Of a DNA stretch of 64,000 nucleotides, positions 1 through 64,000 are shown piece by piece. The translations under genes were made by a program, and so were the position numbers. The notes under the pieces were generated by a model. The model saw only the letters and a program-made list of their open reading frames with translations, was not told the origin of the DNA and searched no databases. The stretch comes from Plotosus lineatus (lineage: Eukaryota; Chordata; Actinopteri; Siluriformes; Plotosidae): positions 39,158,564 through 39,222,563 of the forward strand of contig CM045734.1 of the NCBI GenBank assembly GCA_024760905.1, read 5' to 3'. How positions within the stretch are numbered: the stretch's first letter is position 1; every line of letters starts with the position of its first letter.

Positions 1-458
1 AAAGATATATCATAAATATAAGTATGAAATATGTTTAAACATTATCCTGAGGTACACTTAATACTAGGCTCCAGTGGGAGGGAGTGGGGGTGTAGCTGAT
101 ACTCTTGCTACCGCTTTGCATGGATGACTCTTCTTCAGGATGTTCCTACTTTTCTTGAACATTTCTAACGTGGCTTGTTTCTGCCTTCTTTTCAAAACCT
201 TACGGAAGTGGCTCATGACTGCATAGTTAAAGGTGTTCACAGCGCTGCCCCATCTTTAGCTTAGCTTACATACATACATACATACATGCATACTGTACAT
301 CCTCTTCAGTTTCGTTTAGGCAGTTTTGCCTATAAGCCGATCTGTGGGTTTTCTGTTCGGTACTCTAAATCGTATTTGTCGCTGGAGGTGGTATATGGCG
401 TTAGTGATTAGACAGCTTTAATGCTTTAGTGCTAGCTTTAGCTTTAGTGCTTGTGATA
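1..458. other. no gene seen; intronic or downstream msh3 sequence
   Basis: AT-rich sequence with a short TACATACA run near 268-290 and GCTTTAG repeats near 415-450. No coding signal and no recognised element. It presumably belongs to msh3 intron 9, since exon 10 is not visible. Confidence 0.5.
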
Positions 459-472
459 CGTACATAGTACTG

Positions 473-620
473 TATCAACAACTTACGGACTTCCCCAGGA
501 CAGCTTTTAAGGTGATACATAGTATCAACAACTTCCAGACTTCCCCAGGACAGCTTTTAGGGTGATACATAGTATCAACAACTTCCAGACTTCCCCAGAA
601 CATATCAACAACTTCCGGAA
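473..620. repeat. three-copy 50-bp tandem repeat
   Basis: A unit of about 50 bp (ATACATAGTATCAACAACTT, then CCAGACTTCCCCAGG, then ACAGCTTTTAGGGTG) occurs nearly perfectly twice with a third partial copy, and the ends carry single-base changes (cttacgga, aacatatcaa). The copies are clean enough to suggest a recent local duplication. Confidence 0.8.
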
Positions 621-847
621 GCCGCGCACTTTTCCTCCCTCTCGGTCTCGTTTTTTTCAACTTCCGGTTTTTGTTTAGTTTCCCAAACGGAAGAACTCAT
701 GGATTTTTTGTTCGGATTGCGTTTTGTTCGGACTCTAGAGCGTTCGAATTTCGAGGTTCCATTGTATATAGTTAACTGCATTATATACACAAAAATAAAA
801 TTAAAACTTAATACTTTAAAAACTATTTGAAAATAAAAGAACAACAA

Positions 848-1008
848 GGGAAGAGTAGGCTGCAAAGCCATCAGCGTGTTTCCGCCCTGCGATGGCCTGG
901 TGAGCTATCCAGGGTGTACTCTGCCCTCGCCCGAAGTTGGCTGGGATGGGCGCCAGCCTCCCCGCGACCCAAGTTAGGATTAAGCGGGTACAGAAAATGA
1001 ACTGAACT
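848..1008 (+). mobile_element. 5'-truncated tRNA-headed SINE, L2-like tail
   Basis: It carries the 3' body of the local SINE (GAGTAGGCTGCAAAGCCATC, AGCGTGTTTCCGCC) followed by the tail ending AGGATTAAGCGGGTACAGAA. It is flanked by the 9-bp direct repeat GAACAACAA (839-847 and 1009-1017), as expected of target-primed reverse transcription. Confidence 0.8.
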
Positions 1009-1516
1009 GAACAACAACAAAGGAGAATGTCAAAGAGCAAATGTAGTTGGAAGGTTTGTGAATTTGAGAGACCCTGGGCCGCATGAAATTGTCAGACTAT
1101 TTATTAAGTTGTGTTTCTTACACGATTGAAGTTAGGCCAGACAGAAAACAGGCACAATCAGTGAATACATCACCGCTAGTGACACACAGAGATAATGAAT
1201 TGTGCCCAGAGTTGTAGAACACTCAATGCAAAGTGATTTAATTCCAGATTTGGTCGAGAGGCTTATTCTGGTTCATCCTACATACCTCCAGCATAAAGAC
1301 AGCAGCCATTGATCTACCTGTTGCCTGTCCCTCTGGGAACGATTTTTCAATTACACGACAAAGCCCACACACTGAACCCATGTCAGACTGACCAGATAAC
1401 TCTACATTTAAAAGGCTCGCCTGTCTGCCAGGTAGAATAGGATAGTGCAGTGAGGTATCGAAAAGACAGTGTAGATACACAACCATATGTACAGAAAAAT
1501 AACAATAGACAATTAC

Positions 1517-1647
1517 CATTTTCTTTATCTTCCACTTTCTGAGGAGTCAGGCTGCCATACAAGTTGTTGACAGCCACCATGGCATTGAGGTATTCAAACT
1601 GGGTGGAGTCTCGCTTTTCAATACGAATGCGATCATCTGCCTGCACA
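1517..1647 (-). CDS. msh3: msh3 exon 9: connector domain, last exon in the window
   Basis: 131 nt, phase 2 in. The acceptor is ATGACAG and the donor AATG|GTAATT. It encodes SVQADDRIRIEKRDSTQFEY and then LNAMVAVNNLYGS, matching human SVQDDRIRVERMDNIYFEY. The acceptor was chosen over a second AG six bases downstream, because only the upstream one keeps the phase left by exon 8. The next expected exon (SQIISGIVNLEKPVIC-like) is not found in the first 1.5 kb. Confidence 0.93.
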
Positions 1648-2220
1648 CTGTCATGGAAAGATACAAATAAATATACAGTTTAATTTCCACCAAATACTTA
1701 TAGCTTTATATTCTTCTAAAGCCAAAACAATGTTCGACAAAAGTTAGTGAGAGACTGAAAACTATATTATTGTTGCTGCTTTTTTTTTTAAAAATACGTT
1801 GAGCAGACCTGACGCCTACTGAATGAAAAGTAATTAACATGGAAATTGTACTTTTAGTGACCGCCACGAACCAGTACAGAGAGCAGGCTAATTTCTTAAA
1901 TCTGCGTTAATTAAATAGCAGTGATATCACCGTCTCTGGAAATGTTACACTTCATCTCAGTGCTGTTTCCAAAAGGATGTAGATACTGCAGGTTTGCTTG
2001 TTTTTTAATCAGTAAAATTGATCACCAACAGCTTTCAAATCACTGACATGGTGTGACCATGTATGATTACTCAGAGGAATATACTGACAGACAGATGTAC
2101 ATTCACACATGCATACAGCTATCACTTCATTCAGTCATACCTCCCCTCCATTCAAAAAAAAAGACCACAATTTCAAGGCCCTTTGCTCTTTTTGTCTTTT
2201 CTTTGCAGTTGCCGGGGCAA

Positions 2221-2275
<55 letters not shown>

Positions 2276-3570
2276 ACTGTGTTGAAACACATTCATAACC
2301 AACTACCTCTTTCTCTCTCTTATTCAGAGATTTTGACTTGTCCATAAATAAGAAAGGGATGTAAATACACATCACTACATGCAACATCCTGGCATGCTAA
2401 ATAGTCATAGTCTCTGAGGAGTTGGAACAATTGAGTACAAAGAGAAAGCTACTTAACATACGACCTCAGTACGAGGATGAGGGAAGGGAGGCCTTAAGAC
2501 GCCTTTCAAAACAAGCAAGCAGAAAACCTATTCACAACAACATGCCCATATCCTTGAGAGCAATCCACAAACAACTCTTTACAGTCCTTAACTGTATAAA
2601 AGCATAAACCTACAGCTGGCCCTTTCTGTATTAATGCCATTCTAAAGACTGTAAGGTGACAGCAGGATTTCACGTATGGTAGTTAAATCTGATCAGCTTG
2701 ACACAGCTGCCATTCCTAATCTATACGTATTTTACTTGGGAAGTATTCCTGAAGTCAAACTTCAAATGTCCACAAAAACTTGCATCAAAGATAAAAACCA
2801 TATTAGTTTTTAAATTACACGTGACATTTTGACAGTGTAAAAGTGCTCAAATTTATTATTCCACTGAATATAGTCTGTCTGGTCAAGAACAATTACATGT
2901 GCCGTTAGTCATTAATATTAGATGAAACAAGCACATATTTGCAATCACAGTAATGTACAGGTAAAGTTTTGTTGGACAATATCTAAGTTACTAACAGTTA
3001 AGAAAGGCCTAAATAATGACTCTGACACTGTAAGGTCCACTCTGATGGATGAGAATCTGTGACAAAAAGTTAATTCCTTGAAGGTCATCAATGACAGCGC
3101 AGAGAGAGGCGTCGCCCTTATTAAACGTTTTCAACAACCTGTGCGAAATCGAGACTAAAGGCCATTTTGCTCTGCGTTGTGCAAGGACACAGAAAAAGTA
3201 ACAAGGAAAACAAAGTCATCATACATGGAATACATTGCTTGAACTGTTCTAATGTTCTTATACATGTAGCATAAGTACATGTAGAGATTATTAACGAGCA
3301 CACGAATCTTCGCATCATTCAAGTTCCTGTTTCCTGCAACCGTTACGCATTCTTAGCTAGAGCAATAAAAATTGTGGAAAAGTGTGCCACCCTTTACCAG
3401 CATCCTCTTGGTTCAATTTTTGGTACAGATGTTTAAAATGTAAATCGGAACAAGGCAAAACGTGATCTTACAAAGTTTGGAAAACTTTATGTATGTTAGG
3501 TTGGTTCACAATATGATCATACAAGTTAAATGCACCACGTTTTGTGCAGTCGTTTACTATATAAATCGCT
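1648..3570. other. msh3 intron 8, mostly unique
   Basis: Mostly AT-rich sequence without recognised elements. It includes a (CT)n(CA)n microsatellite at 2224-2276. Short ORFs here (for example 2422-2607) match no family I know and have no splice context. Confidence 0.5.
2224..2276. repeat. (CT)n(CA)n compound microsatellite
   Basis: About 26 bases of CT repeats pass directly into about 26 bases of CA repeats, an uninterrupted polypyrimidine-to-CA junction. Confidence 0.95.
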
Positions 3571-3579
3571 TTCAGCTCT

Positions 3580-4315
3580 TGCTGGAACGGTTGAAATGGT
3601 CAGGATTTGGTGTGAAGTGGTTGGGATGAAAATCATAACCTACAATTTCAAGGCCATACTTCTCAACTGGAAAATAGTGGAATGCACCCTTCTGGTCTGG
3701 AATGGGTCATGCCCCAAGTGGAGGAGTGGAAGTATCTTGGGGTCTTGTTCACAACTGAGGTAAGGATGATGTGGGATATCAGCAGGCAGGTCAGCACAGA
3801 GCTTCTACCAGTCTGTCATGATGAAGAGGGAGCTGAACCGAAAGGCAAAGCTCTCAATGTGCCATTCGGTTGATGTTCCTACCCTGACATATGCTCAGGG
3901 GCTTTGGGTAGTGACCAACAAGATTGCAAATACAAGCGGCTGAAATGAGCTTCCTTCACAGGGTGGCAGGACTCGCCCTTGGAGACAAGTGAGACAAGTT
4001 CTGTCATCCAGGAAGAGCTCAGAGTAGAATCACTGCTCCTCTGTGTTGAGAGGAACCAGTTGAGGTGACTCGGGCATCAGATTCAAATGCCTCCTCAATG
4101 CCTCGGTGGTGTGGTGTTTCGGCATGTTCAACCAGGAAGACATCCCGAAGTTGACGTAGAACACACCGAAGGGATTATGTCTCTTGGCTGGTCTGGACAC
4201 AACTTGGCGTCTCCCCAGAAAAACTCGAGGAAGGGCTGGGGAGAGAGACGTCTGGACCTCACTGCTTAGGCTACTGCCACTGTGACTCGACCCCAGAACA
4301 ACCAGAAGAGAAGAT
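3580..4315 (+). mobile_element. Rex3 (RTE-clade) LINE, decayed 3' fragment
   Basis: Plus-strand reading shows degenerate Rex3 C-terminal blocks: GMKI...SKA (from 3627), ECTL...LPQVEEWKYLGVLFTT (3683-3756), then SRKAKLS around 3839 and SQLRWLGHQIQMP-type sequence at 4050-4090. Frameshifts and small deletions interrupt it repeatedly. It is a 5'-truncated dead copy in msh3 intron 8. Confidence 0.75.
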
Positions 4316-4329
4316 GAAATTACGATGTG

Positions 4330-5764
4330 ACCGAAATTGCAGCCGAGCTTTATAACAAGGGCACTTGGCTACATATTTGTGTGCGGCAACAAGCATGTGG
4401 TCGAGTACCATATGCAGATGAGAAGCAATAAAGCAGAACTAGAAGGTAATATGTTGACAAATTTTAACTGCATGTAATTTAGATACAAATGTGGTACTTA
4501 AAAGTTTGAGAACCCTTCATAATTTTCTATGATGTGGGGTCATTGTCTTGCTGCCTGAGAATTCAAAACTGCAAGCAGTAAGGTGTCTGTGTGTAAATAA
4601 TATTCAGTGAATATTTAAATTGTCATATATTTTTATGAGTGAACAGAAAACGCAAGTGAATAAACAGAGTGAACTGTCCTCATATCCGAGTCCTTAATAT
4701 TCAGAAGTGTCACATCGCACCTCAGCAGAAGAACAACAGAAAGATTCACAAAGTGTAAAAGTCACTTTTTGGCTTATCTGGCCTGCAATGCATCTGAAGG
4801 CATCACTAACAAAACACCATCACTCCAGCAACTTCAGCTTAACATCAGGCTCTCAGGAGACCATGACATTTGAAGGCACCATGAAAGGATGATGACAATA
4901 TCAGAAAGGCAATAAATCCATATCTCTATACAAAGATTCTATGTATTTTGGTGGACAAAGAAGGCTGTCTAATTTATTTTGTTATGGTATATAACAGGTA
5001 TAGCTCGGCTTATGTTGTTAATTGGTTCCAGGAGAAATGACTTAAATCGAAAATGACTTAAATCGAATTAGCTTTTCTGTAGGCTATCCTAAGCTACGGT
5101 AAGCCAAATTTACATGTATTTTATATTATAATATAAATATACAATATAAATATACAATAAAAACCCCGTGCACTTTAATCAACCACATCTACCCCACTGA
5201 CTGTGAACCATATCAACCCATCCAATCTGCCCTTAGATACATGTACACTTGAATATAGGCCAGTCTACAAAGTTGTTCCTTTCTTTTTCTTTTTTATTGT
5301 ATATTACTTTATACTATTTATGTATCTATTTATTTATTTACTTATACAATATATATGTATGTGTGTATGTATGTATGTATGTATGTATATGTATTATTGT
5401 ATTGTATATATATCTATTTTTGCACCCCCTACTGATGGTACCTCAAGAGCCTGTAACAGTGAATTTCTCCATTGTGAGATTAATAAAGCTGTATCTTATC
5501 TTAAGTTGGAATCTTAAGTGTAACTCAGTAAATGTTTAATAAATTGGCACGCTCAGATAAATGTGAGCAAAATGCGGCTCATCTGGGCCTCCGATCGCTC
5601 AAGGAATCAAGTGAAAGTTGAGTTTGGACCGCCGATCTGTCAAGCAGGGAATGCGCTTTGAATTCCCTGTCTTAAAATGCTCCGGTGTCCTGCGTGAGCC
5701 CGCATTCAGCAGCACCATGTGCATTCTGTATGTGTATTCGGTATGTGTATTTTCTCTGTGTGTC

Positions 5765-5809
<45 letters not shown>

Positions 5810-5867
5810 TAGAAAGTGTTGTGTGTATGTGCGTTAATATTGTTTCATAATGGTATGTTAATAAAAT
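4330..5867. other. msh3 intron 8, AT-rich, no gene
   Basis: Mostly unique AT-rich sequence. Around 4997-5070 are pogo-like terminal motifs (GACTTAAATCGAAAATGACT). At 5310-5415 is a TATG/TATT-rich simple repeat. At 5775-5803 is a (GA)n run. Confidence 0.5.
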
Positions 5868-5875
5868 GTTTAAAT

Positions 5876-6118
5876 CAGGGCTGTCAAACTCGTGCCACAA
5901 AGGGCTATGTGGCTGCAGGTTTTTGTTTCAACCAAGCAGAAGCGCACCTGATTTGGCTCATCCAAACAATTGATCCGAGTCCTCACACAGATTGACCAAT
6001 CAGTTGCCTGAAGACCTAGATCAGCTGATTAAATGAGTCAAGTCAGGTGTGCTGCTGCTTGGTTGAAACAAAAACCTGCAGCCACATGGCCCTTTGTGGC
6101 ACGAGTTTAACACCCCTG
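5876..6118. mobile_element. fold-back hAT-type MITE with perfect 8-bp target duplication
   Basis: A 243-bp element with inverted repeats of more than 60 bp at both ends: left CAGGGCTGTCAAACTCGTGC, right complement CAGGGGTGTTAAACTCGTGC. The similarity continues through TGGCTGCAGGTTTTTGTTTC. It is flanked by GTTTAAAT at 5868-5875 and 6119-6126. The 8-bp duplication and CAGGG termini place it with hAT transposons. There is no coding capacity. Confidence 0.92.
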
Positions 6119-6354
6119 GTTTAAATGGTTTAATAAATAATTTTCTTTTACTTTTAACACATATTTCATGCATATTTCGACACAGAATTTGTGTATTTTT
6201 ATCATTTTTAAAGGGTTTATGGGGTAGTCTTGTGAGCCTTAGAACGAATCACGCGTTTTACATGTAAAATGCGCCTCTACTTACGAAACGTCCGCGTTAC
6301 GAAAAAGGCTCTGGAACGGATTAATTTCGTAAGTAGGGGTCCGACTGTATATAG

Positions 6355-6433
6355 CAAACTGGGTTATCAAAGGCGGGCCATGTCGCTCACTGTCTATGGT
6401 GAGAGGCATGTAAAAGAACCATTGCTGACTTTC

Positions 6434-6437
<4 letters not shown>
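6355..6437 (+). mobile_element. SINE fragment truncated at a (TA)n tract
   Basis: An 83-bp middle section of the local SINE (AACTGGGTTATCAAAGGCGG through CATTGCTGACTTTCG) stops where a long (TA)n microsatellite begins (6437-6486). Head and tail are absent. Confidence 0.75.

Positions 6438-6486
<49 letters not shown>
6437..6486. repeat. (TA)n microsatellite
   Basis: About 50 bases of uninterrupted TA repeats, directly joined to the truncated SINE. Confidence 0.95.
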
Positions 6487-6492
<6 letters not shown>

Positions 6493-6511
6493 AAATTATT
6501 TATATATACAC

Positions 6512-6960
6512 AGTAGGCCCTCGACATTCGCGGGGGTTCAGTTCCGAGCTTCCACGAATCAAGATAATCCGCGAGTTCTGTCCGGAAGTAAAGCCCCATG
6601 TATGTCGTCACATGCCCGAATAGCAGCTGTAAGTAAAATACTGTGTGTCTATTACATGGACTAAAATATGCTTCTTAAACACATTCTATAGACAGTCTTA
6701 CTCATTAATACAGTATTAATGTAGTAAAATATAGTAATGATTAAGAAAAACTTAATTTTTACTCTTATTTTTATTGATGACAAAATATAAACATTATACA
6801 GCATATACTGTTGTGAAGCACTCGTTTTAAAGTCTTTTTCAATTATTATTCCAGTACAGTACCTAACTTAATTCTGAGAATGTTTGTGCATGAGATTTTA
6901 TGTTGTGGAGCATGTTTAACAAATGATACCAAAAGGATAAACTTTATTACTTTATTGTAA
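6512..6960. mobile_element. pogo-type MITE (family 2), copy 1
   Basis: It starts CAGTAGGCCCTCGACATTCG, a pogo/Tigger-like terminus. It shares its interior (TTCTATAGACAGTCTTACTC at about 6684, then ATTAATAC and AATGATTAAG) with the element at 14527. It includes an intact TTAA at 6675-6678, which in the second copy is the insertion point of a nested element. The right boundary is uncertain. Confidence 0.55.
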
Positions 6961-7204
6961 ATGTCCTTTTACATTGAACTTGGAGTGACGTCTCCAAGAT
7001 GGCGCTGCCTAGAGGGCAACGTCACGGAGGTCTCAGAGTCAAATTGTTTCTTTGTTGGTTTTAATTTGTTTGTTCATGTTTTGCACTATGCTCGTCTTTG
7101 ATTGGTCGACCCTACTACAGCTATGAGCAGCTTCAGCTTCGGGCAACTAAGCACGCAACAACTTCTATCTTCTATCTATTCTATGCTATGGGAGCTCCAT
7201 GCTA

Positions 7205-7890
7205 GCGGTTACTCGCGAGTTATGACCACCCATACTTACAACCATGCCTAGCATATGCCTACTTTGAGTTTACTGTATATGTCCGGCAGAGCAGCACGCA
7301 AGATAGTTGTGGCAGCACAACATCTCAGCATCTCACACTCGCAGCATTTTGACACTACACTCAGTGACTAGGTACCATTGCAGTAATATCTCTTTTACAG
7401 TACAATTTTACATTCATTTACTGTACACCGTTGCCATGGCCCCCAAGAGGAAGTCCGATTAATCAGATGCCAATTCTACCAAGAAAGCAAGGAAGGGCCT
7501 GTCGTAGGAGACGAAGATGAAAGTGATAAAGCAGTATGAAGGAGGGAAAAAAAGTAAATTCCATCTCTCGAGATCTACATCTCTCCCGCTCCACGGTGTG
7601 TACAATTTTGAAATACAAGGACCACATTAAGGAAGCAGTGAAAGCAGCAGCACCAATTAAGTCAACTCTCATCACAAAACAGCGTGAAGGACCGATTGCA
7701 GAGATGGAAAATTTGCTATACATGTGGTTGGAAGATAATAGAAAAAAGAAATGTGAAAGCGAGCAGTGCATAGTAGGGCTACAACTTTATTTTGCATGTT
7801 GAAAAAACGTGCAGGTGAAGAATATTCTTCACATGAATTCATAGTGGGGTATGGGTGGTTTCAGTTTCGTTGTGGTAAGTCGGATATTTA
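7205..7890 (+). mobile_element. pogo/Tigger-like mini-element, decayed copy
   Basis: It is collinear with the element at 33772-34542 (GCATATGCCTACTTTGAGTT, CACTACACTCAGTGACTAG and the ORF region). The ends are eroded, and the right side runs straight into another pogo-type MITE at about 7890. Confidence 0.75.
7436..7844 (+). pseudogene. broken CENP-B-type HTH protein of a pogo/Tigger-like element
   Basis: It reads like the intact 137-codon gene at 34019 but has an in-frame stop at codon 8 or 9 (GATTAATCAG where the other copy has GATTCATCAG) and a frameshift near 7545-7560. Recognisable parts are SRSTVCTILKYKDHIKEAVK and MWLEDN. It encodes only the N-terminal DNA-binding helix-turn-helix, with no DDE catalytic domain. 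It is dead in this copy. Confidence 0.8.
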
Positions 7891-8312
7891 ACCCCGAGAC
7901 CCCCCCCGCGAACGCCGATTTCCATGAAGCAGGTACGACCCTCCTTGACTGATGTTTACGTACATGTATATGTGTATATAGTATCAATAAATACATATTC
8001 AATGCTATTAATGCTTATAATAACAAACTTTTAAAAATAACGCATAAGATGTAAATAAAATATAAATACACACACATACAGATGCAGGCACACGCACACT
8101 CAAACGTGCACATCACAGAAAAATCTAAGTAATTTTGTTGGTGGTTTTGGGTTGTTTTTTTTGTTTTGGTTTTTTTTGCATAATTGGCCTTGTTTTGCGG
8201 CATTTTCATTAACCTCTTCCCTATTTTTCCTTATTTTTCGATGAATCTTACTGAAAAACCCGCAATGCACTGAAGTCGCAGAAACTGAAGCTCAAAGTAG
8301 CAAGGGACCACT
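7890..8312 (-). mobile_element. pogo-type MITE (family 1), copy A
   Basis: Reverse-complement of the 13107 and 62655 copies. The right terminus on the minus strand reads CAGTGGTCCCTTGCTACTTT, followed by the GTGCATTGCGGG-type block, then the shared core (CATACAGATGCAGGC, TAAATACATATTCAATGC, GTTTACGTACATGTATATG). Family 1 has no ORF. It abuts the mini-element on its left. Confidence 0.7.
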
Positions 8313-8327
8313 GTAATATTACCGTAT

Positions 8328-8890
8328 TCTATGTAATAAGCGCCCTGCTCCAATTAACCCCCCCCCCAAATGTGTTTGATCTTATGTTTAATAACCACCC
8401 ATGTGTACTGGGAGCAAAATTGTAGATCAAACTTACCAAATTTATCCGATCAGTCTTTGTAACCATAAAATGAGGCATTCACTTCCTGTAAAAGTGAGTT
8501 TACATGGTATTTAAAGACTCCCTGCCACTGGGGAATGTCTAATGTTCATCAGTAACAACACATTTGATTGTTCCACTGTGGTTTTAAAAAAAGGAAAATA
8601 TTTTGCTATGTTCTCTTGGTAAATGTCCAACAACCGATGAACCATTAGAAACTGCTACAGCAAAACTATAGGATGCTCTGAATGAATGGAGCGATGAGCC
8701 AGATATGGACCTATCAGAAAGTGATGAGTATTTTTCACCCAATTCTCCTGCTCACTAACTTCATATATTTAAAGATGTTCCTGGCCATGTACTTTTGTTT
8801 ATGTTCGTGTTGGTTGGTTCAACGTGACATGTGCTAAATTGACATTCGTGTTGATTGGCTCGATTTTACTTCCGGTAAATGTTTAGGTAC
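8328..8890 (+). mobile_element. unclassified element with acidic-tail ORF fragment, copy 1
   Basis: It shares about 560 bp with 63270-63843: TGTAATAAGC..CCCTGCTCCA, the block around AATGTTCATCAGTAACAACA, and the end TTGATTGGCTCGATTTTA. Near 8665-8758 it encodes an acidic C-terminus (ALNEWSDEPDMDLSESDEYF, SPNSPAH, stop), with one internal stop upstream. It looks like the end of a transposase gene. The superfamily is not clear to me. Confidence 0.6.
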
Positions 8891-8907
8891 GTTTAAACTC
8901 AAAATTT

Positions 8908-8913
<6 letters not shown>

Positions 8914-8963
<50 letters not shown>
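8914..8963. repeat. (TA)n microsatellite at the 3' end of an RTE LINE
   Basis: About 50 bases of TA repeats, then a short CACACATATACAC interruption, then the RTE 3' end. Confidence 0.95.
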
Positions 8964-8972
<9 letters not shown>

Positions 8973-8987
8973 TATACACTGTATATC

Positions 8988-11597
8988 CTTCTTTTCCTTT
9001 CGGCTTTTCCCTTCAGGGGTCGCCACAGCAAACCATCCGCCTCCATCTCACCCCATCCTCTGTATCTTCTACTCTTACTTCATCTACCTTCATGTCCTCC
9101 TTCACCACATAGATAAATCTTCTCTTTGGTCTTCCTCTAGACCTTCTGCCTGGTAGTTCCAACCTCAACATCCTACTACCAATATACTCACTATCCCTCC
9201 TCTGTACATGTCCAAACCACCTCAATCTAGACTTTGTCTCCAAAACGGCTTACACCTCAATACAGATCACAATGTCATCTGCAAACATCATAGTCCATGG
9301 AGATTCTTGTCTAATCTCGTGTGTCAGCCTGTCCATCACCATAGCAAACAAGAAGGGGCTCAGAGCTGACCCTTGATGCAGTCCCACCTCCACGTTGAAC
9401 TCTTGACACCACCACGTTGAACTCTCACCGACAGCACACCTCACCACTGTCTTACATCTCTCGTACATGTCCTGCACCACTCAAACATATTTCTCTGCCA
9501 CTCCAGACTTCCTCATGCAATACCACAGTTCATCTCTCGGAACCCTGTCACATGCTTTCTCCAGATCCACAAAGGCACAATGCAGCTCCTATTGACCTTC
9601 TCTGTATTTCTCTATTATCATCCTCAAAGCAAACACTGCATCTGTGGTGCTCTTTCTTGGCATGAAACCAAACTGTTGTTCACAAATGCTGACCTCTGCC
9701 CTTAGACTAGCTTCCACTATTCTTTCCCATAACTTCATCGTATGGCTCATCAACTTTATCCCTCTGTAGTTGCCACAACTCTGCACATCTCCCTTGTTCT
9801 TAAAAATGGGCATAAGCACACTTCTCCTCCATTCTGGCATCCTCTCACTCTCTCAGACCATGATGAATGTTCTTGTCAGAAAATCTACTGCTACCTCTCC
9901 TAGACACTTCCATAACTCCACCGGTATATCATCAGGACCAACTGCCTTTCCACTCTTTATCCTCTTCTATGCCCTCCTCACTTGACCCTTACTAATCTTT
10001 GCTACTTCCTGGTCCTCATTCGTCACCTCTTCGACTCTTTTTTTCTCTCTCTCATTTTCCTCATTCATCAGCTCTTCAAAGAACTCTTTCCATCTTCCCA
10101 GCACACTTCTGTCATCAGTCAACACGTTTCCCACTCTATCCTTAATCACTCTAACTTGCTGCACGTCCTTCCCATCTCTATTTCTCTGCTGTGCCAACCT
10201 GTATAAATCATTGTATCCCTCCTTACTGTCAGACCCAGCATACAAGTCATCATACACCCTCTGTTTGGCCTTTGACACCACTACCTTTGCCTTACACTGT
10301 GTCTCCCTGTACTCCTGTTTACTCTCTTCGGTCCTCTCTATGTCCCATTTCTTCTTAGCTAACCTCTTCTTTTGTATACACTCCTGCACTTCCTCATTCC
10401 ACCACCAAGTCTCCTTATCTACTGTCCTTCCAGAGGACACACCAAGTACTCTCCTACCTGTCTCCCTGATCACATTTGCTGTAGTTGTCCAGTCATCTGG
10501 AAGCACTTCCTGACCACCAAAAACCTGTTTCAACTCCTCCTTGAAGACAACACAACACTCTTCCTTTTTCAGCTTCCACCACTGTGTCTTCTACTCTGCC
10601 TTCTTCACCTTTCCTACCATCAGCATCATCCTGCACACCACCATCCTATGCTGTTTGGTAACACTCTCACCCTCTACTACTTTGCAGTCACTGACTTCCT
10701 TCAAATTACATCGCCAACACAAGATGTAGTCTACCTGTGTGCTCCTACCTCCACTTTTATAAGTCACCCTTTGCTCCTCTCTCTTCTGGAAGAAAGTATT
10801 CACCACAGCCATTTCCATCATTTTTGCAAAATCTATCAACATCTGTCCTTCTGTGTTCCTGTCCTGGATACCAAATCTGCCCATCACTTCCTCGTCCCCT
10901 CTGTTTCCTGCACCAACATGTCCATTGAAGTCTGCACCAATGACTACTCTTTCACCTCTGGGGTATTCTGCATCACTTCATCTAACTCACTCCAGAATCT
11001 CTCCTTCTCTTCTCGCTCACATCCTGCCTGTGATAAGCACTAACAACAATTGAACATCACACCTTCAATTTCTAACTTGAGACTCATCACTCTGTCTGAC
11101 ACTCTTTTCACTTCTAGAACATTCCTGAACAACCCCTCCTTTAAGATGACTCCGACTCCATTTCTCTTCCCATCCACACCATGAAAAAACAGCTTAAACC
11201 CTGCTCTTAAGCTTCTAGCCTTGCTACCTTTCCACCTGGTCTCCTGAACACGCAGTATGTCCACCTTCCTCATCTGCATCATGTCAGCCAGCTCTCTACC
11301 TTTTCCTGTCATAGTTCCAACATTCAAAGTCCCTACTCTCAGTCCTAAACTCACGATTTTCCTCTTCTCTCTCTGCCTACGGACACGCCTCTCCTTCTTC
11401 GACCAACAGTAGTCCAATTTCCACCAGCACCCGGTTGTTGTTAACCTGGGCCTCAACCGATCCAGTATGAAATTTTTCTTTATGGTTTGCATTTTGTGTC
11501 CTGGCAAAAGTTTTACGCTGAATGCCCTTCCTGTCGCAACCCTCTGTATTTATCCGAGCTTGGGACTGGCGTGAAGGCGGGCACTTGTTTGTGCCCC
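8988..11597 (-). mobile_element. RTE-clade LINE, near full span but internally deleted and decayed
   Basis: On the minus strand it reads from 11597 to 8988. The start includes VPSLSSGRVGTLNVGT-like sequence and the endonuclease block VDILRVQETRWKGSKAR (about 11280-11210). Next comes a WWNEEVQECIQKKRLAKKKW linker (10400-10350). The reverse transcriptase follows, with FGFMPRKSTTDAVFALRMII (9680-9620), GLHQGSALSPFLFAMVMD (9385-9325) and the FADD box at 9280-9268 (normally YADD). The C-terminal LRWFGHVQRRDSEYIG block follows immediately at 9225. About 400 bp between the FADD box and this block are missing compared with the copy at 48724. Frameshifts and stops split every domain, so it is dead. 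It sits between two (TA)n tracts. Confidence 0.88.
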
Positions 11598-11609
11598 CCC
11601 TCACGGCTG

Positions 11610-11614
<5 letters not shown>

Positions 11615-11678
<64 letters not shown>
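11615..11678. repeat. (TA)n microsatellite at the 5' end of the RTE LINE
   Basis: About 64 bases of pure TA repeat, mirroring the tract on the other side of the LINE. Confidence 0.95.
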
Positions 11679-11682
<4 letters not shown>

Positions 11683-11699
11683 CTAAATATATATAATAT

Positions 11700-13537
<1,838 letters not shown>

Positions 13538-13563
13538 CGTGTGTGTGTGTGTGTGTATATAGA

Positions 13564-13607
<44 letters not shown>

Positions 13608-13625
13608 AACAAACAAACAAACAAA

Positions 13626-13664
<39 letters not shown>
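13538..13664. repeat. (GT)n, (TA)n, (CA)n(CAAA)n(CA)n microsatellite cluster
   Basis: Short GT repeats, then mixed TATA, then (CA)n interrupted by seven CAAA-type units at 13604-13630, then (CA)n again. Confidence 0.95.
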
Positions 13665-13667
<3 letters not shown>

Positions 13668-14526
13668 GTTCCCTTGTCTAACAAATTTAATCCTTTCCAA
13701 GGGCAAGCTTGTGAGCCAAAAAGTTCTTTAGATGAAACAATTATTCCCATAATAAACAACAGAAAACCAATTAATCTGGTACAACCCCCTCCCAAACTCA
13801 TATAACCTACCACAAACACGTATATTTGACCTAATATAGTCAAGATAAACATGTAAAAACAGTATATATTAAAACAATAAATATAAGAACAAGTCTTACA
13901 CTCCATAAATCTGGCCTTTATGGAGGAGTATCAAGAAAGCAGCCATTTTTAAAACAAAAGGCAAGAGGTTTCATTTGAAGTTTACCACAACGCATGTGGG
14001 GGACACAGAAAACAAGACTTAAATGCAAAATGCTTTATGTGGCAGATCAAACACAAGCCCCACTATGAAACATGATGGTGGCAGCTTTGTGCTGTGGGGA
14101 TGCTTTCCAGCATCTGGACTTTGCACCATTCCAACACATGAACTAGGTTCTCTGTCCCTGCATTAGAATGAGCCAGTCAAGATGCTTGTTTATAGACGCT
14201 CTCCATCCAATCTGACTGAGTTCAAAGTTATTTTTCAAAAAAAAAAAAAAGGTGGGGGGCAAAAATTTCAGTCTCTAGATGTGCAAAAAACTGGTTTAGA
14301 CATACCCCAAAAGACTTTGCTGCTGTACTTGCAGTGAAAGGTTATTTTATAAATCAACAACTGAACATGGGGGGATGGGGGGGGGGTGTCTGAATGTAAA
14401 TGCAGGCCAAACCTTATAGATCTTTATTCGTAAAAATTTTTGAAAACCTTTGATCATTTTCCTTCCACTTGACAATTGAGTGTCACTTTGTTTTGATTTA
14501 TAATAGATAATCAGAAATAAAATACA
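13665..14526. other. msh3 intron 8, decayed repeat and unique sequence
   Basis: The first 90 bases (TGTTCCCTTGTCTAACAAAT) look like an old pogo-type terminus. The segment at 13975-14160 (GGCAGATCAAACACAAGCCC, ATGATGGTGGCAGC) resembles decayed Tc1-like transposase DNA. No gene. Confidence 0.4.
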
Positions 14527-15282
14527 GTAGGCCCCCATTTTTTAGGATGGTTCGGTTGTGGCCCGTCCCATAGATCTTGAAAATCCGCAAGTTATTGATT
14601 CGATTTTAAAACTCTAGGTATGATATTATATGCACTAAAATATGCTTCATAACCCTCAAGCAACGCTGTCAAAATGAAGCACCATCAATACCATCTGAAG
14701 CTATAATGTCAAAAATTTCAAAGATAGTTTGGATTATACTTGCCATGCGGATTGGCTGATCCTTACCAAATTCTATGAACAAATGCAGGACAAATTGATT
14801 GACAAATTCTTGGTAGGAAACTTTTCTGATTAAAACGAGAAAAATGGTGCCCGAATATATATGCCTGGGTTCATATATGACCCCACTCAGTCGCTTGAAG
14901 GTTAAAGGTATTCTATAGACAGTCTTACTCATTAATACAATGATGTAGTAAAATGTGGTAATGATTAAGTAAAAACGTTTTAATTTTGCACTGTGATAAT
15001 ATTTATTAATCAATAACGCTCTTAGGCTCCTTACCAGACACTAGAGAAGATGCAGGGCGTTTGAATGGCGTCATAGGGCTTAAATAATCATTAAAAACAA
15101 ACAAAAAAAATTTACTTCACAATTCAGGCAATCACGTTGATAACTTGTGCACGAAGGAGAAATAAAGAGGTGTACACCTCATCTGCAACCAATCAGCAGG
15201 AGAGAGAAACAAAAGCTCTCAGCCATTGGCTAGTTACTTCTGGGTTTGTCGCCAATCCGCGAATATGCGGGGGTTCTGTACA
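14527..15282. mobile_element. pogo-type MITE (family 2), copy 2, with nested insertion
   Basis: It begins CAGTAGGCCCCCATTTTTTA and ends near CGCGAATATGCGGGGGTTCT. It shares TTCTATAGACAGTCTTACTC and flanking blocks with 6512-6960. A 249-bp segment at 14653-14901, absent from the first copy, is inserted at its TTAA site. Confidence 0.7.
14653..14901. mobile_element. piggyBac-like MITE nested at a TTAA site
   Basis: A 249-bp insert with short inverted ends CCCTCAAGCAAC and, from the right, CCTTCAAGCGAC. It is flanked by ATAA (14649-14652, one change from TTAA) and TTAA (14902-14905). The sister MITE copy has a single uninterrupted TTAA at the same point (6675-6678). TTAA targeting and a CCC-type terminus are hallmarks of piggyBac elements. 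There is no ORF of its own. Confidence 0.8.
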
Positions 15283-15298
15283 TTTAATTTGCAGTTAT

Positions 15299-15607
15299 CT
15301 TTTTTCATTTGGCTTTTTCCCTTTTTTCAGGGGTCGCCATAGCGAATCATCTGATTCGCACATTTGATTTGGTATAGGTTTTTACGTCGGATGCCCTTCC
15401 TATCACAACCCTTTAACAAGGGACAGAAACACGCTGACGGCTTTGCAGCTACTTTTGCATAGACAGTGGGAGACATGGCTGGCCTTTGATAACCCAGTCA
15501 GCTGCACTGGGGGGACAGTGACAACCTTGTGGAGAGTGGGACTCGAACACCCAAACCTAGGATTAGCGATCCAGCGCCATATACCGCTAGGCCACCACTG
15601 CCCCGTG
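15299..15607 (-). mobile_element. full-length tRNA-headed SINE, RTE-like tail, 16-bp target duplication
   Basis: On the minus strand it runs from GGGGCAGTGGTGGCCTAGCG (tRNA-like head with box B GGTGTTCGAGTCCC) to the RTE-like tail (GATTCGCTATGGCGACCCCT, AAAAAGGGAAAAAGCC). It is flanked by TTTAATTTGCAGTTAT at 15283-15298 and 15608-15623. It is inserted just outside the end of the pogo-type MITE. Confidence 0.93.
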
Positions 15608-15623
15608 TTTAATTTGCAGTTAT

Positions 15624-16470
15624 AATGTGACAAAATGTGGAAAGGTTGAAGGTGTATGAATTACCATGGCAATGAACACAAAAGCTTACCAATGACGGTG
15701 GTAAAACTTCAAAATGGTTATAACCACTGATCCCATTCAGGCTCACTTATCATGGTTCAGGCTCTGACACGACTGATTCGTGATTTTATTTTTTGGCATA
15801 TCACATTTGAGTAATGAACAACTGGGATTTATTTCAGCCCAGCCTCTTAATCACAAAACAGGCATCAAGATTATATTTTCCCGTCGGTGAGAGAGAAATT
15901 CAGCCTGTTTTAATGGTGTCAGAAATCCCCGAGGTAAAGCTTTGGCATGGCCTCAGAGGGAGCGCAGTTTAAAAAAAGAACAGTTCATTGTTAGTACATT
16001 GTTACCCTGAGGTGCACTTGGAGCCAATAAACAGTAACAAGCATGCACTGGGGTAATGAGTTGGCAGTAACTCCTATGACACAGCAGTAACAACTCCCTC
16101 AAGGGTCTCATTACACACATCACAGCAAGTCATAGGCAACCGTTGCTAGGGTGTCCACCTTGGCTACACATGAGTGGCTGATGTAGGAGATTAGAATCAC
16201 TCACCAGCCAACCACTATAGATTCCTGTTTACATGATTGTGTAGGGAATTGGACTCTTGAGCTAAGAGTCATTTGTGCAGGGATTCCTTGAACTCAGAGG
16301 TTGATTCTTAACATCTTATAACTGAAGCATTTTAAAAAAATAATAATAAAGGCCCACAAAATCCAAAATTGCAAAAAACAATAAATATGCAAAATACACA
16401 TGGAACTATATTTTCTGGACAAGTCACACTTTTTTTTCATATTTTGGCTGAATGTGCGACTTATACTCAA
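15624..16470. other. msh3 intron 8, no gene seen
   Basis: Unique-looking AT-rich sequence with no repeat family or coding signal that I recognise. Confidence 0.5.
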
Positions 16471-16703
16471 GGGGCCGGTTGTTCAAAACACGGTTATTTT
16501 AACCACAGGTTAACCCCTAAGGGCTGGTTAAATATTTAACCCGCCGTTAGCTAACCACCCGTTAAATATGCGTTGTTCAAAGCATGGTTAGTCACGTCGT
16601 TAGTTAACGTTGCCGTCAAAGTTAACAATGTGGTTAACATTACTGGTTCGCACTAATATATATCCCACAATTCCTCGTTATAATTACTTCCGGTTTAGCG
16701 AAA

Positions 16704-16997
16704 ATGGTGAGCCAAACGACAATTCCGTCCACGCCAAGGAAGAAAAGAAGTAGGAATTTTTCAGCTGACGAGGAGAATGTTATTCATTCAATAGTGGGAG
16801 CTAACTGGTCGGTGCTAACGGAAAAGCATTCGAATGAAGTGACAAAGAAGTGTAAGAATACTGTATGGTCGGAAATCGTAAAGGAAGTAAACGCCAAGGG
16901 TGTAGCACCGAGAACCTTGGTGGAAGTAAAGGAAAAATGGACTAACTTGGCCACAAAGGCAAAAAAAAAAAAAAAAAAAGAGTTATACGGACTATAA
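16704..16997 (+). pseudogene. Harbinger Myb/SANT-like DNA-binding protein, frameshifted
   Basis: It opens MVSQTTIPSTPRKKRSRNFS and carries the Myb/SANT-like (trihelix) pattern, with W at ANWSVL, VWSEIVKEVN and VKEKWTNLATKAKKK. In Harbinger elements this partner binds the ends and brings the transposase into the nucleus. A 19-base A run (16960-16979) has shifted the frame, so the ORF stops at 16997 while the rest of the domain (GGGPPPPKLSQAT, then RIFDIMRDSTSF) continues in another frame to about 17130. Confidence 0.85.
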
Positions 16998-17639
16998 AAT
17001 CCAGTTACGGAACACAGGGGGAGGACCACCGCCACCAAAACTCAGTCAAGCAACAAGCCGAATCTTCGACATCATGAGAGACTCCACTAGTTTCAACGGT
17101 GTCCCAGCTGCTGATGACCTCGAGACCGATTGTAGGTATCAGTATACGGATTTAAATGACCAAACTTGCTGATAAATTAGTTTGTTGATACACAAAATTA
17201 ATTGAAATAATCTACAAAGTCAGTGGTAACGTGGTGATTCACGTGGTTGTGTTTACAATCCACATCTATTTTTAACTACCGACCTTGAACTTGACACCAT
17301 TTAGGATTTACGAGATTTACATTCCGCGTGTTTTTAATATCAGATATAAAACCACGAAAACAATGACAATTCAACCTAAACGTATTAAAACCATTTTCGT
17401 TAGAATAGTCAGCAGTTATGCCTTATATTTACTGCACATTCATCTCAGGCAATTTTCAGTCTCTAGCTAGATGCTATCTATAGGCTACATTAAACGTGTC
17501 AATATTGTCTTGAACAAATGACAAATTCACTCGAACAAACATGTCTAAACGCGTGAAATTATTACCACTGACCTTTATTACCCATGGGGTGGGTTTCTGC
17601 AGTTATATGTTATATCCAAAAGGATAAACAATAAAATTA

Positions 17640-18428
17640 TAGGAAACTATATCTGGCCACATATTGACAACTGATATACTGATGGCTATTGAATAATGAT
17701 TTCAGGCGTGGATGTGAGTGAAGCAGCACTGCTAAGTGCCACTGTAACTGATGTTCATAAAAACCAAGGGAAACCACTCTAATTTGAGGTGGTACAAGGA
17801 AGTGTTTACCTTCATGGTCGTACACTGCCTGGACATTCATGCTGTGAAAGCCTTTTCTATTAACGTAGGCAGGATATTCTGACTTGGGGCCTGAATTTGA
17901 ACATGGGTCCCATCTATGCACCCGTGCACCTTAGGAAAACCTCCCAGCCTGAAAAATCCATCCTCAATTTGTCGCAGTCGGCGATTGTCAGTCGGCCAAG
18001 AAATAAAGTCGTTACTCCTGCTCACCAAGGCATCTGTAACATCTCTCACTATTTTCGATACCGTACTTTTGTCCAAGCTGACAGTGTCCCCAACCACCTG
18101 TAGAAAGCTCCCACTGGCATAAAAACGAAGGGTCACCAACACTTGTAGTTCCGACAGTCAGTGCGTGGCCCCTATTCGTGGGACGCTGCAAATCACCTCC
18201 CAGCAGATTGCACAGGTACGCAATTGACCCTCTCCCAAACCGATCGCGGATTCTTAATTCTTCGTCCAAAATAGCAGCTATGTCATAATCAAGCCAACGG
18301 TACACTCTGTTCTTACGCCGCTGATGCATCATCATGAATGCAGCGCTAGCCATGAACGCCATCTTGCAAGTTAACCACACTGTTAAAAATTTAGCGGCGG
18401 TCCTTAGGTGTGTTAACTTTAACGTCAA
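17640..18428 (-). pseudogene. Harbinger (HARBI1-like) DDE transposase, broken
   Basis: Minus-strand blocks in several frames are RRKNRVYRWLDYD (18330-18290), LVTLRFYASGSFLQVVGDTV (18140-18080), SKIVRDVTDAL, GGFPKVHGCIDGTHVQIQAP (17950-17890) and YVNRKGFHSMNVQAVYDHEG (17870-17815). The first two catalytic Asp residues are visible (CIDGTH and VYDHEG). The third, in the downstream part of the domain, is not found. At least two frameshifts are present. It is not functional. Confidence 0.85.
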
Positions 18429-18534
18429 GTTAACACTCGGTTAAAGTTAACCGAGTTTTGAACAACAAGATAAGCAGCGTGAAATTTAATGGTCAGTTAA
18501 CTCCACTTAACCAGTGGTTGGAACAACCGGCCCC

Positions 18535-19948
18535 AGTAGAGCTACTTATAAGTAAAATTATTACATATACTGTACTGTAATTCTGTTCGTCATCAAACAT
18601 AATTTCACATGTTTGCTATTTTTACACTCACAATCACAAGAGGACACTCTAGGCTTGGGTACCAGTACCTGCTCATCCACCACTGAAGAAATGTCCCCCC
18701 CAAAAAATCCTATTCTGCGGATTGCAAGCTGCAAGTAGTGAAATATGCAGCAGAAAGTTTGGAGTGAACGAGAAACTTGTGAGGCTCTGGAGAAAAGCAG
18801 AGGTTATTATTACTGCAATGAAGAAAACAAATAAGCTAATCCCGGGTTATAAGCTAATTGCGGGCTAAAAGCCAGATGGCCACAGCTAGAGGAACGAGCT
18901 CGCACATGGGTGCTTGAGCAACGAGCTGCAGGGAGGGCCTTGTCAACAGTGCAGTTGTGTCTCTGCGTCCAGGTAGTTGTCACGGAGATGAATATAAATG
19001 ACTGCGTGAGGACTTTCTTGATGTTACCACTTCATGCAACGCAACCAGCTCTCTATCGAGGACCACAACCATCACAAAAACTGTCTCCTTACCCTGCGTC
19101 CCTCTGTAACAATGTACCGCCAGTGTGTCATATGGCCAACATTATGGTTTAGCATTGTGGGACATCCCAACCATAGAGTTTACACATTGTTGCTAGTCAT
19201 CCATCAGGCAGCTTTCCGAATCAAATGCTCTCTTTAATAAATAAGAATCATCAACCCACTGTGATGTCAAATATCATTATGATCAGCTAGTGTTACTTTG
19301 ATAAGATACAGAATGCCCGCCCTCTCTTCATTCCAGAGGGGACATGTCCGGCTTTATTTTATTGGGCTTCTGAAAACAGATAGCTGTGGCATCGCCAACA
19401 TTTGAAACAACAACTGATAGGCAGCAGACCAAAAGCTTTTCAAATGTGCCATTTGGGAACCCAAGTTACTATTTTTAAAAGTCTTAAGGCTACAGAATGA
19501 ATAAACAAATTACAACATATTTATAAACAAATACCAAACCAAATCTCTTTTCATGCACCAATGTCTCATTTTTCACTTTCAACACATCAAGGCACATTTT
19601 GAAAGCAATTCCATAACTTCTGTAGTTTTACGGCACTAGATTTGTTTTATATAATAAATAACCCCAAAACCATAAACTATCAATCTAAGCAATGCAAAGT
19701 TTCAATTAAATTGCAAAGATGTCTGAATGTTTATACAAGAAGACACATCTTGGGGAACATACACAAAGAACAGTAAAGGTTTTTCCATAAGGTTGCCAAA
19801 AATGTATTTTATGTAACATTTGAAACATTGCATACCAACCTAATGCTAACTATAATGCAGTATAATTAATAACATAATTACAGTCAATTTAACATTAAAG
19901 CACTATTCCAGAATGTTAGTCAAATGTAAAAATGCTAGTCAAACTAAT
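18535..19948. other. msh3 intron 8, no gene seen
   Basis: It includes a direct repeat TAAGCTAATCCCGGG/TAAGCTAATTGCGGG at about 18833-18870. Otherwise it is AT-rich unique-looking DNA. Confidence 0.5.
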
Positions 19949-19957
19949 ACTGTGTAC

Positions 19958-20122
19958 TCGAGCTGGGTATTGCCTAGATTTTTTTGTATTGCAATATGTA
20001 TTGTGATATACTGCAAGAAGAATTCTAAATTAAAAGATGAGCCCGTTCTTGAAAGTATTTATTCTTTATTTCAAAAAGAGAAATCAACAACATTAAAAAT
20101 GTTACATGTGTGTGTGTGTGTG

Positions 20123-20190
<68 letters not shown>

Positions 20191-20993
20191 CCATCATAGC
20201 GATGCCCATAGGCCTGCTGCATATAAAGACACATATAAAACTTGTACAGGGACACTGATGGCTCAGGAAAGTCCGACAAACTTTAGAACTTTTCAATAAT
20301 AACATACAATATAGTTTATCAGATAAATCACATTAATATTATGATGCTGGAGAGATGTGGAATGTAATTCACTGGAATCTGGGACTGATTTGGAGCATGT
20401 TGAGCCTGAGGCTGAGACCGCAAGTTGTGTGACGTCATTTTTTTTCAGAGTCAACAAATAGTATTGCCGCATTAAGCCAAAAAAAAAAAAAAAAAAAATG
20501 CATGGTTAATGTGCCTTGTTGGAGATCAGGTTCATGGGACCGCTTCCCTCTTTTGCTCATTTTAAAATAAGTGTTTAAGACAGATACAGTAGGTCAGTAA
20601 ATTTCTGAGCAATTAGCAACATGCATCGTGGTTTTGTTTTTAGTGGGAATTTCCGTATCCTGTATAAAAACAAATTCTATTGGCTGAAGGCCTTCGTGAC
20701 ATCCGCATTGCCCATCACGGCATGGCTCTTATTATACCTGGCTCTCCACACACGGAAACACGATTGTGTCAGGATTACATACCAGAACCTCTGCGACCGC
20801 CATTTTTTCAATGAAAGCATTACTTCCAGTTCAATTAGTGGGAATAGCCGAAGGGTTTTTTTTTTTTTTTTGCGGTTCCAAAGTTTTCCGAATGCATATC
20901 AAAAAATCGGTTTTGCTTCAGATTATCGCAATACGTATTGTTTGCATGTTAGAACCTGTTTAAACCGATAAAAGAGTTTTATTGCACAGCTCT
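19958..20993. mobile_element. hAT-like non-autonomous element with target duplication
   Basis: Flanked by ACTGTGTAC at 19949-19957 and 20994-21002. Ends are TCGAGCTGGGTATTGC (left) and AGAGCTGTGCAATAAAAC (right, complement). It contains a (TG)n(TA)n microsatellite at 20106-20186 and A/T runs but no transposase. The 8-9 bp duplication favours hAT, and the end similarity is moderate. Confidence 0.7.
20106..20186. repeat. (TG)n(TA)n microsatellite inside the hAT-like element
   Basis: A short TG run followed by about 58 bases of TA. Confidence 0.95.
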
Positions 20994-21452
20994 ACTGTGT
21001 ACTGCTAGTAAATACTAGTATAAATAAATATACTATAAATATAAATAATATTAATAATAATAATATAAATATAAATAATAGTAAGAGCTCACTCTGTATA
21101 ACCGGTAATCAGTTTGAGATAAGATTGAGTCAACATTATGCTACTCAACATAAAAATATTCAAATGGTAGACATCAATGTATAAGGCTAGGGTTCATAAA
21201 ACGAAATCAACGTATGATACATGCATAATGTTAGTCAATAAAATATAATGGCACCAACTTTTCCAAGCCAAAAAACAGACTCTAAGCATGAAAACTCTAG
21301 CGGCCTGTCAAAATGCACCAAATCGATACGAAATACCCCATTTTCCTAATATATTTTTTTTTAGAATTAACATTCTTCAACACGTTTTAAGGTGATTCAC
21401 ATGAAATGCAACAAACAGTAAAGAGTAGTTTCCTAGTACTAAGCATTTTTAC

Positions 21453-22115
21453 TCACCACAAAGCAATCCTAACTCCATAGTGTAGACATCCCATCACTTG
21501 AAAATAACCTTCCCCATTGAGAAGTATACAGACAGACAAGGGGATGTCAAAGCCAATCATTCTTCTAACTGATCCTTTTTGAATTCTTCCTTTTTTAGCA
21601 GCCTTTGCTCTCTTCAAGAAGGAGGCAGTGAATGTCTGTTCATAACAGGTGTTGCGTCTTGATTTTTGAATAAGTAGGGCTGACAGCATATCATCTGATA
21701 GTGATCCCCTGAAGTCTGTGTCCATCTGTGTCTTCAATTCCAATTTTGATTAATACTGGAAGCTTTGTGAAAAAGAATCTGAGAGAATTGAAGGTACAGC
21801 TGTCTGTCTTGTTTACATCTGCCACATGAGCAGTTTACCCATGGAGTCTGCAGCAGCTAGAGGAATGTTATGCACCACATAAAAGGCTGCAAACAAACAT
21901 TCAGCTTTGATAGCATTGGTATTTTCTGTCTTTGACGTGAAATAAATCAATGAAGTTTGAGCACGTCCTACCCCCGATTCAGATTGTAAAGCTCTTTCAT
22001 GCACTGTGCTCTTACAGTGCTGCACGACTGCTTCACAGATGCGTGCTAGTTCATGGCCCAACTTCCGGCATAAACAGTGTCCATACACATGCGCAGTGTC
22101 CATACACATGCACAC
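21453..22115 (-). pseudogene. degenerate hAT-superfamily transposase fragment
   Basis: Two minus-strand pieces show hAT/ZBED-type sequence. One (about 22115-21813) reads KAECLFAAFYVVHNIPLAAA and then DSMGKLL, the motif that precedes the catalytic core in many fish hAT proteins. The other (21743-21600) reads KTQMDTDFRGSLSDDMLSAL and then CYEQTF.ASFLKRAKAA. Stops separate them, and no terminal repeats were identified. Confidence 0.6.
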
Positions 22116-22139
22116 TCACTAAGTTTGGCAAGGGACAGT

Positions 22140-23920
22140 AATCTGATTGGCTCATACATTTTCTTATTCGCATTCTTCGTAGCAAAAGTTTATGGTTTGT
22201 TTAATTTTCACGAAATAGCTGACATTATTATTATTTGAATATGTATCACCCGACCCAAAAACGGATTTCTGTACTCAGACCTAAAACATACCAAGTATGT
22301 TTTTTACCTACTAGTTGTCAGCTATGTTATGTATAATATGTGTCAGAATAAGGCTATTCAGCCTAATATTTTGTAATCAAATACACTATTACATACTCTC
22401 TCTAATTCCATACAATTCCAGTAAATACTACACTGCTAGAGAACAGTAAGCAACAATGTATATTGCTCAACAAAGCAGGTACTCCTGGCCATACTTTGTT
22501 TTATGCTGAATGAAAAGGCAATGCTTTACAGTGTAACAGACTATCAGCAAGAAAAAGACACACATTTCAAAGCAGCTGCATAGATGAGACAGCTTATACT
22601 CAACAAGTCTTTGTTCTGAGGCAGCATAATTGTAGTGCCCTTTAAAAAGAGGATGTGGATGTAGAGACGCACTCATCTGGCCAATGCTTAAGCGAACACT
22701 TTGCCCTTTCCTTCATTTATGTTGAGGAAATGAGGTTCTGCTGGAAAATAATTAACAACAGATTCACTTATATATAAAAGTCAGTCAGTGAGACTTATTA
22801 GAAGTACTTAACGATTACAGTATTGGGTTTGGAGGAAGACGTTTAGATGGGCCCAGCAAGTGGGGAGTAAGGGTAATAGAATGGCATGGAAGAGACTGAA
22901 AATAGAGACCATATAGAAACACTAGATGAAGAGATACAATAGCAGTGTCTTCTTCATTTAATAATTTCTATCTGTATTCATGCAGCAAGCACTGCCTAAA
23001 ATGCAGAACGTTTTTCAATCAGGTCAGGTCAGGATCAACTCGTGTCTTTTTTTTCTTCTGTTTGCATCTAAAATTAAATGAACCCTTACACTTATATTCT
23101 CCATACATAAACTTTGGATACTGACCATTGACTTTCTTCCTAATAAATCCCACTCCTTGACAGGTGCTACTGTAATAAGCCAGTTAATGTCATTCACTTC
23201 TGCAATCAATGTTCATAATAATTTTAAGATTTTGGCTAAATTATATAATTCTGTTGCCTGTTGCAGCTAGAATTACTGCTTGCATCATTCTGCTATACAA
23301 AGAACCAGGCCGTGGTGTAATTCTAAATATTTGTCTTCATCTTCAATTACATCCCATCATGCATACGATACCATTTCAATACAGCCCATTGTTCAAATAG
23401 CACCTTCGAAGCTGTAAAAATGGCATTTTATCATTTAAACCACAAGGATAGAGTAAGTAACAAATGTACCAGAGAGGAATATTTTGGAGCTTTATGATGC
23501 AACCTGATTAAAACTGAACAGAAACATGTTAAGTGTTTCCCGTAGATGGATTGTGTGCTTCAGAGAATGCCTCAGGAAAAGTTGGAAAACATTCAGAAAA
23601 ATTGGCGCCTTAAAAATTTTTTAAAAAGGCATACATGAATTTCCCCAGGACAGGTTCTTAATGATGATCTTAAAAATAAAATGATGCAAAATTTGGAGAA
23701 AAATTCCAAATAAAACATAAATGATGAGAAACACAAAAGGTCTTTTTTTTTTTTTTTTAAACGAAACAAGCCTGAAGTTAAATGCAACACTATGAGCAGA
23801 ATGGAAGAGTTGAGAGCTGGACCATTATACTTATTATATCCTGCATATCATGATCAGACATTTTCAGTTACATGTCATCAACACTGACCAAAGCATCAGA
23901 ATTGTCTGTTCATGATGTCA
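22140..23920. other. msh3 intron 8, no gene seen
   Basis: AT-rich, unique-looking sequence with a poly-T run at 23742-23757. No supported feature. Confidence 0.5.
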
Positions 23921-24659
23921 TACCCCACATTTCACTGGAGCACGGTAGACTTACGGAAGCAAAAATGTTGTCATCTGCAAACATTCTGTAATTATTCCCT
24001 CATCTTCCGTGTGATTCCGTAGTTATTCCTTAAGTCCTCCTCAGCTTCCGTATGCTTTCGGGAGCCAAAATATTCCGTGAACGTGCTTTGTAACATGTTC
24101 AAAAGCACATTCACAGAAAAAAATTCCGTGAGTGTTCCGTGCTCTGCACACCACACACCACCATCAGCAGCAGCAGCAGCAGCATCAGCATCATCAGACC
24201 GAGCACTTGCCGGGTTCTTTGCCCCTCACTTTAAGACATGGCCCCTGAAGACCGATCAATGGCACACCGTGAGTATTTCACCTTCTTCTGATTCACTGAT
24301 CCACTGCTGACTGTGGTTTGCTTGAGACTTCGATCGGGTCTGCATGATCATCTTCCTCATGCCGATGATCACGTGCACACGGACGGAGTAGAGAGCGCGT
24401 CGCACACACAGCCATGTTTAAACCGCCTTATAATAAATGATCAAGCAATTCACAAAGCGGGGGTTCAGAGATCAGCGCGTCATAAACACAGGCTCAAGTA
24501 CATGCTTTCATCCAGCACAGACTCGATCAGAGGGATTTCCACTTTTCCGTAGGGTTTTCACCCATTTTCCATGTAAAAATGCTGAAGCTCTTCCACAGAC
24601 TGCGTTCCACGCCTTTCCGCTACGATCGTTGCATGCCGTGCTCCAGTGAAATGGGAGTA
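23921..24659. mobile_element. TIR-bounded element of unclear superfamily
   Basis: Ends match as inverted repeats: left TACCCCACATTTCACTGGAG with CACGG, right complement TACTCCCATTTCACTGGAGC with ACGG, about 24 bp. The interior is rich in TTCCGT/TTCCGTA words and a CAGCAG/CATCAG run (24160-24195). No transposase motif was recognised and no clear target duplication is visible. Confidence 0.65.
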
Positions 24660-24904
24660 TGTAGCAAGCTGCCAAATCATTTGTATTACACAGTCTGCCA
24701 ATCTTCCATCAAATCAATAATTTTCACATAACCTGACAAGTCGTCTGCAGCTACAATTTATGCCAAGGTTATTTAAATTCAGAAAATTCTGGAAATAATT
24801 AGTGTGAAATACAGACATTGCAAAAATACAGACATTGCAATCTTGTCATGAGCTTATTCTTTCTTGTTTTGCATATTTTTTATTAAGTGTAGATACTGTG
24901 TCTG

Positions 24905-25195
24905 CAGTTACTGTCTCCAAAAAAGTTGGCCACACTAATATTTAGTCGTAGCACCAGTACCTTTGATAACAGCACATTGATCACCATGGCATTGATGCTT
25001 CAGTTGGGCAGGCCGAGGTTCAGCAACATTACGTGGTAATAAAATTAAATCCGCTATCAACCTGAAATATATTGAATGCCCAGGTAAAATGATTAGTACA
25101 ATATATGAAGGAATGACACAGGGTGTATAAGCATGAGTCCTTCCCTGAAACCCTACTAAAAGTCTTATCATGTGCTCAAGAAGACTTCATGCAGT
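24905..25195. mobile_element. older Tc1-like MITE copy
   Basis: It shares GGCCACACTAATATT, CAGTTGGGCAGGCCG..GTTCAGCAACATTACGTGG and CCTGAAAT.TATTGAATG with the copy at 25347-25730 but is more diverged. Its ends are eroded. Confidence 0.55.
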
Positions 25196-25346
25196 GGTTC
25201 AATTATCCCGTCATCAGTTCAAGATGGCATTAAAAAAATGAACCCAACTCTGAATGGAAAGAAATGTGATGTTGCTTATGTTTGTAAAAACGATGCCATG
25301 GTCAGTTATGCTTCGTAATAAAGGCTGAAGGTGCCACAACAACATA

Positions 25347-25730
25347 CACTGCCTGGCCAAAAAAAACTATGCACACTAATATTTTCATGGAGTACCTTCA
25401 TGCTTTATCACAGCATGTACTCTCAGTGGTATTGTTGCTCCAGTTGGTTGGGTCGTGGCTCAGCAACATTAATGTGGCAAAGAAACGAAGTCGGCTGTTC
25501 ACCTGAATGTACTGAATGAGCAAGTTTTCACATCAAAGGACTTTTCGTTTTCTCATGAAACGGATATTAAAACGGGGGACTCAAATAATGAAAGAGTAGT
25601 TCAGGGAGCATGAGGAATCATTTTCATTGTATTGGCTCCCCAGAGTTCTGACCTTAACCCCATTGAAAGTTTCAGGAAGTACTGGAGAAGACTTCATCAA
25701 TCATTATGACTTTTTTTGGCTCGACAGTGC
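25347..25730. mobile_element. Tc1-like MITE
   Basis: The left end after a TA dinucleotide reads CACTGCCTGGCCAAAAAAAA. The right end complement reads GCACTGTCGAGCCAAAAAAA. An interior piece (CTTAACCCCATTGAAAGTTT) resembles the conserved DLNPIE region of Tc1 transposase. It is about 384 bp and non-coding. Confidence 0.7.
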
Positions 25731-25754
25731 ATTAGAGTGCACAATTATTTGACT

Positions 25755-25925
25755 TGTTTTTCAGTGGACAAGTTGTTTACATTTATAGTGCCGTGGCAGA
25801 TGCTAATATCCAAAGCAACTTACATTTTTATCTTATTCGTACAACTGAGCGGTTGAAAGTTAAGGGCCTTAGTCAAGGGCCCAGGAGTGGCAGCTCGATG
25901 ACACTGGGGCATTAAACCCAATTAT
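25755..25925 (+). mobile_element. SINE/LINE-derived conserved fish repeat
   Basis: The words GGCAGATGCTAATATCCAAA, GCAACTTACATTTTTATC and GGCCTTAGTCAAGGGCCCAG match a very common fish interspersed repeat. It is 5'-incomplete and diverged. Confidence 0.5.
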
Positions 25926-26189
25926 TGTTCAAGTCACATTCATGCTTCTGCATTTTGCTGCATAGTCTGTGGCCAGATTACCATATTCAAGTGATTTATT
26001 CCACAACATGCATCATAAAAACACCCGTGTACTGTAAAGCTGGTGGCCTTTCTGTTCTACTGACAGCATGATAGAAACAGAATGCAGTTAAGCGGTTCAG
26101 AAAAATGAATGAATGAATGTTCAATCAGGTTATCTTGGGTCAGCATACAGAGTTGATCTTGGAACACTATGCGTGAGGCAGACGTACAG

Positions 26190-26440
26190 TAAGACTCAGA
26201 AGTATTTGGACAGTGACGATTTTCCTACTTTGCCTTCGTACACCACCACAATTAATTATCATTGAAGTTAAGATGACTGAAGTGTGAACTTTCAGCTTTA
26301 ATTTAAAAAGATTGAACTAATATACCGCATTAAATGGTAAGAAAATCAATCATTTTACACAGTCCCTCTGTTTTGTCAAAAGAATATAAGCATCAATTTT
26401 ATTACTTGTGTACAAATCCTCTATACTCACTGATGATCTC
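26190..26440. mobile_element. Tc1/mariner-type fragment
   Basis: AAGTATTTGGACAGTGACGA with TTTGCCTTCGTACACCACCA is the start of a widespread fish Tc1-type MITE. Only one end is convincing. Confidence 0.45.
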
Positions 26441-26965
26441 TGATCCTTAACCCAGTGCTAAGTTATATTCCGTGATATGTTTTACCAGGATTTTACTGCT
26501 TCCACTTTTGGGTGCTGCTTGTTTGCAAGTCTTTTTTGCCTGCAGTAGGTAAACAGCATGCTCAGTTGAGCTGACTGGCACAAACATTTAAGAGCATTGT
26601 TTTATTTTATTAATTGATAATTAATAATTAAATATTCAATTAACCCCATAGAGTCCAGTAATAGAAAGCAACATGGGAAAAATTCTAATTAGAATCCTAG
26701 CGTCCCATCCAGGACGAGTTGTACTCCTAGTCGCTTCATGCTATGGAAACCGGGGATAAGCACGGGTCCAATGAGCCATAATGGCTTGGGTGTAAAAAGC
26801 GCATATGCGACATGGGGTGCTACAGAGTTAATATACTTATTTGCCTCAAAACATTCTCGGGTTGTGTCTGCTCTATGTTTTGGGTTATTATCCATCTGCA
26901 TAGTGAAGTACCTTCTGATCAGTAGTGCAGAATTTGAAGCTGAGCAGAATAGTTATGTCTATATC

Positions 26966-27720
26966 AGGGGTCGGGAATCTATGGCTCGCGAGCCAGATGT
27001 GGCTGTTTTGATGACTGCATCTGGCTCTCAGATAAATCAAGTGGCCTTCACTGTCATTTAAATAAAAATACAAAAAAGCCATCAAATTAAACAAAAACAG
27101 ATGAATAAATCTCACGCATTTAAATCTTTACAACTATTTTCAATGCCATGTCACTGTGGCGCACAGCGGAGAGCCAATCCTTTCTGTACGCCACTGTGCG
27201 GGCGGGTCCGATACCTTCAAACTCTAATTTTACAGATTATAACAGCCTGTGCGTGTTGTTTTTGGGTAAAGAGGTAAATTTCCCTCGTTTTTGATCAGCT
27301 CATTTCCACAAAGCCAAGCACAGCTGGCAATCAAACAAAAATGAACAGACATGGAAAAACTTCAACCTACAGACCAGCTGATTTCCAAAACTTGGGACGC
27401 GCTTCCTGTCACATAAACACTGCAGCATGTGAGTCCTGTCATATTGACCATGTTTGACTCTACATATGCATGCAGGCAGTCCTTCTCACCTGAAAAACAT
27501 CAAGACCAATGTGCAGTCATGTTTATCAGATGGAAGACGAAATGCCTGCACGAAGCTGAACCTCACCCCATATCAACCAGACTACAAAGCCATCAGTAAA
27601 ACCATGTAGCCCCAGAAGTCACATTAATAGTAAGAAGTACTTTTCTTATTAATAAATAACTTCGTTATAAAAATGTTGTTCAAAATAAATTCAGAGTCCT
27701 CTTTTACAAGTTAGTTGTAT
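26966..27720. mobile_element. hAT-type element fragment
   Basis: It starts CAGGGGTCGGGAATCTATGG with CTCGCGAGCCAGATGTGGCT, the characteristic end of a hAT group. The far part (about 27530-27605) encodes CLHEAEPHPISTRLQSHQ on plus, resembling a transposase C-terminus. The right end is lost at the (TA)n tract from 27729. Confidence 0.5.
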
Positions 27721-27726
27721 TCAGTA

Positions 27727-27728
<2 letters not shown>

Positions 27729-27769
<41 letters not shown>

Positions 27770-27831
27770 CATACACATACATATATACATACATGCATAC
27801 ATATATACATACATGCATACATATACATACA

Positions 27832-27909
<78 letters not shown>

Positions 27910-27914
27910 TATTT

Positions 27915-27969
<55 letters not shown>
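27729..27969. repeat. compound TA/CA/CATA microsatellite
   Basis: Alternating blocks of (TA)n, CATACATA and (CA)n over 240 bp, ending just before the palindrome at 27986. Long apparent reading frames here (Ile-Tyr, Thr-His repeats) are not genes. Confidence 0.95.
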
Positions 27970-27975
<6 letters not shown>

Positions 27976-28034
27976 CATATATACAAAACAAAAATAAAAG
28001 GACAGGACAAACACTTTCTATTGAAACTCCATTT

Positions 28035-28089
28035 ATCACTACAGATCTGTTTCGAGGGGTGGTGAAACCATCCTCTCTCTTCAGGTGAT
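28035..28089 (-). ncRNA. hammerhead ribozyme motif on the opposite arm
   Basis: The mirror copy in the left arm, read on the minus strand. Core CTGAAGA is at 28084-28078, GAAA at 28053-28050, and stem I halves are at 28089-28085 and 28039-28035. The sequence is identical to the plus-strand copy across the whole motif, so both strands of this locus would transcribe a complete ribozyme. Each transcript would also contain the complement of the other copy. Confidence 0.8.
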
Positions 28090-28128
28090 TATAGAAGAAT
28101 TCTTCTATAATTCTTCTATTCTTCTATA

Positions 28129-28183
28129 ATCACCTGAAGAGAGAGGATGGTTTCACCACCCCTCGAAACAGATCTGTAGTGAT
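28129..28183 (+). ncRNA. hammerhead ribozyme motif, type I, minimal stem III
   Basis: All conserved hammerhead positions are present. Stem I is ATCAC (28129-28133) with GTGAT (28179-28183). The core is CTGAAGA (28134-28140). Stem II is GAGAGGATGG / CCACCCCTC (28141-28164), with G10.1-C11.1 kept. GAAA is at 28165-28168. Stem III is ACAG, loop AT, CTGT (28168-28177). The cleavage-site base is A at 28178, following U16.1. Short stem III and this context are typical of hammerheads in Penelope-like elements and related retroelements. The mobile-element host is inferred. Confidence 0.8.
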
Positions 28184-28234
28184 AAATGGAGTTTCAATAG
28201 AAAGTCTTTGTCCTGTCCTTTTATTTTTGTTTAT

Positions 28235-28293
28235 TTGCTCTACCAAAAAGTATTGAGCACTCTCCTACGGAAGGATCTACTCAGAAAATCCTC

Positions 28294-28335
<42 letters not shown>

Positions 28336-29245
28336 CATTCACCTCCTTAGTTCTAACGGTCTTTTGATGTTGCTACACTTACCAGGGCGTTCCTTCATTT
28401 GCAAAATATACCAAATTATTGTTTTAACTATGCAACCATTTCAGATAGTGCTCAGATAGGTTTGTTTTGATTTTCAGCCTAACGATGAACTCCATAACTT
28501 GCATCAATAGTTCCATGGTTGCATCAATAGTATCCACATTCAGAGTTCTCAAGAACAGCAAGAAAATACAAGTTCGATACTTGACATCAGTTACAGAAAT
28601 TTAATCTAAGGAAACAGGATATATAATAGCCATGAAACTGCTTCAATCGGTCATTTATTGTAAACCTGTGAAAATACTGGAAATCTGTTGGAAAAATGGC
28701 TCTAACAACATGCTTTTGTAAAAAAACAAACAAACAAATAAACCCCACTGAATTAAATATATGTAACATTACACTTTGATAACATTGAGAATGCTTAATT
28801 TCAAATCCACTGGAGTCGTATACAGAGGCGAATTGCAAAACATTCGGCGACTGTATCTATACTTGTGCACCTGGCTGTACATCTTAGATGGCATACTTGT
28901 ACCACCGCAAAGTGGTGTTAATTTATTCAACATTAAATAGATGCAACAACACATGGTTATATTAGTAATGAGTATAATAAAAATATGCAGGCTTATACTA
29001 GTTGTGAAAGATGGCACAGAGGAATATTGGTAAGCACATCCTAATTAAAAGCAGTTAGGTTCTGGGCTCAAGTTCCATTCCGAGCTAGATTGCATGTTCT
29101 CCCTGTGCTTGTGTGGGTTGCTTCCAGGTACTTGTGTTTCATGCATATTAGGCTAACATTTGGCTGTTCCTTTTTGCCCGAAGATGTGTTAATTTTTGTA
29201 ACTGAATAAGTTAAATTATTACTGCATGGCTGGCATGCGTAACAG
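28235..29245. other. msh3 intron 8, no gene seen
   Basis: Contains a short (TA)n at 28306-28331. The remainder is unique-looking AT-rich sequence. Confidence 0.5.
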
Positions 29246-29258
29246 AAACGCGAGTGTC

Positions 29259-31394
29259 ATCATCATCATCATCATCATCATCTTCCGGTTGATCCAGAAT
29301 CGGGTCACAGAGCAGCAACCTAAGCAAAGAGATCCAGACATCCCTCTCCCCCACCACTTCCTCCAGCACTTCCGGGGGACACCGAGGGGTTCCCAGACAA
29401 GCCAAGAGACATAGTCCCTCCAGCATTTTCTAGGTCGACCCCGGGGTCTCTTCCCGGTTGGACATGCTTGAAACACCACACTGGGGAGGCGTTCGGGAGG
29501 CATTCTGACTAGATGCCCGAGCCACCTCAACTGGTCCCTCTCAATGCAGAGAAGCAGCGGATCTACTCCGAGCTCTCCTCGAATGGTAGAGCTTCTCACC
29601 TTATCTCTAAGTGAGAGCCCCATCACCTGACAAAGGAAGCTCATTTCAGCCGCTTGTTCTTTCGGTCTCTACCCAAAGCTCGTGACCATAGGTGTAGGTT
29701 GGAACATAGATCGACTGGTAAATTGAGAGCTTCGCCTTACGGCTCAGCTCCTTCTTCACCACAACGGACTGGTACAGGCTCTGTTTAACAGCAGAGGCTG
29801 CAGCGATCCGTCTGTCAATCTCTCGCTCCATCCTTTCCTCACTCGTGAACAAGAGCCCAAGGTACTTAAACTCCTCCACTTGGGGCAGGACCTCATTCCC
29901 GACCTGTAGGGTGCATTCCACCCTTGTCCGACTGAGAACCATGGCTTCAGATTTGGAGGTGCTGATTTTCATCCCGGCCGCTTCGCACTCAACTGCGAAT
30001 TGCTCCAATGAGAGCTGGAGATCCCGGCTTGATGAAGCCAAAAGGACAAACTTCATCTGCAAAAAGCAGAGACGAGATCCGATGGCCACCAAACCAGAAC
30101 CCCTCAACGCCTCAGCTGCGCCTAGAAATTCTATCCATAAAAATTATGAACAGAATCAGTGACAAAAGGACATTCTTGACGGACTCCAACCTTCAGTGGG
30201 AAAGAATTCGACCTGTTGTTACCAAAACAGAGCAAACTCTGGCTCCGGTGATTCAGTGATCGAATGGCCCATAGCAATGGGTCCGGAACGCCATATTCTC
30301 AGAGCACGCCCCACAAGATAGTCCGGGGGACAAGGTCGAAAGCCTTCTCCAAATCCACAAAACACATGTGGACAGATTGGGCAAACTCCCATACCCCCTC
30401 CAAAATTCTGTGGAGCATATAGAGTTGGTCAAGAGTGCTACAGCCAGGATGAAAACCACATTGTTCCTCCTGGATCCGAGGTTCGACTATCGGTCGGATC
30501 CTCCTCTCCAGTACCCCTGCACAGACTTTCCCAGGTATGCTGAGGAGTGTGATTCCCCGATAATTGGAACATACCCTCCGGTCCCCCCTTTTTAAAAAGG
30601 GGGACTACCGCCCTGGTTTGCCAATCCAGAGGTACTGCCCCCGATAACCACGCGATGTTGCAGAGACGTGTCAACCAAGACAGTCCTACATCATCCAGGG
30701 CCTTGAGATATTCAGAGCAGATCTCATCCAACCCCGGAGCCCGACCACCGAGGAGCTTTTTGACAACCTCAGTGACTTCCACTCCAGTGATGGGCAGACC
30801 CCCGCAGAAACCCCCAGGGTCTTCCTCCTCCACGGAGGGCTTGTTGGTGGGATTGAGGAGGTCCTCAAAGTATTCCCTCCACCTCTCGATGACATCCCCA
30901 GTCGAGGTGAGCAGCTCCCCACCTCCACTATAAACGGTTTGTGGAGAGCTGCTTCCCCCTCCTGAGGCATCGGATGGTGGTACAGAACCTTTTTGAGGCC
31001 AACTAATAATCACTCTCCAGGCCCTCACCAAACTCCTCCCATGCCCGAGATTTTGCATCTGCGACAGCCTCAGCTGCAGCATGTTTGGCCTGCTGATATC
31101 TGCCTCAGGAGTCCCACAGGCTAATAAGGCCTGATAGGCTTCCTTTTTCAGCTGGACGGCTCCTTTCACCACAGGTGTCCACCACCAGGTTTGGGGGTTA
31201 CCGCTACGATAAGCACCGACGACCTTCTGACCACAGCTATGGGCTGCCGCCTCAGCAATGGAGGCACGAAACATGGCCCATTTGGATTCCATGTCACCCG
31301 CCTCCTCCGGGCCGTTGTTGTAGCTCTGCCGGAGGTGGGAGTTAAAGGCCTCTCGGACAGAAGACTCCGCCAAACGTTCCCAGCAGATCCTAAT
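29259..31394 (-). mobile_element. Rex3 (RTE-clade) LINE, reverse transcriptase segment
   Basis: Minus-strand reading from about 31394 to 29259. It covers the linker (ICWERLAESSVREAFNSHLR, WWWTPVVKGAVQLKKEAYQA), the RT core (VTEVVKKLLGGRAPGLDEIC, WLSGAVPLDWQTRAVVPLFK), and the C-terminus (EVLPQVEEFKYLGLLFTSEE, QLRWLGHLVRMPPERLP). It ends in an ATG/ATGATG tail at the 3' side. Frameshifts and stops make it inactive. The upstream endonuclease segment lies on the opposite strand next to it. Confidence 0.93.
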
Positions 31395-32352
31395 AGTCAC
31401 CGGTGTCCCCCCCTGGAGCCAGGCCTGGGGGAGGGGCTCGAAGGCGAGCGCCTCGTGGTCGGGCTTCTGCCATGGAGCCCAGCCCGAAAAGAAAACATGG
31501 GTTCGCCCTCCCATGTACCCACCACCCGTGGGAGGAGCCATAGGGGTCAGGTGCGATGTGAGTCGGGTGGCAGCCGAAGGTATGGGTTCTGTTGGACCGA
31601 TACTCGGTTATTGACTCTGACTCTTGGGATATGGAATGTCACCTCTCTGGCGGGGAAGGAACCTGAGCTGGCACGTGAGTTGGAGAGATACTGACTAGAT
31701 GTAGTCGGGCTCACCTCAACACATAGCTTGGGCTCTGGAACCACCCATCTCGGGAGAGGCAGGACATTATTCCATTCTGGAGTTGCTCATGAGGAGAGGC
31801 GGCAAGCCGGTGTGGGCATCCTTGTTGCCCCCCGTCTCGGTGCCCAAACGCTGGGGTTCTCCCTGGTCGACAAAAGGGTAGCTTCCCTCCGCCTTCGGGT
31901 GGGGGGTACGGGTCCTGACTGTTATTTGTGCTTATGCACCAAATGACAGTTCAGAGTACTCGCCCATCTTGGAGTCTTTAGGGGGTGTGTTGGAGAACGC
32001 TCCCTCTGGAGACTCACTCATTGTCTTGGGAGACTTCAATGCCCATGTGAGCAACGATAGTGTGACCTGGAAGGGTGTGATCGGTAGGTACGGCCTCTCC
32101 AGTCTGAACCCGAATGGTGTTTTGTTGTTGGACTTCTGTGCTCGTCACAGTTTGTCTGTCACGAACACCATGTTCGAACATAAGGGTGCCCATAAGTGCA
32201 CTTGGCACCAGGACACCCTAGACCGCAGTTCGATGATCGATTTTGTAGTCATGTCACCGGACTTGCGGCCGCATGTTTTGGACAGTTGGGTGAAGAGGGT
32301 GGTGAGCTGGCTTCGATGGCGGGAGAGGCTGCCTTCCAGACCTGGTAGGCCA
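31395..32352 (+). mobile_element. inverted 5' UTR and endonuclease segment of the same Rex3 copy
   Basis: Read on the plus strand, opposite to the RT segment. It holds the Rex3 5' UTR (CTGGAGCCAGGCCTGGGGGA, GGAGGAGCCATAGGGGTCAG) and then the AP-endonuclease-like domain (LGIWNVTSLAGKEPELAREL, GDSLIVLGDFNAHVSNDSVT, WHQDTLDRSSMIDFVVMSPD). It ends at AGACCTGGTAGGCC, where the RT segment would normally continue. The 13-bp duplication AAACGCGA/GTGTC at 29246-29258 and 32353-32365 encloses both segments. Confidence 0.93.
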
Positions 32353-32510
32353 AAACGCGAATGTCTACGTTGAAAATATTTTGAAATAATAAAACAATTC
32401 ATGAATTTAATAGACCAAATAATTATCCACACCATACTTCTCCTTAGTGAACAATTGCTTATTCTTATCATTTGGCAAAAAAAAATATATAGGGGATGAA
32501 AGGAAAGAAA

Positions 32511-32514
<4 letters not shown>

Positions 32515-32556
<42 letters not shown>
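32515..32556. repeat. (CA)n microsatellite
   Basis: About 42 bases of CA repeat. Confidence 0.95.
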
Positions 32557-32558
<2 letters not shown>

Positions 32559-33769
32559 TTATTAGTAAATCCATTATCACCAGGCACTTGCATTAATTAA
32601 CCTGTAATCGACATGTTAAATCCAAATCTCTTGCATTCCTTCAGCAACTATGGCTAACTCCATTCTTGACGTTCACTTCTAAACTGCAAGTCAAGAACCA
32701 AGACAATCCCTGCAGGTCTTCCCTTCACTACCTCCCTAAACACAAAAACAGGGAACACCACTAGAGAAGAACTCATTGCTTGCCTACGCTTCACTTCAGT
32801 ATGCTCATTTGGAGTCAAATTCTACATTCAATAAAAAAACAAAAAACTATTCAGAGTCTATTAAAAATGAAATGGAATATATTATTCATAATTTTGTTTC
32901 CAACTGTGTATAAATTTCTTGTGACAAACCACTGTGTTTTCATTAGCTTAGAATAAGCTCTTCACTTCTACATATGAAGCTTCTGTATTTCAAATGTATC
33001 GCAGTTCAAAACAGACAAACCAAAACACTGTCACATGAGAGAACCAGTCACACTGTGCTTTTATAAGTGGCACCTTGAACACAGCACAGGAAAGAAGAAA
33101 TAGGATATAAAAAAAAGAAAAGAAACAAACAAAGAATCACAAATTTATCAGGAAATGACTGAAATATTAACTCACATAAATGTTAAATTGGCCTAAACTC
33201 ATGGTGTGAAACTTCAAGTCTCCACATGTTATTACAACTTATGACCTGCAGAGGATTCAGCGAGCATATGCTTGAAATTCGAGATGCTTGACATCCAGAT
33301 TCAGTTGATAGCAACTTTATCATTAGATACCACCAAACTCTACACAGTGCATTGTTCTTACTGGCTATATTTAATTACACAGTCAGTAACTCACTACAAA
33401 AATGGACATTAGAGATGTTTACTTTCAATATGTAACAAAGTTGTACAATTTTATCGATCATAAGTAAATTGTGTCCAGTTTACACATTTGCTGTGTCTAT
33501 ATGGGTGTAATATCTCAAGTTACATAAAAATTCACTTGTCAGAGCATTTCCACACAAAAATGCGTTATTCATAAAATTCTACTTATTACAAAAAACAGTT
33601 TGCATTTAAAGAGAGCTTATGAGTTTGTATACATGATTGAGTTGGCTCAGTACAAAAATTTTGGGTTCATAAATTAACAATTAAAAAAAAGTGTATTACC
33701 ATCCATAATTTTACATTTTTCATGAAGGCCACTTGCATCCATTAAATGAATTGCAAAAGGAATATCAAA
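32557..33769. other. msh3 intron 8, no gene seen
   Basis: Unique-looking AT-rich DNA, with no repeat family or coding signal. Confidence 0.5.
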
Positions 33770-33771
33770 TA

Positions 33772-34542
33772 CACGCACTATCCGAGTTACAACGAACACA
33801 AGTTACGAACACCCATATTTACAGCAACGTCTAGCAGATGCCTATTATGATTTTATTGTATATGTTCGGCAGCGTAGCGCATAAGATAGTTGCGGCAGCA
33901 CAGCATCCCAGCATCTCACACGCACAGCATTCTACCACTACACTCAGTGACTAGATACCGTCACAGTATCATCTCTTTTACAGTACAATTTTACATTAAT
34001 TTACTGTACACCGTTACCATGGCCCCCAAGATGAAGTCCGATTCATCAGATGGCAATTCTACCAAGAAAGCAAGGAAGGCACTGTCGTTGGAGACGAAGA
34101 TGAAAGTGATAAATCAGTATGAAGGAGGAAAAAAAGTAAATTCCATTGCTCCAGATCTCCATCTCTCCCAATCCACGGTGTGTACAATTTTGAAGGACAA
34201 GAACCACATTAAGGAAGCAGTGAAAGCTGCAGCCCCAATTAAGTCAACTATAATCACAAAACAGCGTGAAGGACCGATTGCAGAGATGGAAACGTTGTTA
34301 TACACGTGGTTGGAAGATAATAGGCAACGAAATGTGAAAGTGATGTTGCAAGTAGCACAAAGTAAGGCTGCAAGTTTATTTCGCATGTTGAAAGAACGTG
34401 CAGGTGAAGAACACGCTTCACCGAGTTCATAGCGAGTGCTGGGTGGTTTCGGTTTCGTTTCGTTAAATGTCCGACTTATGACCAATCTGACTTACAACTG
34501 GTTGGTTGGAACCGATTGAGGTCATAACTTGGATAGTGACTG
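33772..34542 (+). mobile_element. pogo/Tigger-like mini-transposon with both ends and TA duplication
   Basis: A 771-bp element flanked by TA (33770-33771 and 34543-34544). Ends are CACGCACTATCCGAGTTA and, from the right, CAGTCACTATCCAAGTTA. TA duplication, CA termini and the encoded CENP-B-like HTH place it in the pogo/Tigger group. It contains one intact ORF and no catalytic domain. A decayed second copy lies at 7205-7890. Confidence 0.9.
34019..34432 (+). CDS. intact CENP-B-type helix-turn-helix protein of a pogo/Tigger-like element
   Basis: 137 codons from MAPKMKSDSSDGNSTKKARK to a stop. The N-terminal half matches the pogo/CENP-B HTH: LSLETKMKVINQYEGGKKVN, then LHLSQSTVCTILKDKNHIKE. The second part (EGPIAEMETLLYTWLEDNRQ) is the start of the second HTH that Tigger and CENP-B proteins share. 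The full-length transposase would continue for several hundred residues with a DDE domain. Here the frame instead ends after SLFRMLKERAGEEHASPSS. Possible products are a DNA-binding-only peptide or a relic kept by chance. An ATG further upstream (33890) would add 43 residues in the 5' part of the element, which look non-coding. Confidence 0.75.
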   Translation: MAPKMKSDSSDGNSTKKARKALSLETKMKVINQYEGGKKVNSIAPDLHLSQSTVCTILKDKNHIKEAVKAAAPIKSTIITKQREGPIAEMETLLYTWLEDNRQRNVKVMLQVAQSKAASLFRMLKERAGEEHASPSS

Positions 34543-34544
34543 TA

Positions 34545-35818
34545 TAGTTAAGACATCAACAAGGATACATATAATGTTGATGCATAATTTTGTCTTTTAA
34601 TCTGTGCTTTTCTCTCAAGTCCTCTATTTGTAGCGCTTACAGCCTCGCACACCCTTGTCATTTGTCAAGGCAAAATAAAGAAACTTAACCTCATGCTTCC
34701 TCAGATGGATGGGGCTGACTTGATGGTCAATTCTTACATACCATTGATAAACCTGCTCCCACAACAGCCCGATGGGGTTGGAATCCAATAACTACACTGG
34801 CCACCCCATCAGTAAAAGAACATGTGTTTCTTCTCTAAGTAGTTCTTGCATAATTTGGAACCTTTTGGCTCATTGTTCTGTTGTAGAAGGAAAACGCCTT
34901 CCACAGGGTATGGTATTGCACTGCGAAATGTTTTTGCATCCTTGTTCAAGATGCCTTTTTCCCTCTACAACTCTCCCACTTTATCACCACCAAAGCACCC
35001 CAGACCATCACATGTCGTCCACCATGTTTTTCAAGCAGTCCTCGAGCATCTTTCCTTTAAGTTGCACCCTACAAATGTCCTTTTTGACCCAAGCACCTCA
35101 AACTTAGATCTGTCTGTCTGTCTGTCTAACACTTCCTCTGTCCAATGTCTGTATTCAGTTGCCCATCCTCGTCTTTTCTTTTTTTACTGATCAGTCTCAA
35201 ACATGTCATCTTGTTTAAAATACCAAAAGTTACCCTTTCGCAGCTGATGTTGAGACTGGTATTTTGTAGGAACTATTTAATGAAGTTGCCGACTGAGGAT
35301 CTGTCAAGCCTTTGATGAACTTGCCCTCTTGCCCAGTTGTCCTCTGGGGACGGAGGCTCGTCTTTCTATTGTGGTTAAAGCCAGTTTGCGTTTTTCTGTT
35401 TTTCGTTCTTCTACACACCATCAGGTGAGATATTAAATTTCTCATATCGAATACCTGATTAATTTCAGAAGAATTTTTTTCAGTCCATTTTGAGTTTATA
35501 AACAAACCCACAAATGCTGATTCTCCAGATATTCAGCAAGCCGAAAAGGAACAACAGTTTTTACATGCCTTTCTGATCAATTTTGAATACACTTGTGATT
35601 TTCTTTCGAAGCCAAATGAAATTTTAAGTGACAACAAACTTTTTATGCACACTAATGACATTATTAAACACCAAAAATTTTAAAAACACTGGTCCTTGCA
35701 CATGTATGCTACTTCGCCATTAAGTGTGTATCTGAAAAAGGCTACTCTCAACATTTCCTCACCTTACTGCAAAACTTTCATTGTTTAAGATGGTCTATAA
35801 ATGTTTTTTGCACCACTT
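34545..35818. other. msh3 intron 8, decayed repeats, no gene
   Basis: 34680-35200 contains phrases typical of a Tc1-type element's degenerate transposase (for example CCACCATGTTTTTCAAGCAG at about 35019). Nothing here has an intact frame. The remainder is unique-looking. Confidence 0.4.
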
Positions 35819-37179
35819 CATTCATTCATTCATGGATGGATGGATGGATGGATGGATGGCTGGATGGATGGATTGATGGACGGAAGGATGATTGATTGAT
35901 GGATTGATGGATGGATGGTATCTGAGATTGGACAGGCCACATGCTTCATGGATGGATGGATGGATGGATGGATGGTATCTGAGATTGGACAGGTCACATG
36001 CTTAATGGATGGATGGATGGATGGATGGCTGGATGGATGGTATCTGAGATTAGACAGGCCACATGCTTAATGGATGGATGGATGGATGGATTGGTTGATG
36101 GATTGATTGATGGATGGATTGATGGATGGTATCTGAGATTGGGCAGGCCACATGCTTAATGGATGGATGAATGGATGGATGGATTGGTTGATGGATTGAT
36201 GGATGGTATCTGAGATTGGACAGGCCACATGCTTAATGGATGCATGGATGGATGGATGGTATCTGAGATTAGACAGGCCACATGCTTAATTGATGGATGG
36301 ATGGATGGAATCTGAGATTGGACAGGGCACATGCTTAATGGATGGATGGATGGATGGATGGATGGGATCTGAGATTGGATAGGACACATGCTTAATGGAT
36401 GGATGGATGGATGGATGGTATCTGAGATTGGACAGGACACATGCTTCATGGATGGATGGATGGATGGATGGATGGTATCTGAGATTGGACAGGCCACATG
36501 CTTAATGGATGGATGGATGGATGGATGGATGGATGGATGGTATCTGAGATTAGACAGGCCACATGCTTAATGGATGGATGGATGGATGGATGGATGGATG
36601 GATGGATGGATGGTATCTGAGATTAGACAGGCCACATTCTTAATGGATGGATGGATGGATGGATTGGTTGATGGATTGATTGATGGATGGATTGATGGAT
36701 GGTATCTGAGATTGGGCAGGCCACATGCTTAATGGATGGATGAATGGATGGATGGATTGGTTGATGGATTGATTGATGGATGCATTGATGGATTGATGGA
36801 TGGTATCTGAGATTGGACAGGCCACATGCTTAATGGATGGATGGATGGATGGATGGTATCTGAGATTAGACAGGCCACATGCTTAATGGATGGATGGATG
36901 GATGGAATCTGAGATTGGACAGGGCACATGCTTAATGGATGGATGGATGGGATCTGAGATTGGATAGGACACATGCTTAATGGATGGATGGATGGATGGA
37001 TGGTATCTGAGATTGGACAGGACACATGCTTCATGGATGGATGGATGGATGGATGGATGGATGGTATCTGAGATTGGACAGGCCACATGCTTAATGGATG
37101 GATGGATGGATGGATGGATGGATGGATGGATGGTATCTGAGATTAGACAGGCCACATGCTTAATGGATGGATGGATGGA
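35819..37179. repeat. composite GGAT / 33-bp tandem array with higher-order repeat
   Basis: About 20 copies of a near-constant core (GGTATCTGAGATTGGACAGG, CCACATGCTTAAT) alternate with variable (GGAT)n runs. A larger block with the rare variants GGGCAGGCC and TGAATGGATGGATGGATTGG occurs twice (about 36100-36200 and 36690-36780), showing a roughly 590-bp duplication within the array. Apparent reading frames rich in Ile-His-Pro-Ser or Met-Asp-Gly-Trp are artefacts of the repeat. Confidence 0.95.
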
Positions 37180-38036
37180 TTACGATGGGATAGGTGTTGC
37201 GTATTCACCCTGAAAAATGATACTAAATGTGGTTGGAAGCATCCATATAGTGTACACTCACACATCTAGCTGTGAGTCGTGTAAAATTCCACACAGACAT
37301 CAACTTTAGCTTTAACCTATAAGCTGTAAAACAGCAATGCATCCTTGCATGTCAAAATATATTAAATTACATTCATCAGAAATTTTATTTGCCATAATTA
37401 TTTAATATTTCAATATAAATAACATTCCATTCTCTGTCCAATATAAAATACAAAATATTCCTGCCAACGTAAATTAATCCCCCACTGAACTGCAACAAAT
37501 ATCAACTACCATTCAAAAATAAATCACACAAGTACAATACAGTGTGCTTCATTTAGGCTCCAACAAGATGTTTCAAAATAGAATTGGCTCATCAACTGAC
37601 TGCACTGTTTTAAAGCGCCACCTATCTGAAGTAATTTACTGACCTCTCATGGCAAGAGAAAGCAACTGTACATCAAAGAAATAACTCCATGAGATAACGT
37701 TTACAGGTAAGTTCTATAGAATTTGAGAATGTACAGGAGTGTAACGTTTCTATAAAAATATTGATAAATTAAGACCATGTTTATTTAGTCATTTAAAGCT
37801 CATGCTGATTAGGAGAGATCTCAGTATCAGCATGAATGTGGCTGCTCTAAATGGCACATGATGCTGCCAAAGGATAAATCTGAATGATCAATTCAATCCC
37901 AATTCAGTTTTATTTGTATAGTGTTTTTTTGCATCGTCACAAAGTAGTTTCACAGACTATTAAAACCTGTGGTGGGCCATGCATCTGGTTACTGGACCTT
38001 AAGTGGAGGCTTTAACGGACTGAATATCACCATTAT
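37180..38036. other. msh3 intron 8, no gene seen
   Basis: Unique-looking. At about 37900-37960 a CAATTCAGTTTTATTTGTAT block belongs to a very common fish repeat. Confidence 0.45.
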
Positions 38037-38050
38037 AACATTGCATTGAT

Positions 38051-38397
38051 TGAGGGCAGTGGTGGCCTGGTGGTATAGGGCGCTGGATCACTGGTCCTAA
38101 GGTTGGGGTGTTCGAGTCCCACTCTCCAGAAGGTTGCCACTGTCCCCCCCCAGTGCAGCTAACTGGGTTATCAAAGGCCGGCCATGTCTCTCACTGTCTA
38201 TGGTGTGAGGTTCATGTCAAAGAACCATTGCTGAATTTCGGAAAGAGTAGCTGCAAAGCCGTCAGCGTGTTTCCGTGCCGTTCTAAAGGGTTGTGTGAGG
38301 AAGGGCATCCGACATGAAAACCTATGCCACATTAAACGTGCGAATCATTCGCTGTGGCGACTCCTGATAAAGGTAAAAAGCCGAAAGGAAATCTCTC
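38051..38397 (+). mobile_element. full-length SINE, RTE-like tail, 14-bp target duplication
   Basis: It runs from the tRNA-like head (GGGCAGTGGTGGCCTGGTGG, box B GTTCGAGTCCC) through the body to a tail TTCGCTGTGGCGACTCCTGA ending AAAGCCGAAAGG. It is flanked by AACATTGCATTGAT (38037-38050) and AACGTTGCATTGAT (38398-38411). Confidence 0.92.
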
Positions 38398-38438
38398 AAC
38401 GTTGCATTGATACAAACCATTAATATATAAAACAAAAT

Positions 38439-38441
<3 letters not shown>

Positions 38442-38482
<41 letters not shown>
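38442..38482. repeat. (GA)n microsatellite
   Basis: About 41 bases of GA repeat. Confidence 0.95.
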
Positions 38483-38486
<4 letters not shown>

Positions 38487-38904
38487 TTGGTGCATTTCTG
38501 TTAGTAACTCTGAGCATTACATAACTTTCCCCAGTGTTTACCGGTGGAAGCTGCCGCTAAATTGATAAGTAAAGATAAATCCTATCTCCACTTCCTCAAC
38601 CTCTCCTTAAGATAAGATAAGATACAGCTTTATTAATCTCACAATGGAGAAATTCACTGAGATGCCAAGGTTTTTTGGAAATGTATGACTTGATGTTTTA
38701 GCATGCCCAACACCAAGTCAATATTTTCCTCCTCCTCCTTCAGCCATTATGGGCGTAAACAAATCTGACAAACTTATTGTGTGCAGATCACTACAGACTA
38801 TTCAGCTAGCCTTACCCTGACCGACTAATCAGAGGACAAAAAAAATGACGACGTTATATAAGCCCGCTAGGTGGTCTTGTGAGGCGACTATAAAATCTGA
38901 ATGA

Positions 38905-39280
38905 TTAAAGAAACATCCCTTAGAGATGGGATGAGAAGGGATGAGAAGGCTTCTCATGGGGTGAGAAGCTCAGCCATCCGGGATGAGCTAGGAGTAGAAA
39001 TGCTGCCCCTTCGCGTTGAGACGAGCCAGTTGAGGTGGCTCAGATATCTGATTAGAATGCTTCCCGTACACCTCCCTGGTGTGGTGTTTCAGGCATGTCC
39101 AACTGAGAAGAGACCCCGGGGGCAACCTAGAACACACGCTGGAGGGACTATGTCTCTCAGCAGGTCTGGGAACACCTCCGTGTCCCCAGGAAGAGCTGGA
39201 GGAAGTGCCTGAGGAAAGGGCTGTCTGGACCTCAATAATTAGGCTGCTGACCCCATGACCCAACCATGGATTAAGCGGAG
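38905..39280 (+). mobile_element. Rex3 LINE, 3' terminal fragment
   Basis: Plus-strand reading gives SSAIRDELGVEMLPLRVETS, then QLRWLRYLIRMLPVHLPGVV and FQACPTEKRPRGQPRT, the Rex3 C-terminus. It ends near GACCCAACCATGGATTAAGC with a short GGAAGATGG tail. It is strongly 5'-truncated and inactive. Confidence 0.85.
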
Positions 39281-39453
39281 GAAGATGGGGATACCTATTT
39301 TTCCTTGTTGATAGCTTTATCTAAATGCTGATATTTTCAATTATAAATCACACTAATTTAAAAGTAATTATTTAGATTTTTAAATTCAAAGTTTATTTTT
39401 AAGTTGTGAGTGGTAAATCCTGATTAAATCAAAATTTAATTCACAGAATTCAT

Positions 39454-39764
39454 CCCTTCATTTTCCTAACCAATTAATCCTAATTTGGGTCACAAGGAGG
39501 CTGGCGCCCATCTCAGCCAACTCTGAGCGATGACAAAGTACACCCTGAACATCTTGCCAGGCCATAGCAGGACAAATACTCACTGACAGCTATGCAGATA
39601 CTCTTGATGAAAGACAGCAATGGTTGTTTTACAGCCTCTAACCATAGACTGTGAGAGACATGGTTGGCCTTTGAGAACAGCAGTGACAACCGCTGACAGT
39701 CAGGCTTGAAGCCCCGACCTTGGAATCAGTAATCCAGCACTTTACCACCGACTGCCCCCCGCTC
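39454..39764 (-). mobile_element. full-length SINE, L2-like tail, 12-bp target duplication
   Basis: On the minus strand it starts with the SINE head (GGGGGGCAGTCGGTGGTAAA) and ends in the AGGATTAATTGGTTAGGAAA tail, not the RTE-like tail. It is flanked by CACAGAATTCAT at 39442-39453 and 39765-39776. The copy is more diverged than the others. Confidence 0.88.
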
Positions 39765-39957
39765 CACAGAATTCATAGTGTTGAAATAGATTCTCTGTTT
39801 GTACACATCTGTATTTATTGAAACCCCAAGCAGCTTCATTTCAGTTCTCACCATCACATTTTAAACTACTGTGTGTATATCTCCATGGAAAAAATGAAGG
39901 GACCACTTTTATTGGATATTTCCACTGTAAATGGTCTCAAATTTTTTTTCATGGCTG

Positions 39958-39977
39958 TGTGCGCGCGTGCGCGCATG

Positions 39978-40030
<53 letters not shown>

Positions 40031-40070
40031 ACACAAACACACAAACACACACACACACAAACAAACACAG
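39958..40070. repeat. (GC/GT)-(CA)n alternating purine-pyrimidine tract
   Basis: GTGTGCGCGCGTGCGCGCAT passes into (CA)n with CAAA interruptions. Alternating purine-pyrimidine DNA with CG steps is a good Z-DNA candidate. Confidence 0.9.
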
Positions 40071-40524
40071 TATATTCAACCAAATTTTTTTTGTTCACAA
40101 ATTCAAACATTCTTTAAATCACATTTCGTTATTTACATGAATGGTAGCACCCTTTAGATTCAAAAAATGTATTAAGTCTATTGAATTTAGTAAAATTCAT
40201 TTATTTTGCAATTGAAGCCCCAGAGATATTAGGGGCTCTGCAAGCTTGTATGTTTACAAAGGTTTTATAAATCTGAAAAGGTACTCTACGTGAACTTAAA
40301 TGAATTACTAAAGATGTGCATAATAAATACTTGAAAATGAGATCAATTCAAACCAAATGAAGACAACGCTGTAGTCATGGAAGTGAACAGTCAGTGCTAT
40401 AAACCCAATCTGAGTTTAAGATGTATTTTTGGGAGTTCAACGGCTTTATCTTAGTCCCTTTTTGCTGTATTTTCTCTAGTTAAGCATAGACAGCATGGTT
40501 ACTTTCAGGTTTAACACACAAATG

Positions 40525-40527
<3 letters not shown>

Positions 40528-40580
<53 letters not shown>
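40528..40580. repeat. (CA)n microsatellite next to the msh3 exon 8 donor
   Basis: About 53 bases of CA on plus, so the intron-8 transcript begins GTCAGACACTT and then (UG)n. Confidence 0.95.
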
Positions 40581-40582
<2 letters not shown>

Positions 40583-40591
40583 GTGTCTGAC

Positions 40592-40758
40592 CTGGCCAGA
40601 GCGATGGTCTGCAGGAGTCGCTCAGTGGCCTCAGAGAGGTTGGACGGTATCAGGATCTCTACAGGTTGGATTCTCAGTACTCTGGCTTCCAACTCTGAAC
40701 GAGACACATTATCTTTAAAAGTGTCAATCATGACGTCTCCGATGCTGGGCTGGACCAC
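40592..40758 (-). CDS. msh3: msh3 exon 8: connector domain
   Basis: 167 nt, phase 0 in and phase 2 out. The acceptor is ATGTAG and the donor CCAG|GTCAGA. It encodes VVQPSIGDVMIDTFKDN, SRSELEARVLRIQPVEILIP and SNLSEATERLLQ, the conserved connector (MutS-II) segment (human VQPATGEVVFDSFQD...LQPVELLLPSALSEQTE). A (TG)n tract begins about 10 bases into the following intron. Confidence 0.95.
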
Positions 40759-41751
40759 CTACATACAACACAGAACAATATCATTAAGTCTCATCTTCAT
40801 CCTCGGGTTTTAAAAACTGCAGTGCTCTGAATGGAAACACTTTACCTCTTATTAAAATTGAGCAATTGTCACAAGCGAAGTGTGGAGATTTTATGGTCTA
40901 TATTTAATTTAATGCTGAGCCTTTTACTACTCATTTGTGGCCACAAGTCATTAAAAATAGATATATATCGCCACCATGTCACCTCAGTAACTCGTTAGCA
41001 GTTCGTTTGGAGCGCTCTACTGTCTGTAAAGAAATTACCGCTGCAATGAAAAAACACCAACACAGGCTTTCTCTTTCCACTAACTAACACCACATTTGTT
41101 GCCTTTCTACATACTTTTAATGAAAAGCTCCAGACATGATGGAAACACGAAGCCCGAAATGATGAAGCTTGCAAAAATGAATCGTAAAACAATTTCAGAA
41201 AATCTCAGTGGAACTTAGAACAACAATTCTACATTCGTCTAATTAAAATAAAATTCCAACAAAGTGCCAACATGCTTGTGGATGTTTATCCTGGCACAGG
41301 CAAATCAGATTTTGGGGTTTTTTTTTATTTTTTATATTTGGTCATATTTATGCAGAAACAGATAAAATTCTTAAGTGTTAAGACATCCAAGCTCCACTCT
41401 AGATTTGACTTGAATTACAATTTGGTAAGTTTCGTGTTTCTATAAATATCCCGATCTGGAATTACAATCTTCACCTTTTTGTGTTACAATTTAAAACCTT
41501 GTATGATGTATTTATTAAAGAAAAGAATAAGGGGAAAAGTTCCTTCTGAAGACTTAAACCTTGAAAGCCTTATTCAAGAGCTGCACAACTGAAGTGAACG
41601 TGAGTAATTGATTGTAACCTGCTCAATAGAACATTATTTTCCACTCTGAAAAACCAAGGGCAGCATTGAACCAAATCAAAATGACTTCTAATACAATGGA
41701 AAAATGGATTATGAAACCAATATGATGCATGAATGGAACACCCCCCACACC

Positions 41752-41762
41752 CCCCCCCCCCC

Positions 41763-41793
<31 letters not shown>
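41752..41793. repeat. C-run followed by A-run
   Basis: About 14 C, then about 30 A, in msh3 intron 7. Confidence 0.95.
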
Positions 41794-41795
<2 letters not shown>

Positions 41796-42408
41796 GATCC
41801 GTAACTGAAAGCCCTACTCTCAGTACAAACTTAAACGTTTTCATATTATACTAATTTGTACATTATTAATTTGATTAAAAACACACACACACACACACAC
41901 ATTTTTGGTAAGTTAAATTAAGTAATGGTAATTGATTTGCTCCCCACAAACATTTTTTTCTTCAAATTTTTTTTCCATCTTAAAAGTAATAAATAAATCA
42001 AATTCTCTGATAATAGAAGAAAAATATTTCTTCCCTGTGGTCAGGAGAAGGATTTAAATGCCCAACAATCAGTCCAAGAAGTACTAGACGGTTTATCTGT
42101 TTTATATAAAAATACAGTACTTTAATGATCCCGGAGTAAATTGTGTGCCAATAATATGTATAGTATGTGTGTGAGTGTAGATATAAATTTTTCATAGTCA
42201 TCTGTTTCATAATTATTGGCACCCCTAAAAATTGCTAGGACATACAGACACTCCCTGACTTACATTCATCCGTTTTACCTTTTTTCGCTTTTTTTTTTAA
42301 GTCAAATTTTGAGTTTAGACGTACCTACATTGTACGCTGATGTAATGACGCTGCGTCCATTGTTTACAAATGACAGACTGAAAGTGCCCCTCCTTCTTCC
42401 CAGTTCAG

Positions 42409-42409
<1 letters not shown>

Positions 42410-42450
<41 letters not shown>
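42410..42450. repeat. (TA)n microsatellite, SINE target
   Basis: About 40 bases of TA directly upstream of a full-length SINE. Confidence 0.95.
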
Positions 42451-42453
<3 letters not shown>

Positions 42454-42454
<1 letters not shown>

Positions 42455-42798
42455 GCAGTGGTGGTCTAGTGGTATAGGGCGCTGGATCGCTGATCCAAAC
42501 GTTGGGGGTTCGAGTCCCACTCTCCACAAGGTTGTCACTGTCCCTCCCAGTGCGGCTAAGTGGGTTATCAAAGGGGGGCCATGTCTCTCACTGTCTATGG
42601 TGAGAGGGATGTAAAAGAACCATTGCTGACTTTCGTAAAGAGTAGCTGCAAAGTCGTCAGCGTGTTTCTGTCCCTTGCTAAAAGGGTTGTGACAGGAAGG
42701 GCATCCGACGTAAAAACCTCTGCCAAATCAAACGTGCGAATCAGATGATTCGCTGTGGCGACTCCTGAGTAAAAGGGAAAAAGCCGAAAGGAAGACAG
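42454..42798 (+). mobile_element. full-length SINE, RTE-like tail, inserted in a (TA)n tract
   Basis: The best-preserved copy. The head GGCAGTGGTGGTCTAGTGGT contains box A, and GGTTCGAGTCCC is box B. The body is GTCGTCAGCGTGTTTCTGTC, and the tail is GATTCGCTGTGGCGACTCCT then AAAGCCGAAAGGAAGACAG. Flanks are ATATATATAAG at 42443-42453 and 42799-42809. Confidence 0.95.
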
Positions 42799-42911
42799 AT
42801 ATATATAAGATAATGACCCTAAAATGTGGCCAAAACTACACAGAAATGGTTCACAGACCTCAACCCCATTGAAAACCTGTGAAGTGAGCTGAAGAGGAGA
42901 GCACAAAGGTG

Positions 42912-43312
42912 AGGACTGAGGAAAAGACAGGAGGCAGAGCTGGAGGCAGCAGAGATGAAAATGTTGAGGTTCTCTTTGGGAGTAACGAGGATGGATAGGA
43001 TCAGAAACGAGTACATCAGAGGGACAGCACATGTAAGATGTTTTGGAGACAAAGTCAGAGAGGCTAGATTGAGATGGTTTGGACATGTACAGAGGAGGGA
43101 TAGTGAGTATATTGGTAGTAGGATGCTGATGTTGGAACTGCCAGGCAAAAGGCCAAGAGGAAGACTAAAAAAGAAATTTATGGATGTGGTGAAGGAGAAC
43201 ATGAAGGTCGTTGGCGTAAGAGAAGAAGATGCAGAGGATAGGGTGAGATGGAGGCAGATGATTTGCTGTGACGACCCCTGAAGGGAACAGCCGAAAGGAA
43301 AAAAAGAAGACC
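42912..43312 (+). mobile_element. RTE LINE 3' fragment
   Basis: Plus-strand reading gives RQEAELEAAEMKMLRFSLGV, RMDRIRNEYIRGTAHVRCFG and LRWFGHVQRRDSEYIGSRML, ending in the 3' UTR GCTGTGACGACCCCTGAAGG then CAGCCGAAAGG. It is a 5'-truncated copy of the same family as 8988 and 48724. Confidence 0.9.
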
Positions 43313-43420
43313 TATGTTCTTAAGGAAAAAAAAATTATAAGAAGCTAAAGAAGACATCTTAACAAGGGGTGCCAATAATTATGGATGGCAGTGCATTATA
43401 TTATATATTGACAACGATGA

Positions 43421-43422
<2 letters not shown>

Positions 43423-43493
<71 letters not shown>

Positions 43494-43500
43494 TACATAC

Positions 43501-43546
<46 letters not shown>
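43423..43546. repeat. (TA)n(CA)n(CATA)n(CA)n microsatellite
   Basis: About 46 bases of TA followed by CA with a short CATACATA interruption at 43492-43508. Confidence 0.95.
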
Positions 43547-43548
<2 letters not shown>

Positions 43549-43673
43549 AATTTAATACAGAAATGTTTTATTTCATTTCTACAGCACTTATCTACATGTA
43601 TTTTCGGAATCAGTACTGTAATTTAATTTTACTGTCGAATTTTGATTTCGGGAAAGAAGAAAAAACCTCTTAC

Positions 43674-43807
43674 CACCAAGCCCACAGTCGGCTCCTTTCC
43701 TGGTTTCTCCCAGGTCTCACTCAAACACATCAGATAGCTGCTGGCTGTGTCCTGCACTACATCTTCGGCTTGCTCCAAATCTCTAAGCTTTAACAAGGGG
43801 TTAACAT
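43674..43807 (-). CDS. msh3: msh3 exon 7: end of MutS-I, start of connector
   Basis: 134 nt, phase 1 in and phase 0 out. The acceptor is TTTCAG and the donor GTG|GTAAGAG. It encodes DVNPLLKLRDLEQAEDVVQD and then TASSYLMCLSETWEK, matching the MSH3 segment around the human VNPLIKLDDAV...SYLLCISE region. The fish sequence differs in the loop but keeps VNPL.KL and SYL.C.SE. Confidence 0.93.
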
Positions 43808-44154
43808 CTGAAAGACAAACAATTACATGATTTTTTTTTATTAATCATTGCGTGTATTAAAATGTAATATACTGAAAAAGTTCTCATTACACCAAAATAT
43901 CAGGGTTTCCTCGAAAGCAAATGAAGGCATAGCCTTAGAATTAATTAATAATGCATTACTATTCGCCTTGGATTTACCAAAAGAGTCTCAATTATTGAAT
44001 AAATAATTTTTAAACACACATCTCGCAATTTATCAAGAATTCAATAAAAATAAAAAAATAATAAAATAGAATCTATGTATTGGTTAAATAAGCAAAAAAC
44101 ATACAACATTGGCAATGTTTGAAGCAATGGAGGAAAAAAAAGGTATGTACACAC

Positions 44155-44272
44155 CTTCCCCAACCAGTGTAGATCTGGTATAAAGTGCGCTCAGCTGCCG
44201 GGTGAAAAGGGAGCTCTTGTTGGCACTGGATGCTTTGATTGCTGATGTTTCAGTCTGTTTTACAACTCCAAC
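44155..44272 (-). CDS. msh3: msh3 exon 6: mismatch-binding domain
   Basis: 118 nt, phase 0 in and phase 1 out. The acceptor is GTGTAG and the donor GAAG|GTGTGT. It begins [14 protein letters not shown] and continues [20 protein letters not shown], the conserved MSH3 segment ending the first MutS domain. It joins exon 7 as an Asp codon split G|AT. Confidence 0.95.
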
Positions 44273-44340
44273 CTACACGCAAGTCAATCATATGTTACTT
44301 ATTTCAACATAAAAGACCTTAGAAAAAGAAATCATTGAAT

Positions 44341-44726
44341 GGCTCTGTTCTTCGAATTCGAAGATAGTGAAGAGTTATTTCTCCTCGCCTGCACCGAGTA
44401 TTTTTTGTATAGCGAGAAACAGTTTGCGCTGGCTGATCGCCACTCTCTAGGCCTAGGCCCCTTCCATGGTTGCTCAGCTGGCTGAGGCGGCTGTGGTGGT
44501 TCCTAGACTGACAGAAACACGCTGACGGCTTTGCAGCCTACTCTTTACGAAAGTTAGCAATGGTTCTTTTACATGCCTCTCACCATAGACAGTGGGAGAC
44601 ATGGCCTGCCTTTGATAACCCAGTTAACTGCACTGGGGGGGACAGTGACAACCTTGTGGGGACTCGAACCCCCAACCTTAGGATCAGCGATCCTGCGCCC
44701 TAACCACCAGATGAGCACTGCCCTCG
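44341..44726 (-). mobile_element. SINE with a third, unrelated 3' tail, 10-bp target duplication
   Basis: On the minus strand the SINE head and body (GGGCAGTGCTCATCTGGTGG to GTCAGCGTGTTTCTGTC) end at about 44511. About 170 bp of sequence unlike either other tail follow (GCCAGCGCAAACTGTTTCTC, TTCGAATTCGAAGAACAGAG). The whole is enclosed by ATCATTGAAT at 44331-44340 and 44727-44736, so the tail appears to be part of the inserted unit. It lies in msh3 intron 5. Confidence 0.75.
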
Positions 44727-45485
44727 ATCATTGAATAAGATGAAGCATGATATGGGGGAATATTCAGATCAAGTGGGTTCTATCAGAACAATTCTTCATA
44801 TCATACAAAAGGCAAATCCTAGCATTGTTTTATTATTGATTCAAGTTATTAGAAACTTAGTCAACTTTTCTGAGCAATGATGAATAAGTTAACTGTTCAG
44901 TCAATAACAAGAATTATTGGATGGCGTTCCACCAATCAGAAAAGACAGAATATTCCAAATGAATCAGAAATTTGATACCACTCATAGCAAAATAAAAATA
45001 ACTTTCACATACACACAGGTGACGTAGCGTCACACTGGTGTAGCCATGAACTATGCTGGCAGTTTTTGGTTCCATTATGAACTCGCATTTTATTAATGAT
45101 ATATATATAAAAGTTGGTCTTGGTCAGGATATCTCGGTCTACCAAAGAACACCTTTTGATTTAATGTATTTACCTGACTAGAACTGCCTGACGCCCTCCT
45201 ACGTCCCCATCTTTTTATTGATTTAACCTTTAAGTGCTAGCTGGAAAAGCGTAAGCTCTCCAAATTACCTCAATGCACTTTGGCATTAAAACATATATAC
45301 ATATATAAACAATAACATATCCTTCCAAAAGAAATTCATTCAGTTAACAGAAATGGACAACATGCTCAAATAGACAGTTTCAAAATCTCCCACATACTGT
45401 GCGTTCATGTTTATTTTATTTCTTTGTCTGAATTTATCTGTCACTATTTTGTAGCAAAACCAAGGCAGAGAACTACACCACTGAC

Positions 45486-45602
45486 TTTGTAGCCCTGAGA
45501 GACGAGGCGACGGACATGAACAAACAGGCGATGAGTTGGGATGCTGGCTGTCATGAAGTTATGATCCAGATGGCAAAAGATGTTTAACTCCTTTCCAGCA
45601 AT
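45486..45602 (-). CDS. msh3: msh3 exon 5: mismatch-binding domain
   Basis: 117 nt, 39 codons, phase 0 at both ends. The acceptor is GTACAG and the donor AAA|GTCAGT. It encodes [20 protein letters not shown] and then [10 protein letters not shown], nearly identical to the vertebrate MSH3 MutS-I domain. The donor after GYK gives a clean join to VGVVKQTE in exon 6, as in known MSH3 proteins. Confidence 0.95.
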
Positions 45603-45931
45603 CTGTACACAGCAACACAAAACAAACAAAAAAAAAGTGTTTAAATTTGTATACATCAGCAATTACTCGACTACGACTGTTCAACTCTCAGATGATTAGA
45701 ACTGGTATCCATTGTGAATAAAACTTGAGTCAAGAATCAGTTTATTTCTTGTAGTCAACGTCACCATTGTCCTGCATTAAAATAGAAAAAGGAAAATCAT
45801 ACAAATCACATTTTAGTTTGTCGTTGTGATTCTACATAGCATATGCTAATTAGGTTAGAGGGAAGTCTCGCACACAAGCTGCACTATGACTACTGCAGCA
45901 ATAGACTATGCCAGGGGCTGGAAGTCTGTTC

Positions 45932-45935
<4 letters not shown>

Positions 45936-45992
<57 letters not shown>

Positions 45993-45994
45993 TA

Positions 45995-46026
<32 letters not shown>
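45936..46026. repeat. (TA)n(CA)n microsatellite in msh3 intron 4
   Basis: About 43 bases of TA then about 48 of CA with CATA interruptions, about 65 bp beyond the exon 4 donor. Confidence 0.95.
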
Positions 46027-46030
<4 letters not shown>

Positions 46031-46089
46031 TGCATACAATCCTGTTCTTTGTTTTTCGTCCAGCATATGCAGTCTGCTCCATATCTCAC

Positions 46090-46296
46090 CTCTGCATCCT
46101 CCCCAAAGAACCTGTACTTGTAGCCACACTCCACACAAAGAATCGTGTCTTTATGTTGCTCTTTAATCTCCATGTACTGCTGTTCAAGGGGAGTATAGAT
46201 GCTTTTGGTCCTCTTATTAATTCCTGCTGGTTCTGGGGGACTCAACTTGGATGTAACCACACCTTTGGCTTTAGCAAACTGGCCCAAGTTATCTGT
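46090..46296 (-). CDS. msh3: msh3 exon 4: mismatch-binding domain (MutS-I)
   Basis: 207 nt, 69 codons, phase 0 at both ends. The acceptor is TCCTCAG and the donor GAG|GTGAGA. It contains [20 protein letters not shown] and then [16 protein letters not shown], the diagnostic start of the MSH3 MutS-I domain. The Tyr-Lys pair (about residues 220-221 of this reading) replaces the Phe-x-Glu of MutS/MSH6 and is the feature that lets MSH3 bind looped-out bases. The exon is immediately followed, inside intron 4, by a (TG)n/(TA)n tract. Confidence 0.95.
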
Positions 46297-46452
46297 CTGA
46301 GGAGAACATCAGAAACAACCTAGCATGAAAATATTGGAAAGAACAAAAGCCTCCAGATGGCTCAATGCCCCCCCCCCCACCATTATTCATCCAGCTACAG
46401 CTGTTAGTGAACGATTTCATAAATCATACAGACATACGTGTTGGCACAAAAC

Positions 46453-46655
46453 CTGTTTGTTAGTCTCTTCTTTAGTGTCCTCGTCCATCCTGACCAGTTC
46501 TGGTATCGTACTCTCTGGTTGTCCCATTCCAGAGCTGTCCATGTTCACACTCTCATAGTCTGTTCTGCACTCACTGCCTGCATGGCAGCTGAAACCTCGC
46601 AGCCTCTCCAGTGTGGAGCAAGAAAGACTTGCCTTCGAGGAAGAGCCTTGTTCAT
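46453..46655 (-). CDS. msh3: msh3 exon 3: acidic linker
   Basis: 203 nt, phase 1 in and phase 0 out. The acceptor is GGTAG and the donor CAG|GTTTTG. It encodes a Ser/Glu/Asp-rich disordered stretch containing LSCSTLERLRGF, corresponding to the variable MSH3 linker between PIP box and mismatch-binding domain. Sequence conservation is too low for recognition alone. The support is the frame agreement with exons 2 and 4. Confidence 0.75.
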
Positions 46656-46749
46656 CTACCACCAGAAAACATCAACACACCCAAATAAAATCCACCGTCA
46701 AAAAAGAAGAAGAAGAAAAAATACAGAATGGGAATTCCTTTCTTCTTAC

Positions 46750-46873
46750 ACTTAGTGCTTTCCTCAGTGTTCATCAGGCTCAGGGGAGTGTCCTCCTTCT
46801 CCAAGCTGTTCAAATTGGGAGAAACTTTAAGTCGTTTTTTTAAGGAGTCACCTCTGTCATGTAACTGCCGCCT
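46750..46873 (-). CDS. msh3: msh3 exon 2: basic linker
   Basis: 124 nt, phase 0 in and phase 1 out. The acceptor TTTCGAAG follows a T-rich tract and the donor is AAGT|GTAAG. It encodes a charged segment with a basic patch (DSLKKRLKVSPN) that resembles the lysine-rich, probably nuclear-localising part of the MSH3 N-terminal linker. The assignment rests on position, phase and the flanking exons, because this region is weakly conserved. Confidence 0.75.
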
Positions 46874-46974
46874 CTTCGAAATAAAAGTGCAGAAGCAAAA
46901 AAAAAATGGTTTTAATTTATGCAAACTTTTTCTCACATGATGCATAGGCTTACTACCATATTAAAGGTTAATTC

Positions 46975-47116
46975 TTTCATTCGCCAAATCACTTAATCCT
47001 ACTAGGGTCACAGGGAGGATGGAGTCTATCGCAGCCAACTCTGGGCAAAGGCACAGTATATCCTGAACAGCTTACCAGTCCATCACAGGGCCAACACACA
47101 CACATACACACACACA
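46975..47116 (-). mobile_element. L2-like SINE/LINE tail fragment
   Basis: The minus strand reads GTTGGCCCTGTGATGGACTG, then CCTCCCTGTGACCCTAGTAG and GATTAAGTGATTTGG, a 3' tail of the widespread L2-mobilised type. It lies in msh3 intron 1. Confidence 0.65.
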
Positions 47117-47517
47117 TTTACACTTGCACATCAGAGCAATTTGGAACAGCCAGGTTGTTTAATATGGATGTCTTTGGGTTGGAGGTTAGTGAGGTGACCT
47201 GCAGCATGGTCATGGTGCACATCACAGTAAAGGCACATCTTTGATATAGATTAGACAATATATTAAGCATTTTACCATCCTCACAGACCCTAGTGCTCAT
47301 TATGTAAGATACAAGCATGCATTTGCTAAATCAGGAGTGTTCACAGATCATTGCAGGTTATAAAAGCCCACGTGTGTTTAATGTGAATGTGTTCTATCCA
47401 CTATTAGTGTGAACAGCAACAGATTGTATTTACAAACTGTACAGCTATAAATAGCCACCGGTTCCAGGTTTATAATAACGTGCAGATGTAACGTGCATGT
47501 GTGATACCCATGCTCAC

Positions 47518-47673
47518 CTTGCCCCTGCACGCCTGACTGCTGTCAGGCAACTTCATCCTGGGCTCATCGACCTGTGTTCCTTCAACAGCTGCACTGCTAA
47601 AGAATCTGCTGATGGTTGTCTGTGTGCTGGACTTTCCTGACGCCTTCCCTGTTGCTGACAGTCTGGAATGCAT
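47518..47673 (-). CDS. msh3: msh3 exon 1: start codon and PCNA-binding motif
   Basis: 52 codons from an ATG at 47673-47671 to a donor at 47517 (AAG|GTGAGC). The motif QTTISRFF (residues 18-25) is a canonical PIP box (Q-x-x-I-x-x-F-F), as at the N-terminus of MSH3 and MSH6, where it binds PCNA. The rest is Ser/Thr/Lys rich and poorly conserved, as expected for this disordered tail. The start is the only in-frame ATG before the PIP box. A caveat is that the bases just after it read CATTCCAG, which could pass for a splice acceptor, so a further upstream exon cannot be excluded. It is much shorter than human exon 1, which carries Ala/Pro repeats not seen here. Confidence 0.85.
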
Positions 47674-47960
47674 GTTTTATGGTTGAAAAGTTGAACTTGA
47701 AAACAGTTGCAACACTCCTTAACAATCTACAGTCCTGACTCTGTGAACAGCTTAGCATAACAAGAACTCATGTTGGTGCGGATATGACGTTGCAGCTTGT
47801 ACACAGGCGACACCGCGGGGTTACTCGAGACCTGACAGGATGCGTTAGAGATGCGCAGCCGCATTAATCTTCTCTCCAAGAAGATACGTTACGTCAGCGT
47901 GTTCGCCATATTGGTGTTGGCAAGTTTACCCTGGAAATTCGTAAATTTTTACACAACAAC
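47674..47960 (-). promoter_or_regulatory. presumed msh3 promoter with a CRE-like site
   Basis: This is the region directly upstream of the msh3 ATG. It is richer in CpG than its surroundings (for example CACCGCGGGGTTACTCGAG and GATGCGCAGCCGC). It contains TTACGTCA at 47889-47896, a cAMP-response/ATF-type element, and a GCCAT (YY1-like) site at 47905-47909. No TATA box is evident, which suits a housekeeping repair gene. No divergent coding exon was found within the first kilobase on the plus strand. Confidence 0.45.
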
Positions 47961-48020
47961 AATCTGACAAGTGACGCTGGCTGCCAAACAAATCATATGG
48001 TTGGGAATTATGCCATCATT

Positions 48021-48578
48021 CTTCTTCTTCTTCTTTTCCTTCCGGTTTTTCAGTTCAGGGGTCGCCACAGCAAGCCATCCGCCTCCATCTCACCCGATCC
48101 TCTGTATCTTCTACTCTTACTCCAACTACCTTCATGTCCTCCTTCACCACATCCATACATCTTCGCTTTGGGCTTCCTCTAGACCTTCTGCCTGGTAGTT
48201 CCAACCTCAGCATTCTACTACCAATATATTCATTATCCCTCCTCTGTACATGTCCAAACCATCTCAATCTAGCCTCTCTGACTTTGTCTCCAAAACCTCT
48301 TACATGTGCTGTCCGTCTGATGTGCTCATTCCTGATCCTATCCATCCTCGTTACTCCCAAAGAGAACCTCAACATTTTCATCTCTGCTACCTCCAGCTCT
48401 GCCTCCTGTCTTTTCCCCAGGGCCACTGTTTCTAAACCATACAACACCGCTGGCCTCATCACCGTCTTGTACACTTTTCCTTTCATTTATTCTTGCTCAT
48501 ACCTTCCTATCACACCGGATACTTTTCTCCAACCATTCCAACCTGCCTGCACATGCTTCTTCACTACTTTTCCACACT
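48021..48578 (-). mobile_element. RTE LINE 3' fragment with 17-bp target duplication
   Basis: The minus strand reads MKGKVYKTVMRPAVLYGLET, MLRFSLGVTRMDRIRNEHIR and LRWFGHVQRRDNEYIGSRML, ending in the 3' UTR (GGGGTCGCCACAG on plus) and a GAAGAAGAAG tail. It is flanked by GGAATTATGCCATCATT at 48004-48020 and 48579-48595. It is 5'-truncated, but this part of the frame is open. Confidence 0.93.
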
Positions 48579-48662
48579 GGAATTATGCCATCATTACGAT
48601 GCTTTATTTCTTCTGTAATATGGACAGATCAAAATTAAGAATGACAACATAAAGGTTTGAAA

Positions 48663-48670
<8 letters not shown>

Positions 48671-48723
<53 letters not shown>
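48671..48723. repeat. (TA)n microsatellite at the 3' end of an RTE fragment
   Basis: About 53 bases of TA directly adjoining the RTE 3' end. Confidence 0.95.
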
Positions 48724-48726
<3 letters not shown>

Positions 48727-49392
48727 TTCTTTTACTTTCGGCTGCTCCCTTCAGGGGTCGCCACAGCAAATCATCCGCCTCCACCTCACCCTGTCCTCCG
48801 CATCTTCTTTTCTGACTCCAACGACCTTCATGTCCTCCTTCACCACATCCATGAATCGTCTCTTTGGTCTTCCTCTTGGCCTTCTGCCTGGTAGTTCCAA
48901 CCTCAGCATCCTACTGCCAATATACTCACTATCCCTCCTCTGTACATGTCCAAACCATCTCAATCTAGCCTCTCTGACTTTGTCTCCAAAACATCTTACA
49001 TGTGCTGTCCCTCTGATGTGCTCATTCCTGATCCTATCCATCCTCGTTACTCCCAGGGAGAACCTCAACATTTTCATCTCCGCTACCTCCAGCTCTGCCT
49101 CCTGCCTTTTCCTCAGCGCCAATGTTTCTAAGCCATACAACATCGCTGGCCTCACCACCATCTTGTACACTTTTCCCTTCATTCTTGCTGACACTCTCCT
49201 ATCGCACATCACACCGGATACTTTTCTCCAACCATTCCAGCCTGCCTGCACACGCTTCTTCACCTCTTTTCCACACTCTCCATTGCTCTGGATTGTTGAG
49301 CCTAAGTACTTAAAATCCTCCACCTTCGTTATCTCTGCTCCCTGTAACATCACCGTTCCTCCTGGGTCCTTCTCATTCACACACATGTATTC

Positions 49393-49397
<5 letters not shown>
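48724..49397 (-). mobile_element. RTE LINE 3' fragment set between two (TA)n tracts
   Basis: Open minus-strand frame of 211 codons (49386-48751) beginning MCVNEKDPGGTVMLQGAEIT, then VEDFKYLGSTIQSNGECGKE (thumb region after the RT core) and the same C-terminus as the other copies. It retains the part missing from the 8988-11597 copy. The 5' truncation point and the 3' end both abut (TA)n. The open frame suggests a young insertion. Confidence 0.93.

Positions 49398-49398
<1 letters not shown>

Positions 49399-49433
<35 letters not shown>
49399..49433. repeat. (TA)n microsatellite at the 5' truncation of the RTE fragment
   Basis: About 35 bases of TA. Confidence 0.95.
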
Positions 49434-49434
<1 letters not shown>

Positions 49435-49439
<5 letters not shown>

Positions 49440-50047
49440 TATTCTGTGGTATACAGGGTATACTTCCTCACTGAATTTGAATAACTTAACACCACAGCTT
49501 TATCTTAGTCAGGGTTGTGGACAACCCAGTATCTATTTTGGGATCTTCTAGTGTGAGGCAGGAATACATCTTGGATGAGATCCCAGTTGAACACACACAC
49601 ACACACACACACTCACTTAAACCGAGGAACAGTTTATGCTCACTTGCACATTATGTCCTGTTTTTTCACACCTCAGCAAGGCATATCACGTTTCTGTTCA
49701 TCGCTCATTCACAGTGATTGACATGGTGGACAACTGTAATTAAATTCATGCTGTTATTGAACAAAGAACAATTGGCAATATTGTGAATATTTTTGTCTGA
49801 ATGTTTAATAAAGTTACAGAATGAGGGTGAATCAAGAGAGGCAAGACAAATGATTAGGACAAGCAAGGAAAGCGGCCGATATGAGGATGATTATTAATAG
49901 GTGATAAACAGTTGGACTCATTTAGTTGAGATTTTACAAAATTAAATTAATTGAATGACTGGTGGAGGATGACATGTAGCCATTGACCTTCCGCCTTGCA
50001 TCACCAAGTTATTCAGGTACATCTGTCATATAATGTCAGATACTTGT
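49435..50047. other. intergenic, no gene seen
   Basis: AT-rich, with a short (CA)n at 49592-49612. No supported feature. Confidence 0.5.
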
Positions 50048-50060
50048 TGTTTTATAATGG

Positions 50061-50316
50061 CCGCCAATGCAGCTAACTGGGTTATCAAAGGCTGGCCATG
50101 TCTCTCACTGTCTATGGTGAGAAGTTCATGTAAAAGAACCATTGCTGACTTTCATAAAGAGTAGCCGAATAGTCGTCAGCGTGTTTCTGCCCCTTGCTAA
50201 AAGGGTTGTGTCAGGAGTGCATCCGACGTAAAAACCTATGCCAAATCAAACGTGTGAATCAGATGATTCGCTGTGGCGACCCTCGAAAAAGGGAAAAAGC
50301 TGACAAGAAATGTACT
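50061..50316 (+). mobile_element. 5'-truncated SINE, RTE-like tail, 13-bp target duplication
   Basis: It starts within the body (AATGCAGCTAACTGGGTTAT) and ends in the tail GATTCGCTGTGGCGACCCTC then AAAGGGAAAAAGC. It is flanked by TGTTTTATAATGG at 50048-50060 and 50317-50329. Confidence 0.92.
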
Positions 50317-50329
50317 TGTTTTATAATGG

Positions 50330-53300
50330 GGCCTTTCCAGGTTGTATTGTGTTAATGAATGACGTTTTTATGCTACTACTACTACTACTACTACTAATTA
50401 CTACTACTAATTACTACTAATAATTACTACTAATAGTAATAATAATAATGTTACAACTGTCATGAAATCAGTCACTATATCATTCGTGGAGAAATTTGAA
50501 TTTAAAAACTTCCCTTTTCCAAGTCAAACACATGCATGCTGTCTAACTAATGGACAAAGTTGAACTTCTAATGATCTAATTATATCCCAGCATTAGCCTT
50601 ATTGAAAAGTTCATGTCTATGTAAATGTAATAACTATCATATTATTATTTTTCATTAGAAAAATTTAAGTAAACTCTCAAATGTCTAGTAATAATAATGT
50701 GAACAGTATATTGCTCACACAAAAGGTAATAACTTATTAGGATTAAGCACGCACTTGTGACAAACAATTTCTTGTGTCTCGAAAAATCAGTGTGTCAAAG
50801 TACCTTCCGCATAGATCACAAGAAAGGTAATAAACTAATTAATTATTCGCAAGCACTCAGAGAACTCATCCCTTCATGAGAATATAGGAATAATAGTAGA
50901 CTCTATTATGCAATTCTGCCACTTTTTATGTTTAGTATGCGTTCTTTCCAAAAACTGTCAAACTACAGTTGTGCTTGACTGAATCCTCCATATTGTAATC
51001 CACATTAATGGGGAGCCTGTAATTCTTTGTGAAAATTACTGTGGATAGTGATATTGAAATATTGTATTTCTACAATAGATAATTTATGCCATTGTGTACT
51101 CTACAGCCTTGTACTGAAATTTAACTTTTAAGACTCAAACACCTTACTGCTCAGGGTACCATGTTGAGCATTGTATCATGGGTACGTTAAAGCCAGCACT
51201 ACTTTTGTATACCAGTAGCTATTTTCTTCTGTTTCTGCTACCACCTCGGCTGTTTTCAACAGTTTTCGCTGTGATTGTGAGTGTCCAGGAACAAAGTGAT
51301 TTCTTTTTCCATCTTGACGAGATTTCTTTAATGTCAAATGGCTACATTTGTACGCCGGAAGCCAAAACAACCAAACTTGATGTTCTCTACTCCAGAAGGG
51401 TAGCCATTGCACCCAAGTCTATTTTTAATTAGTACTGTATACATTACAAGGGAATGGCAGAATTGGATTAGTCCACTTTCTCGGTATCATACATCTTTAT
51501 TCCAAGTGAATAATGCTCGAATCCAAACGGTAGGCCTCCACAATTTGTGAAGAGCAGGCATCATCATCATCATCCCACTTGAAAAAAAAACTCATAGAAA
51601 ACTCACTTTAGTTTGTTTTTCTACTCCCCTCGATGTTCCATCTCTTATTCTGCTTGATGGCCCTCGTTTTTGGTGTATAATTATTCAATTGCAAAAACTG
51701 CCAGGAAAACCCAAGGGATTATTGAATGACTTCATAGGGCAACGGTTCGATTTTGAAACAATAAAGGTGAAGCTAAATTTGCGGATTCGTATTATCGATC
51801 AGATCCGACCAAAAATTGATAGGATTTTGCTTGGCCCATGCTTCAACATACGACAAAGTTTCATGGTAAAATCGGTTGGAAGATTTTGAGCAATTTTGCC
51901 GAAAAGGCAAAAACAGCTAAATATACTACACTGATAAAAAAAAAAAAAAAAAAAAAAAAATTACTTTTGGTGTAAGTAAAAAAATAATTGGTAGCTGAAC
52001 CGTTGCAGTAATAAAAAAAAAAAAAAAAAATTTGGAATGCGTTATTGTCGGTAAATATTCAACGTTGGTGTCCACTTGGTGTTACGTTGCATCACAAGTT
52101 GGCACTGTTAATTAATTTCTAACATCAAGTTTTAAGGTGAATAATTTATTAATTATTAACATGCAAGTGGTACATACTGTATATGAATGTAACCTGAAAG
52201 TACCTGCCTTACTCTCTCCTCCCTGCTGGATAAAATCAGTAGAAACATTTCATAAATCTCAAACCCTTTTATTTGTAATGATACAAAAACAAGGCCTTCC
52301 ACGTCTGTGTAGATATATGTAGAGTGGACACATTCAATGTGAAAAAACACATTTATCTCCCCACATTGATCAGGTTTAAAGAGCAGAGTGTTAGCATACA
52401 GGAGGCTGGATTTCACTGTTGTATCCGAGACACTATCATTAAATATGAGTGACACACAATCAAGCATTTTTTTTTTTAAATCAGTGCTTCTAACATGAAA
52501 ATCCCAAGCTTAAAAAAGGTGACACAGCAGTACCCCTCCTCATATTCCCGGAAAAGAATAACTTTTAAGCATAAGGGTTTACAGAGATTTCACATTACAT
52601 TATTAGACACAGTGGGATTGTAAACACACAGTAAGAAATATCTAGTATTGTAATGATGGTAATGGAAACCATTGTATGTAAAGAGTGAAGGATTTTTGCA
52701 TATTGTTCAGAACATAGACTAATGCAGAGAATACTGATGATTGTTCATTAAAACCCCTCTCTGAAGTAAGCCTGAAGCCACATTTCTACTCAGTTTGAAG
52801 GAAAATATATGATTTGACATGGAAAAGTGATAATGCTGCATTCCTAAGATAAGGTCATACCTCACGGGAGTCTTTCTTTAAAAACCCATTAAAACATCTA
52901 TACACATTGCAAAAAAAAACAAAAAAAAAAACAGACAAGAATAAATAGGACACAGCTACCCAAGTGTTTAAATACATCCGAATATCATGACAAAGTTATT
53001 ACATTACTACATGTTGAGTTCCACCATGTTGCACTCATTAAGTATATTTCAGACTATTGCATCAGAAGATTCTCTCCCTGCTGTATTTCACTAAACCCCC
53101 TGAGAAAACACAGCAAAAGCCATTTTAAATACCGAATAATTCTGGCCCAAAAAAAAAAAAAAAATCAACAAAAACAAAAAAATAAAATAAAGGCTGATAC
53201 AAAGTGACATTGAGAACTCAAATATTGCCATCTCAACCATAAACGATAGATAATTTGGTATTCAAGTGCTCTGATAAAGGGTGACGAAGCCACAAGCCGA

Positions 53301-54604
53301 CACAAGTACAACCATGTTGATCTTCATGGATATTCAAGGATTCATACAGAAACTCGGAAACAGTGCAATCTGATTGGTTCACGGTTTTGGGATGACAGAG
53401 AAATCTTATTCAAAAGATTTTCTCGTTTTTGATTGATGGAAAGCCATCAAATAATTCTTAATATTCTGGATACTGAAGTGGCATCACGACATTATCGCCA
53501 TTCAGAATATTGAACGACCGGTATGTGCAACATAGTAACATCACATCTACTTTGAAAATATTTGAAATGAATGATCAAATCATTACAGAACTTCGCTTCA
53601 GTGTCATCAACCCATCGACCAAATAATTCCTCAGTTCATACTCGCCTCATTCAAAAATTTTCATTCCACTTATTATCCACTCGGTAACCATAGGATATAG
53701 CTTAAATCAATCAAAAATAAACCAGCAAAGATTGCTTTACCGTGTTCATGTGTAGTATATACTAGAAGTATTTGCTGAAGATGAGGTTGATAATCAATGG
53801 ACACATCTCAGGGACTATTTAATAATATTCACCTCACTGTCAGTGAATTATCGTTATTTAGTTCATAGTCTCAAGTAGAAATCTGTAATAAGAAGCTGTA
53901 CTGGATTTTCTAAAATGATCTGAATTTAAGATTTAATAAAGTTTCTATGTGTCACAGAGATCCTTTAAAATTCTGAGTGGTTTTTATTTACTTATTTCTT
54001 TGATTCTGACCATAAAACCAAAAAAATATCTTCTTTGTGAAGGGCCTGCTAATACTAGCCACAGTGAGTTTTATATTTTCGTCATGTCCTACAACTGCGA
54101 CACAGTACAGACTCATCAATGCAACGGCTTACAAATTATGTCAGGTACGGATGCCACAAATAAAAGCAACATGGGACACATGACCTAACATTGAGAGAAA
54201 TGATTTGCACTGTCATAACGAACAGGTTTTTCTTGCCTGTCCCTTATGCAACAGAAAACAAATGCGATGGATCCAATTTACAAAAATCAGGTGTTTCAAT
54301 ACACACAAGTGCAAATGAAATACTCAGCCTCGCTCCTAGACCTAAATAGGATGGGAGGAAAAAACAAATATGTCCTCTGTTAAAAAAAAAAGTAGCTTTG
54401 TGTTTTAGCCAGCTCTATATAGCTATACAAACCACACCTGAAGATTCCTTTTCACATCTTTTATGTAAGGCTCGAAAAACACTCTGAAATCACAGAATAA
54501 GTAATTAATGAGAAATTAAACACATCACTGGAGCTGCGGCTTTCTCTTCTATCCAGGAGGAGAAAAGTAAGCAAGAGACATTGACTTGATGACATTTTCT
54601 CGAC
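50330..54604. other. intergenic region, no gene seen
   Basis: Contains an imperfect (ACT)n/(AAT)n stretch at 50374-50450 and paired A-runs near 51938-51960 and 52013-52030. Otherwise it is unique-looking AT-rich DNA. Several short ORFs (for example 51178-51432 and 52156-52467) show no family resemblance. The far end of the ubac1 3' UTR may lie at its right side. Confidence 0.45.
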
Positions 54605-54778
54605 ATGAATGAAAATGATGCAGATGATTTAACGGAGCATGTGGCAGGCGAAATTAAAGAGAAAGCATCCTGCAAGAGCAGCAGAACCGCCACAAGTACA
54701 AGTTCAAGTTTCAAAGCCAGAATGAAAAGGAAAGGTACGTTATTACCTTGGCAGTGTATTATTTGCACACGAAAATGA
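54605..54778 (+). CDS. possible small ORF or first coding exon, unknown
   Basis: A 57-codon ORF begins MNENDADDLTEHVAGEIKEK, followed by a Ser/Thr/Lys-rich stretch. It contains an in-frame AAAG|GTACGT at 54732-54735 that would serve as a splice donor. The composition is protein-like (acidic then basic) and not repeat-derived, but I recognise no family, and no downstream exon was found. It lies between the ubac1 3' end and the msh3 promoter on the opposite strand. It could equally be chance in AT-rich DNA. Confidence 0.15.
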   Translation: MNENDADDLTEHVAGEIKEKASCKSSRTATSTSSSFKARMKRKGTLLPWQCIICTRK

Positions 54779-55281
54779 AATTAGATTTTGCATTAATTTC
54801 TGATGGCACGATACAGAGCACGCTAGGATTGTAAAACCGTCAGATACCGAAGCTCATATGGACATTCAAACAGAATAGTAAGCATTTGTTCTCGCTCGTG
54901 TTACAGCAGCAACAGTATTATTGTACCTTTAGTTTCAGGTACTGTACTCGAAATCCAAACAATGCTGTTAAAACGTTCTTTGAAAGCTGGGGAACAAGTG
55001 TAAACTCCTCCCCTCTTCTGGGTGCTGCAAGTTAATTTACATCAAGAAGGTATATAAAATAAAATAAAATATATGCTTAATAGAATTAAAAAAAAAAATG
55101 GCTCAAAATATATAAAGCAAATAGTGAATTGAGAATTTGTCAATTAAGTTATTATTATTTTTTTTTTTTTACAATTGTTCTGTCAATTATAAATACATAC
55201 ATTTATCTGTATAATATTCAAAACAGAAAAATTCCCATTGTGTTATGATTGTTACCTTCATTTCTCACTGTAACTTTTTAA

Positions 55282-55513
55282 AGTAAACGACACACACGCG
55301 CACACACTGGCTGCACGCACACGCACGCACACACTGGCCGCACGCATACGCACACGCACGCACAGGCCGCACGCACACACTGGCCGCACGCACACGCACG
55401 CACAGGCCGCACGCACACACTGGCCGCACGCACACGCACATTCACTGGCCGCACGCGCACACACGCACACACACTGGCTGCACGCACACACACTGGCTGC
55501 GCACCCACGCACA
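55282..55513. repeat. GC-rich minisatellite in the presumed ubac1 3' UTR
   Basis: Repeats of CACACACTGGCCGCACGCAC with CGCACGCACAGGCCGCACGC variants, about 230 bp, much richer in GC than the surroundings. It starts about 60 bp beyond the ubac1 stop codon. Cys/Ala-rich frames across it are artefacts. Confidence 0.92.
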
Positions 55514-55575
55514 CCTCTTATGAGTGATTAAGCCTGTTCTATTTGATCCAGTCTGTTCAGAGTGTACATTTTGCT

Positions 55576-55691
55576 TTATGTGCGGTTGAGTGTCTGGAAG
55601 ATTCTGGATATCTGGAGCATAACAGGGCCGGTCTCTGGGTCATTCATCCACTGTGTGCTGTTTAAAGGATTCTCCAGCATGTCCTCAAATG
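55576..55691 (-). CDS. ubac1: ubac1 last exon: C-terminus and stop codon
   Basis: This exon starts after acceptor GTCTGCAG and completes the Ala codon begun by the previous exon. It encodes [20 protein letters not shown] and then [18 protein letters not shown], ending in TAA (55578-55576). This is the exact UBAC1 C-terminus. The 3' UTR runs leftwards and soon meets a GC-rich minisatellite (55282-55513). I saw no convincing polyadenylation signal nearby. Confidence 0.96.
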
Positions 55692-56302
55692 CTGCAGACC
55701 AGAAGTGCAATAAAACACCAGGATTAAAGAAACACCACAAAATCCAAATAACAATGAATGTACATAAATCAGAATCAGCAGAATTTACACAAGAAATTGG
55801 TTCATTAAAATCTAATTAACCAATGCAAGCTTTGGTGTGTATAGGCCATCCCATTTGTGTTTGGTGAATACATTAGTTACGACTTGATTACGTGTGAAAT
55901 AAATACAGTCAGGAGATCAATAAATTGGACAGTGAAAATTGAAAATGGAACTTTACCCCTCACAGAAAGTATGGGGCAGGTCTGTATGTAACTGCTGTGA
56001 ACACCACTGGTTACACACAGAACTGTAAATTGATGTGCAATTCTCAGTCCACAAATAAAAAAAAAAAAACCAGGAATTTTTTTGGATGTCAATTTTAATG
56101 CAATATCTTTATTGCAAGTACTATTCACACGTTTTATATTAATGTAATAGTATGACATTAAACATAAGGGACCAAAAAAAGTGTCTCAATTTTCATTCAC
56201 ACACTGCAACCAATTTTGCAGAATTCCTGGTGTAGTAGAATCTAACAGACCCAACAATCATGACATGCATGCTGCTGATTCTGTGTAATTGAATCACTAA
56301 GT
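55692..56302. other. ubac1 last intron, no feature seen
   Basis: AT-rich unique-looking sequence with a short A-run at 56057-56069. Confidence 0.5.
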
Positions 56303-56550
56303 AAGTGGTTCTTAACCTTGTTGGTGGTACTGAACCCCACCCATTTAATATGTTTATTCACCGAACCCTTCTTTATTGAAAAATAAAATATAGTATGTCC
56401 CCCCCCCCCCCAAATTCAAGACATAGGTATATGTTTTTACTGGGGCACAAAAATGAACCGGGCACTAACATTACTGTGTTCAAAGAACAAAACCAATAAA
56501 ATGCATAAACTCCCCATCACAACTACAGTACTTACATTTTTATGTGAGGT

Positions 56551-56745
56551 GCGCATCTGAGTGCGTGCCCGCGCATCTGGGTGTGTGTGTGTGTATTTGT
56601 TTTATTTACATCTTATGCATTATTTTTGAATGTTTAATCGTAATTATAAGCATTTATAGTATTAAATATGTATTTATTGATATTATATACACATATACAT
56701 GTACGTATACGTCAGTCAGCGGGGGTTGATCCTACTTCGCAAATC
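56551..56745 (+). repeat. pogo-type MITE core carried inside a hAT element
   Basis: GCGCATCTGAGTGCGTGCCC, TTATGCATTATTTTTGAATG, ACATATACATGTACGTATAC and GTCAGTCAGCGGGGGTTGAT align with 13280-13475 and 62905-63090 inside family 1 pogo MITEs. Confidence 0.85.
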
Positions 56746-56854
56746 ATGCAGATAGGACGCTGACTAGCATCACGTTCCGTTATATATGTGAGTCTATGTT
56801 GTACATATTCGTCCAGCCACTTTCTTTTTAGCTCAACATAGTATGGATTAAAAC

Positions 56855-57111
56855 CCCCAGTGCAGCTAACTGGGTTAACAAAGGCGGGCCATGTCTCTCA
56901 CTGTCTATGGTGAGAGGCATGTAAAAGAACCATTGCTGACTTTCGTAAAGAGTAGCTGCAAAGTCGTCAGTGTGTTTCTGTCCCTTGCTAAAAGGGTTGT
57001 GACAGGAAGGGCATCCGACGTAAAAACCTCTGCCAAATCAACCGTGCGAATCAGATGGTTCGCTGTGGCGACTCCCGTGTAAAAGGAGAAAAGCCGAAAG
57101 GAAGACAGACG
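56855..57111 (+). mobile_element. 5'-truncated SINE nested in the hAT element, 19-bp target duplication
   Basis: It begins at CCCCAGTGCAGCTAACTGGG and ends in GTGTAAAAGGAGAAAAGCCG then AAAGGAAGACAGACG. It is flanked by acatagtatggattaaaac at 56836-56854 and 57112-57130. The uninterrupted site is present in the sister element near 61395-61415 (reverse strand). Confidence 0.95.
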
Positions 57112-57464
57112 ACATAGTATGGATTAAAACTTTAAGAAAGAAAACATCACAACAGTCACAAGTCAACTACTGAGCGCACCAAATTTCCTGCGGCACAGAT
57201 TGGCCAAGCAATGTAGTGTGATCACCTGCAGCCAATGATGGCCAAGCGGGGCGTGCTGTCATGAATATGAGTCGGGTGTGTGTCTTGACCTCCGCCGAAC
57301 CCCTGAGACTGACTTACTGAACCCCTCAGGTTCGATCGAACCCAGGTTAAGAACCACTGCACTAAGTGAAATGGGCATGTTCACAACAATTAGCAGTGTG
57401 AAGTTCAATTATTGATGTCATTCATTCTGTGAAAAACAGGTGCCAATTACTGTATTGCCTGTAT

Positions 57465-57990
57465 TTCCAAAGGCGGAGAGAAGCTACCCTTTCATCAACA
57501 GCGTAGAACCCCAATGTGTGGGCACTAAGATGGGGAGCAACAAGGATGCCTACACCGGCTCGCCACCTCTCCCCATGAGCAACTCCAGAATGGAATAAGG
57601 TTCAGCCCCTATCGAGATGGGTGTATCCAGAGCAAAAGGTATACATTGAGAGGAGTCCAACTATATCTAGTTAACATCTCTCAACTTCACGCACTAGCTC
57701 AAACTCCTTCCCCACCAGCGAGGTGACTTTCCATGTAACTAGAGTCAAAGTCAGTAGCCGAGGATCGGGCCGACAGAACCCATGCCTTCAGCTGCCACCC
57801 AACTCACACTCACCCGACCCCGATAGCCCCTCCCACAAATTGTGGGGCCATGGGAATGTGGACTCGTATCTCCTTTTCAGGCTAGGCCTGGCTGGGCTCC
57901 ATTGGCAGAAGCCTGACCACCAGGTGCTTGCCTTCAAATCCCTCCCTCAGGCCTGGCTCCAAGGGTGACCCCAGTGACTCAGGTCTGGGC
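57465..57990 (-). mobile_element. Rex3 LINE 5' UTR and partial endonuclease fragment
   Basis: On the minus strand this is the Rex3 5' UTR (CTGGCTCCAAGG-type complement, 57960-57790) followed by the endonuclease start and GCTCATGGGGAGAGGTGGCG, up to about 57465. It aligns with 31395-31880 in the opposite orientation. It has no RT part. Stops are present. Confidence 0.85.
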
Positions 57991-57999
57991 AATGGAGAC

Positions 58000-59030
58000 C
58001 GTCCGTGTCCTTTTATATTTTTCCTTCGGATGTTTTTGAATTAGTTCCGTCGAAGTGATGGAGAGACAATGCAGAAGGTTCCTACAAAAATGACCAGGAG
58101 TTCCACCCAGCTTCAACACAATCAACTTCTACAGCAAAGCATTAAAGCTCAGTCTGCCATAATCATCTGCGGTAGAGGCGTTCCAACCGGCCAAAGCAAG
58201 GACAATCTCCACCTTGCACCTGTCTGAAGATACAGGAGTCCAATAAACTGGTGAGGAGGTGAAGACTGGCAGAAAGTAGAACCCTCACAGAGCAGTGCGA
58301 GTAGCAGAGGAAGACCTGCGACATCAAGAACTGATAGGCATGATTTGTAACGGACGATTGGGATTAGGAAACTATGGAGAACATCACTGGAGAAAAGCAG
58401 GAAGGAAAACCAAACAGGATCTGATTGTGCAACAAGTTAGAAGAGGGGCGGAGCATGACAGATTTGTAAAAGCAGATGGGATATCAAGGCAAGGTAGGTG
58501 GACTCGATGGGAAATTGGCCTGCAAAGACCACTGACTTGGAAAGAACTATGGTCAACCAATCAAGGTAGACTCGGCTTCCTGCTCCGCGTAAACACTTCT
58601 TATACTAGACAGGACTTTCAACAGCTCATATGTGACAGCGCAGCAGAATACAGCTCAAAATGGCTGACGCTGAAGAGAAAATAAGGATGAAGTTCTGAAG
58701 CTAGATGAGACCATGCTGTCAGCAAAATGCCTGTCTGCAGTTGACGACAAAGTCCTCGCTGCCCCATTCAGGTGAAGTGCTCAGGTTAAGGGGCAAAACA
58801 TTTAAGACACCGAGATACCTGCTAAAAATGCAGACAAGGCTATCAACAAATGCGATTTTAGAATCTTCACACAACACCACAGGTTTATTGAAGATTGCAA
58901 GCATGCCTTGTTACTCACTTGGACTTCAAGAACCACTCTACCCAGAGGCTCATCATCAAACTCATGGCAGCAGAACATTGGATGTTTACAAAACTTGCTC
59001 ATATTGTGTTTATTACATAACATCTAGTGA
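58000..59030 (+). mobile_element. LINE-derived fragment, family uncertain
   Basis: 58295-58684 reads open on plus as a basic protein with KADGISRQGRWTRWEIGLQR, PLTWKELWSTNQGRLGFLLR, then VNTSY and QQLICDSAAEYSS. This resembles the segment near the C-terminus of fish non-LTR retrotransposon proteins of the R2/NeSL-like kind (…GxWTRWE…TWxELW…RxxFLxxxxYD…), though I cannot name the family. The continuation to 59030 is broken. Confidence 0.5.
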
Positions 59031-59034
59031 ACAC

Positions 59035-59352
59035 GGGGCAGTGGTGGTCTAGTGGTATAGGGCGCTGGATCGCTGATCCAAAGGTTGGGGATTCGAGTCC
59101 CACTCTGCACAAGGTTGTCACTGTCCCCCCCAGTGGCGCTAACTGGGTTATCAAAGGCCGGCCATGTCTCTCACTGTCTATGGTGTGAGGCATGTAAAAG
59201 AACCATTGCTGACTTTCGACAAGAGTAGGCTGCAAAGCCGTCAGCCTGGCGAGCTATCCAGGGTGTACTCTGCCCTCACCCGAAGTTGGCTGGAATGGGC
59301 ACCAGCCTCCCCGTGACCCAAATTAGGATTAAGCGGGTACAGAAAATGAACT
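59035..59352 (+). mobile_element. SINE with L2-like tail, full length
   Basis: The head GGGCAGTGGTGGTCTAGTGG and body are identical in most positions to 42454-42798 up to GCAAAGCCGTCAG. It then switches to CCTGGCGAGCTATCCAGGGT and the tail AGGATTAAGCGGGTACAGAA. A short TGAACAC direct repeat flanks it. Confidence 0.9.
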
Positions 59353-59554
59353 GAACACAATAAAAGCTGCTTGAAAACATGTCTGTTTCATTTCTGGAAT
59401 TGTTATTAATGCATCAGCATGACCAAAATGTGTCCCCGTCAACAGTCACATGATCATAAAATGCTCTTATGACTAAAAAAGAAAAGAAAAAAAAATGTTT
59501 TTCTAAAAACAAAACAAAACAAACAATTGTCAAAAATCATGTAGATCAACTTAC

Positions 59555-59693
59555 CCAGCAGTGTTTTGGGGTTTGTGAGGCCAAGCTGGACCACAGGATT
59601 CTCCAGTATGGCTTGAAACAGAGGGCTATTAGCGTCAATACCCTTATCGAGATCCTCAGGTGAAGGCTTTCTGTCACCAAGCAACCACTCGCA
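59555..59693 (-). CDS. ubac1: ubac1 exon: end of second UBA domain and STI1-like start
   Basis: 139 nt, phase 0 in and phase 1 out, with acceptor ATGCAG preceded by a long T tract (A-run at 59701-59724 on plus). It encodes [18 protein letters not shown], then [20 protein letters not shown] and KTLLG, identical in most positions to mammalian UBAC1. The [14 protein letters not shown] stretch resembles the STI1-type helices that follow UBA domains. Confidence 0.96.
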
Positions 59694-59971
59694 CTGCATT
59701 AAAAAAAAAAAAAAAAAAAAAAAACAACAACAACAAACATCCAAGTGTGAAAAGCAAAGTGGTGTTAATTGCTCCATAAATAAATGTTCTTATTTAGAAC
59801 CTTTTCATCGAGTTATTTGATTATTTCCAGTATCTCAGACTGTTTCCAGTGCTAAACAGCTAACAAGTATAAACATCCTTAATCTCAATAAGCATTATTG
59901 CATAGCCAGACCTGTTCAATAGAGAATTATTTACGCATGCAAAATACTGCACAGTTGAATACAGGAACGCA

Positions 59972-60152
59972 GTACATGCAGTGGTAGCTCAGTGATGAAG
60001 ACAGTGGATTACTGACTCAAAGGTTCGTGGTTCAAGCCGCAATACCACCAAGCTGCAACTGTTGGTCCCTTGAATCAGGCCTTAAGCCCCAGTTGCATAT
60101 AAAAAATGATAACGTAAGTTGCTCTGGATAAGGGCATCTGCCAAATGCCATA
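59972..60152 (+). mobile_element. second tRNA-derived SINE family
   Basis: The tRNA-like head (GCAGTGGTAGCTCAGTGATG, with GGTTCGTGGTTCAAGCC as box B) is followed by a body ending GTAAGTTGCTCTGGATAAGG then GCATCTGCCAAATGCC. That tail is very common in ostariophysan fishes. Confidence 0.8.
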
Positions 60153-61020
60153 GATGTAGCACAGACCTTTGGATGCAACTCTCTTATAGAACACAATCTT
60201 TTTTCATGTGGCTGTTAGTCCTGCCATCCAGCCAAAACAATGTCTGAACTTATTTGTGATGTCTTCCAGGTGGTCTTCATTTTCTGGCCCAAAGAAAGAA
60301 AAAGAGGCTAAACAGTTTCATCTACGTTGCCTGAGGCACATCATGAATATCCTTTGGCAGGTTAAGGTACCCAGACTTAAAAATACTGGAGCACACGATC
60401 CTCTTCTGACTGGTTAAAGGCTCTACAGGAACCCCTACTTCATTAATCTAAGGCACAGATGAGCTGTTTCTCTAAATGACTATCTTTGGTGACCTTTAAT
60501 GGGGAAGAAACGTTTAAGATGTTTAACAATCATTGTGGTGTTATATCACTGACTCGACATCTCACAAACTACTTTTCAAATATCCACCAAGCCGGAGTTA
60601 AATAATTATTTTAGTATATAGTACAAGGGAACATAAGAAAAAACTTGAATATACAAATGCTCCCTGACTTACGTTTTTAATTGGTTCCGGACGACTGAAT
60701 GTAAGTTGAAAGTGAACGTAAGTTGTTACAGTGACGTGTGACGCTCATACTGTACTATACATCCATAAATATCATTACCGTATCCCATAAAACACCCCTA
60801 AATTAATTATTATAAACATAACATTGTAAAATAATATCAACATTAACTTCAAATAAGTCATTTATTTATACCGAGGCACTTTAGATGAAGCTTAAAACAG
60901 CCAATCAACGCTTACAATATGTGAAGCGCTCAATAACCGAAAGTAGTGTACTTGCTGCGGGTTATACAGACTTCCGGTCTTTCAAGTGCACAAGGGTGCC
61001 GTTGAACTCGTTTAGAACAC
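60153..61020. other. ubac1 intron with pogo-like terminus
   Basis: 60655-60960 starts ATGCTCCCTGACTTACGTTT with GGTTCCGGACGACTGAATGT, a pogo/Tigger-type end. The rest shows no gene. Confidence 0.4.
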
Positions 61021-61400
61021 GGCCTGCCATGTGAAGCCCAGCAAAGCGGAGAGTTCTTTCTTTTGTGTAAGTAAGTAAGTAAACTTTATTCAAGAGATAC
61101 ATACAAAGAACAAGTACAAATCCGAATGAACATTAATATAAAAATAAGTATAAAGTAGGTTACACTATAGCAGTGGTTCCTAACCTGGGTTCGATCGAAC
61201 CCTAGGGGTTCGGCGGAGGTCAAGACACACACCCGACTCATATTCATGACGACACGCCCCGCTGGGCCATCACTGGCTGCAGGTGATCACTCTACATTGC
61301 TTGGTAAATCTGTGCTGCAGGAAATTTGGTGTACTCAGTAGTTGACTTGTGACTGTTGTGATGGTACGTCGTGTGATTTCTTTCTTAATGTTTTAATCCA

Positions 61401-61533
61401 TACTATGTTGAGCAAAAAAAGAAAGTGGTCGGATGAATATGTACAACATGGATTCACATATATAACGGAACGTGATGCTAGTCAGCATCCTATCGGCATG
61501 ATTTGTGGGGTAGGATCAACCCCCGCTGACTGA
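61401..61533 (+). pseudogene. truncated hAT (BED-type) transposase N-terminus
   Basis: Reads MLSKKRKWSDEYVQHGFTYI, then TERDASQHPIGMICG, the N-terminus typical of fish hAT proteins with a BED zinc finger (the first Cys is in MICG). The frame then enters the pogo-derived core and ends in a stop, so the rest of the transposase is missing. Confidence 0.8.
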
Positions 61534-61720
61534 CGTATACGTACATGTATGTGTCTATAATATCAATAAATACATATTCAATATTATAAATGCTCATAAT
61601 AATGGTTAAACATTCAAAAATAATGCATAAGCTGTAAATAAAACAAATACACACACATACAGATGTGTGCGCGTGCACACACAGATGTGCGGGCATGCAC
61701 TCAGATGCGCACCTCACATA
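61510..61720 (-). repeat. pogo-type MITE core carried inside a hAT element
   Basis: The reverse complement contains GGTTGATCC-adjacent CGTATACGTCAGTCAGCGGG, TGCATTATTTTTGAATGTTT and ATCTGAGTGCATGCCCGCAC, matching the core at 56551-56745 and the family 1 pogo MITEs. Confidence 0.85.
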
Positions 61721-62034
61721 AAAATGTAAGTAGTTGTGATGGGGGGAGTTCATGCATTGTATTGGTTTTGTTCTTTGAACACAGTGATGTTAAAGCATGG
61801 TTCATTTTGGTGCCCCAGTAAAAACATATACCTATGTCTTGAATTTGAAAAAAAAAATCATATTTTATTTTTCAAAACCGTTGGGGTTCCGTACCGCCAG
61901 CAAGGTTAACAACCACTGCACTATAGCATTTGCTGTGTCTCATTTCAGCATTAACTCTTCATGTGTACAAAACTGAACACTAAGTATGGTCTGCGATTGA
62001 CATAAATGTCCTAATTTTTCTGTAGGTGACTTAC

Positions 62035-62121
62035 AGCAGCATCTTGTTGATTATTATTGACGCGGAGAGCGTCAATCACTTCTTTTTCATCGAATCCCAT
62101 CTCCATTAGTGCAATCACTGC
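62035..62121 (-). CDS. ubac1: ubac1 exon: second UBA domain
   Basis: 87 nt, 29 codons, phase 0 at both ends. The acceptor is ATTGCAG and the donor GCT|GTAAGT. It encodes [20 protein letters not shown] and then VNNNQQDAA. The MGF loop at codons 8-10 is the ubiquitin-binding signature of UBA domains. It is nearly identical to mammalian UBAC1. Confidence 0.96.
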
Positions 62122-62279
62122 CTGCAATTAACACACATGAACAGTTTAACTACCTCTGCACACGGACAACAACATGCATATGTATTTACAGAAAAATCAT
62201 AACGGTTTTGTGAAGGCAGGAAAAAGCCAAACTGTCTCTGAACTTAAAAAACCAGCCTCTTCTGAAAAAAGCCGCTAAC

Positions 62280-62541
62280 CCGGGAGTCTGGCCTAAACTC
62301 TCGTTTCCTGCGGATTCTCTTGAAGATTTCGGTCAGCTCATCCTGCTTGGCCTCCTCAGAACTGGACTGGGACGAGACAGTTGCCTGAAGGCTGCGACCC
62401 GAAGGAGATGGACCTGCAGGTGCAGACGCAGATGCTCCAGACCCGACTGCTCCTTGAGTTTCCTGGCCTGGCACGGGCATGTCGACTGTAGGGTCATCCA
62501 CATGCTCAATCAGCCATTCCATAGCCTGTGTCACAGACATG
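62280..62541 (-). CDS. ubac1: ubac1 exon: end of first UBA domain and linker
   Basis: 262 nt, with acceptor CCTCACAG and donor CGG|GTTAGC. It begins with the last base of a His codon, then MSVTQAMEWLIEHVDDPTVD, the terminal helix of UBA1. A low-complexity Ala/Gly/Ser/Pro linker follows, then DELTEIFKRIRRKREFRPDS, a hallmark UBAC1 segment. The exon ends in phase 0. Confidence 0.95.
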
Positions 62542-62654
62542 CTGTGAGGGAAGTGACTGATTAGTGCATACAGACCTATTAAAGCAGATTATTTTCACAC
62601 ACACACGTGTATATGTATATATATATATTTATTATATACACATACATACACACA

Positions 62655-63100
62655 GGGATCCCTCGCTACTTCGTGCTTAAATTCATGTGGCTTCAGTGCA
62701 TCGCGCATTTTTTTTTTTAAATATTCAGCGAATTAAAAAAGGAAATTAAGGAAAAATAGGGGAAAAAATTAAGGAAAATGCCACAAAAACGAGGCCAATT
62801 ATGCAAAAAAAAACAACAAAAAAAAAACCCTAAACCAGTACAAAATTAAAAACAACCTAAAATCTCGCATCAAAACTACTTATACTGTACTGTTGTGAAG
62901 TACACATCCGAGTGCATGCGCGCGCATCTGCCTGTATGTGTGTATTTATATTTTATTTACATCTTATGCATTATTTTTTTAATGTTTAATTGTTATAAGC
63001 ATTTATACCATTGTATATGTATTTACTGATATTATATACACATAGGCATTTACGTATATGTCAGTCAGGGTGTGGGGTTGGGGGGGTGATCCTATATCCT
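62655..63100 (+). mobile_element. pogo-type MITE (family 1), copy C
   Basis: It begins CACAGGGATCCCTCGCTACT then TCGTGCTTAAATTCATGTGG and continues through the shared core to GGGGGGGTGATCCTATATCC, where it is cut by a (TA)n microsatellite. No ORF. Confidence 0.8.
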
Positions 63101-63261
<161 letters not shown>

Positions 63262-63269
63262 ATGTGTGT

Positions 63270-63843
63270 GTTCGATGTAATAAGCACCCTGCTCCAATAA
63301 GCCCCCCCCCCGGTGCTTTTTTTATCTTACATCTAACAACCGCCCGTGTGTACTGAGAGCAAAATGGTAGCTCAAACTTACCAATTTTATTCAATCAGTC
63401 TCTGTAACGGTAAAATGAGGCGGTCACTGCCTGTAAAGGTGAGTTTACACGGTATTTCAAGACCCCCTGCCACTGGGGGATGTCTATAATGTTCATCAGT
63501 AACAACACATTTGATCATTCTGCCATGCTTTAATAAATAGGAAAATATTTTGCTGTGTACTCTTGGTAAATGTCCAATAAGATGAACCACTAGAAACGAC
63601 TACCACAAAATTATGGGATGCTCTGAATAAATGGAGCGATGAGCCAGATATGGACTTATCAGAAAGTGATGAGTATTTTTCACCCAATTGTCCTGCTCAC
63701 TAACTTCATAAATTTAAGCAAGTTCCTGGCCATGTGTTTATGTGCTAAAGTTGACCTTTGTGTTGATTGGTTTAACGTGCCATGTGCTAAAGTTGACATT
63801 CATGTTGACTGGCTCGATTTTACATCTGAATAATATTTAGAGG
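63270..63843 (+). mobile_element. unclassified element with acidic-tail ORF fragment, copy 2
   Basis: Copy of 8328-8890: TGTAATAAGCACCCTGCTCC start, AATGTTCATCAGTAACAACA, then the ORF end LWDALNKWSDEPDMDLSESD followed by EYFSPN.PAH and stop (about 63613-63703). This copy keeps a Trp codon (TGG) where the first has a stop (TAG). Confidence 0.6.
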
Positions 63844-64000
63844 AACAGCACTCGGAGGGAAAATTAAAGGGTCTTTAAAAAAAAAAAAAAATGCTGTTTG
63901 TTTATTTTCAGCTTTCATGTAAGTAATTTGGTTGATACAACAAAATGAATAATACAAATACCAGTAAAACTGCTTAATTGTTCTGGTATTATTCATGTTT

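Follow-up and report, generated by a model that had tools for sequence, protein, structure and literature searches.

A head-to-head palindrome in the window

The window, i.e. the whole 64,000-nucleotide stretch analyzed here, contains a palindrome made of two inverted arms of 115 nt each, which are 99% complementary and lie on either side of a 17-nt spacer (Table 1). A single mismatch, at arm position 89, separates the arms, in agreement with the initial annotation, which had described a head-to-head palindrome with 115-bp arms and one mismatch. Each arm carries a hammerhead ribozyme motif, and one of them—the long arm—continues into a tail. Both outer ends border on microsatellites, and target-site duplications of this copy are unreadable within these flanks.

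Table 1. Features of the palindromic locus (window coordinates; ref, reference coordinates as defined in the text)
Feature	Position	Strand	Remarks
AT/CA microsatellite, short-arm side	27731..27985	.	Sequence
Short arm (pseudo-LTR copy without tail)	27986..28100	- (sense)	Outer end 27986, inner (5′) end 28100
Hammerhead motif of short arm, including both stem I strands	28035..28089	-	Descriptor; expected cut 28040/28039
Junction filler between arms	28101..28117	.	Built of TTCTTCTATAA-like pieces; similar pieces also adjoin the filler
Pseudo-LTR part of long arm	28118..28232	+	28118 matches the recurrent 5′ terminus, ref 138
Hammerhead motif of long arm	28129..28183	+	Sequence, fold and descriptor; expected cut 28178/28179
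Long-arm hammerhead: stem I	28129-28133/28179-28183	+
Long-arm hammerhead: CTGAAGA	28134-28140	+
Long-arm hammerhead: GAAA	28165-28168	+
Long-arm hammerhead: A17	28178	+
Self-complementary stem III segment, ACAGATCTGT	28168..28177	+	Small hairpin by itself; 10 bp if two RNAs pair
ATG within stem II opening a putative 10-codon frame	28147..28179	+	Read from the sequence; stop at the cut site
Tail (61-62 nt), on one arm only	28233..28293	+	Ends at an AT-rich microsatellite
TACATA/TA microsatellite, tail side	28294..28331	.	Sequence; (TA)5+ at the tail side in 68/80 copies

Architecture of the hammerhead motif

Each arm comprises, in this order, CTGAAGA, stem II, GAAA, stem III, U16.1, A17 and GTGAT. 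Sequence, fold prediction and a motif descriptor together identified all elements of a minimal hammerhead, namely C3–A9, G12–A14, A15.1–U16.1, H17 and three helices; the claim that each arm possesses the complete set of invariant positions was thus upheld by sequence and descriptor alike. Stem I consists of 5 bp and stem II, as annotated, of 9 bp, to which we add a bulged A and an A·C mismatch. Stem III is very small. The form initially proposed for it, 4 bp closed by a 2-nt loop, is sterically tight, and the folding program, with stem I and an open core imposed, instead predicted 3 bp with a 4-nt loop. As ACAGATCTGT is fully self-complementary, stem III could alternatively be formed jointly by two RNAs.

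The descriptor, which required a stem I of at least 3 bp, the three closing pairs of stem II, GAAA, a stem III of at least 2 bp, U16.1 and H17, matched the two arms and nothing else on both strands of the 64 kb. Over 300 dinucleotide shuffles, chance matches per 64 kb amounted to 0.047 at this loosest setting and to 0.007 when stem I had at least 4 and stem III at least 3 bp, and not one match arose in 300 shuffles with at least 5 and 3 bp, respectively, which is the quality of the arms themselves. The bare CTGANGA..GAAA pattern is, on its own, nothing special, with 16 matches in the window vs. 4.4 expected. In prokaryotic and viral contig collections, where little was expected, a degenerate form of the motif had 0 matches.

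The Rfam hammerhead families were absent from the window results, both at the gathering threshold and at E ≤ 5, and no hammerhead model was listed at E ≤ 10 for the palindrome stretch or for four other genomic copies. The covariance-model check suggested at the outset hence came out against a hammerhead. Two tRNA matches were the only ones above the gathering threshold in these scans, and lax E-values brought up mostly miRNA-hairpin and other sub-threshold models. The motif has the architecture of a hammerhead but, since no Rfam hammerhead model lists it, is not assigned to any Rfam family. We do not treat this outcome as decisive, because published minimal hammerheads of Penelope-like elements (PLEs) are described as lacking helix III or loop–loop contacts (PMC7761336).

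That the match is a mere chance likeness, or a decayed and inactive motif, appears unlikely to us. Such a reading would accommodate the missing Rfam match, the A·C mismatch within stem II of the abundant form, and the predicted energies, the hammerhead fold of one core (−10.6 kcal/mol) being slightly less stable than an alternative fold (−13.4 kcal/mol). It is contradicted by a descriptor expectation far under one match per window, by the reported occurrence of hammerheads in all available PLE sequences (PMC6155905), and by a related subfamily (L039, L048, L055) in which stem II contains GAGGGG instead of GAGAGG and the A·C mismatch is consequently missing. In this subfamily stem II is continuous except for one bulge, and the predicted energy drops to −17.3 kcal/mol, although the alternative fold is again lower (−20.1 kcal/mol). 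The abundant form may have lost one stem II pair, and the hammerhead of the family is probably able to cleave.

The family belongs to the Penelope-like elements

One copy on contig 1 (L026, 6842500–6844900) connects the palindromes to a protein-coding element. Its head-to-head arms enclose an interior of ~1.7 kb with an ORF piece that carries YRDDG and, downstream, a TYIGLTENTFKTRYRNH segment. A search with the RT part of this piece returned 1,378 homologues, including Nematostella and Entelurus (pipefish) proteins. As direct Pfam scans of the L026 ORF pieces and seven homologues gave no RT or GIY-YIG match, we turned to a profile comparison, for which 21 of 120 listed homologues were aligned and compared with 16 of 120 listed canonical PLE RT-EN proteins, the latter collected with a consensus query. 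hhalign linked the two profiles with a probability of 97.7 (E = 1.5e-12, 427 aligned columns), the RT catalytic motif and the GIY-YIG motif, including its YIG..R..H part, being in register. PF26215 is precomputed for many L026 homologues and for canonical PLE proteins. PDB sequence searches produced one meaningless match (E = 0.99) and otherwise none, and an AlphaFold model (mean pLDDT 45) was unusable.

The homologues matched two further ORF pieces, one of 57 aa in L024 (E = 5e-17) and one of 41 aa in L085 (E = 4e-20), so that three of the 87 loci L024–L110 contain such pieces. In the window and in 228 kb of genome (L001–L023), no PLE ORF was detected by tblastn, for which five PLE proteins and the L026 piece served as queries; a canonical PLE consensus, too distant from this lineage as a query, gave one stray tblastn match (E = 0.41) over the window plus 198 kb.

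Judged by its sequences, the profile link and the ORF pieces in the copies mark the family as a Penelope-like element. RT together with a C-terminal GIY-YIG endonuclease, the combination expected of PLEs, is found in the family, and the hammerhead is present, as a sequence motif, within the pseudo-LTR. The copy in the window is accordingly an inverted pseudo-LTR pair with a tail and without an ORF. The notion of a minimal hammerhead of the PLE kind, put forward from the palindrome alone, is corroborated by the PLE ORF pieces in other genomic copies.

Copy number and anatomy of genomic copies

The host genome comprises 1.33 Gb in 30 contigs. Within it, a 50-nt core occurs 11,736 times (5,828 + 5,908) with at most 3 mismatches and the tail core 8,704 times with at most 2; the controls, a reversed pattern in the case of the 50-nt core, had 0 occurrences each. 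The 100 core places listed are all exact and spread over 13.8 Mb of contig 1. Extrapolated from this start of one contig, most counted copies should be exact over 50 nt, which would make the family young. For 99 of these 100 places, neighbors within 300 nt formed 17 head-to-head pairs and 0 tail-to-tail or direct ones, and arrays with a direct spacing of 527–762 bp were seen twice (L024, L025). The 198 kb around the window held three further copies, all head-to-head, with outer ends alike and centers different; the 30 kb fetched elsewhere in the genome held none. Given ~twelve thousand such motifs in the genome, the window locus is ordinary.

To describe the copies, we used a sample of 80 tail-anchored loci, fetched from the first 86 of 100 listed tail places; the remaining six tails lie inside L024 (two), L025, L026, L029 and L098. 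All 80 lie within the initial 13.8 Mb of a single contig and were picked by an exact tail match, a selection that favors young copies and, by its very design, provides every long arm with a tail. Positions refer to reference coordinates (ref; L024 1331–1646), in which the ribozyme cut falls after ref 198.

A second, inverted arm was present in 49/80 copies, counted only within 60 nt, so that junction lengths, which ranged from −10 to 48 nt, are bounded at 60. Such head-to-head pairs, deemed unusual in the initial annotation, are hence common among tail-bearing copies, and the literature likewise describes head-to-head inverted pseudo-LTRs as abundant in bdelloid PLEs (PMC3846280). The second arm ended at ref 242–257 in 41 of the 49 pairs, with which the outer end of the short arm in the window agrees, and earlier in 6; in only 2 (L036, L098) did it bear a tail. 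Pseudo-LTRs of the PLE type, often inverted head-to-head and optionally tailed on one side, are thus represented by the 49 pairs, 2 of them with a tail on both arms.

At the 5′ side, 79 of 129 arm ends clustered at ref 127–146—58 of these at ref 138–140—and the rest were scattered. Exactly one arm reached this terminus in 16/49 pairs, both arms did so in 23 and neither in 10. A T/C subfamily marker was common to both arms in 37 of the 38 scorable pairs, and both arms therefore usually derive from one source. At the tail side, 78/80 copies displayed a dinucleotide run of some kind (for (TA)5+ runs, see Table 1).

In the other 31 copies, no second arm was detected. Seventeen of them begin at the recurrent 5′ terminus, upstream of which those one-armed copies that were read had unrelated host sequence or a microsatellite. 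One-sided insertion is therefore also common, unless very short second arms escaped detection; one of the 31 (L056) has an uncounted inverted, tail-bearing neighbor 132 nt away.

Two loci showed more complex arrangements. At L024 (contig 1, 1003300–1005150), a nested array places a two-armed copy between two outer arms, with 3′-UTR-like sequence between. In L026, a second, more diverged palindromic relative (2305–2401) adjoins the first in the same microsatellite, where the fetched stretch ends.

A probable two-sided insertion and its alternatives

Very probably, the window copy represents a 5′-terminal, two-sided insertion—a pseudo-LTR pair plus tail—of a young PLE with a very high copy number. 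According to the mechanism we propose, an element RNA beginning ~16 nt upstream of the hammerhead core would be bound by the RT-endonuclease, and an AT-rich target site would be cut on both strands. Each 3′ DNA end would then prime reverse transcription at an internal RNA site, ~50 nt past the ribozyme cut for the short arm and ~62 nt further on for the tail arm, and each cDNA would extend to the RNA 5′ end or stop early. Finally, the facing cDNA ends would be joined centrally with short filler or microhomology, as the variety of junctions suggests, and leave behind a head-to-head palindrome with a minimal hammerhead motif per arm. Of this scheme, the sequences themselves show how the copies are built, where their outer and inner ends recur, how numerous they are, that some are linked to PLE ORF pieces and that the cut site was read through; priming from either target end, the joining of the cDNA ends, the equation of the inner terminus (ref 138) with the RNA 5′ end and a hammerhead able to cleave are what we infer.

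Several of these steps have counterparts in an Anolis PLE protein, for which it is described that both target strands are cut and extended, that AT-rich DNA is preferred, and that reverse transcription starts internally at two sites whose spacing equals the tail, neither start showing a strand preference (PMC11167929). Pseudo-LTRs in inverted, predominantly head-to-head order, palindromic at their junction and tailed on a single arm, have also been described for PLEs (PMC3846280); the arrangement as such is already known and not new here.

A palindrome would likewise result from self-priming, i.e. if one cDNA, or else a strand copied from an antisense template, folded back and copied its own arm, as was put forward for bdelloid rotifer PLEs on the basis of frequent inverted-junction palindromes (PMC3846280). 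The subfamily marker shared by both arms is compatible with this route, as are the short junctions, measured under the 60-nt counting rule. Fold-back synthesis should, however, run into the tail of the first arm, which is seen in only the two pairs with both-arm tails. Moreover, the stop of most second arms at one other recurrent site and the often unequal inner ends (in 16/49 pairs, the 5′ terminus is reached by one arm but not by the other) argue against simple fold-back copying, an origin we regard as rather improbable.

Small size, high copy number, a hammerhead motif and the lack of an ORF in most sampled copies would also be expected of a non-autonomous retrozyme or SINE-like element amplified from hammerhead-processed circular RNA. 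Yet retrozymes are arranged in tandem, and no units repeated directly in tandem, with the cut site as their boundary, were found here (0 direct neighbors within 300 nt among the 99 listed places). Both the starts and the ends of copies occur to either side of the cut, which is mostly run through (see below); a processed monomer was therefore not the template. Moreover, three copies carry PLE ORF pieces. In view of this, amplification from circular RNA seems quite improbable.

The near-identity of the arms (1/115 positions differ) had been taken to indicate that one ribozyme copy had recently undergone inverted duplication or gene conversion, but the two-armed plan recurs at many loci with fixed outer ends, varying centers and, as a rule, a tail on one arm only, which leaves such a local event hardly credible and puts one two-sided insertion in its place. 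Palindromes are a known class of assembly and library artefact, but a fold-back artefact would mirror the flanks regardless of element ends, whereas independent loci, some on contig 1 and others in the surroundings of the window (contig 7), share plan and ends and differ in arms, tails, flanks and junctions, making this source extremely unlikely.

Read-through of the ribozyme cut site

Under the two-sided insertion model, arm ends record how far each cDNA was copied relative to the ribozyme cut. Of the 129 arm ends, 24 lay before the cut-site region, 12 at ref 194–204 and 93 past the cut. In other words, the cut site was reached by 105 cDNAs and passed by 93 of them, and it was mostly uncleaved RNA that served as template. 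This genomic read-through agrees with the in vitro behavior of the Anolis element PAc, whose main substrate was unprocessed RNA (PMC11167929).

The 12 stops near the cut site may stem from cleaved RNA. They exceed the 3.3 ends expected from flanking rates (Poisson 1.6e-4), for an interval that was set after the data had been seen and with BLAST ends uncertain by a few nt; RT pausing at a structure would also give such an excess. Genome-wide counts of exact 18-mers, comprising two bins only, were 12,218 from the cut site vs. 11,541 from 6 nt upstream. The difference of 677, or 5.5%, is in line with the 5/129 sampled ends at ref 194–199.

A transcript across both arms was predicted to fold into one long hairpin, as anticipated in the initial annotation, with a minimum free energy of −200.8 kcal/mol, compared to the −10.6 kcal/mol of a single-core hammerhead. 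Given this hairpin, cleavage of a two-armed copy would be improbable, even supposing that one arm on its own is active.

More tentatively, and with some reservation on our part, the thousands of short two-armed copies could be read as a frozen in vivo record of Penelope-type integration, with starts from both target ends at two internal sites of one RNA, a discrete RNA 5′ end and stitched cDNAs, in which the hammerhead mostly did not cut and the 12 stops, no more than 5 nt away from the cut site, reflect a minority of cut RNA. If true, the ribozyme would not be a processing step required for transposition but would act as a brake or as a side branch; the role of minimal PLE hammerheads has been described as unknown (PMC7761336). 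With ~twelve thousand closely similar copies, the genome can itself be queried for the sites at which copied RNAs begin, be it the ribozyme cut or elsewhere. The two-sided insertion model would also explain such palindromes in raw sequence and cautions against reading them as unusual inverted duplications.

Comparison with known systems

The Penelope element of Drosophila virilis is likewise a Penelope-type PLE with head-to-head inverted pseudo-LTRs and a tail. In contrast to these known PLEs, the copies sampled here mostly consist of arms that lack an ORF, and over eleven thousand ribozyme motifs are present in the genome. The minimal PLE hammerheads of Luense et al. 2017 reportedly cleave as dimers. 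They resemble the present motif in being small and PLE-linked, and the self-complementary stem III would allow a dimer here as well, whereas the CTGAAGA core and the bulged stem II, known from sequence, are peculiar to this family.

Bdelloid Pen2a, as described in PMC3846280, has the same inverted pseudo-LTRs, junction palindrome, one-arm tail and ORF with RT and GIY-YIG, but its tail measures 31 bp, vs. ~61 nt in the present family. Poseidon PAc of Anolis carolinensis shares the location of the hammerhead at the pseudo-LTR/ORF junction and, in vitro, unprocessed RNA as the main template; under our model, it would also share the internal RT initiation that gives rise to the tail, AT-rich targets and cleavage of both strands (PMC11167929). 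The PAc ORF is reported to start at stem II, with the cut 26 bp downstream (PMC11167929), and the ATG in our motif has a similar geometry, but opens a frame of only 10 codons. The RT sequences differ, too, with YRDDG here vs. YVDD in the canonical alignment. While PAc was characterized in vitro and uses the same RT starts on both strands (PMC11167929), the evidence here is genomic. Retrozymes similarly combine genomic hammerheads with non-coding mobile units (PMC7229834); the present family differs in having no direct tandems within 300 nt and templates mostly uncut at the ribozyme site.

Other features of the window

A dispersed repeat (42631–42660, 50150–50179 and 56941–56970, all on the minus strand) contains CTGACGA..GAAA, a partial hammerhead-like string. 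As hammerhead candidates, its three copies were rejected: none satisfies the complete descriptor, and all resemble a common interspersed repeat. Another ribozyme-like match, a type-P1 twister at 11536–11618 (minus strand), remained sub-threshold (35.7 bits; threshold 67.2).

Pfam searches of ten window ORFs returned LINE endonuclease/RT pieces and a CENP-B_N domain, none of them PLE. Two nearly identical tRNA-like sequences just over the Rfam threshold (42455–42528 and 59038–59109) are probably SINE heads. The UnaL2 LINE 3′ element was matched below threshold at 60101–60154 and 25785–25836 (45.4 and 28.8 bits, respectively; threshold 55). Decayed LINE pieces adjoin the palindrome at 29219–32373, with an endonuclease fragment on the plus and an RT fragment on the minus strand. 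They are followed, at 33890–34432, by a CENP-B-type DNA-binding domain from a Tigger-like transposase fragment, whose named relatives come from Macrobrachium.
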